Below, piece after piece: positions 1 through 34,815 of a stretch of DNA of 34,815 nt (the stretch's first letter is position 1; each line of letters starts with the position of its first letter). A model generated the notes under the pieces. It saw only the letters and a program-made list of their open reading frames with translations, was not told the origin of the DNA and searched no databases. Origin of the DNA: Spirochaetaceae bacterium (lineage in GTDB: Bacteria; Spirochaetota; Spirochaetia; SZUA-6; Bin103); NCBI GenBank assembly GCA_028821475.1, contig JAPPGB010000056.1:1-34815 (forward strand), written 5' to 3'. The position numbers and the translations under genes are program-made.

Positions 1-515
1 GCGTTGCCCTGCGCGGCCGGCGGCAGCGGCAGCGTGCGCGCCGCCCGGCAGGCCGCGTAGCCCAGCTCCGCGTCGGGGTGCGCCGCGCCGCCGGACAGCA
101 GCAGGTCGTAGATCACGCTCGCCGCGACCAGCGGAATCGGCTTCACGGGTGTCGGATGCCCCGCGCCGTGCTCCGCCAGGTAGCGCATCACGCCGTCCGC
201 GGCGGCCAGGCCGAACGCGCTGCCGCCGGTGAACAGCAGCGCGTCCAGCCGGGCGATCGGCTTGTCCGGCGCCAGCAGGTCGGTCTCCCGCGAGCCGGGA
301 GCGGGTCCGCGCACGTCCACCCCCGCCACGGTGCCGGGCGGACACAGGATCGCGGTGCAGCCGGTGTGGTATTCACGCCGCTCGGCATGGCCGACCAGGA
401 AGCCGCTTGCGGTGGTCGCCGCGACGTGCGGCCGTGCGGTCGCTCGGCGACCTGCAACACGATCGGAACGGTTGCCCAAGCGTCGCCCGCCTGCCGGCTT
501 GTTCGGACCAGGCAC
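1..515 (-). CDS. P1 family (DmpA/S58-type) peptidase, 3' end outside window
   Basis: The minus strand translates to a typical N-terminal half of a P1 (DmpA-like) peptidase. It reads GFLVGHAERREYHTGCTAIL, then a GVDVRGPAPGSRETDLL stretch, then LLFTGGSAFGLAAADGVMRY, then an ELGYAACRAAR segment. These match the conserved N-terminal part of the family, N-terminal nucleophile aminopeptidases that self-cleave. The self-cleavage Gly-Ser and the nucleophile lie in the C-terminal half, beyond the window edge, so activity cannot be judged. The frame is open from a TGA at 528-530, which is the stop of the upstream DinB-like gene. The first usable start is GTG at 515 and a TTG lies at 479; neither has a strong ribosome binding site. 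The 12-nt gap to the upstream gene suggests cotranscription. The family is confident; the start is uncertain. Confidence 0.8.
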   Translation of the reverse strand, partial: MPGPNKPAGGRRLGNRSDRVAGRRATARPHVAATTASGFLVGHAERREYHTGCTAILCPPGTVAGVDVRGPAPGSRETDLLAPDKPIARLDALLFTGGSAFGLAAADGVMRYLAEHGAGHPTPVKPIPLVAASVIYDLLLSGGAAHPDAELGYAACRAARTLPLPPAAQGN

Positions 516-527
516 GATGGGCCTGGG

Positions 528-1064
528 TCAGATGCGCGCGTTCAGCAGCCGGCGCAGGTACGTGGCCTGGCCGGTGTGGGCGGCGGTGTCGAGCAGGAAG
601 TGGTCCAGGAACCACCAGCCGGAGCACTCGCGGTCGTTCCAGTTGTAGTAGCGCTTGTCGGCCCACTGGTTGTGGTGATCCACCACGAACCCGCGCAACG
701 CGTGCCAGGCACGGTTGAGGTAGGCGACGTGGTCGGCACCGGTGGGCCCCGGGCCGGCGGCGGCGCGGTCGAAGTCGAAGGTCAGGAAGCCCCAGCGGTA
801 GGGGCGCCCGGTTGCGGGCCGGAATCCTTCGGCGGGCACCGGAAAGCCGGAGCCGTTCAGGTTGACCGGCACGCGCGCGCCCGAGAGCTGTCCGAAACAG
901 AACCAGAACTCGTCCGCGCAGTGGCGTACCAGCCAGCCGATGCCGTTGACGATGCCGGGCGGGGTCCACTGCAGTTGGCCGCCATCAAGGTTGGCGGCCT
1001 GGCGGGCGAGTCGGCGCTTGTACGACTCAGCCTCGCGCACGTACTGAGATACTCGTTCGTCCAT
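528..1064 (-). CDS. DinB-like superfamily protein
   Basis: The 178-residue product begins MDERVSQYVREAESYKRRL. It has the outline of the DinB/YfiT four-helix family: a segment LQWTPPGIVNGIGWLVRHCA near residues 35-55, where the family has W-x-PP-x-x-x-x-I-x-W-x-x-x-H, and a C-terminal HTGQATYLRRLL with the second conserved histidine. The family includes metal-dependent thiol transferases and many proteins of unknown function, so no substrate is proposed. The open frame runs upstream to 1286, but that part is low-complexity (Ala-Arg repeats encoded by a 9-nt tandem repeat), so the internal ATG at 1064 was chosen. The gene is followed after 12 nt by the P1 peptidase gene. Confidence 0.7.
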   Translation of the reverse strand: MDERVSQYVREAESYKRRLARQAANLDGGQLQWTPPGIVNGIGWLVRHCADEFWFCFGQLSGARVPVNLNGSGFPVPAEGFRPATGRPYRWGFLTFDFDRAAAGPGPTGADHVAYLNRAWHALRGFVVDHHNQWADKRYYNWNDRECSGWWFLDHFLLDTAAHTGQATYLRRLLNARI

Positions 1065-1110
1065 GGCCAGACTGTACCGGGAGGATGCAGGGAGCGTCAC
1101 CCGTCCCGCG

Positions 1111-1146
1111 GCACGGGCGGCACGGGCGGCACGGGCGGCACGGGCG
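1111..1146. repeat. 9-nt tandem repeat, four perfect copies
   Basis: The unit GCACGGGCG is repeated four times without mismatch. It sits in the 269-nt gap between the divergent DinB-like and epimerase genes. No gene or clear promoter was recognised in the rest of this gap. The repeat number may vary between strains. Confidence 0.9.
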
Positions 1147-1333
1147 CAGCCAACCGCGGCCCGCCGGGTCACCGATGCCGGGTACGGCGCTGGCACACGG
1201 CCGGGGGGCGCCACCGCCAGGAACCCGTCGAACTCCAACGGCTCCTCCGGTACGTGCATACCTTGGGTACTCGCATCGACGGGCACTTCGGAGGGTGACC
1301 GGCGCGGGCCGCTGTGGCATGCTCCGGCGCGAA

Positions 1334-2278
1334 ATGCAGCGGTACCTGGTCACCGGCGCGGCAGGCAATCTGGCGCGCCAGCTCATGGACGAACTCGGGA
1401 GCAGGGGAAAGGAGGCGTTCGGCATCGACCTTGCGCCGGCTCCGGAGGGACAGGAACGCAACTGGCGGCGGGTCGACATCACCGACCGCGGGAGCGTGGC
1501 GCGCCTGCTCGCGGAGTTGCAACCGGAGTGCATCCTGCACATGGCGTCGCTCTTGTCGATGTCGTCAGCGGCCGATCCGCGGCGTGCCTGGGAGGTAAAC
1601 GCGAGCGCGGCGGTAACCCTCCTGGAGCTGGCGGTGGAGCATGGCGTGCGGCGGTTCTTCTTTCCCAGTACCTCCGCAACCTACGGCGGGGCGCTGCCCG
1701 ATCCGCTGCCGGAGGACCACCCGCAGTGGCCGGACAACATCTACGGCGCCACCAAGGTGGCGGTGGAGCGGATGGGCGCCTGCTTCGCCCTGAGCCGCGG
1801 CCTCGACTTCCGCTCCGTGCGCCTGCCGGTCGTGGCCTCGCCGTTCGCGCCTCCAGCCGCGGTCAGCGCCTACGCCTCGCACGTGTTCGCCGCCGCCGCC
1901 CGCGGCGAGCCGTTCACCTTCCCGGTGGCGCCGGAAGTCGCGGTATCGGTGATCTACGTGCGCGACGTGACCCTGGGCATCCTGAAGCTGGTGGAAGCGC
2001 CCGAGGAGCCGCTGACGCGCCGCGTCTACAACCTGCACGGGTTCGCGGCCAGCGCCGGCGATCTCGCGCGGGCGGCCGCGCAACTGGTGCCCGGCTTCCG
2101 GTACCGCTTCGAGCCTGCCGAACTGCCCACCCGCATCCTGTCCGTGCAGCCCTCGGTCTACGCCGACGCCAGTGCCCGCCGCGACTGGGGCTGGCACCCC
2201 CGATTCGACCTCCCCGCCACCGCCGATGACCTCCTCGCCCGTGCGAGAGCCACGGCAGCCACGGCCCAGCCATGTTGA
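1334..2278 (+). CDS. NAD-dependent epimerase/dehydratase (extended SDR)
   Basis: The 314-residue product is an extended short-chain dehydrogenase of the nucleotide-sugar epimerase type. It opens with MQRYLVTGAAGNLARQL, a Rossmann dinucleotide loop in which the third glycine is replaced by alanine. An acidic residue ends beta-2 (FGIDLAP), as expected for NAD preference. The catalytic Y137-x-x-x-K141 lies in NIYGATKVAVERMG, and a Ser/Thr-rich FPSTSATYGG precedes it. The C-terminal half (VIYVRDVTLGILKL, then VYNLHGF) matches the substrate-binding half of UDP-glucose 4-epimerase and L-threonine 3-dehydrogenase relatives; the exact substrate cannot be read. The ATG at 1334 was chosen because the Rossmann strand starts there; 1319 is an alternative. 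Neither has a strong ribosome binding site. A predicted promoter overlaps the stop codon. Confidence 0.85.
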   Translation: MQRYLVTGAAGNLARQLMDELGSRGKEAFGIDLAPAPEGQERNWRRVDITDRGSVARLLAELQPECILHMASLLSMSSAADPRRAWEVNASAAVTLLELAVEHGVRRFFFPSTSATYGGALPDPLPEDHPQWPDNIYGATKVAVERMGACFALSRGLDFRSVRLPVVASPFAPPAAVSAYASHVFAAAARGEPFTFPVAPEVAVSVIYVRDVTLGILKLVEAPEEPLTRRVYNLHGFAASAGDLARAAAQLVPGFRYRFEPAELPTRILSVQPSVYADASARRDWGWHPRFDLPATADDLLARARATAATAQPC

Positions 2279-2303
2279 CACGTTCCTTCTGGACAGGTAG
2301 TAC
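2275..2303 (+). promoter_or_regulatory. Predicted sigma-70-type promoter of the small ORF at 2324
   Basis: A perfect TTGACA at 2275-2280 overlaps the epimerase stop codon. It is followed by a 17-nt spacer and a weak TAGTAC at 2298-2303. An AGGAGGA ribosome binding site and the ATG at 2324 follow closely. Confidence 0.5.
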
Positions 2304-2323
2304 GATAAGGACCAGGAGGAAGT

Positions 2324-2530
2324 ATGGAACTGAGTGAACTCACCCGGAAGGCGGAGGCCGCGAAGGAACTGAAGGACCCAACGGCACGGCGCATCGCGTT
2401 GCGGGCCATCTTCGCCGCGTTCACCGACTACCGGATCGGTGCCATAGAGGAACGGCTCGGCATTACCCACGAGGGGATAGACGATCTGCAGCGCAGTCTG
2501 GGAGAGCTCAACGAGAGTTTCGACCACTGA
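2324..2530 (+). CDS. Small hypothetical protein (68 aa)
   Basis: A 68-residue charged, mostly helical protein. I do not recognise a family. It begins MELSELTRKAEAAKEL and ends in LQRSLGELNESFDH. Coding is supported by an excellent ribosome binding site (AGGAGGA at 2314-2320, three bases before the ATG) and by an upstream TTGACA promoter element. There are no cysteines or membrane segments. Its size, charge and position at the edge of an island of restriction-like genes would suit an antitoxin or small regulator, but nothing in the sequence proves that. The next gene-like segment downstream is a truncated nuclease remnant, so it may instead be an orphan left by decay. Confidence 0.6.
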   Translation: MELSELTRKAEAAKELKDPTARRIALRAIFAAFTDYRIGAIEERLGITHEGIDDLQRSLGELNESFDH

Positions 2531-2956
2531 GCAGGGGCGGGGCTTGCGTGCCGCCCCCGCCACTCCGAGCACTGGGTGCAACGCTTCGAACGGTACCAGG
2601 AGGCGGGGCCGCAGTTGCTGCTGCAGGCGCACCTGCAGCGCGTGGTCAACGGCGGCGGGCGGATCGAGCGGGAGTACGCGCTGGGGAGGGGCCGGACCGA
2701 CCTGCTGATCGTGTGGCCGCAGGGCGGGCGCGAACGGCGCTGGGTGGTGGAGTGCAAGGTGCGGCACGGGGACCTGGAGCGGACCATCGTGGAGGGGCTG
2801 GAACAGACGCGGGCCTACACGGACCGCTGCGGGGCGGAGGCAGGTCACCTGATCGTGTTCGACCGCGCCGCGGAGCGGAGCTGGGAGGAGAAGATCTTTC
2901 GCCGTGAGGAGCGGGCCCGCACCGGCGCGGCGCCGGTCACCGTCTGGGGCATGTGA
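2531..2956 (+). pseudogene. 3' remnant of an ATPase/PD-(D/E)XK nuclease-type gene
   Basis: The open frame starts right after the stop at 2528-2530. It reads RPRHSEHWVQRFERYQEAGP, then ALGRGRTDLLIVW, then RRWVVECKVRHGDLERTIVE. Counting from the GTG at 2576, D42 and E59-x-K61 form a PD-(D/E)XK-type site, followed by GHLIVFDR. As I know the family, this block is the C-terminal nuclease-like end of larger ATP-binding (AAA-type) proteins; the ATPase part is absent. The only start in reach is the GTG at 2576, with no ribosome binding site, and the family-like residues begin before it. I therefore read it as a truncated remnant. A free-standing 126-residue nuclease-like protein translated from the GTG remains possible. 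Confidence 0.6.
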
Positions 2957-3329
2957 CGCCCGTCCGGCGCACTGGCAATCACGTGCACCGGTGCCCCGCC
3001 CCCGGTCGTCGCGGGATCGCCGTTGCAGGGATTCCACGGGCGGGGGGATCATGCGGCGGTGTGGGGGCGGACGTCGGCGCCGGATCGCCGACGGCAGGCC
3101 TTCGACCGGCGCGAGACGCTATCCCGCGCTGCGATATTATCCATATATCTATAAAGACAATAGCAAGCCAATAGCACACCGAAAGGGCGGCGGAGAATCG
3201 CTTGACAGCGGGGACCGTAAGGTAGGCAGAATGGGTCCGTGAGGCAGCACGGAGCGGCCAACGCACAGACCCTGAAGCGGGCATGCTCGCCGAGGGCCCG
3301 CTTGGTGGCCGGCGCCGTCGAGAACGATC
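2957..3329. other. Intergenic stretch with an AT-rich patch, no gene seen
   Basis: No convincing gene lies in these 373 bases. Around 3132-3177 the sequence turns strikingly AT-rich for this genome (TATTAT at 3135, then TATATCTATAAAG), followed by repeated short CAATAGC motifs. Together with the TTGACA at 3202 this looks like the control region of the downstream methylase operon. Confidence 0.5.
3202..3232 (+). promoter_or_regulatory. Candidate promoter of the methylase operon
   Basis: TTGACA is perfect at 3202-3207. A weaker CAGAAT lies at 3227-3232 after a longer than usual 19-nt spacer. Transcription from here would give a leader of about 90 nt before the ATG at 3330. The AT-rich patch upstream could hold a second promoter. 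Confidence 0.35.
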
Positions 3330-6287
3330 ATGTCTGAGATCGCCACGCTCTTGCGCACCGTACTGGAACGCACTGGATACCTAAGCAACGGAGTGCCTGC
3401 CGCGCCAAGCGTCGGGCTCGCCGGAACGGACAATCACCTCCGCCTGCCCTCGTTCGCGCCTGATGCCTGGTGGCGAAGCAGCACCGAGACCAACCCATGG
3501 ACCGGCACTTCCGATCTCAAGGTGTACTTCAAGTTCGTCGAAGAGCCGGAAGCCGTTCCGGTTGTGGAGTGGCACCAGGAGGTGTGGAACCAGGGGTACT
3601 GCCCGCTGCTGTGGCTGGTGTCGCCCGAGCGCATCGAGCTGTACAACGGCTTCGGCCGCCCACGACCACCGGCGGAGTGGCGAGCGAACCGACTCCGTCC
3701 CTTCGGTCTGGCGGAGGCGGAACTGGCAAGACTCGACGCGTTCGCCGGTCGCCTGGCGATGGAGACCGGAGGATTCTGGCATCAGGCGCCGGAGGTCAAT
3801 CGACGAACCAGTGTTGACGGGCAGTTGCTGCGTGACCTTCACCACCTCGAACGGAGGTTGGTCGACGAGGGTCTCAGCCGGGACGAAACGCAAAGACTCA
3901 TCGGCCGCTCCATCTTCGCTCAGTATCTGATTGATCGCGAAATCGTCGACGGCAGCCGCTTGCAGCGCATCTGCGGTCACGAGGATCTACCGGGCATGTT
4001 AAGTGATCGCCCAGCTAGCAAGCGGTTGTTCGACTGGCTGCGGGAGACGTTCAACGGGGACCTGTTTCCACTGTCTTCGGAGGCGGTTCCCGACCCTCGG
4101 CACCTCGACCTGGTAAGGGAGTTTCTCATGGGCACGGACATGGAGACGGGGCAGAGATCCCTATTTTTTCCCTATCGATTCGACGTGATCCCGGTCGAAC
4201 TGATTAGCGCCATCTACGAGCAGTTCGTACACTCCGCTGCCAACGACTCGTCCGGTCGATCCCGAGCGGATGCCGCGCGAAGGAAGGATGTCCACTACAC
4301 CCCGTTAACCGCGGTCTCCTTGGTGATGGACGAGATCTGCGAGGGATTGACGGGCAACGAGATTGTTCTCGACCTCACCTGCGGCTCCGGCGTATTCCTG
4401 GTCGAAGCGCTGCGGCGCTTGGTGCATCTGAAGTCCGGGGACGTTGTGCCGACTCGATCGGCCATCAGGAAAACGCTCTACGAGCAAATTCATGGTGTCG
4501 ACATCAGCCCCGAGGCGGCGCGTATCGCAGCATTCAGCCTGTACTTGGCCGCGTTGGAGTTGGACCCCCATCCGCACCGGCTCGATGGCCTCCGCTTCGA
4601 TCCTCTGGTCGACCACACGATCCTGGTGAGTGACGCGTTCGACGTGGACTTTGGAACGAGGAAGTTCGACATCATCGTCGGCAATCCGCCGTGGAGCTAT
4701 CGCGGACGCGCGGGGACCGGCGTCCGTCGCGTGCGCAGTCCGGACGCTCTTCGGTCACCTCGTGGCGAGAGCCTCGACTTCGTTGCACGCGCCATGCAGT
4801 TTGCCCATGAACGAACCAGGTTCGGCGTAATCCTGAGCGCGACGCCATTCTTCAGCCGGAGTGCGACGGGTCTGGCCGCCGCACAACGTCTGGTCGAGTC
4901 TCTTGGACCGGTGACGCTGCTCAACTTGGCGGATCTCTCGAAGTGGCTATTTCGAAGAGCCGATATGCCGGCCATTCTGCTGCTCGCGCGCCTCAGTGAG
5001 CAACGGGCGGATCGCATGACCCTGGCACAGGCTCGCTGGTCGCCAGCCGGAGAGCGAAGCCATGCTATCGAGACTGCGCTCGACAACGTAACGACACTTC
5101 CATTAGCCAGTTGGAAGCGCAATGCCGGGTTGTTCAAGGCAGCGTTCGTCGGCCATCACCATGATTTGCTCTTGCTCGACGATCTGTGGGACAAACAACT
5201 GCCGCTGGAAAGAGGGCTCGCCATCCTCGGTACGGGAATGCACACCGGCTTGAAGTTTGGCAATCGTTCGCGCGATGCGACATTTCTCGATGGACTGCCG
5301 TTTGCCGGACCCGGGGCAGTAAGACACTTCACGATGGGCGACGATCTACCAGCGTTCAATCATGTTCGAGCAGAACGTCCGCGAAAACCTACAGTCTATC
5401 GCGCTCCAATCGTTCTCATCAAGGAGTTCATGCTGCAAGGAAACCCACGTCCAGTGGTAGCGGTCACGGAGGAGGACACGGTGTTTTCGGATGCCTATTT
5501 CGGGGTGTCATTCGCCGATTCGCAAGCCGAGACAGCGTACCTGCTTGCCGGAATCCTTGGTTCGGCACTCGCGTCCTGGTTCTTTCTAATGACTGGTGCG
5601 GCCTTCGGTCTTTGGTTGCGACGTGTACAGTGCGCGGACATCCTCGCCTTGCCGGCGCCTGATCTTGAGCAGTCTTTGGAGTCCGAGATCGGGAAGCATG
5701 TGGTGGAGCTTGCGCGTGCCTTTCATGGCCGCACGTCAGAGGAACGTGACTGGAAGTCACTCGACGAAGCGGTATTCGACCTGTATGGGTTGGACGACGA
5801 GGATCGCCTCGTTGTGAGGGACGGACTGTTTCGAGCAAGCTGGCAGTGGCAGGAGGGCCGGCTGAGATCGGTCGCGCCGGCCAACCTACCTGACCTTCAG
5901 GCGTACGCTCGTGCGTTCCTTGCGACGATGGACGCTTGGTTGGGCGCGTCGAATCGGAGGCGGATGCGGGCTGAGATCTATCGTCTGCCGGATGACGCAC
6001 CCCTCCGTCTAATCCGCTTCGTGCTAGAGGAGACTCCCGGTCCTTCCCGCGATGTGCATGTTATCACGCCGGAAGGCACACTGAGCACGGTTCTGGCCGG
6101 CATCGGCGCGCGGACCGGCGTGCGGATCACGGAAGAACTCGTTGGACTCCGTGACCTACGCGTCCACGCAGCGGACGAAGTTTCGATTATCAAACCCGCT
6201 GCACGCCGCAACTGGTTGCGCGTTCAGGCGCTCGAAGACGCGGATGGGGTCGTAAGTGCCAGCGTTCGCGCCGACCGTGCGCCGTGA
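3330..6287 (+). CDS. Eco57I-type N6-adenine DNA methylase, restriction-modification or defence
   Basis: This 985-residue protein is a class I SAM-dependent DNA methyltransferase of the Eco57I/type IIG kind. Motif I is D348-LTCGSG followed by VFLVEALRRL. A GVDISPEAARIAAFSL segment follows, and the catalytic motif IV is N452-PPW within DIIVGNPPWSY. The N-terminal third contains WNQGYCPLLWLVSPERIELY and LIGRSIFAQYLIDREIVDG, as in large type IIG-like methylases. Residues about 740-780 (LLAGILGSALASWFFLM) look like a target-recognition region. About 180 further C-terminal residues are not recognised. No clear PD-(D/E)XK nuclease motif was seen in the N-terminus. The next gene starts inside this one's stop (GTGA overlap) and encodes a nuclease-like protein, so cleavage may be supplied in trans. 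By eye the gene is less GC-rich than its neighbours, which suggests transfer. Confidence 0.9.
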   Translation: MSEIATLLRTVLERTGYLSNGVPAAPSVGLAGTDNHLRLPSFAPDAWWRSSTETNPWTGTSDLKVYFKFVEEPEAVPVVEWHQEVWNQGYCPLLWLVSPERIELYNGFGRPRPPAEWRANRLRPFGLAEAELARLDAFAGRLAMETGGFWHQAPEVNRRTSVDGQLLRDLHHLERRLVDEGLSRDETQRLIGRSIFAQYLIDREIVDGSRLQRICGHEDLPGMLSDRPASKRLFDWLRETFNGDLFPLSSEAVPDPRHLDLVREFLMGTDMETGQRSLFFPYRFDVIPVELISAIYEQFVHSAANDSSGRSRADAARRKDVHYTPLTAVSLVMDEICEGLTGNEIVLDLTCGSGVFLVEALRRLVHLKSGDVVPTRSAIRKTLYEQIHGVDISPEAARIAAFSLYLAALELDPHPHRLDGLRFDPLVDHTILVSDAFDVDFGTRKFDIIVGNPPWSYRGRAGTGVRRVRSPDALRSPRGESLDFVARAMQFAHERTRFGVILSATPFFSRSATGLAAAQRLVESLGPVTLLNLADLSKWLFRRADMPAILLLARLSEQRADRMTLAQARWSPAGERSHAIETALDNVTTLPLASWKRNAGLFKAAFVGHHHDLLLLDDLWDKQLPLERGLAILGTGMHTGLKFGNRSRDATFLDGLPFAGPGAVRHFTMGDDLPAFNHVRAERPRKPTVYRAPIVLIKEFMLQGNPRPVVAVTEEDTVFSDAYFGVSFADSQAETAYLLAGILGSALASWFFLMTGAAFGLWLRRVQCADILALPAPDLEQSLESEIGKHVVELARAFHGRTSEERDWKSLDEAVFDLYGLDDEDRLVVRDGLFRASWQWQEGRLRSVAPANLPDLQAYARAFLATMDAWLGASNRRRMRAEIYRLPDDAPLRLIRFVLEETPGPSRDVHVITPEGTLSTVLAGIGARTGVRITEELVGLRDLRVHAADEVSIIKPAARRNWLRVQALEDADGVVSASVRADRAP

Positions 6288-6955
6288 ACTTTGGCGCGCG
6301 GCCCCAGGATGTCGGCGCCCGGTTTATCGACATCGGGGCTGAGCGCAGAGTCGCGACCATGTCGACGATTGAGGCCGGTTGGCGCCGTGCCCGGGAGATC
6401 AGCGAGGTAGACCCTCAATCCGGTGAAGTGGAGATCACGGAGTGCCTTCGCGAAGGAATGCGAAGGATATTGTCAGAACGCACTGCGATCTGGTGCAAGA
6501 GGATGACAGTTCTCCCCGGAACCGAGTCCCGCTCGAGCCCGGCAGCCACGAGGCCCGATGGGCGAACCGACATTCCGATCTTCTTCCAGGAGATTCGTGA
6601 GACACACGATGACCACGACCCGCACGCAATAATCGAATGCAAGCGAGTCGCCGCGAATGACGCGGCACTGTGTCGGCTCTACGTAGTGGAAGGGATAGAC
6701 CGCTACACGAGCACGAAATACGCGGGCCGACATACGGTCGCGTTCATGGCCGGATACGTGCTGTCAGGGAGCGTTGGTGCGGTAGCCCATGGTATCAACC
6801 GTTACCTGTCGCGACACGATCGTGCCGCCGAACGCCTCACGTCGTGTACCGTTGTTGTCGCAGCGTGGGCGCGCAGCAGCCGGCATCCTCGACCGCCTCC
6901 GGCTGCGCCGATCGATTTGCACCACGCGTTCCTCACGTTCAAGGCGGTTCCCTGA
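6284..6955 (+). CDS. PD-(D/E)XK-like putative nuclease coupled to the methylase
   Basis: The 223-residue product has a plausible PD-(D/E)XK core: GRTDIPIF with D96, about 20 residues of hairpin, then HAIIECKRV with E118 and K120. The segment EGIDRYTSTKYAGRHTVAFM follows, resembling the helix after the core in restriction endonuclease-fold proteins. The start is GTG at 6284, overlapping the methylase stop (tGTGA), so translation is probably coupled and the two proteins likely act together. An internal ATG at 6359 is an alternative. I do not recognise a named family. The role as cleaving partner or accessory subunit of the methylase is inferred from the motif and the overlap. The C-terminal 40 residues are Arg/Pro-rich. 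Remnants of a PLD-domain helicase lie directly downstream. Confidence 0.7.
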   Translation: MNFGARPQDVGARFIDIGAERRVATMSTIEAGWRRAREISEVDPQSGEVEITECLREGMRRILSERTAIWCKRMTVLPGTESRSSPAATRPDGRTDIPIFFQEIRETHDDHDPHAIIECKRVAANDAALCRLYVVEGIDRYTSTKYAGRHTVAFMAGYVLSGSVGAVAHGINRYLSRHDRAAERLTSCTVVVAAWARSSRHPRPPPAAPIDLHHAFLTFKAVP

Positions 6956-6989
6956 CAGATCGGCTATGCTCACTCGCTACTCGTCGCGC

Positions 6990-7221
6990 CGCCAACCGCT
7001 GAATTCAGGCTTTCTGAATTCCAGGCTTACCGGCGCCGGAAGCTATGACCGCATCGCCGTGGTGCGACTCGCGTCCCGAGCAGTTGGGTGACGCGGCCAA
7101 GCCGCGCTTCACGCATCTCTACGAATGGCTGCGCTCTGGCAAGATCGAGATTCGCGTGCTGCCCGATGACGCCTTCGGGCGGAACCACCCGGAGCCGATC
7201 CTGGCTCGACGTATAGTCTGA
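6990..7221 (+). pseudogene. Remnant of a phospholipase-D-domain helicase gene
   Basis: Two frames carry pieces of one protein start. The first, near 7000-7060, reads LNSGFLNSRLTGAGSYDRIA. The second, an open frame at 7045-7221, reads WCDSRPEQLGDAAKPRFTHL then YEWLRSGKIEIRVLPDDAFG before losing similarity. As I know the family, large helicases with an N-terminal PLD-like nuclease domain have these two segments in this order, separated by a stretch missing here, with the second normally continuing LIHGKAG. The catalytic HKD part and the whole helicase are gone. This is therefore a short decayed fragment with an internal deletion and frame change. Its place just behind the methylase/nuclease pair suggests it was once the third gene of that operon. 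Confidence 0.55.
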
Positions 7222-7327
7222 GGGGCGTCAACGAGTGAATACGATCGGGTCCGTTACGATGCCAATTCACAGGTGGGTGCGAGAGCGGAAGGTCGGTTGC
7301 ACGTTTTTCGTGGAGGTAGGGCTGCCG

Positions 7328-8116
7328 TCAGCGGAACAGGTCCGTTTCGAGGGGGCGGGGGATCGTCGCGGCGGTGTGGGGGGCGGCGGATTGCGCGGGG
7401 CCGCCGGCCGGCGGCGGCAGGCCCCGGACCAGGGCGGCGGGGGTGCGCTCGGTGGATTCGCCCATGACCAGGACGGCGGCGGCGGCGATGGCGTCGGCGC
7501 GGTTGATCAGGGTGGCCTGCAGCTCGCGGCCGTAGAGGTCGCGGCTGCCGCGGCGGTCGTCGAGCACGGCGAGGCCGGCGGCGCCGATCGCGATGCCCAC
7601 GGTGCCGAGCCGCCAGGGCCGGTTGCTGCTGTCGCTGATCAGCACGCCGATGCGGGCGCCGGTGCGATCGGCGATGGCGCGCCGCAGGCGCGCGGCGGTG
7701 GCGTCCGGCGCTGCCGGCAGCAGCAGGGCGGTGGCCGATGCGCCGTGATCGAGGTTGGACTGGTCGATGCCGGCGTTGGCGCATACCAGGCCGAGCCGGT
7801 TGCGGGTGATCAGCACGCCGGGGGCCTTGCGCACCACCTCGGTGGACTGGTCGAGGATGAGCTGCACGAGACGCGGATCCTTGCCGGTCTCGGCGGCCAG
7901 GTCGATGGCGGCGGGCGAGGGTTCGACGTGGTCCAGCGCAACCTGCCGGCCCTCAGCCTTGGACACGATCTTCTGGGTGACCACGAGGACGTCGCCGTCC
8001 ATCGGCGCCACGTCCGCGGCGGCCAGCGCCGCCACCAGGATCTCAGCGAGGTCATCGCCCGCCTGCACCAGTGGAATGCCGCTCAGCCCAGTGACGGTCA
8101 GGGGCGTTTCATCCAT
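7328..8116 (-). CDS. cofE: Coenzyme F420-0:L-glutamate ligase
   Basis: The 262-residue product matches CofE, the GTP-dependent cytoplasmic ligase that adds glutamates to F420-0. Visible landmarks are VVTQKIVSKAEGR (residues 45-57), VCANAGIDQSN (111-121, metal and nucleotide site region), ISDSSNRPWRLGTVGIAIG with the conserved S-R-x-W-R-x-G, and a C-terminal NRADAIAAAAVLVMGE. The length is normal for the single-domain enzyme, without the FbiB-type flavin domain. The ATG at 8116 is preceded after 11 nt by the stop of npdG, so the two genes are one operon. No cofC, cofD or cofG/H genes are in the window. The call is strong. Confidence 0.93.
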   Translation of the reverse strand: MDETPLTVTGLSGIPLVQAGDDLAEILVAALAAADVAPMDGDVLVVTQKIVSKAEGRQVALDHVEPSPAAIDLAAETGKDPRLVQLILDQSTEVVRKAPGVLITRNRLGLVCANAGIDQSNLDHGASATALLLPAAPDATAARLRRAIADRTGARIGVLISDSSNRPWRLGTVGIAIGAAGLAVLDDRRGSRDLYGRELQATLINRADAIAAAAVLVMGESTERTPAALVRGLPPPAGGPAQSAAPHTAATIPRPLETDLFR

Positions 8117-8127
8117 GGGGCGGGTGC

Positions 8128-8964
8128 TTATCCCTGGCCGACCAGCTTGATACCGGCGTGGCTGATCGGGTGGCGGCGGTTGATCTGAATCAGCACGCTG
8201 GTCAGCGCCTCCGCGGCGGCGGCGTTGTCGATCGGGCCGGCGTGCCAGCCGGTCATGCCGGCAGCTCGCACCAGCTCGATCACCTGGTCGCGCGCGGCCT
8301 TCTTGTTGCCGGCCACCAGCACGTCGCACTCGATCTCCACGTCCTGCTGCAGCAGGTGGGCCGCGACGTTCTGGAACGCCGACACCACCATGACGCCGTC
8401 GCCGAGAAACTCCTGCGCGCGCTTGCCCGCGGATCCCTCGGCCGGAAGCTGCACGGTGCCCACCTTCGGCGGCACGAGGGGAACCGTGACGTCGATCACG
8501 ATCTTGCCGGTCAGACTCGCCTGCACGCCGGCCAGAGTGGCGACCTGGTGCGCGGACGGCACGGTGAGCACCACGATGTCGGCGGCCTCGGCGGCGGCCG
8601 CGTTGGTGGCCGCGCGGGCGGTGGTGTCGGGATGGCGGGCGCGTAGCGCGGCCAGTGCCGCCTCTGCCTTTGCCAGCGTGCGCGAGCCGATCACCACGCG
8701 GTAGCCGGCGCGCGACCAGCGCCCGGCCAGGCCGGTGCCCAGGTCGCCGGTGCCGCCGAGTATCGCGATGGTCTCCCGGCGCGGAGATTCGGTTCCGGCA
8801 AGCGAACCGCGGGCAGCGGTGTGCGTGGCAGCAGGCGTGCCGGGGTCACCGTGCCCGCCGGTGCGCGTGTCCCTGCCGGCCGGCGCCGGTGAGCCGCCGT
8901 TCCCGCTTGTCCCTGTGCCGGCCCGCCCGCCGGCCGGCGCGGTCAGGTTGTCCACGGCGCTCAT
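8128..8964 (-). CDS. npdG: NADPH-dependent F420 reductase
   Basis: This is an F420:NADP+ oxidoreductase (Fno/NpdG type), which moves hydride between NADP(H) and F420. Residues from about 65 read TIAILGGTGDLGTGLA, the dinucleotide loop, followed by RVVIGSRTLAKAEAAL. DIVVLTVPSAHQVATL and GKIVIDVTVPLVPPK are typical, as is VVSAFQNVAAHLLQ in the F420-binding half. The protein ends NRRHPISHAGIKL. The 278 residues include an unusual extension of about 64 residues, rich in Gly, Thr, Pro and Ala, before the Rossmann domain. No other ATG is available, so the start may be a later GTG or TTG. The ATG overlaps the stop of the HIT gene (ATGA). The gene sits in a HIT-npdG-cofE operon. Confidence 0.92.
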   Translation of the reverse strand: MSAVDNLTAPAGGRAGTGTSGNGGSPAPAGRDTRTGGHGDPGTPAATHTAARGSLAGTESPRRETIAILGGTGDLGTGLAGRWSRAGYRVVIGSRTLAKAEAALAALRARHPDTTARAATNAAAAEAADIVVLTVPSAHQVATLAGVQASLTGKIVIDVTVPLVPPKVGTVQLPAEGSAGKRAQEFLGDGVMVVSAFQNVAAHLLQQDVEIECDVLVAGNKKAARDQVIELVRAAGMTGWHAGPIDNAAAAEALTSVLIQINRRHPISHAGIKLVGQG

Positions 8965-9359
8965 TGCGGCAGGGCGGCGCGGATGCGCGCCGCCTCGGCG
9001 GCCAGCGCGTCGTCACCGGGGAAGGGAGTGACGTTCGCGAAGTCCATGTCGTGCATGCCGTCGATCGGGCTCACGTGGATATGCACGTGCGGCACCTCCA
9101 GCCCGGCGATCAGCAGCCCCACCTTGGTGGGCCGGTACACCGCCTGCTGCGCACGGGCCACGATGCGCGCCACCCGCATCAGCGCCGCCACGGCGCCGTC
9201 GTCGAGGTCGATCCAGTGATTCACCTCGACCCGCGGCACCACCAGGGTATGACCGGGGCGCAGCGGTTCCCGCGCCATGAAGGCGACGCACGATTCGTCC
9301 TTCCTGACGAAGTGGGCCGGCAACTCGCCGGCGATGATACGAGTGAACACGCTTGCCAT
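8961..9359 (-). CDS. HIT family nucleotide hydrolase
   Basis: A 132-residue histidine-triad protein. It starts MASVFTRIIAGELPAHFVR, as bacterial HinT-like proteins do, has RPGHTLVVPRVEV in the middle, and carries the active-site triad H91-V-H93-I-H95 in EVPHVHIHVSP. HIT proteins hydrolyse nucleoside phosphoramidates or adenylated metabolites; the in vivo substrate here is unknown. The open frame continues upstream to 9563, but family similarity begins at the ATG at 9359. It is the first gene of the operon with npdG, overlapping it by 4 nt. A direct repeat and the divergent start of the sialidase-like gene lie upstream. Confidence 0.92.
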   Translation of the reverse strand: MASVFTRIIAGELPAHFVRKDESCVAFMAREPLRPGHTLVVPRVEVNHWIDLDDGAVAALMRVARIVARAQQAVYRPTKVGLLIAGLEVPHVHIHVSPIDGMHDMDFANVTPFPGDDALAAEAARIRAALPQ

Positions 9360-9372
9360 CGCCGGACAGTGT

Positions 9373-9397
9373 AACCTGTATGGGCAACCTGTATGGG
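9373..9397. repeat. 12-nt direct repeat between divergent genes
   Basis: AACCTGTATGGG occurs at 9373-9384 and again at 9386-9397, separated by one base. It fills half of the 58-nt gap between the divergent HIT and sialidase-like genes. It may be an operator or a doubled -10 region (CTGTAT). Confidence 0.85.
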
Positions 9398-9417
9398 GGC
9401 GCAGGGAGGTCGAACGG

Positions 9418-10440
9418 ATGATTGAACGACTCGAGGTGCACAAGATCTGGAACCGGGCCGCGTACAACTCCTTCACCGACCTCATCCGGTTCCGCGGGCG
9501 CTGGTGGTGCGCGTTCCGGGAGGGATCGGGGCATCTGTCGCCCGACGGTGCCCTGCGCGTCATCTCGTCCCACGACGGGCAGGCGTGGAGCTCGGTAGCG
9601 TCGATACCCTGCCCGCAGACGTATCAGGACCTGCGCGACCCGCAACTGTCGATCACGCCCGACAACCGGCTGATGCTGAACGCGGCCGCATTCAAGCCGG
9701 TGTGCCAGTCGATGATGTGGCTGTCGGAGGATGGTTGCGACTGGGGGACACATCACCTGGTCGGCCCGCGCGGAAGCTGGCTGTGGCGCGCGGTCTGGCA
9801 CCGCGGCGTCGCATACAGCTTCGGGCGTCACGAACCCAAGGATCACCTGCTCCAGTTCTACCGGAGCACCGACGGTGTCGAGTATCGGGCACACGGCGAG
9901 CCGCGCGTCGGCACCTGCCCGTGCAATGAGTCGGACCTTCTGTTCCTCGACGATGCGACGTGCGTGAGCCTGACGCGCTGTGACGGCGGCAACGCCCTGC
10001 TGGGGAGAGCGGCTCCGCCGTACGACACCTGGACGTGGACCGATCTGGGCGTGCGCATCGGCGGTCCCGCCTTGCTGCGCCTCCCGGACGGACGCACGAT
10101 CGCTGCGGTACGCCTGTACGAGCCCCGGCAGCGTACCGCGCTGTGCTGGCTCGATCTCGAATCCGCTGCGTTGACGGAGTTCCTGACGCTGCCCTCCGGC
10201 GGTGACACCAGCTATGCCGGCATGGTGTGGCACGACGACCTGCTGTGGTTGAGCTACTATTCCTCGGACGACTACCTGACCAGCATGAAGGTCGCAATCC
10301 GGGCCCACCTCCGGACCAGCGTGTACCTGGCCAAGGTGCGGTTCCAGCCGCCGGCGATGCCTCACTCGGCCAGCTTCGATCCCGCCACCAGGCGTACGCC
10401 GGCGCCCGGCACGGCGCTGTCGCAGGCCGGGCAGAAGTAG
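9418..10440 (+). CDS. Sialidase-fold (BNR-type beta-propeller) protein
   Basis: The 340-residue product looks like a sialidase-superfamily beta-propeller. NSFTDLIRFRGRWWCAFREG at the N-terminus resembles the start of such propellers. The blade-like repeats ISSHDGQAWSSV, SEDGCDWGTHH and YRSTDGVEYRAHG contain Asp-box-like S-x-D-G-x-x-W cores. LLRLPDGRTIAAVRLY follows later. There is no signal peptide, so it is probably cytoplasmic. The enzymatic activity (glycosidase or other) cannot be fixed. The ATG at 9418 has a GGGAGG ribosome binding site at 9403-9408. The 3' end overlaps the 3' end of the convergent hxlR-type gene by 79 nt. Confidence 0.75.
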   Translation: MIERLEVHKIWNRAAYNSFTDLIRFRGRWWCAFREGSGHLSPDGALRVISSHDGQAWSSVASIPCPQTYQDLRDPQLSITPDNRLMLNAAAFKPVCQSMMWLSEDGCDWGTHHLVGPRGSWLWRAVWHRGVAYSFGRHEPKDHLLQFYRSTDGVEYRAHGEPRVGTCPCNESDLLFLDDATCVSLTRCDGGNALLGRAAPPYDTWTWTDLGVRIGGPALLRLPDGRTIAAVRLYEPRQRTALCWLDLESAALTEFLTLPSGGDTSYAGMVWHDDLLWLSYYSSDDYLTSMKVAIRAHLRTSVYLAKVRFQPPAMPHSASFDPATRRTPAPGTALSQAGQK

Positions 10441-10835
10441 CGCACCCGGATCGGCGTTCCGCAAGCCTCGTGCACCAGCGCGCCCTGGTCGGACAGATGC
10501 TTGCGGCCCCACACCGCGAGCGCGCCCGCCACCACGCCCAACTCGTGCCCGCGCCGGGTCAGGGTGTACTCGGCGCGTGGCGGGTGCCGGCTGTAGAAAC
10601 GGCGCTCCACGATGCCGTGCCGTTCCAGGCGCTTGAGGCGGTGCGAGAGGATGTTTGGGGCGATCCCGGACACGCGCCGGCGCAACTCGGCGAAGCGCAG
10701 GATGCCGCGCAGCAGTTCCAGCAGGATCAGCACCGTCCAGCGGTCGCCGACGATCTCCAGCGCCCGCGCCACGGGAGTCAGCCCCTGATCACGGGTGTGG
10801 CCACCGCCGATGTCAGTGTCGGGGTGAGTTGACAT
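10362..10835 (-). CDS. HxlR family transcriptional regulator
   Basis: A 157-residue winged-helix regulator. The diagnostic segment is VARALEIVGDRWTVLILLEL (22-41), followed by RFAELRRRVSGIAPNILSHR, RLKRLERHGIVERRFY and the wing-like PPRAEYTLTRRGHEL. The C-terminus carries HEACG and YFCPACDS (C125, C135, C138), a cysteine arrangement found in some HxlR members that might bind metal or sense thiol stress. Its start codon lies within the promoter of the divergent ABC importer (10829-10858), so it is well placed to regulate that operon and itself. It shares a convergent 3' overlap with the sialidase-like gene. Confidence 0.9.
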   Translation of the reverse strand: MSTHPDTDIGGGHTRDQGLTPVARALEIVGDRWTVLILLELLRGILRFAELRRRVSGIAPNILSHRLKRLERHGIVERRFYSRHPPRAEYTLTRRGHELGVVAGALAVWGRKHLSDQGALVHEACGTPIRVRYFCPACDSAVPGAGVRLVAGSKLAE

Positions 10836-10858
10836 TAGCTACTTGGTTGCATTCTGAT
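10829..10858 (+). promoter_or_regulatory. Predicted promoter of the ABC importer operon
   Basis: TTGACA at 10829-10834 and TCTGAT at 10853-10858 are separated by 18 nt. The -35 box overlaps the start codon of the divergent HxlR-type gene (10833-10835), which suggests control by that regulator. Confidence 0.45.
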
Positions 10859-10879
10859 ATCGACTGACCGCTCCGTCCA

Positions 10880-11880
<1,001 letters not shown>

Positions 11881-11881
<1 letters not shown>

Positions 11882-12669
11882 TGCGGGCTGCCTGGCCGCG
11901 CCCGCCGGCGCAGCCCGCGGCGGCGCTGCTGCCGACCGTGCTCAGCCTGCTGGTGGTGGGCGTGGTGTGGGAGGCGTGGATCGCGCTGGCCGGAACCCCG
12001 GTCTACCTGGTGCCGGCGCCCTCGGCCGTGGCGGTGCGCATGGGCGTGGCGCCCGGCTACTTCCTCGGGCAGGGCGCGATCACCCTGGCGGAGGCGCTCG
12101 GCGGCTTCCTGCTCGGCACTGGCGTGGCGCTGGCCGCCGCCACCGCGATGGCCCACTCGCTGGTCCTGGAACGCGCTTTGCTGCCGCTGGCGGTGCTGGT
12201 CAAGGTGACGCCGATCGTGGCGGTGGCGCCGTTGTTCGTAATCTGGTTCGGGTTCGGGGTGATGCCCAAGGTCCTGATCGCGGCGCTGATCACCTTCTTC
12301 CCCGCGCTGGTGAATGGCGTGACCGGCCTGCGCGCCGTCAACCAGGGGGCGCTCGACTTCCTGCGCTCGGTGGCGGCGTCGCGGCGCGAGGTGTTCTTCA
12401 CCCTGCGCGTGCCGAGCGCCATGCCCTACCTGTTCGCGGCGTTCCGGGTGTCGATCCCGCTGTCCGTGATCGGCGCGGTGGTGGGCGAGTGGTTCAGCGC
12501 CGACCGCGGACTGGGGGCGGTGATCATCGTCGCCCATGCCAATCTCGACACCCCGACCCTGTTCGGGGCGATCTTTACGCTGGCGGTGATGGGCATCGGC
12601 CTGAGCCTGGCCGTCTCGGCACTGGAACGGAGGATACTGTTTTGGCACGAATCGACTCTCATCGTGTGA
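11881..12669 (+). CDS. NitT/TauT-type ABC transporter permease
   Basis: A 262-residue SsuC/TauC-like inner-membrane permease with about six hydrophobic helices. It has the expected early motif VYLVPAPSAVAVRM and the cytoplasmic EAA loop in LDFLRSVAASRREVFFTLRVPSAMPYLFAAFR, which docks on the ATPase. The end (RRILFWHESTLIV) is typical of this subfamily. The ATG shares its A with the stop of the ATPase gene. A good GGAGG sits near its 3' end (12629-12633) in front of a possible TTG start of the binding protein at 12642. The substrate is not identifiable from the permease. Confidence 0.93.
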
Positions 12670-12785
12670 CGTCCGGCCTGTCGGCCGGCTCGACCCGCGC
12701 CGCCGTGCGGCGAACGCCGGGCATCGGTGCGCCCGGCTATCGGCGGCTCGGGGCGACCAGGCCTGCCGGTTCCGGGAGCGACCCG

Positions 12786-13832
12786 GTGAGCCCGGGACCG
12801 GCGGCGCGGTGGCAGCACGCCTGGCGGCTGTGGGTGGCCCTGCTGCTGTTGGCGGCGCCCATGCACGCCGCTCACGCCTCCGGCGAAGTGGAGATAACGC
12901 CGCTGCCGCGGCCGGTGACCTTCATGGCGGGCTTCAAGCCGCAGGCCAACCTGCCGTTCGTGGCCGCCTACGTGGCCCAGGAGCAAGGCTACTTCGCGGA
13001 GCAGGGGCTGGACGTGACCATCCATCACTCCACCGGCCAGCATCTGCAACTGCTCTTGTCCGGAGACGTAGACATCACCACCGCCGCCGCCGGCTCGGTG
13101 CTGAAGCGCCGTGCCGATCCAGGCGTCCCGATCCGGGCGATCGCGCTGTTCGGGCAGCGCGGACAGCAAACCTTCATCGCCCTCGCCGACTCCGGCATCG
13201 ACAGCCCGCGAGATTGGGAAGGCAGGACGGTCGGCTACCGCATCAGCCTGCCGCCCGAGTACCTGGCCATCGCGGACGCCGCCGGCGTCGACCGCACCCA
13301 GGTGCAGGAGGTGCGGGTCGGCTTCGACCCCCGCATCCTGGTGCAGGGCAAGGTGGACGTGCTGGCGGTGTTCAAGTCGAACGAGCCCGACACCATTCGC
13401 GGCCTCGGTTTCGACGTGGTGCAGTTCGATCCGTCGGCCTACGGCGTGCCGGCGCTCGGCCTGACCTACATCACGCGCGAAGAGCTGATCGCCGCCGAGC
13501 CGGAGCTGATCGCGCGCTTCCTGAAGGCCGCGCTGAAGGGGCTGGAGTTCTCCTTCGCCCACCCGGAGGAGACGCTGGACATCGTGTTGCGTTACGCCGA
13601 CAAGGAGGACCGGGACCACATGCGGTTCATGCTGGAGGCGGAGCAGGCGGACGCGGTGTCGGCGGTGACGGACGAGCACGGGCTCGGTTGGATGACGCTG
13701 CAGCAGTGGCGGGAGTTCCACGACCTGCTGGCGCGTTACCAGGCGCTGGCGCGCGAGGTGGACGTGGAGCAGGCGTTCACCACGCAGTTCCTGGAGGCGG
13801 CGTACGAAGACGGCCGCCTGGTGTGGCCGTGA
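12786..13832 (+). CDS. NMT1/THI5-like ABC transporter substrate-binding protein
   Basis: The periplasmic receptor of the importer. Mature-like sequence begins ITPLPRPVTFMAGFKPQANL, then YVAQEQGYFAEQGLDVTIHH and LLLSGDVDITTAAAGSVLKR, matching NMT1/THI5-like binding proteins that carry thiamine-pyrimidine precursors, sulfonates and similar compounds. Its cargo is undetermined. The export signal is LWVALLLLAAPMHAAHA. The start is not certain. GTG 12786 (GGGAG at 12774-12778, 7-nt spacing) gives a normal signal peptide. TTG 12642 (GGAGG at 12629-12633, 8-nt spacing) gives an extra 48 Arg/Gly-rich residues. I prefer 12786 because the extra part looks non-conserved. The next gene, an F420-type oxidoreductase, follows after 55 nt. 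Confidence 0.88.
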   Translation: MSPGPAARWQHAWRLWVALLLLAAPMHAAHASGEVEITPLPRPVTFMAGFKPQANLPFVAAYVAQEQGYFAEQGLDVTIHHSTGQHLQLLLSGDVDITTAAAGSVLKRRADPGVPIRAIALFGQRGQQTFIALADSGIDSPRDWEGRTVGYRISLPPEYLAIADAAGVDRTQVQEVRVGFDPRILVQGKVDVLAVFKSNEPDTIRGLGFDVVQFDPSAYGVPALGLTYITREELIAAEPELIARFLKAALKGLEFSFAHPEETLDIVLRYADKEDRDHMRFMLEAEQADAVSAVTDEHGLGWMTLQQWREFHDLLARYQALAREVDVEQAFTTQFLEAAYEDGRLVWP

Positions 13833-13887
13833 CGCGGGCGGCGCGCCTGACGTAAGCTTGCCGTCGGCAGGGAAAGGAGATGAGCCG

Positions 13888-14775
13888 TTGAAACTGGGAG
13901 TCGTGTTTCCGCAGATCGAGATGGGCGCCGACCCGGGCGCGGTGCGCGCCTACGGGCAGGCGGTGGAGCAGATCGGCTACCACCACATCCTGGCCTACGA
14001 GCACGTGGTGGGCGCCAACACCGCCAGCCGGCCGGGTTGGCGAGGGCCGTACGACATCGACTCGGTGTTCCACGAGCCGTTCGTGCTGTTCGGCTTCCTG
14101 GCCGGACTCACCGAGCGCATCGAGTTCGCCACCGGCATCGTGATCCTCCCGCAGCGCCAGACCGTGCTGGTAGCCAAGCAGGCGGCGGCGCTCGACGTGC
14201 TGTGCGGCGGGCGGCTGCGGCTCGGCATCGGCATCGGCTGGAACGCCGTGGAGTACGAGGCGCTCGGCACCGACTTCCACAACCGCGGCCGCCGCTGCGA
14301 GGAGCAGGTCGCCCTGCTGCGCGCGCTGTGGACCGAGCGCGCGGTAACCTTCGACGGGAAGTGGCACCGGGTCACCGACGCCGGCATCGAGCCGCTGCCG
14401 GTGCAGCGCCCGATTCCGCTCTGGTTCGGCGGCGGTGAGGAGCGCGTGCTGCGCCGCATCGCCCGCCTGGCGGACGGCTGGATGCCGCAGTTCCAGCCCG
14501 ACGCCGAAGGCCGTGCGTTGCTGGCCCGCATGCAGGGCTACGCGTGCGAGTACGGCCGCGACCCCGCCGAAATCGGCCTCAACGGGCGCATGGCGGCCGA
14601 CCCCCGTCTGGAGAGTGGTTGGGCCGACCGCGTGCGGGCGTGGCGAGAGATCGGCGGCACCCACCTGAGCATCGACACGATGCGCCTCGGCCTGCCGGAC
14701 GTGGAGTCCCACGTCCGCCTGCTGGAACGATTCCACGCCGCCGCGGCTGAAGCGGCCGAGCGCGGATCGGCATGA
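13888..14775 (+). CDS. LLM class F420-dependent oxidoreductase
   Basis: A 295-residue luciferase-like TIM-barrel enzyme of the TIGR03619 kind, predicted to use F420 rather than flavin. Recognisable parts are LGVVFPQIEMGADPGAVRAY at the start, HHILAYEHVVG, RIEFATGIVILPQRQTVLVA, GGRLRLGIGIGWNAVEYEAL and PIPLWFGGGEERVLRRIARL. TTG at 13888 is chosen because a strong GGAAAGGAGA (13871-13880) lies 7 nt upstream and the barrel's first strand starts there. It follows the ABC importer genes closely, which suggests that it acts on the imported compound; this is inference. The neighbouring opposite-strand cofE and npdG support F420 use. Confidence 0.88.
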   Translation: MKLGVVFPQIEMGADPGAVRAYGQAVEQIGYHHILAYEHVVGANTASRPGWRGPYDIDSVFHEPFVLFGFLAGLTERIEFATGIVILPQRQTVLVAKQAAALDVLCGGRLRLGIGIGWNAVEYEALGTDFHNRGRRCEEQVALLRALWTERAVTFDGKWHRVTDAGIEPLPVQRPIPLWFGGGEERVLRRIARLADGWMPQFQPDAEGRALLARMQGYACEYGRDPAEIGLNGRMAADPRLESGWADRVRAWREIGGTHLSIDTMRLGLPDVESHVRLLERFHAAAAEAAERGSA

Positions 14776-14870
14776 GCGTGGATGCCGTGAGCACGGTACC
14801 GGCAGCCGGCATCGGGAAGACGATCTGGGGAGGAACGTGATGCGCGGCGTCGGGCGCTGGGCGGCGGGGA

Positions 14871-14954
14871 TGCCCGGAAGAGGACTCGAACCTCCACAGC
14901 CGTAAGGCCACTAGACCCTGAACCTAGCGTGTCTACCAATTTCACCATCCGGGC
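14871..14954 (-). tRNA. tRNA-Leu(CAG)
   Basis: The minus strand folds as an 84-nt class II tRNA. The acceptor GCCCGGA pairs with TCCGGGC. The D-loop has AAATTGGTAGACAC. The anticodon arm CTAGG-TTCAGGG-TCTAG carries anticodon CAG. A long variable arm (TGGCCTTACGGCTGT) and a T-arm GAGGTTCGAGTCCTC follow. CCA is not encoded. The layout closely follows known bacterial tRNA-Leu(CAG). Confidence 0.95.
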
Positions 14955-14969
14955 AGGATGAGCCCCGAC

Positions 14970-14998
14970 AAGGTACGGACGCGCCGCCGTACTGTCAA
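14970..14998 (-). promoter_or_regulatory. Promoter of tRNA-Leu
   Basis: On the minus strand TTGACA (14998-14993) and TACCTT (14975-14970) are exactly 17 nt apart. The -10 box ends about 15 nt before the tRNA 5' end. Confidence 0.65.
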
Positions 14999-15110
14999 TA
15001 ACCTAACCCTCCTCCGACCCGCCTCCGCCTGCCTCCGCGAGTGTTGTGCGGGTTGCGGATGCCGGTTCGGCGGCGGTGTCGTTCGCTGACGTTCGTGCTC
15101 CCCTGGTGTC

Positions 15111-15524
15111 CTATTGCCGGGGGCCGGCGGTGCCGGAGGCCGGCACCGGCTCCTGGCGCGCTTCCCGTGCCGGCGGCGGCTCGGTGGGCGGCTCCGGACG
15201 CCACGGCCCCAACACGGCTCCTTCGATGCGCGACAGGCGGCGGTCGATATCCGTCACGTCCCGCCTGAGGCCGTCCAAGGTCGCCTCCACGCGGTCGAAG
15301 CGCTGTTCCATCCGGTCCATGCGCTGTTCCATCCGGTCCATGCGCTGTTCCATCCGGTCCATGCGCTGATCCATCCGGTCCACGCGCTGATCCATCCGGT
15401 CCATGCGTTGGTTCAGGGTAGCCTGCGTGGCGCGGTGTGCGCCGAGCAACGCGAAGCCGAATGTCAGGATTGCAGCCAACAGCGTTACGCCGACGCCCAG
15501 CATCGCGATAGTGTCGCCACTCAT
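15111..15524 (-). CDS. Small membrane-anchored coiled-coil protein
   Basis: A 137-residue protein of unknown function. It has one N-terminal transmembrane helix (MLGVGVTLLAAILTFGFALL) followed by seven-residue repeats of the type MDRMEQR/MDRMDQR, about six copies, and then a less regular heptad region (FDRVEATLDGLRRDVTDIDR). The heptads predict a long parallel coiled coil. The Pro/Glu-rich C-terminal tail is probably disordered. The ATG at 15524 places the helix near the N-terminus; an upstream ATG at 15560 would add 12 residues. The repeats are near-identical at DNA level (21-nt unit), so length variation by slippage is likely. No partner is evident; metG diverges from it. Confidence 0.75.
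   Translation of the reverse strand: MSGDTIAMLGVGVTLLAAILTFGFALLGAHRATQATLNQRMDRMDQRVDRMDQRMDRMEQRMDRMEQRMDRMEQRFDRVEATLDGLRRDVTDIDRRLSRIEGAVLGPWRPEPPTEPPPAREARQEPVPASGTAGPRQ
15301..15405. repeat. 21-nt tandem repeat, five copies, coding
   Basis: Five copies of a 21-nt unit (plus strand CGCTGTTCCATCCGGTCCAT and one more base) lie end to end; the last two have single-base changes. On the minus strand each copy encodes one heptad of the coiled coil. Confidence 0.9.
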
Positions 15525-15682
15525 GCCGTCATCACCCGATTGACCCGTTAATCGCAGCATACATTGATTGGGGAGGGTAGCGCCACTTGTCTGCTCGTCG
15601 TCGCTCGTCGTCCGCGCGTCCGCGCAGGCAAGTCCCCGTCTCTTCCTCCAGGCCGCTCGGTGCTGTTATCTTGCGCACTACC

Positions 15683-17338
15683 ATGCGTCGAATACTCGTT
15701 ACCAGCGCGCTGCCGTATGCCAATGGCGCGATCCATCTCGGCCACCTGTTCGAGCACATCCAGACTGACATCTGGGTGCGTTACCAGCGCATGGCCGGCA
15801 ACGAGTGCATCTACGTGTGCGCGGACGACGCGCACGGTACCGCCACCATGCTGCTCGCCGAGCAGACCGGCACCACGTCGGAGGAGCTGATCGAGCCGCT
15901 GCGCGCCGCCCATGCCGACGACTTCCGGCGCTTCCACATCAGCCACGACAACTACTACAGCACCCACTCGCCGGAGAACGAGCACTACGCGACGCTGATC
16001 TACCGCCGCCTCGCCGCCAAGGGCATGATCTTCACCGGCGAGGTGGAGCAGCTCTACGACCCCGAGCGCGGCCTGTTCCTGGCCGACCGCCACGTGCGCG
16101 GCATCTGCCCGCGCTGTGGCGCCGCCGAGCAGCCGGGCGACAACTGCGACGCCTGCGGCGCCACCTACGACGCCACCGAGCTCGGCGAGCCGCGCTCGCT
16201 GCTGTCCGACGCCGCACCGGTGCGCAAGGAGTCGCTGCACTACTTCTTCGACCTGCCGCAGTTCACCGACTACCTGAAGGAGTGGACCGCCACCGACGCC
16301 GTGCAGCCGGAGGTGACCAACAAGCTCGCCGAGTGGCTCGGCGACGGCCTCAAGCCGTGGGACATCAGCCGCGACGCCCCCTACTTCGGGTTCCGCATCC
16401 CGGACACCGAGGGCAAGTACTTCTACGTCTGGATGGACGCGCCGATCGGCTACATCGCCAGCTTCCGCAACTACTGCGACCGCACCGACGGTCTCACCTT
16501 CGAGGACTTCTGGGATCCCGGCAGCAGCGCCGAGGTGCACCACTTCATCGGCAAGGACATCATCAACTTCCACGCCCTGTTCTGGCCGTCGGTGCTGTCC
16601 GGCGCCGACTTCCGCACGCCGACCAAGGTGCACACGCACGGCTTTATCACCGTGGGCGGCACGCGCATGTCGAAGTCGCGCGGCACCTTCATCAACGCCG
16701 CCACCTACCTCGATCACCTCGACCCGGAGTACCTGCGCTACTACTTCGCCACCAAGCTGGTGCCCAACACCGACGACGTCGACGTCAACCTGGACGACTT
16801 CGTGCAGCGGGTGAACTCCGACCTGGTGGGCAAGGTGGTCAACATCGCCTCGCGCTGCGCCGGCTTCATCGCGAAGCAGTTCGACGGCAGGCTGGCGGCG
16901 GCGATCCACGACCCGGAGCTGTGGGGCGAGATCCGCGGCGCCGGCGAGCGCATCGGCGAGCTGTACGAACGCGGCGACGTGAGCCGGGCGGTGCGCGAAA
17001 TCACCGCGCTCGCCGACCGCACCAACGCCTACATCGCCGAGCGCGAGCCGTGGAAGCACGCCAAGGACCCGGAGCGCCGCGACGAGGTGCACGGCGTCTG
17101 CTCGCTCGGCATCAACGCCTTCCGCGCGCTGATGGTCTACCTGAAGCCGATCCTGCCGGCCATGGCCGCCAGGGCGGAGGCGTTCCTGAACACCGGCGAG
17201 CTGACCTGGGCCGATGCCGCCGAGCCGTTGCTCGACCACCCGATCGCCAACTTCCAGCCGCTGATCACCCGCATGGACCGCAAGGACATCGACAAGGTGG
17301 TCGAAGCCACCAAGGCCGAGCCCGACGCCCACCACTAG
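15683..17338 (+). CDS. metG: Methionyl-tRNA synthetase
   Basis: A 551-residue class I synthetase that charges tRNA-Met. It opens [20 protein letters not shown] with the HIGH-type motif HLGH at 19-22. The connective insert holds a four-cysteine zinc knuckle, CPRCG...[17 protein letters not shown] follows, and the KMSKS loop is [11 protein letters not shown], with R at the first position. The anticodon-binding helical domain is present ([15 protein letters not shown] onward). The protein stops without the C-terminal EMAPII-like tRNA-binding domain present in many bacterial MetGs. The ATG at 15683 was chosen because the catalytic fold starts there. A hairpin terminator shared with the convergent gene follows. 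Confidence 0.96.
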
Positions 17339-17384
17339 CGCCCCGAAATCGCCGCCTGCGGCGCCGCTTCCGGCCCAACCGGCC
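17338..17384. repeat. 47-nt intergenic palindromic element, copy A
   Basis: The sequence just after the metG stop matches 24067-24113 at 40 of 47 positions. It contains two small palindromes: CGCCGCC-T-GCGGCG, and CCGGCC-CAA-CCGGCC after a conserved GCTT. Both copies lie between genes and next to a strong inverted repeat. Confidence 0.7.
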
Positions 17385-17393
17385 TACCTTCTG

Positions 17394-17420
17394 GGAGCCT
17401 GCCGGAATCCGACAGGCTCC
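17394..17420. terminator. Bidirectional hairpin terminator between metG and the DUF1697 gene
   Basis: GGAGCCTG (17394-17401) pairs with CAGGCTCC (17413-17420). The 11-nt centre is itself nearly palindromic (CGGAATCCG). It lies between convergent genes and touches the minus-strand stop codon. There is no long T-run on either side. Confidence 0.65.
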
Positions 17421-17968
17421 TAGGTCTCTTCGAGCAGGGTGGCGAGCCGGCGGACGGTGTTGTGGTTGCGGATGGTGACCTGCTGGTAGATGGGGTGCGC
17501 CGGCAGCTTGACGAAGGCGGAGCGGGTGACGCGCTTCTTGTCGGCGGACCAGAACACCACTCCGGGACCGGCGGCAACCGTTTCCAGCTCTTCCTTCACG
17601 GGCGGGATGCTTGCCAGCACGTCGGCCGGCGTGGTTCCGGCCAGCGTGAACAAGGCGTTGTGACGGTAGGCGGGATCCTCCCCCCAGGCCGGCGGTGCGG
17701 CGTCGAGCAGGGCGCGGTAGTCGGCGTAGGACAGCACCACGGCGCGCGCCGCGTAGGAGAATCGCTCCGACAGGCCCGCTTCGACACGCGCGGTCAGTTG
17801 CTGCTTCTCTCCCGAGCGCGCCCGGAACACGATGTTGCCGCTCTGGATGTAGGTGCGCACGTTGGTGAAGCCCAGGTCCTCGAAGCAGCGCCGCAGGTCG
17901 TTCTTGGCGATGATGTTGTTGCCGCCGACATTGATGCCGCGGAGCAGCGCAAGGTAGCGCTCGGACAT
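17420..17968 (-). CDS. DUF1697 family protein
   Basis: A 182-residue protein of the DUF1697 family. The N-terminus RYLALLRGINVGGNNIIAKN is diagnostic, followed by LRRCFEDLGFTNVRTYIQSG and NIVFRARSG. The end, TIRNHNTVRRLATLLEET, is also conserved. The function of the family is unknown; structures show a ferredoxin-like fold. The ATG at 17968 is used because family similarity begins there. It lies 86 nt after the MazG gene on the same strand, so it may share its transcript. The stop codon overlaps the hairpin terminator. Confidence 0.9.
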   Translation of the reverse strand: MSERYLALLRGINVGGNNIIAKNDLRRCFEDLGFTNVRTYIQSGNIVFRARSGEKQQLTARVEAGLSERFSYAARAVVLSYADYRALLDAAPPAWGEDPAYRHNALFTLAGTTPADVLASIPPVKEELETVAAGPGVVFWSADKKRVTRSAFVKLPAHPIYQQVTIRNHNTVRRLATLLEET

Positions 17969-18054
17969 CGCTACCGGCCCCCGTCCGGGCCGGTCACGCA
18001 CGCTCGCCCGCCGGCCACCCCCGGCACCGCGGGCTTCCGGATCGTAACCGAAAC

Positions 18055-18516
18055 TCACCGTGCCTGCTTCTCCCGTGCCTTGGCTGCCGCCCATATCCGT
18101 TTCGCATCCTCCGCGGTCACCGCGGTGCCGTCGAATACGAACGGCTTGCGCCGCCGCATCTTGGCCACCACGTCGTCGAACACCTCGTGCGCCGGGAAGT
18201 GACCGCTGCGCTCGGCCAGCAGCGCGCACATCAGCACATCCCACAGCAGGTCGCCGAGCTCCTCCTTGAGGTTGTCGCGGTCCCCGTTCGCAATCGCGAG
18301 CAGCACCTCGTCCGCCTCCGAGCGCAGCTCCCGAGCGTAGCGTTCCGCGGTCTGCGCCGTGGTCCACGGGCATCTAGCCAGTACCTTGCGCGCGGCGTCG
18401 GCAAGGACGGCGAAACTCTCCGTCACCGCGGAGTGTTCAGGGTGTCCCAGCCTGGGCGGCGGCTCCTTCATCATGTGGAGCGCATCATAGCCGGCTCGCC
18501 GCAATTGATCGCCCAC
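18055..18516 (-). CDS. MazG-like nucleotide pyrophosphohydrolase
   Basis: A 153-residue all-alpha NTP pyrophosphohydrolase domain. The metal-binding E-x-x-E and E-x-x-D helices are visible as ELRSEADEVLLAI and LKEELGDLLWDVLMCA, followed by ALLAERSGHF and EVFDDVVAKMRRRKPFVFDG. It ends EDAKRIWAAAKAREKQAR, as in MazG proteins with the I-W-x-x-x-K pattern. The family hydrolyses canonical or damaged NTPs to NMPs. It is a single domain, about half the size of E. coli MazG. The start is GTG at 18516, immediately after the TGA of the TrmH gene, so translation is likely coupled. Met codons at 18474 and 18471 are alternatives. Confidence 0.88.
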   Translation of the reverse strand: MGDQLRRAGYDALHMMKEPPPRLGHPEHSAVTESFAVLADAARKVLARCPWTTAQTAERYARELRSEADEVLLAIANGDRDNLKEELGDLLWDVLMCALLAERSGHFPAHEVFDDVVAKMRRRKPFVFDGTAVTAEDAKRIWAAAKAREKQAR

Positions 18517-19359
18517 TCACCACGCGTCCTTACGAGCACGCGCTTCGTATAACAGGATCGCCGCCGCCGCGGCCACGTTCAGGGAGTCGGCGGCGCCGAG
18601 CATCGGAATCGCGACGCGGCGGAAGCCCTGCTCCGCCCACGCCGGGGACAGGCCGAACCGCTCGCTGCCGAGCACCAGCGTGGTGCGCCCTCGGGCATCG
18701 AGATGCCGGTAGTGAACACCGCCGCCGGGAGTAGCGAGGTAGATGGTGCAGTCGTGCTGCCGCAGCCATGCGATCGCATCCTCCGCGCGCGCGAACTCGA
18801 CGTGCGGCACCTTGAGGCTCATGCCGTGACTGGCGCGGAACACCTGCGGGTGGCTCACACGTGCGCGCCCGTTCGTGATCATTACCAGATCGACGCCGAC
18901 ACCGTCCGCGGTGCGCAGCAGGGTACCGAGATTGCCCGGGTTCTCCAGGCCGTCCGCAACCGCGACCAGCGCATGTTCGCCGATACGCACCTTATCGAGC
19001 GGCCACCGGGGCATCTTCACCAGCGCCAAGAGCCCTTCCGGGGCGTCCCGATCGGAGACCCGGTGCATACTCCTCGCCGACATCGAGAGGGTGTCCCGGG
19101 CGCGCCCGCGGGCCGCTGCCACGCAGATCCGAGCGGCCTCGGAGCGGATCAGTGGGGGACAGCAGAAGAACCGCTCGATCGGGACGCCGAGACGCAGCAC
19201 CAGTTGCACGGCCCACAGCCCCTCGGCCACCACCCGGCTGTCAACCGCCGGCGTGCTGCCGCGCCGGATTCGGAGCAACTCCTTGAACGCCGGATGCGCC
19301 GCACCGATCTCTGTCAGGTCCATCCGGTCAGATCGCCGGTTATTGTCATTGCTACGCAT
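18517..19359 (-). CDS. TrmH/SpoU family RNA 2'-O-methyltransferase
   Basis: A 280-residue SPOUT-class RNA methyltransferase. The N-terminal substrate-binding domain includes HPAFKELLRIRRG and VVAEGLWAVQLVLRLG. The knot domain has the three family motifs: ENPGNLGTLLRTAD, LVLGSERFGLSP and IPMLGAADSLNVAAAAAILL. The enzyme transfers a methyl from SAM to ribose 2'-OH of rRNA or tRNA; the target is not readable. The start may be the ATG at 19359 or the internal ATG at 19323 (MDLTEIG), which better fits the family's usual N-terminus. The gene is directly followed by the MazG gene. Confidence 0.9.
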   Translation of the reverse strand: MRSNDNNRRSDRMDLTEIGAAHPAFKELLRIRRGSTPAVDSRVVAEGLWAVQLVLRLGVPIERFFCCPPLIRSEAARICVAAARGRARDTLSMSARSMHRVSDRDAPEGLLALVKMPRWPLDKVRIGEHALVAVADGLENPGNLGTLLRTADGVGVDLVMITNGRARVSHPQVFRASHGMSLKVPHVEFARAEDAIAWLRQHDCTIYLATPGGGVHYRHLDARGRTTLVLGSERFGLSPAWAEQGFRRVAIPMLGAADSLNVAAAAAILLYEARARKDAW

Positions 19360-19403
19360 TCAGCCGAGTGTGCGCGGGTGGGAGTATGGATTTATCGCTT
19401 CCC

Positions 19404-19419
19404 GAATTTGTGAATTTGT
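19404..19419. repeat. 8-nt direct repeat in an AT-rich spacer
   Basis: GAATTTGT is repeated head to tail at 19404-19411 and 19412-19419. The surrounding gap is AT-rich for this genome and lies upstream of the TrmH-type gene, so it may contain that operon's promoter. Confidence 0.6.
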
Positions 19420-19438
19420 ATTGTGGGACACCCTCACG

Positions 19439-20323
19439 CTAGTGGCCGCGCCCGGCGCACACGTCGGACAGGGCGGCGACGGTGGATTCCAGGGTGCGCG
19501 AGCGGTCCACCGCCTCCTCCGGCTCGTCGGCGAACGGGGTGGCGCTCAGCAACTCGTACAGGGCGGCGGCGCCGCGGTGGAAGTCGCCCGGCACCCCCAC
19601 CGATTCGAAGGTGGCCGCGATCTGGCGCATCTCCTCGATCCAGCGCGGTGCCTTGGCCGGCAGTCCGGGCAGGGCGCGCCGCATCCCCGCATAGGTAGAG
19701 GCCTGGCTCTCGCCCAGCTCCGCGGCGAGCGCTTCGTCCACGCCCAGCCGGCTGGCGGCGGCGAGCTGGGCGAACTGCAGCGCCGAGGTGCCCTTGGTGA
19801 CCGCGGCGTAGCACATCTTGAGGGCGGACGCGCGCCCGATCGCGCCGCCCAGGTCGCGCACCACAAGACCTTCTCCCTCCAGCGGCGCCAGCAGGTTGGC
19901 ATCCGGGCCGCAGGCGTAGAAGCGCGGGCCGGTACCGTTGGCCGGCGGCCCGCCGATGATGCCGGCATCGATGTAGGGGGCGCCGGCGGACCCGATCAGC
20001 GCCGCAATGCGCTGCGTGGTGGCGGGTGCGATGGCATTGCAGTCGGCGTAGGGCGGCGCGGCCCCGGCCGCGATCATGGCGGCGGCTGCCTCTTCCGCGG
20101 CCGCCACGGCGGCGGCCGGCGGCATGATCGACAGCACCAGGTCCGCCTGCGCCACCACGGCGGCGATGCTGCCGAGGTCGCGAATGTCGGCCTTTGCGGC
20201 CAGCCCGCCGGTGCGCGCCGACCGGCCGGCGAGCGAGGTAACCACGTCGAAGCCGCGGCTGCCGAGCAGCCGTCCGACGGCGTGCCCCATGTTGCCGGGG
20301 CTGACGATCGCGATGGTCTTCAA
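19439..20323 (-). CDS. 6-phosphogluconate dehydrogenase-like oxidoreductase, DUF1932 C-terminus
   Basis: A 294-residue beta-hydroxyacid dehydrogenase relative. The N-terminal Rossmann domain begins KTIAIVSPGNMGHAVGRLL, and DLVLSIMPPAAAVAAAE corresponds to the family's NAD(P)-side loop. YIDAGIIGGPPANGTGPRFY is the conserved substrate region, and ALKMCYAAVTKGTSALQFAQ carries the catalytic lysine. The C-terminal part fits DUF1932. The substrate is unknown. The start is a TTG at 20323, supported by a perfect AGGAGG (plus-strand CCTCCT at 20330-20335) six bases upstream. It stands between the TrmH gene and arfB with gaps on both sides, so it may be transcribed alone. Confidence 0.88.
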   Translation of the reverse strand: MKTIAIVSPGNMGHAVGRLLGSRGFDVVTSLAGRSARTGGLAAKADIRDLGSIAAVVAQADLVLSIMPPAAAVAAAEEAAAAMIAAGAAPPYADCNAIAPATTQRIAALIGSAGAPYIDAGIIGGPPANGTGPRFYACGPDANLLAPLEGEGLVVRDLGGAIGRASALKMCYAAVTKGTSALQFAQLAAASRLGVDEALAAELGESQASTYAGMRRALPGLPAKAPRWIEEMRQIAATFESVGVPGDFHRGAAALYELLSATPFADEPEEAVDRSRTLESTVAALSDVCAGRGH

Positions 20324-20477
20324 GACGAGCCTCCTGGGTAGCAGGGCGAATGCGTTTCAACCGCCACCGTTTCGCCGACGGCGCAGCGCCGACGGCACAG
20401 CGCGGAAGGCACCTGCGCTTCGGATCGTACGCGGCGCAGGCGGTTGCGTCACGCGCCGCGGTACGGGACGGGTGGCG

Positions 20478-20909
20478 TCAGTCGTCGTCACCCGGTTGGG
20501 CGCGCTGCCGTTTGACCGTGCTCCGGCGCGCCTTGTCCTGCAGGCGCCGCTCGCGGGCGGCGCGGGTGGGGCGGGTCGCCTGCCGGGGCCGGGGTTCGGC
20601 GAGCGCCTGCCCGACGAGCGCCGCCAGCCGCTCGCGCGCATCGCGGCGGTTCGCCTCCTGGGTGCGGAACCGGCGCGCCGTGATCACCAGTACGCCGTCG
20701 GTGGTCACGCGTCTGCCGGCGATCTCCAGCAGGCGCCGGCGCACCTCCGGCGGCAGCGACGGCGAACCGGTCGCGTCGAAGCGGAGCTGCACGGTGGTGG
20801 CCACCTTGTTCACGTTCTGGCCGCCCGGACCGCCGCTCTGGATGAACCGCTCCTCGATTTCCTCCTCCGGGATGGCAACGCCCGGCGCAACCTGCACCAT
20901 GGCTGTCAT
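20478..20909 (-). CDS. arfB: Alternative ribosome-rescue factor (ArfB/YaeJ peptidyl-tRNA hydrolase)
   Basis: A 143-residue stop-codon-independent release factor. IEERFIQSGGPGGQNVNKVA contains the catalytic G29-G30-Q31 that hydrolyses peptidyl-tRNA, and the flanking S-G-G-P-G-G-Q-N-V-N-K is invariant in the family. The C-terminal tail is rich in Arg and Lys (RAARERRLQDKARRSTVKRQ) and inserts into the empty mRNA channel of stalled ribosomes. The length matches E. coli YaeJ (140 residues). The start may be the ATG at 20909 or 20900. It diverges from the DrrA-type gene, whose ATG is 50 nt away. Confidence 0.95.
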   Translation of the reverse strand: MTAMVQVAPGVAIPEEEIEERFIQSGGPGGQNVNKVATTVQLRFDATGSPSLPPEVRRRLLEIAGRRVTTDGVLVITARRFRTQEANRRDARERLAALVGQALAEPRPRQATRPTRAARERRLQDKARRSTVKRQRAQPGDDD

Positions 20910-20947
20910 TGATCACCATCGGGCACCCGCGCAGCAAGGCCGAGCAG

Positions 20948-20953
20948 TATATT
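20948..20953 (+). promoter_or_regulatory. Candidate -10 box for a leaderless drrA-type transcript
   Basis: TATATT lies 6 nt before the ATG at 20960, so transcription would begin at or next to the start codon. No good -35 box is seen and there is no ribosome binding site between them. Confidence 0.3.
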
Positions 20954-20959
20954 CCCGCC

Positions 20960-21919
20960 ATGCCGAATCTGGTCGAAGCGAGCGGCCTGGTGAAGCGGTA
21001 CCGGGAGGTCACCGCGCTGGACGGTCTGGACTTGGCGGTAGCCGAGGGCTCGGTGCTGGGCCTGCTCGGCCCCAACGGGGCGGGCAAGACCACCGCGGTG
21101 TCGATTCTGGCGACCCTGCTGGAGCCGGATGCCGGCAGCGCGCGGGTGGCGGGCGTGGACGTGGTAGCCAGCCCGCGCGAGGTGCGCCGGCGCATCGGGC
21201 TGTCCGGTCAGTTCGCGGCCGTGGACGAGCACCTCACCGGGTTCGAGAACCTGGTCATGGTCGGCCGCCTCTATCATCTTGGCCGCCATCGTTCCCGCGC
21301 CCGCGCCGGTGAGCTGCTGGAGCTGTTCGACCTGGCAGAGGCAGGCGGGCGCCCGGTCAAGACCTACTCCGGCGGCATGCGGCGCCGTCTCGACCTGGCC
21401 GGCGCCCTGGTGGCCGCGCCGCCGGTCCTGTTCCTGGACGAGCCGACCACCGGCCTGGATCCGTACAGTCGCCGCCAGCTCTGGGAAGTGATCCGCACCA
21501 TGGTGGGCGGCGGCACCACGGTGCTGCTCACCACGCAGTACCTGGAGGAGGCGGACCAGCTCGCCGATCGCATCCTGGTGATCGACCACGGGAGAGCGAT
21601 CGCCGAGGGCACCGCGGACGAGTTGAAGAGCCGGATTGGCGCGGAACGGATCGAGGTCACGGTGGCCGACGCCGCGCTCCTGGAGCAGGCGCGGCAGGTG
21701 CTGGCCCGCTTCGCGGTCGGCGCGCAGCAGGCCGACGCGCGCTCGCGGTCGCTGGTTACGCCGATCGCCGGCGGGGCGCCGGTGCTCACCGCGGCACTGC
21801 ACGAACTGCAACGAGCTCGGATCGCGGTGCGCGATGTCGGCCTGCGACGGCCGACGCTCGACGACGTGTTCCTGACCCTGACCGGCCGCGTGTCGGCACC
21901 AGAGGAGAGCGACGAATGA
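20960..21919 (+). CDS. DrrA-type ABC exporter ATP-binding protein
   Basis: A 319-residue ATPase of the daunorubicin-resistance (DrrA) type. Walker A is GPNGAGKTT, with the signature YSGGMRRRLDLAGAL, Walker B VLFLDEPTTGLDPYSRR and H-loop TTVLLTTQYLEEADQLADRI. The family's GRAIAEGTADELKSRIG follows, then the DUF4162-like C-terminal region ending LRRPTLDDVFLTLTG. The ATG at 20960 begins PNLVEASGLVKRYREVTAL. It overlaps the permease gene by 4 nt (ATGA at 21916-21919), forming a two-gene exporter. Such pairs export drugs, lipids or glycans; the cargo is unknown. Confidence 0.93.
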   Translation: MPNLVEASGLVKRYREVTALDGLDLAVAEGSVLGLLGPNGAGKTTAVSILATLLEPDAGSARVAGVDVVASPREVRRRIGLSGQFAAVDEHLTGFENLVMVGRLYHLGRHRSRARAGELLELFDLAEAGGRPVKTYSGGMRRRLDLAGALVAAPPVLFLDEPTTGLDPYSRRQLWEVIRTMVGGGTTVLLTTQYLEEADQLADRILVIDHGRAIAEGTADELKSRIGAERIEVTVADAALLEQARQVLARFAVGAQQADARSRSLVTPIAGGAPVLTAALHELQRARIAVRDVGLRRPTLDDVFLTLTGRVSAPEESDE

Positions 21920-22803
21920 ATCCGCACGGTCACTCCGTGACAGGGAAGACGACGAAGGCCGATGCGCAGGCAGCGTCCGCCGGCCGGCTCTTTCGGATCA
22001 GGGGCCTGGTGTACGCGGTCAGCGACGCCGCGGTGATCGCGTGGCGCAACGTGATCAAGATCAAGCGCGTGCCCGACGTGCTGGTGTTCGTGCTGATTTC
22101 GCCGATCATGTTCGTGCTGCTGTTCGCGTTCGTGTTCGGCAACTCCATCAACATTCCCGGCGGCTCCTACCGCGAGTTCCTGATCGCCGGGATCTTCGCC
22201 CAGACCGTGGTGTTCGGGGCCACCTTCACCGGCGCCGGCCTGGCCGAGGACATCCAGAAGGGCATCATCAACCGTTTCCGCGCACTGCCGATGTCACGCA
22301 GCGCGCTGCTGGTGGGCCGCACCGTCAGCGACGTGGTGTACAATGCGCTGTCGCTGCTGATCATGGCGCTCACCGGTCTGGTGGTCGGCTGGGGCATCAG
22401 CTCCTCCGTGCTCGACGCCGCGGCCGGATTCGCACTGCTGCTGGTATTCGCCTACGCGTTCTCCTGGGTAATGGCGTACGTCGGGCTGCTGGTGCCGAGC
22501 GTGGAGGTAATCAACAACGCATCGTTCATGGTCACCATGCCGCTCACGTTCGTCGCCAACACGTTCGTACCGGCCGAGAACCTGCCGCCGGTGCTGCGCA
22601 CCTTCGCGCTGTGGAACCCGGTGTCCGCCGTCACCCAGGCCACCCGCGAGCTGTTCGGCAACATCCCGCCCGGCAGCGCGCCGCCGGACGCGTGGCCGCT
22701 GCAGCACCCGGTGCTCTATACGATGCTGTGGGCGGTGCTCCTGATCGCCGTGTTCGCCCCGCTGGCCGTGCACCGCTACCGCACCAGCGGCCGCCGCTCC
22801 TGA
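21916..22803 (+). CDS. ABC-2 type exporter permease (DrrB-like)
   Basis: A 295-residue integral membrane partner of the DrrA-type ATPase. After a polar N-terminus (about 30 residues) it has six hydrophobic segments. VLVFVLISPIMFVLLFAFVF is the first, and TGLVVGWGISSSVLDAAAGF lies between later ones. The ABC-2 signature region is EDIQKGIINRFRALPMSRSA, followed by NTFVPAENLPPVLRTFALWN before the last helix. These features are typical of DrrB. The ATG is inside the stop of the upstream gene, so translation is coupled. Confidence 0.93.
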   Translation: MNPHGHSVTGKTTKADAQAASAGRLFRIRGLVYAVSDAAVIAWRNVIKIKRVPDVLVFVLISPIMFVLLFAFVFGNSINIPGGSYREFLIAGIFAQTVVFGATFTGAGLAEDIQKGIINRFRALPMSRSALLVGRTVSDVVYNALSLLIMALTGLVVGWGISSSVLDAAAGFALLLVFAYAFSWVMAYVGLLVPSVEVINNASFMVTMPLTFVANTFVPAENLPPVLRTFALWNPVSAVTQATRELFGNIPPGSAPPDAWPLQHPVLYTMLWAVLLIAVFAPLAVHRYRTSGRRS

Positions 22804-22900
22804 CCGGGCGCCGCCGACCGGGCAGCCCGGCCGGAAGTCGATCGGCGTGGCGCCGCCCGCCGGCCGCATGCCTCGGCGGGGCGTGCGGCGGCGCAGGAGT

Positions 22901-23320
22901 TCATTGCCGGCGGCGGTTGCGGCGGCGCAGGAACTTCAGCGCCGACCAGTCGCGGTCGACCGCGCACACCTTGACGTCCACGAACTCGGTGCGCAGCCCG
23001 ATCGCGCGCACGGCGGTTTCGGTCAGGTCGCCTGCCAGGGGAGAACTCTTCTTCGGCCACGAAATCCACAGCATGCCGCCGGCGGCCACGTGGCCGGTGA
23101 GGGTTTCGAACCGCGCCGCCAGTTCCGCCCGCGAGTCGGTGAACAAGTGCAGGTAGTCGAATGCTCCTTCCAGGCTGGTAGAGATATCGAACCGCTCAAT
23201 GCCGTCGAGCAGCGCGCGGAACCCGTCCGGCTCGTGCAGCAGACAGACACGCAGGTCCGGTCGCAGCCCGAGCTTGCGCACCAGCGGGGTGCCCAAGTAT
23301 CCCGCCGCGCCTCTCGCCAT
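22901..23320 (-). CDS. DUF3052 family protein
   Basis: A 139-residue protein whose layout matches DUF3052. It begins GAAGYLGTPLVRKLGLRPDL, then RVCLLHEPDGFRALL, then DYLHLFTDSRAELAARFETL. The most conserved block is GGMLWISWPKKSS, and the C-terminus is VDVKVCAVDRDWSALKFLRR. The biochemical role of the family is not established. ATG 23320 is used; GTG 23329 is an alternative. It follows the histidine phosphatase gene after 12 nt, so the two are probably one operon. Confidence 0.85.
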   Translation of the reverse strand: MARGAAGYLGTPLVRKLGLRPDLRVCLLHEPDGFRALLDGIERFDISTSLEGAFDYLHLFTDSRAELAARFETLTGHVAAGGMLWISWPKKSSPLAGDLTETAVRAIGLRTEFVDVKVCAVDRDWSALKFLRRRNRRRQ

Positions 23321-23332
23321 GCCGCGCACCCT

Positions 23333-23995
23333 TCAGTTGCCGCTGCGGACGTCGAACGGCAGGTGGTCGACCGACCCGACGCTCCTGAACTCGGTGTAGC
23401 GCGGCGCGCCGCCGGCCATGCGACCGCGCGGCCAGTGGATCAGCTCGCTGATGCTGGCGTTGGCGATCGGAAAATCGTGCAACACCGGCGTGCCGGGCGC
23501 AATGCCGATCGCCCATCGCATCGTGACGTCGATGGTGCCGGCATGAGAGACGATGGCCACGCGCTCACCGACGTGACGCGCGACGATCTCGTCGGTCACC
23601 GCCATGACCCGTTCGGCGAACTCCCGTATCGTCTCGCCGTCGGCGGCCAGTTTGCGGTCCGGGTGCCACGCCAGCAGGTCGTCGCGCCGCTCGCGGAGCT
23701 GATCCATGGTGAGGTTGGGGTCGGTCACGCTGCCGAAGCGGTACTCCAACAGGCGTTCGTCGACCGATACCGGCAGTCCGGTGGCGGCGCCGACCCGGTC
23801 CGCGGTCGCGCGTGCCCGAGTCGCCGGGCTGGCGTAGAGGGCGTCCGGCCCGAGTTCGGCGCAGGCGTGCGCGGCTGCGGCTGCCTGCGATCTGCCGAGC
23901 ACCGAGAGCGAAGCGTCGTCGTAGCTGGTGCCGGGGGCATTGCGCGCCTGCGCGTGGCGCACCAGGAACAGCCGGATACTGGGAAACTGGTTCAC
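23333..23995 (-). CDS. Histidine phosphatase superfamily protein
   Basis: A 220-residue phosphoglycerate mutase-like phosphatase. The catalytic histidine is in RLFLVRHAQARN (H14; RHA rather than the common RHG). LYASPATRARATADRVGAAT, RLLEYRFGSV and the second histidine in VAIVSHAGTIDVTMRWAIG complete the site. The substrate is unknown; the family covers sugar phosphates, nucleotides and phosphoproteins. The frame is open upstream to 24202, but the conserved fold starts at NQFPSIRLFLVRH, so the GTG at 23995 is used. A large inverted repeat lies between it and the upstream chrA. Confidence 0.9.
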   Translation of the reverse strand: MNQFPSIRLFLVRHAQARNAPGTSYDDASLSVLGRSQAAAAAHACAELGPDALYASPATRARATADRVGAATGLPVSVDERLLEYRFGSVTDPNLTMDQLRERRDDLLAWHPDRKLAADGETIREFAERVMAVTDEIVARHVGERVAIVSHAGTIDVTMRWAIGIAPGTPVLHDFPIANASISELIHWPRGRMAGGAPRYTEFRSVGSVDHLPFDVRSGN

Positions 23996-24066
23996 GGCGC
24001 CGCGGATAATAGCAGGTGAACGCCCGGCGGCACACGCCGTCGGGACCAAATTTCGGTGGGCTGCCA

Positions 24067-24113
24067 GCGCCCCGGCACCGCCGCCCGCGGCGCGGCTTCC
24101 GGCCCGGCCGGCC
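24067..24113. repeat. 47-nt intergenic palindromic element, copy B
   Basis: The second copy of the element at 17338-17384 (40 of 47 positions identical, same orientation). The palindromes are kept: CGCCGCC-C-GCGGCG, then GCTT, then a CCGGCC...CCGGCC pair. Again a strong inverted repeat and a minus-strand stop codon lie just to the right. Confidence 0.7.
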
Positions 24114-24118
24114 ACTTG

Positions 24119-24209
24119 GCAGACCGTGGCGAAACTCGGCCTGCATTCGAGCGGCGATCCATCCCGCCGCGCCGCTCTCGGTGCAACGCCAGGTTCCGCC
24201 ACGGTCTGC
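24119..24209. terminator. Large nested inverted repeat at the chrA 3' end
   Basis: A 17-nt arm at 24119-24135 (GCAGACCGTGGCGAAAC) is the reverse complement of 24193-24209 with one mismatch. Within the 57-nt loop, GAGCGGCG (24149-24156) pairs with CGCCGCTC (24170-24177). The right end touches the chrA stop codon. It may act as a terminator or be a small structured element. Confidence 0.6.
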
Positions 24210-25411
24210 TAGAGCGTGGTGAGGGCGGCGCCGGCGGCGGCGCCGATCAGCACCACCAGCCACGGCGGCACCTTCCACCAGGCCAGCATCGCGAACGCGG
24301 CCAGCGCGAGGGCTAGGTCGGCGGGACGGACGATGGCGGATACCCACACCGGGTCGTAGAGCGCGGCCAGCAGCAGGCCGACCACGGCGGCGTTGATGCC
24401 GGCCAGGGCGGCGCGGAAACGGTGGTCGGCGCGCAGCCGTTGCCACAGCGGCAGCACGCCAACCAGCAGCAGGAACGAGGGAAGAAAGATCGCGGCCAGC
24501 GCGTACACGCCGCCGGTCCAGCCGCTCGGCGGTCCGGCCATGACGGTGCCCAGGTAGGCGGAGAAGGTGAACAGCGGCCCCGGCACAGCCTGCGCCATGC
24601 CGTAGCCGGCGATGAACTGGTCCCGTGTTACCCAGCCCGGCGGAACCACCTCGGCCTCCAGCAGCGGCAGCACCACGTGCCCGCCGCCGAACACCAGCGC
24701 ACCGGCGCGGTAGAAGCCGTCGAATACGCGCAGCCACTCGCTTTCCAACACCTGCCGGGCCGCGGGTAGACCGGCCAGCAGCAGGAAGAACCCGGCGAGC
24801 CCTACCACGGCGCCCAGCGCGCCGCCGCCGGCGGTGGTGGTGGTGGTGGTGCGCGGTGGCGCGGCAGCGGCCGGCGTGTCCTCCCTCAGCAGCAGCACGC
24901 CGGCCACTCCCGCCGCGGCGATCACCAGCACCTGGGTCAGCGGGGTGCGCCAGAACAGCATGGCGATGGCCGTGACGATGGCGAGCGACGCGCGCGTGCG
25001 GTCCGGCGTCAGGTTGCGCGCCATGCCGTACACGGCGAACGCGACCACCGCCACGGCAACCGCCTTCAGCCCGCGCAACCAGCCTCCGTCCGCCAGTCCG
25101 TCGAACGCGGCCACGCCGTACCCGAACGCGATCAGCAGCACGGCCGACGGCAGGGTAAAGCCGAGCCACGCCGCGACCCCGCCCGCGAAGCCGGCGCGGG
25201 TCATCCCCACCGCCATGCCGACCTGGCTGCTGGCCGGACCCGGCAGGAACTGGCACAGCGCGACCAGGTCCGCGTAGGCGCCGTCGGTCAGCCACTTGCG
25301 CCTGACGACGTACTCGTCGCGGAAGTACCCCAGGTGAGCCACCGGCCCGCCAAACGAGGTCAGCCCCAGCTTCAGGGCCACGAGCAGAACTTCCAACGAG
25401 CGTGCGATCAT
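24209..25411 (-). CDS. chrA: Chromate transporter (CHR family)
   Basis: A 400-residue inner-membrane protein with two homologous CHR halves. The first holds KLGLTSFGGPVAHLGYFRDE, WLTDGAYADLVALCQFLPGP and ASSQVGMAVGMTRAGFAGG. The second holds RAGALVFGGGHVVLPLLE and GYGMAQAVPGPLFTFSAYLG. About ten to twelve hydrophobic segments are visible. The family exports chromate, possibly by exchange with sulfate. A Thr run encoded by a pure GGT/ACC triplet repeat (24833-24850) joins the halves. The ATG at 25411 begins IARSLEVLLVALKLGL. No chrB-type regulator is adjacent. Confidence 0.93.
   Translation of the reverse strand: MIARSLEVLLVALKLGLTSFGGPVAHLGYFRDEYVVRRKWLTDGAYADLVALCQFLPGPASSQVGMAVGMTRAGFAGGVAAWLGFTLPSAVLLIAFGYGVAAFDGLADGGWLRGLKAVAVAVVAFAVYGMARNLTPDRTRASLAIVTAIAMLFWRTPLTQVLVIAAAGVAGVLLLREDTPAAAAPPRTTTTTTAGGGALGAVVGLAGFFLLLAGLPAARQVLESEWLRVFDGFYRAGALVFGGGHVVLPLLEAEVVPPGWVTRDQFIAGYGMAQAVPGPLFTFSAYLGTVMAGPPSGWTGGVYALAAIFLPSFLLLVGVLPLWQRLRADHRFRAALAGINAAVVGLLLAALYDPVWVSAIVRPADLALALAAFAMLAWWKVPPWLVVLIGAAAGAALTTL
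24833..24850. repeat. Triplet repeat, six GGT units, in chrA
   Basis: Six GGT triplets in a row encode a threonine run on the minus strand, in the linker between the two CHR halves. Changes in copy number would keep the frame. Confidence 0.85.
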
Positions 25412-25507
25412 GTGCGGCTGCCGGTTGCGGCCGACGGTAGCCGCCGCGGCACAATCGGTCCAGCGGTCGCCTTCGATGAACGGCCTCTGCTATGGTAGGC
25501 GGGTACG

Positions 25508-26623
25508 ATGCGTATTCTGTTCATTGGCGAGATTGTGGGCAGCGCCGGAATCTACTGCGTCAAGGCACTGCTCCCGGATCTCAAGCGCGAGTTGGGCATC
25601 GACCTCACCATTGCCGCCGCCGAGGGCGCTACCGGCGGATTCGGCATCGGCAAGGGCCATGCCGTATACCTGCACAAGCTTGGGGTGGATGTGATCACCG
25701 CCGGCGACTTCGCCTATTTCAAGCGCGACGCGGTGACCTATTTCGGGCAGTCGCGCTATCTGCTGCGCCCGGCGAACTACCCGTATGGCAATCCGGGGCG
25801 CGGCTGGCTGGTGGCGCGCCCGAGGCCGGGCAATCCGCGCTCCGGGAAGGGGGGCCATCGCGCCGGCAAAAGCGCCCCTGCCGCGGCCGCCGCGCAACCT
25901 GCGCCGGCGGCCCGCGAACCCGCACCTGCCGATCCGGGACCGGCGACCGCGACCGAGGAAGCCGTCTCCCGCGCCCCGAAGCCTGCTGCACCCCGGGCAT
26001 CCGAAGCATCCGCGGCATCCGAAGCACCCGCGGCGCCGGGCGGCAGTGATACGCCCGCCGCCGCGGCCAAGTCGTCTTCACCGGGCGTCGGGATCATATC
26101 CCTGCTCGGACAGGCGGGGTTCAACCGCGTCCACCTGCGCAACCCGTTCGAGATGGCAGGCGGACTGATCGAACGGGTCAAGCAGCAGACGCCGCTCGTG
26201 CTGGTCGACTTTCACGCCACCACCACCTCCGAGAAGGTGGCGATGAGCCTGTTTCTCGACGGCAAGGTCAGCGCGCTGATCGGCACCCACGTGCGTACCC
26301 TTTCCGCCGACGCGCGCCTGCTGCCCGGCGGTACGGCGGCCATCACCCACAGCGGCCGCACCGGCAGCCTGAACTCGGTGGGCGGCCTCGATCCCGAGGT
26401 GGAGACGCGCAAGTTTCTCACCCAGGTCCACGAGCAGTCGCGCGACGCCTGGGGGCTGCTGGAGCTGCAGGCGGTGGTGCTGGAGGTGGGGGCCGATGGC
26501 GCGGCGCGCAGTATCAGCACGCTGCGCCGCCAGACCACGGCGCCGGAAGCGGCCCGCAAGGCGGCGGAGGCGGCGCGCAACCGCGGCCCGGGGCGCACCC
26601 GGCGCGCGGGCGGGCGCCGCTGA
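25508..26623 (+). CDS. YmdB/TIGR00282-like metallophosphoesterase, altered active site
   Basis: A 371-residue protein clearly in the YmdB family: RILFIGEIVGSAGIYCVKAL at the start, LLRPANYPYGNPGRGW, VLVDFHATTTSEKVAMSLFL and VSALIGTHVRTLSADARLLP. Relatives are about 260-280 residues and cleave 2',3'-cyclic nucleotides using two metals. In B. subtilis YmdB numbering the ligands are D8, E39, N40, N67, H68, H150, H175 and H177. Here position 8 is E, E39 is kept, 40 is G, 67 is D and 68 is F; the H150 and H175 equivalents are kept (H236, H261), and H177 is R (R263). An Ala/Pro-rich insert of about 85 residues (108-192) interrupts the fold. Activity may be lost or changed. It precedes the lpt genes. 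Confidence 0.85.
   Translation: MRILFIGEIVGSAGIYCVKALLPDLKRELGIDLTIAAAEGATGGFGIGKGHAVYLHKLGVDVITAGDFAYFKRDAVTYFGQSRYLLRPANYPYGNPGRGWLVARPRPGNPRSGKGGHRAGKSAPAAAAAQPAPAAREPAPADPGPATATEEAVSRAPKPAAPRASEASAASEAPAAPGGSDTPAAAAKSSSPGVGIISLLGQAGFNRVHLRNPFEMAGGLIERVKQQTPLVLVDFHATTTSEKVAMSLFLDGKVSALIGTHVRTLSADARLLPGGTAAITHSGRTGSLNSVGGLDPEVETRKFLTQVHEQSRDAWGLLELQAVVLEVGADGAARSISTLRRQTTAPEAARKAAEAARNRGPGRTRRAGGRR
25997..26032. repeat. 18-nt tandem repeat, two copies, in the YmdB-like gene
   Basis: GCATCCGAAGCATCCGCG is followed directly by a second copy with one base changed. It lies within the segment encoding the Ala/Pro-rich insert and suggests growth of that insert by slippage. Confidence 0.8.
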
Positions 26624-26786
26624 GTACCGGCGGCGCGGCACCAAGGCGATGGCGGCGATGGCAGCGGAACCGTTTTCGACGTTCCGCCACGGGCTGCACG
26701 CGCCCGGCCGCATCGCAAGCCGGGCGCCGCGGCGCGCGCGAGCCGTGTGCCCGGACGGTGCTGCGCAGACCGTTCCGGCGGGCGCC

Positions 26787-27401
26787 GTGAGCCGTACCGC
26801 CCCGGACGCGGGCCGCACGGTCCGGAACCGGCGGCGCGGCGGCGGCATCCCGGCGCTGCTGGCCGCTGCGCTCGCCGCGTTGCTCGGCGCGTGTACCTTC
26901 GACTACGGCGGCGACCCGGGCCCCGAGCAACTCGCCGACGAGGTTCCGGAAACGGTGCTGACGGCGGCCAGCCACACGGTGGTGCGCAACGGCCGCGTGG
27001 TGGCCGAGATTCGGGCGCGCCGGATCGAGAACTTCCCCGGCGGCGGCCGCGCGGTGCTGAGTGACGTGCGCTACGTCGAATACGACGGCAGCGGCAGCGT
27101 GGCGGCCACCGGGCGCGCGGACCGCGCGGTATACTTCACGGAGAGCGAGGACGCCGAGGTGGCCGGCGCCGTCCAGTTGCGGTCGGTCTCGCAGGAGGCG
27201 TCGCTGACCGCCGAGGAGTTGCACTGGGATCATGCCGGACGCCTGCTCAGTACCGGTCCCGAGCAGGTGGTGGCCGTTATCCGCGACGATGGGTCTCGCG
27301 TCCACGGTGCCGGGTTCGAGGCGGAGTTGCGTGCCAAGACCATCCACTTCTCCGGGCCGGTGAGCGGGCGGCTGGTAGCCGACACCGCCGCCGATGAGTG
27401 A
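26787..27401 (+). CDS. lptC: LPS export lipoprotein/membrane protein LptC
   Basis: The periplasmic bridge component that passes lipopolysaccharide from LptBFG to LptA. A hydrophobic N-terminal segment ends in a lipobox-like LLGAC. ASHTVVRNGRVVAEIRARRI, VLSDVRYVEYDGSGSVAATG and SLTAEELHWDHAGRLLST follow; the last is the typical LptC/OstA beta-jellyroll pattern. The frame is open from 26496, with ATGs at 26649 and 26658, but those give an overlong N-region of about 80 residues. GTG 26787 gives a normal signal and is preferred, though its ribosome binding site is weak. The 3' end overlaps lptA by 8 nt. LptC is not usually a lipoprotein in E. coli, so the lipobox is noteworthy. Confidence 0.82.
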   Translation: MSRTAPDAGRTVRNRRRGGGIPALLAAALAALLGACTFDYGGDPGPEQLADEVPETVLTAASHTVVRNGRVVAEIRARRIENFPGGGRAVLSDVRYVEYDGSGSVAATGRADRAVYFTESEDAEVAGAVQLRSVSQEASLTAEELHWDHAGRLLSTGPEQVVAVIRDDGSRVHGAGFEAELRAKTIHFSGPVSGRLVADTAADE

Positions 27402-28266
27402 CCGGACCGCGGTCCTGGCGCGCCCGTCCCGCGGGTTCCTGCGAGCCGGCTGCGGGCTGCCGGCCGCGGTGGCCGTCGCGCTGATCGCGGCTGCCGTGCC
27501 GGCGGGCGCGCAAACGGATCAGTTTTCCTTCACCGCCGACCAGATGGAAACGGTGCTCGCCGAGGGCCGCGAGCGGACCGTGTTGAGCGGCAACGCGGCA
27601 CTCACTTCGGACGAGACCGAGATATTCGCCGACAGCATCGAGCTGTTCGGCGACGACCTTGCCTTCGCACTGTCGCGGGGCGGCGTGCGCGTGGTGCAGG
27701 TCGGCGAGGGGATCGAGCTCACCAGTGAGACGGTGTTCTACAACCGCCGCGACGGCGTCGTGCGCGTGGAGGGAGATGCGCTGCTCATCGACCACGACAA
27801 CGAGATGGTGATCAAGGGAGGCTTCCTGGAGCACTGGGAGGAGCGCAACGAAACCTCGATCCAGATTGGCGTGCAAATCCTGAGCGACGACCTGGTGGCC
27901 CGCGCCCAACTCGTGCACTACGACCGCGGCGCGCAGACGCTGACGCTCAGCGGGCTGCCGGTGGTCACCTGGAAGGGCGACGAGTATCACGCGTCGCGCA
28001 TCTTCATCGACCTCGACCAGGAGCGCATCGTGCTTTCCGGCGCCGTCAGTGGGCAGATCACCTCGTCGTCGGAGGACGGCGACGGCGCGGACGGCGCTTC
28101 GGCAACCGAGCCGGACGCCGGTGGGCAGGACGGCGCATCCGACGCGGCCCCCGGCGAAGTGCAGCGAGGCGCGCCCGGCGAAGCGGCCGCCGCCGGTGCC
28201 GCCGGTGCCGCCGCTCCGAACGCCGCGGCAGACGGTCAGACGCCGGCCGCGGAGGCAGACCGGTGA
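27394..28266 (+). CDS. lptA: LPS transport periplasmic protein LptA
   Basis: A 290-residue OstA/LptA protein that forms the periplasmic LPS bridge. The signal peptide is GLPAAVAVALIAAAVPAGAQ. FSFTADQMETVLAEGRERTV, IFADSIELFGDDLAFAL and VRVEGDALLIDHDNEMVIKG show the repeating beta-jellyroll pattern. The C-terminal 60 residues or so are Gly/Ala/Asp-rich and low in complexity, longer than usual. The ATG lies inside lptC and the gene overlaps lptB by 4 nt (GTGA), so lptC-lptA-lptB is a tightly coupled operon. Confidence 0.88.
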   Translation: MSDRTAVLARPSRGFLRAGCGLPAAVAVALIAAAVPAGAQTDQFSFTADQMETVLAEGRERTVLSGNAALTSDETEIFADSIELFGDDLAFALSRGGVRVVQVGEGIELTSETVFYNRRDGVVRVEGDALLIDHDNEMVIKGGFLEHWEERNETSIQIGVQILSDDLVARAQLVHYDRGAQTLTLSGLPVVTWKGDEYHASRIFIDLDQERIVLSGAVSGQITSSSEDGDGADGASATEPDAGGQDGASDAAPGEVQRGAPGEAAAAGAAGAAAPNAAADGQTPAAEADR

Positions 28267-29027
28267 CCCCTGCACCCGGTCCGGCCGCCATCGTCGCTGC
28301 CGGCGCCACTCTCGCGGTGCAGGGGCTTACCAAGCGCTACGGGCGCAAGTACGCCGCGCGCGACGTGACCTTCTCCATGGGCAGTGGCGAGGTCGTCGGC
28401 CTGCTTGGCCCCAACGGTGCCGGCAAGACGACGGTGTTCTACCTGATCGTCGGCTTCATACGCCCGACCGCGGGGCGCATCTATCTCACCGGCGAAGAGA
28501 TCACCCGCCTGCCGATGTTCCGCCGTGCGCGCGCCGGCATCTCCTACCTGCCGCAGGAGGCGTCGGTGTTCCGCAAGCTCACGGTGGAGCAGAACCTGCT
28601 GGCCGTGCTGGAGACCAGGCGCGGCCTGACGCGCAGCGCCCGGCGGCAGCGCTGCGACGAGATTCTGGATGAGCTGGGGCTGGAGGATCTTCGCCGGCAG
28701 CGCGCCTATACGCTCTCCGGCGGCGAGCGGCGCCGCACCGAGATCGGTCGCGCGCTGGCGATGCGGCCGAGCTTCCTGCTGCTCGACGAGCCGTTCGCCG
28801 GCATCGACCCGATCGCCGTCCAGGACATCAAGGGCATCGTCGGCCGTCTTGCGGAAACCGGCATCGGGGTGCTGATCACCGACCACAACGTTCGCGACAC
28901 GCTGGAGATAACGCAGCGCAGCTACATTCTCCGCGCCGGTGAGATCATGGTCAGCGGCACGCGCGGCGAGCTGCTCGACAATCAGCTCGCCCGGCAGCTC
29001 TACCTGGGGCGCGACTTCCGCATGTAG
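28263..29027 (+). CDS. lptB: LPS export ABC transporter ATPase LptB
   Basis: A 254-residue ATPase driving LPS extraction from the inner membrane. Walker A is GPNGAGKTT. The family-specific GRIYLTGEEITRLPMFRRAR and GISYLPQEASVFRKLTVEQN follow. The signature is LSGGERRRTEIGRALA, Walker B is LLLDEPFAGIDPIAVQDIKG and the switch region is VLITDHNVRDTL. The end VARQLYLG-like motif (LARQLYLGRDFRM) is also diagnostic. The start is GTG at 28263, overlapping the lptA stop; the first 15 residues are not conserved. The permease partners LptF and LptG are not in the window. rpoN follows after 111 nt. Confidence 0.95.
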   Translation: MTPAPGPAAIVAAGATLAVQGLTKRYGRKYAARDVTFSMGSGEVVGLLGPNGAGKTTVFYLIVGFIRPTAGRIYLTGEEITRLPMFRRARAGISYLPQEASVFRKLTVEQNLLAVLETRRGLTRSARRQRCDEILDELGLEDLRRQRAYTLSGGERRRTEIGRALAMRPSFLLLDEPFAGIDPIAVQDIKGIVGRLAETGIGVLITDHNVRDTLEITQRSYILRAGEIMVSGTRGELLDNQLARQLYLGRDFRM

Positions 29028-29138
29028 CAGGCGCAACGCGACGCCCGGTCCGGCCTGGGTCCGGCATGGCCCCTTGGTCTGGCCTCGGTTCTCGTTGACA
29101 CAGGGGTGGACCGTCACCCACCATGAGAGGAGAGAGTC

Positions 29139-30533
29139 ATGCTGTCGCAGCAGCCCGTCCTCCGCCAGGAACAGCGCCTCAAGATGACGCCCCAGCTCTA
29201 CCAGTCGATTCGCATCATGGCGATGCCGGTGCAGGAGCTGCAGGCTACCATTCAGCAGGAACTGGAACGCAATCCGGCGCTGGAGGTGATGGAAGACAAC
29301 TCTACCACGTCGCTGGAAACCGAGCCCGCGGTCGGCGCCGAGGAGAGCGTGTTCGCCGAGTCCTCCGATCCGGGGTACCTGAACGGCAGCCACGGCGCCG
29401 AGGCGGACGCCAAGCGCCAGTTCATCGAGGGCGCCCTGACGCGACCGGAGACGCTGCAGGAGCATCTGCTGTGGCAACTCCGCCTGCAGCCGCTCGCCGG
29501 GCCGGAGTTCGATCTCGGCGAGATGCTGATCCGCAACCTGGACGACAACGGCTTCACGCTGGAGGAGCCCGACACCCTGGCCGAGGACGTGCCGCCGGAG
29601 CGCCTCGCCAAGGTTACCGCGATGATCCAGGCGTTCGATCCGCCCGGCTGCTGTACGCGCGACTACACCGACTCGCTGCTGGCGCAGATTCGCGTGCATC
29701 CGCGGGCGCTGCCGGGCAGCGCCGAGCTGGTGCGCAGCCACATGGAGCTGGCCGAACGCGGCAAGACCGCGGACATCGCGCGGGCCATGGCGATTCCGGA
29801 GCAGACGGTACACGACCTCCTGGCATTCGTACGCGAGCTCGATCCGATCCCGGGCCGCAACTTCAGCGCCGAGCAGGTGCGCTACGTGAGCCCGGACGTG
29901 ATCGTGAAACAGGTCGACGGCGAACTCGCGCTGGCGCTCAACGACCAGCAGATGCCGGTGCTCGGCGTGAGTCCGTTTTTCGAGCAACTGAGCCGCGACA
30001 GCCGTGACAGCCGCGACGGGGAGCTGAAGAAGTTCGTCAACCACAATCTGCAGGATGCGCGCTGGTTCATGCGCAGTATCGACGAACGCAACCGCTCGCT
30101 GCTGAAAGTCACGCGGGCGGTGGTCGACGCGCAGCGCGAATTCTTCCGGCGCGGCGCCAAGTACCTGGTGCCGCTGACACTGAAGGACGTGGCCGCCGAC
30201 GTCGGCGTGCACGAGGCGACGGTGTCGCGGTTGGCCAACGGCAAGCACATCCAGACCGAGCTCGGTATTTTCGCACTGCGCTACTTCTTCAGCAATTCGA
30301 TTTCCGGCGCGGGATCGAAGGGATCGCGCTTTTCCAAGACCGCGGTCAAGGAGATGCTGCGCGAGATCATCGAGAGTGCGGCGGTGGCCGGCGGCCATGG
30401 TGCGGCGGCGAAACCGCCGTCGGACAGCCGGCTCGCCGAATTGCTGGCGGAGAAGGGAGTGCGCATTGCACGGCGTACGGTGGCAAAGTATCGCAAGGAG
30501 CTGAACATCGACAGCTCGTATCGCCGCGCCTGA
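29139..30533 (+). CDS. rpoN: RNA polymerase sigma-54 factor
   Basis: A 464-residue sigma-54 factor, which binds -24/-12 promoters and needs enhancer-binding AAA+ activators. Region I is QEQRLKMTPQLYQSIRIMAM, PVQELQATIQQELERNPALE. The core-binding domain has LLWQLRLQPLAGPEFDLGEM and FDPPGCCTRDYTDSLLAQIR (a Cys-Cys variant of the G-V-G-A-R region). The HTH is TLKDVAADVGVHEATVSRLA. The C-terminal RpoN box is ARRTVAKYRKELNI. The ATG has a strong GAGGAGAG ribosome binding site. The place between lptB and hpf is the classic arrangement. Confidence 0.96.
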   Translation: MLSQQPVLRQEQRLKMTPQLYQSIRIMAMPVQELQATIQQELERNPALEVMEDNSTTSLETEPAVGAEESVFAESSDPGYLNGSHGAEADAKRQFIEGALTRPETLQEHLLWQLRLQPLAGPEFDLGEMLIRNLDDNGFTLEEPDTLAEDVPPERLAKVTAMIQAFDPPGCCTRDYTDSLLAQIRVHPRALPGSAELVRSHMELAERGKTADIARAMAIPEQTVHDLLAFVRELDPIPGRNFSAEQVRYVSPDVIVKQVDGELALALNDQQMPVLGVSPFFEQLSRDSRDSRDGELKKFVNHNLQDARWFMRSIDERNRSLLKVTRAVVDAQREFFRRGAKYLVPLTLKDVAADVGVHEATVSRLANGKHIQTELGIFALRYFFSNSISGAGSKGSRFSKTAVKEMLREIIESAAVAGGHGAAAKPPSDSRLAELLAEKGVRIARRTVAKYRKELNIDSSYRRA

Positions 30534-30558
30534 CCACAACAACAAGGAGTATCTGCAC

Positions 30559-30885
30559 ATGCAACTGGACATCAAGGCGATCCATTTTTCACTCAACGAA
30601 GTGCAGCGAGAGCACATCGACCGCCGCATGGAGCGTTTCTCGTACGCGCGCGAATACCTGGTCGACCTGGGACTGACGCTGACCCGTGAGGGCAGCCAGT
30701 ATCACGTCGACGCGTCGCTGCACTTCCGCTGGGGTGCGACCAACCACCTCAAGGTGAGCGGCTACGACCTGCTGGAGGCGTTCGACCGGTTGATGGACAA
30801 GATTCAGCACAAGGTCAGCAAGGAGAAGGAAAAGGTCACGCGCAGCTCTCACGGTGCCCCCCGCCGCGCCGTGTCACGCGGCTGA
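30559..30885 (+). CDS. hpf: Ribosome hibernation-promoting factor, short form
   Basis: A 108-residue HPF/YfiA-family protein. LDIKAIHFSLNEVQREHIDR starts the fold. VDASLHFRWGATNHLKVSGY and DLLEAFDRLMDKIQHKVSKE cover the later strand and helix that bind the 30S decoding region. There is no second dimerisation domain, so this is the short type. The C-terminal tail is Lys/Arg-rich. An AAGGAG lies 9 nt before the ATG. The gene sits 25 nt behind rpoN and 24 nt before hprK, in the same operon. Confidence 0.93.
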   Translation: MQLDIKAIHFSLNEVQREHIDRRMERFSYAREYLVDLGLTLTREGSQYHVDASLHFRWGATNHLKVSGYDLLEAFDRLMDKIQHKVSKEKEKVTRSSHGAPRRAVSRG

Positions 30886-30909
30886 AGCCGCACCCGAATC
30901 GTACCGGGC

Positions 30910-31884
30910 ATGCCTGGCAAGGTGGTGACCGTTCTCAGCCTGCTTCAGCTCGAACTGAAGGAGCATGAAGCGCTGCAGCTTACCTGTGTCGGCGCGCGCG
31001 GCGGCCTCACCGCGGAGTTGCGCGTTCCCGAGTTGAACCGGCCCGGCCTGGCGCTCGGCGGGTTCTTCGACAGCTTCGCGTTTCAGCGTGTCCAGGTGTT
31101 CGGACGGGGAGAGAGCGCCTACCTGCGCAAGCTGGCCGAGGAACGTGCCACCGAGTCGCTCGAGCGGATGGTTGCCTACGACATCCCGTGCAGCGTGTTC
31201 ACCCACGGCATCGATCCCACCGCGGACTTTCTGCGCCTGTCGGAGGCGGCCGGTCGCGCCGTGCTGCGCACGCCGTTGACGACGGCGGAATTCACCGCCC
31301 GCGTGGAACGTATTCTGGCCATGATGTTTGCGCCCTCCGAGCGCGTGCACGGGGTCATGCTGGAGGTGTTCGGCATGGGCGTGCTGATACAGGGCCCGAG
31401 CGGCGTCGGCAAGAGCGAGGCCGCCCTGGCCCTGGTCGAGCGCGGCCACCGGCTGGTGGCCGACGACGTGGTGGAGGTGCGGCTGGTGGACAACGTGCTG
31501 CACGGCAGCGGCATCCGCGAGGCCAGCCATCACATGGAGATCCGCGGCCTCGGCATCATCAATATCTCCTACCTGTTCGGGGTCGGGGCGATTCTCGACG
31601 CCAAGAACATCCAACTGGTGGTGCGCCTTGAAGATTGGGACAATTCCGCCGATTATGATCGCGTAGGGCTGGACGAGCGAACGGTGGACTTTCTGGGTGT
31701 CGGGGTCCGCGAGGTGCTGATCCCGGTGCGTCCGGGGCGGCCGATCTGGATCCTCATCGAGACCGCGGCCATGAACGAACGGCTCAAGCACATGGGGTAT
31801 TATTCGGCGGCGGAGTTCAGTCGAAACGTGACCCGGTGGCTGGACAGCCGAACGCCGCGGGAAGTCACCATAGAGGAGTGGTAA
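30910..31884 (+). CDS. hprK: HPr kinase/phosphorylase
   Basis: A 324-residue bifunctional enzyme that phosphorylates HPr at Ser46 and removes the phosphate again. The C-terminal catalytic domain has Walker A GPSGVGKSE (162-170) preceded by VHGVMLEVFGMGVLIQ with the catalytic histidine (H147). LVADDVVEVR carries the metal-binding Asp pair, and MEIRGLGIINI is the HprK signature. The N-terminal domain includes RPGLALGGFFDSFAFQRVQV. The start ATG lacks a clear ribosome binding site and follows hpf closely. Its stop overlaps the ribosome binding region of the HPr gene, so substrate and kinase are cotranscribed. No ptsN or rapZ is present between. Confidence 0.95.
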   Translation: MPGKVVTVLSLLQLELKEHEALQLTCVGARGGLTAELRVPELNRPGLALGGFFDSFAFQRVQVFGRGESAYLRKLAEERATESLERMVAYDIPCSVFTHGIDPTADFLRLSEAAGRAVLRTPLTTAEFTARVERILAMMFAPSERVHGVMLEVFGMGVLIQGPSGVGKSEAALALVERGHRLVADDVVEVRLVDNVLHGSGIREASHHMEIRGLGIINISYLFGVGAILDAKNIQLVVRLEDWDNSADYDRVGLDERTVDFLGVGVREVLIPVRPGRPIWILIETAAMNERLKHMGYYSAAEFSRNVTRWLDSRTPREVTIEEW

Positions 31885-31886
31885 CG

Positions 31887-32159
31887 CTGATCGTACGGGA
31901 AGTTCTCATCATCAACCGCGCGGGAATTCACGCCCGGCCCGCCGCCAAGCTGGTTCGAACCGCCGGTGCGTTCTCCTCGGACATCTTCCTGGAGAGCGGC
32001 GGAGAACGGGTCAACGGCAAGTCGATCATGGGCATCATCACGCTCGGCGCAACCTACCACACCACGGTCAAGATCATCGCCGACGGCGACGACGAACAAG
32101 CTGCCGTGGAAGCGCTGGAGGACCTTTTTGCGCGCCGCTTCGAGGACGTCCAGATCTGA
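31887..32159 (+). CDS. ptsH: HPr family phosphocarrier protein, probable CTG start
   Basis: An HPr protein of 90 residues. From CTG 31887 it reads (M)IVREVLIINRAGIHARPAA, which places the phosphorylatable histidine exactly at 15 and the HprK target serine (NGKSIMGI) exactly at 46, as in classic HPr. AGGAG (31874-31878) lies 8 nt before the CTG. The only standard start nearby is GTG 31878, which lies within that AGGAG and would put the residues at 18 and 49. An ATG at 31836 lies deep inside hprK and is unlikely. It could be a PTS phosphocarrier or, as no EI or EII genes are seen here, mainly a regulatory HPr. Confidence 0.88.
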   Translation: MIVREVLIINRAGIHARPAAKLVRTAGAFSSDIFLESGGERVNGKSIMGIITLGATYHTTVKIIADGDDEQAAVEALEDLFARRFEDVQI

Positions 32160-32196
32160 TCCGGCGGCGCCACCCCTCGCCACGCCCGGGCGGCGG

Positions 32197-32225
32197 TTGT
32201 CGCGGCTCCGCCAGATTGGGATAAT
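32197..32225 (+). promoter_or_regulatory. Predicted lexA promoter
   Basis: TTGTCG at 32197-32202 and GATAAT at 32220-32225 are exactly 17 nt apart and lie 47 nt before the lexA start. No SOS box could be recognised with confidence. Confidence 0.55.
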
Positions 32226-32272
32226 GGCCCCTGGGGGCGGATGACGGGCGCGATGGTAGGGAGCGGGGTTGC

Positions 32273-32878
32273 GTGCGCGGGTTGACGGTGCGCCAGCGCG
32301 AGGTGCTGGATTTCATCAACGGCTACATCGAACATCACCGCTACCCGCCCGCGATTCGTGAGCTTGCCGAGCACTTTTCCATTTCCATTCGCGGCGCATA
32401 CGACCATCTGAAGGCGCTCCGGAAGAAAGGCTACGTGCGTTCGGCCGAAGGACGGCCGCGCTCGCTCGAGGTGCTCGACGACGGCTCGGACGAGCGCCGG
32501 CACCGCCTGGTGCGCATCCCGCTGCTCGGCCGAGTCGCCGCCGGCGCGCCGGTGTTTGCCGAGGACAACGTCGTGGATACCATCGCCGTATCGGAGGAAC
32601 TGCTTGGGTCGGGTACCTGCTTCGCCCTGCGCGTGCGCGGCGACAGCATGTGCGATGCCGGTATTCTCGACGGCGACATCGCCATCGTTCGGCGCCAGGA
32701 GCACGCCGACAACGGCGACATCGTGGTGGCGATGATCGAGGAGGAGGCGACCCTCAAGCGGTTCTTTCTCGAGAGCAACCGTATTCGGCTGCAGGCGGAG
32801 AACGCCGCCTATCCACCGATCTTTACCCAGAACCTGCGCATTCTCGGCAAGCTGCGCGCCGTGCAGCGCACCTATTAG
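32273..32878 (+). CDS. lexA: LexA SOS repressor
   Basis: A 201-residue self-cleaving repressor. The N-terminal winged helix reads LTVRQREVLDFINGYIEHHR, YPPAIRELAEHFSISIRGAY and DHLKALRKKGYVRSAEGRPR. The cleavage site is A90-G91 in LGRVAAGAPVFAED. The catalytic serine is S125 in RVRGDSMCDAGI and the lysine is K162 in EEATLKRFF. The recognition helix (SISIRGAYDHLKAL) differs from E. coli, so the operator probably differs too. The start is GTG at 32273 with GGGAG about 10 nt upstream; TTG 32282 is possible. holA follows after 17 nt. Confidence 0.95.
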   Translation: MRGLTVRQREVLDFINGYIEHHRYPPAIRELAEHFSISIRGAYDHLKALRKKGYVRSAEGRPRSLEVLDDGSDERRHRLVRIPLLGRVAAGAPVFAEDNVVDTIAVSEELLGSGTCFALRVRGDSMCDAGILDGDIAIVRRQEHADNGDIVVAMIEEEATLKRFFLESNRIRLQAENAAYPPIFTQNLRILGKLRAVQRTY

Positions 32879-32895
32879 CGCGGGCTGGTACTCCA

Positions 32896-33981
32896 ATGGC
32901 CGCCACCGCCCGCCGGCGCACCACCGGCGGGCGCCGTTCCGCCGCCTCGCAGCGTCCGACACCGCCGCCGCCGCCGCGCGGCCTGGCGGGGGGCGTGCAC
33001 CTGCTGCTCGGCCCGGAGCTCGGCCAGAAAAGCGATTTCGTGGCGCAGATCGTGGCCGCCGCGGAAGCCGCGCACGGCGACACCGAGGTGCTGCGCACCT
33101 TTCCGTACGACACCGACCTGATCGACCTGGTGGCGGCGCTGCGCACACCGGGTTTGTTCACCAGCCATCGCGTGGTAGTGCTGCAGGAAGTGCAGGATCT
33201 GCGCGCCGGCAACCAGTTGGACGCCCTGTTGGGATACGGCGCGGAGCCGTCGGCGGCCAGCACCCTGGTGCTGACCAGCGCCAGGATGGCGCGCGACCTT
33301 CCGGCCGCGCTGCCGCGCATGGTGCCGCGGGCGCGCACCAGGATCTTCTGGGAGATGTTCGAGAACCGGCGCGAGAGCGCGGTGCAGCGCGCCTTTCGCA
33401 CCCGCGGCGTCCGCATCGACGCGGAGGCGTGTGCGCTGATCCTGGAACTGGCCCCCACCGACAGCGCCGCCCTGGAGGCGCTGTGCGGCAGCCTGGCCGG
33501 GTTCTTCCCGTCGGGCGCCTTCGTGGCGGTCGAGGACATCGAGCAGTACCTCTACCACAGCCGCGAAGAGACGGTATTCTCGTTGTTCGACCGGGTGGTG
33601 GCGCGCGACCTGCAGGGCTGCCTGGAGACGCTGACCACCCTGCTGCTGGCGCGGCGCGGCGATGCGGTACAGATCGTGGCGATGCTGCACAGCCAGTTCC
33701 AGCGGCTGATCCGGTTCAAGGAACTGCTCGCGGCGCGCACGGCGCCGGCGGCGGCGCTGGCGGAGTTGCGCATCACCGGCAAGCGCATGCAGCGCACCTT
33801 CCAGGAGGCGCACCGCCGCTACGCGGATGCCGAAATGGAGCCCATTCAGCGCCTCCTGGTGGAGTTCGACACCCGCGCGCGGCTGTTCAGTCAGGAGTTG
33901 ACGGAACCGCTGCTGCAGCTCCTCCTGTACCATATTGTTGCCCGAGGTGGGCAAGGAGTGTGGCGGCCGTTTCGCGTGTGA
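32896..33981 (+). CDS. holA: DNA polymerase III delta subunit
   Basis: A 361-residue clamp-loader delta subunit. After a Pro/Arg-rich N-terminal stretch of about 32 residues, VHLLLGPELGQKSDFVAQIV corresponds to the degenerate P-loop-like region of HolA. FPYDTDLIDLVAALRTPGLF, RVVVLQEVQDLRAGNQLDAL and EDIEQYLYHSREETVFSLFD follow, the last being the conserved hinge. MLHSQFQRLIRFKELLA and AELRITGKRMQRTFQEAHRR mark the collar domain. The ATG at 32896 is used. Its 3' end overlaps the 3' end of convergent uvrC by 95 nt. Divergence from E. coli HolA is large, but the order of features is right. Confidence 0.85.
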   Translation: MAATARRRTTGGRRSAASQRPTPPPPPRGLAGGVHLLLGPELGQKSDFVAQIVAAAEAAHGDTEVLRTFPYDTDLIDLVAALRTPGLFTSHRVVVLQEVQDLRAGNQLDALLGYGAEPSAASTLVLTSARMARDLPAALPRMVPRARTRIFWEMFENRRESAVQRAFRTRGVRIDAEACALILELAPTDSAALEALCGSLAGFFPSGAFVAVEDIEQYLYHSREETVFSLFDRVVARDLQGCLETLTTLLLARRGDAVQIVAMLHSQFQRLIRFKELLAARTAPAAALAELRITGKRMQRTFQEAHRRYADAEMEPIQRLLVEFDTRARLFSQELTEPLLQLLLYHIVARGGQGVWRPFRV

Positions 33982-34815
33982 CGCCGGCGCGGGCGGCGAT
34001 CGTCTCCGGCGAGGCGGCGAGCATCGCGGGCACCGAGTCGAACGCCTCCAGCAGGCGGCGGCTGCGCACCCGTCCGATGCCGTGCACCGCCTCCAGCATC
34101 GACGGCGACACGCGCTTGCCGCGCAGCCGCCGGTTGAACGAGTTGGCGAACCGGTGCGATTCGTCGCGGGCGGCCTGCAGCAGGCGCAGAGCCGCCGAGC
34201 CCTCGGGCAGCGCAACCGGCGACGAACGGCCCGGCACGAATACCTCTTCGTTGCGCTTGGCCAGGCCGGCCACCGGCACGCTGTCCAGCTCCAGGGCGCG
34301 CAGGATCCTGGTGGCGGCGCTGACCTGTCCCTTGCCGCCGTCCACCAGCACCAGGTCGGGCAGCGGGCGGTTGTCGTTGACGGCGCGCGTGTAGCGCCGG
34401 GCCACCACCTCCCGCATCGCCGCGTAGTCGTCCACCTTGCCGTCCAGGCTGCGCAGCCGGAAGTGGCGGTAGGACTGCTTCTCCGGGCGGCCGTCGGCGA
34501 ACACTACCAGCGAGGCGACCGCGTCGCTGCCCTCCAGGTGAGAGATGTCGAATGCCTCGATACGGCGCGGCACGGCGTCGAGGTGCAGCGCCGCGCGCAG
34601 CTCCTCGAGCACCCGAAACTGGGCGTCGCGACCGGCGCGCTTGTTCTCGCTGCTCTCCCATTCGACCTGCGCGTTGTGCTCTGCCATGCGCAGGAAGCGC
34701 ACGTGCTTGCCGCGGTGCGGCACCCGTACCTCCAGCCGCGCCGGCCGCCGCCCGCGCGGCGCCGCGGGAGCCAAGCCGTGTGCCGCGGCGGCCGCCGTAC
34801 CGCCAACCGCCGGCC
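33887..34815 (-). CDS. uvrC: Excinuclease ABC subunit C, C-terminal part
   Basis: The gene runs off the right edge; the window holds about 309 C-terminal codons. Visible are NAQVEWESSENKRAGRDAQF, then the RNase H-like nuclease domain beginning IEAFDISHLEGSDAVASLVV, with RHFRLRSLDGKVDDYAAMRE, LVLVDGGKGQVSAATRIL and GLAKRNEEVFVPG. The tandem helix-hairpin-helix is MLEAVHGIGRVRSRRLLEAF and ETIAARAGVTRETAATLLAH. The nuclease domain makes the 5' incision in nucleotide excision repair. The N-terminal GIY-YIG domain is outside. An Ala/Pro-rich low-complexity stretch lies at the window edge, before the UvrC core resumes. It is convergent with holA and overlaps it by 95 nt. Confidence 0.93.
   Translation of the reverse strand, partial: PAVGGTAAAAAHGLAPAAPRGRRPARLEVRVPHRGKHVRFLRMAEHNAQVEWESSENKRAGRDAQFRVLEELRAALHLDAVPRRIEAFDISHLEGSDAVASLVVFADGRPEKQSYRHFRLRSLDGKVDDYAAMREVVARRYTRAVNDNRPLPDLVLVDGGKGQVSAATRILRALELDSVPVAGLAKRNEEVFVPGRSSPVALPEGSAALRLLQAARDESHRFANSFNRRLRGKRVSPSMLEAVHGIGRVRSRRLLEAFDSVPAMLAASPETIAARAGVTRETAATLLAHLGQQYGTGGAAAAVPSTPD

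What the first reader, a model, noticed from the sequence alone, without database searches (positions are those of the whole stretch)
3330..6955. Two-gene methylase plus PD-(D/E)XK module, possibly an undescribed restriction-like defence system
The 985-residue protein has a complete adenine-methylase core (D348-LTCGSG, N452-PPW) but no nuclease motif that I can see. The next gene starts inside its stop codon (GTGA) and encodes a 223-residue protein with D96...E118-x-K120 typical of restriction endonuclease folds. I do not recognise this small protein as a named endonuclease family. The pair is less GC-rich than the neighbourhood by eye and is flanked by debris of other defence-type genes. The unexplained 180-residue methylase C-terminus may be the interface.
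Basis: partly seen in the sequence, partly recalled or inferred. Interest (0 to 1): 0.75.

Follow-up and report, generated by a model that had tools for sequence, protein, structure and literature searches.

The report
Methylase with separate nuclease partner
A DNA-methylating enzyme whose own built-in DNA-cutting domain looks dead is almost always followed by a small, so far unnamed cutting enzyme, which suggests a widespread two-gene version of a bacterial restriction system that current catalogues record as a single gene.

Summary
In detail: a 985-aa adenine methylase (M) and an overlapping 223-aa PD-(D/E)XK protein (N) are both intact, and the locus has lower GC than its surroundings. N has no match in Pfam, NCBIfam, PHROGs, PADLOC or PDB sequences. 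Across 29 N proteins at 14-70% identity to the window, D96, E118 and K120 are invariant, and the predicted fold is PD-(D/E)XK-like.

All 58 relatives found by searching with N have M directly upstream, 55 of them with the same 4-bp overlap. In searches by M alone, 24 of 26 M proteins of this class carry an intact N next door. None of 29 single-chain Type IIG-like or other gamma methylases found in the same searches does (p about 1e-13). The two classes differ: ours has a conserved extra C-terminal domain and an N-terminal domain homologous to the Type IIG nuclease whose catalytic Glu is an invariant Tyr.

Best reading: a Type IIG-like restriction-modification enzyme with cleavage moved to a separate subunit, N. 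Whether it cuts DNA, and docking at the M C-terminus, are inferred. PADLOC calls M alone 'Type IIG'. In the window the pair lies between fragments of a BREX-related (DUF1156/PLD-helicase) locus.

The parts
3330..6287 (+). M: 985-aa gamma-class (NPPW) adenine DNA methylase with Type IIG-like architecture
   Evidence: Pfam N6_Mtase 7e-12 and Eco57I 1.5e-9; PADLOC REase_MTase_IIG 9e-46; model resembles CamA Z 28, BpuSI, MmeI, DrdV, BrxX
3330..3779 (+). M residues 1-150: degenerate PD-(D/E)XK domain (D45 ... Y66-F67-K68; catalytic Glu replaced by Tyr)
   Evidence: profile-profile match to the N-terminal nuclease domain of class B (Type IIG-like) proteins, prob 95%, E 2.7e-8; D45 over D, Y66 over E, K68 over K; Y66 and K68 invariant in 31 M proteins
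3801..4244 (+). M residues 158-305: helical connector
   Evidence: AF2 secondary structure; structural rows of Type I M and MmeI begin at 157-162
4245..5009 (+). M residues 306-560: methyltransferase core; D348-LTCGSG at 4371-4391, N452-PPW at 4683-4694
5127..5654 (+). M residues ~600-775: target-recognition region (least conserved part of M)
   Evidence: structural alignment with CamA/M.BseCI up to residue ~821-825; mean identity 0.51 against 0.66 in the core
5847..6284 (+). M residues ~840-985: extra C-terminal domain with K955-P956 ... W962 ... D970-A971; seen only in the M class that has an N partner; candidate docking site for N
6284..6955 (+). N: 223-aa PD-(D/E)XK-type protein, candidate cleavage subunit
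   Evidence: AF2 pLDDT 86; nearest solved folds BstYI Z 5.9 and BglII Z 5.8; invariant triad
6569..6571 (+). N candidate catalytic Asp D96 (GRTDI)
   Evidence: invariant in 29 diverse N
6635..6643 (+). N candidate catalytic E118-C-K120
   Evidence: E and K invariant in 29 diverse N
3278..3334 (+). remnant: last 19 codons of a DUF1156 (BREX-related) methylase
   Evidence: 14 of 19 identical to the L003 protein, 12 of the last 13 identical to L005, in the same position relative to M
6966..7188 (+). remnant: N-terminal pieces of a PLD (HKD) helicase of a BREX-related system
   Evidence: tblastn 71-77% identity, joint E 1e-26 with the gene that follows N in L003 and L005

Best explanation
A two-subunit, Type IIG-like restriction-modification system. 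M carries the adenine methylase and the target-recognition region, so it reads the sequence and marks the host DNA. Its ancestral N-terminal nuclease domain is kept as a fold but has lost its catalytic Glu. Cleavage is done by N, a small PD-(D/E)XK subunit probably made by coupled translation, which most likely binds M (best candidate: the extra C-terminal domain of M, perhaps also the pseudo-nuclease domain) and cuts at or near unmodified target sites. Shown: near-obligate pairing; a nuclease-type triad in N; loss of the triad in M; co-occurrence of the C-terminal domain with N. Inferred: DNA cleavage, physical complex, docking site, anti-phage role.
For: Pairing: 58/58 N relatives follow M, 55 with a 4-bp overlap. 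Searches by M alone: 24/26 class A M proteins have an intact adjacent N, and a 25th has a broken one; 8/8 more on plasmids. Contrast: 29 class B proteins (single-chain Type IIG-like and other gamma methylases) lack the C-terminal domain; 25 of 29 pass a permissive motif scan for a D...ExK of their own, against 3 of 26 class A; none has an N. M N-terminus is homologous to the Type IIG nuclease domain with E to Y. N triad invariant and PD-(D/E)XK-like model. Context: BREX-related loci and Type I R-M genes nearby; transfer on a stretch of up to 16.6 kb at 96-99% identity among several proteobacterial genera; a MerR-type regulator gene often starts the operon.
Against: No biochemistry. N's structural hits are middling (Z under 6) and Foldseek gave no significant PDB match. 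The C-terminal docking idea rests only on co-occurrence. N might read DNA itself. One M (L063) stands without N. Whether REBASE already lists N-type genes as endonucleases could not be checked.
Confidence: 0.76

Rival explanations
1. A conventional Type II system: N is an independent restriction enzyme that reads and cuts the same site by itself, and M is only the protective methylase.
For: N's nearest solved folds are the small stand-alone Type IIP enzymes BstYI and BglII, and 223 aa is enough for such an enzyme.
Against: One N family follows one M scaffold at 14-70% identity although the M target-recognition region is the most variable part, so N follows the scaffold rather than a specificity. 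Gene order and overlap are fixed. M retains a dead nuclease fold plus an extra domain found only in the class with N. This would be unusual for independently acting R and M.
Confidence: 0.15
2. M is an ordinary single-chain Type IIG enzyme and N is an accessory (regulator, modified-DNA nuclease or back-up effector).
For: PADLOC models of Type IIG cover M proteins of this class almost full length, and the nuclease-like fold is retained at the N-terminus.
Against: In class A the N-terminal catalytic triad is absent: Glu to Tyr in the window's family, further decay elsewhere. N's triad is invariant. N is nearly always present with class A and was never seen with class B.
Confidence: 0.05
3. The pair is a component of the BREX-related DUF1156/PLD-helicase system rather than an autonomous system.
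For: In the close relatives L003 and L005 the pair lies between the DUF1156 methylase and the PLD helicase, and the window keeps fragments of both.
Against: In the clustering of neighbours only 6 loci carried a DUF1156-type gene; most lack it. In the window the flanking genes are destroyed while M and N are intact.
Confidence: 0.04

Closest known systems
Type IIG restriction-modification enzymes (BpuSI, Eco57I, MmeI, DrdV)
   Same: Gamma-class adenine methylase with helical connector, target-recognition region and an N-terminal PD-(D/E)XK fold; M model matches BpuSI, MmeI and DrdV
   Different: The nuclease centre in the same chain is degenerate; cleavage is assigned to a separate subunit of roughly 210-255 aa; an extra C-terminal domain is present. 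[quoted passage not shown]
Type IIB systems such as BcgI/BsaXI (RM + S)
   Same: A gamma methylase chain plus one small partner
   Different: Their small partner is a specificity subunit and the nuclease stays on the large chain (PMC3874165); here the small partner carries the nuclease triad
BspD6I/BstNBI heterodimer
   Same: A small subunit (186 aa) supplies a catalytic site to a large recognition subunit (PMC4081073)
   Different: The large subunit there is itself a nuclease, not a methylase
Haloferax volcanii HVO_A0006/HVO_A0237
   Same: Proposed split of a Type IIG protein into nuclease and methylase pieces (PMC4389544)
   Different: A gene break of one true Type IIG protein with its own PD-X14-EAK; here N is a distinct family and M keeps a dead copy of the nuclease fold
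BREX PglX and BREX-related (DUF1156) methylases
   Same: Adenine methylases of defence systems, and a shared genomic neighbourhood in L003/L005
   Different: PglX models score far below cut-off (33 against 400 bits); no PglZ turned up in the neighbours that were scanned

Membership tests
Single-chain Type IIG R-M enzyme | gamma-class adenine methylase core with motifs I and IV | tested here: met
Single-chain Type IIG R-M enzyme | catalytic PD-(D/E)XK nuclease at the N-terminus of the same chain | tested here: not met
   the fold is homologous but catalytic Glu is Tyr66 (invariant); no D...ExK in the right place across class A
Single-chain Type IIG R-M enzyme | target-recognition region after the methylase core | tested here: met
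   structural alignment with CamA and M.BseCI to residue ~825
Single-chain Type IIG R-M enzyme | no separate cleavage subunit needed | not testable with these tools
   genomic evidence points the other way: near-obligate N partner
PD-(D/E)XK nuclease superfamily (N) | conserved D ... (D/E)xK | tested here: met
   D96, E118 and K120 invariant in 29 diverse members
PD-(D/E)XK nuclease superfamily (N) | alpha-beta core fold with the triad on the central strands | tested here: met
   AF2 model pLDDT 86, D96 at the start of strand 96-101, E118/K120 in strand 115-122; BstYI, BglII, McrC, NucC, PspGI and EcoRV among the VIA rows, Z 3.5-5.9; Foldseek alone gave nothing significant
PD-(D/E)XK nuclease superfamily (N) | nuclease activity | not testable with these tools
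   needs biochemistry
Conventional Type II R-M (separate R and M) | R recognises its site without M | not testable with these tools
   specificity cannot be read from sequence here
BREX | PglX at model cut-off | tested here: not met
   NCBIfam BREX_2_MTaseX 33.4 bits, cut-off 400
Type I R-M | HsdR motor and HsdS subunit encoded with M | tested here: not met
   no such genes beside the pair in the window; the full Type I set near L017 is a separate set of genes

The most novel reading that the evidence does not exclude
An unrecognised, widespread R-M architecture in which a Type IIG-like methylase keeps a nuclease-dead domain and recruits a dedicated cleavage subunit of an unnamed family through a dedicated C-terminal domain. 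Proteins of this class now counted as one-gene 'Type IIG' would in fact be two-gene systems.
Probability: 0.6. Interest if true: 0.7.

Novelty: new variant of a known kind. Interest (0 to 1): 0.62.

Why it matters
Catalogues score only the methylase (as Type IIG) and leave the partner as 'hypothetical protein', so the cutting half would be missed in genomes of several phyla. If cleavage sits on a subunit separate from a recognition and methylation scaffold, the R and M functions can be split experimentally, and the family would show an intermediate between Type I (separate R) and Type IIG (fused R) organisation.

Tried and rejected
L061/L062 (archaeal contigs) were listed as N relatives but gave no hit on re-search, and the L061 ORFs read look like housekeeping genes: treated as spurious. 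L068 and L069 are truncated M fragments without N, treated as decayed. Sequence profile of N against the PDB: nothing. Foldseek of the N model: no significant hit; only the VIA second look put restriction enzymes at the top, with unrelated chains (Rep15) at similar Z, so fold evidence is supportive, not decisive. Phage records have neither N nor M, and E. coli genomes have no match to the L031 pair. Correlation of N divergence with the separate M domains was too weak to place the interface. The N profile does not match the M N-terminus, so N was not shown to derive from it. Literature searches found no description of the pair; most subscription papers and REBASE were out of reach.

Full report
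Observation. The motifs are at the stated residues and the GC dip is real.

What the libraries say. M matches Pfam N6_Mtase and Eco57I and PADLOC REase_MTase_IIG (PDLC03603, E 9e-46). The best NCBIfam hit, BREX PglX, is far below cut-off. N matches nothing in Pfam, NCBIfam or PADLOC, and only a chance-level ribosomal protein (E 1.1) among the PDB sequences. Scanning 35 close members against Pfam and 29 diverse members against Pfam, NCBIfam, PHROGs and PADLOC gave only scattered single-member hits.

Pairing, searched by N. A scan of 84,980 species genomes gave 58 true relatives of N. Every one has M directly upstream; 55 of 58 keep the exact 4-bp overlap (ATGA, GTGA or TTGA); the other three are loci where the N start or frame could not be called cleanly. 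N was not found away from M, apart from L064, where N starts at a contig end.

Pairing, searched by M. To avoid circularity, M profiles were run over genomes of several groups (the window's phylum, and groups centred on the genomes of L031, L011, L024 and L054), and the neighbourhoods were fetched. The hits fell into two classes. Class A M proteins match the profile to its end (about position 976-980; two, L083 and L200, are split or truncated). Class B proteins match only to about 830, so they lack the C-terminal domain. Of 26 class A loci, 24 have an intact N next door. L085 has a broken N and L063 has none before its contig ends. Of 29 class B loci, none has an N (Fisher p 1.3e-13, treating loci as independent although a few are close relatives). 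Most class B proteins show their own N-terminal D...ExK (25 of 29 by a permissive motif scan that includes a few chance hits), against 3 of 26 class A, all out of place. Eight further M relatives on plasmids all have an N directly or closely downstream, annotated 'hypothetical protein' or once 'Fis family transcriptional regulator'.

N is nuclease-like. Across 29 N proteins sharing 14-70% identity with the window's, E48, D96, E118, K120, Y133, G137 and H214 are invariant. The AlphaFold model (pLDDT 86) puts D96 and E118/K120 on successive strands. A second-look structural alignment ranks BstYI (Z 5.9) and BglII (5.8) first, with McrC, NucC, PspGI and EcoRV below. These Z values are middling, and Foldseek alone gave no significant match.

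M has a dead nuclease fold. A profile of class A N-terminal domains aligns with the N-terminal nuclease domain of class B proteins (prob 95%, E 2.7e-8), with D45 over the catalytic Asp, Y66 over the catalytic Glu and K68 over the Lys. Y66 and K68 are invariant in 31 members of the window's family; in distant class A proteins the site has decayed further. The rest of M models as a Type IIG/CamA-like methylase with target-recognition region. The last ~145 residues carry a motif (K-P...W...D-A) conserved throughout most of class A.

Mechanism. The simplest account is a Type IIG-like enzyme in which recognition and methylation stay on M and cleavage has moved to N, bound in trans. The co-occurrence of the M C-terminal domain with N makes that domain the best candidate dock; this is inference. 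Independent reading of DNA by N remains the main rival.

Context. In L003 and L005, close relatives with full flanks, the pair lies between a DUF1156 methylase and a PLD helicase, components of what PMC12839542 describes as BREX-related systems. In the window only the ends of those two genes remain, while M and N are intact. Elsewhere the pair sits near Type I R-M genes, on plasmids, and on a stretch of up to 16.6 kb that is 96-99% identical among Stutzerimonas, Dyella, Thauera, Rhodanobacter, Pseudomonas and others. In many relatives a MerR-type regulator gene overlaps the start of M; the window lacks it.

Known or new. A review of Type IIG enzymes lists no organisation with a separate cleavage subunit (PMC3874165). 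The published HVO_A0006 case is a break of a true Type IIG protein (PMC4389544). PADLOC's Type IIG models PDLC03603 and PDLC03623 cover class A M proteins nearly full length, so databases already hold M as Type IIG but not N. I therefore call it a new variant of a known kind. REBASE was not available and could hold a member already paired with its N.

Noticed in passing
window 2576-2953: Broken fragment resembling a PD-(D/E)XK domain (PF08011-like, sub-threshold), upstream of M on the same strand.
   Followed up: partly
window 3278-3334 and 6966-7188: Ends of a DUF1156 methylase and a PLD helicase flank the pair: a collapsed BREX-related locus around an intact M-N pair.
   Followed up: yes
L031 4532-5023 and some 45 other loci: MerR-type HTH gene overlapping the start of M, possibly a controller; L004 has a LexA-type repressor gene just upstream of M instead.
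   Followed up: partly
L029-L041, L049, L060: A stretch of up to 16.6 kb, 96-99% identical in several proteobacterial genera, carries the pair; it looks like a mobile element whose ends were not mapped.
   Followed up: partly
L083, L200, L216: M is split into two ORFs or truncated while N stays intact; frameshift or true split not resolved.
   Followed up: no
window 7328-9563 (- strand): F420-0:gamma-glutamyl ligase, NADPH-dependent F420 reductase and a HIT protein next to the pair: ordinary metabolic neighbours marking the edge of the insertion.
   Followed up: no
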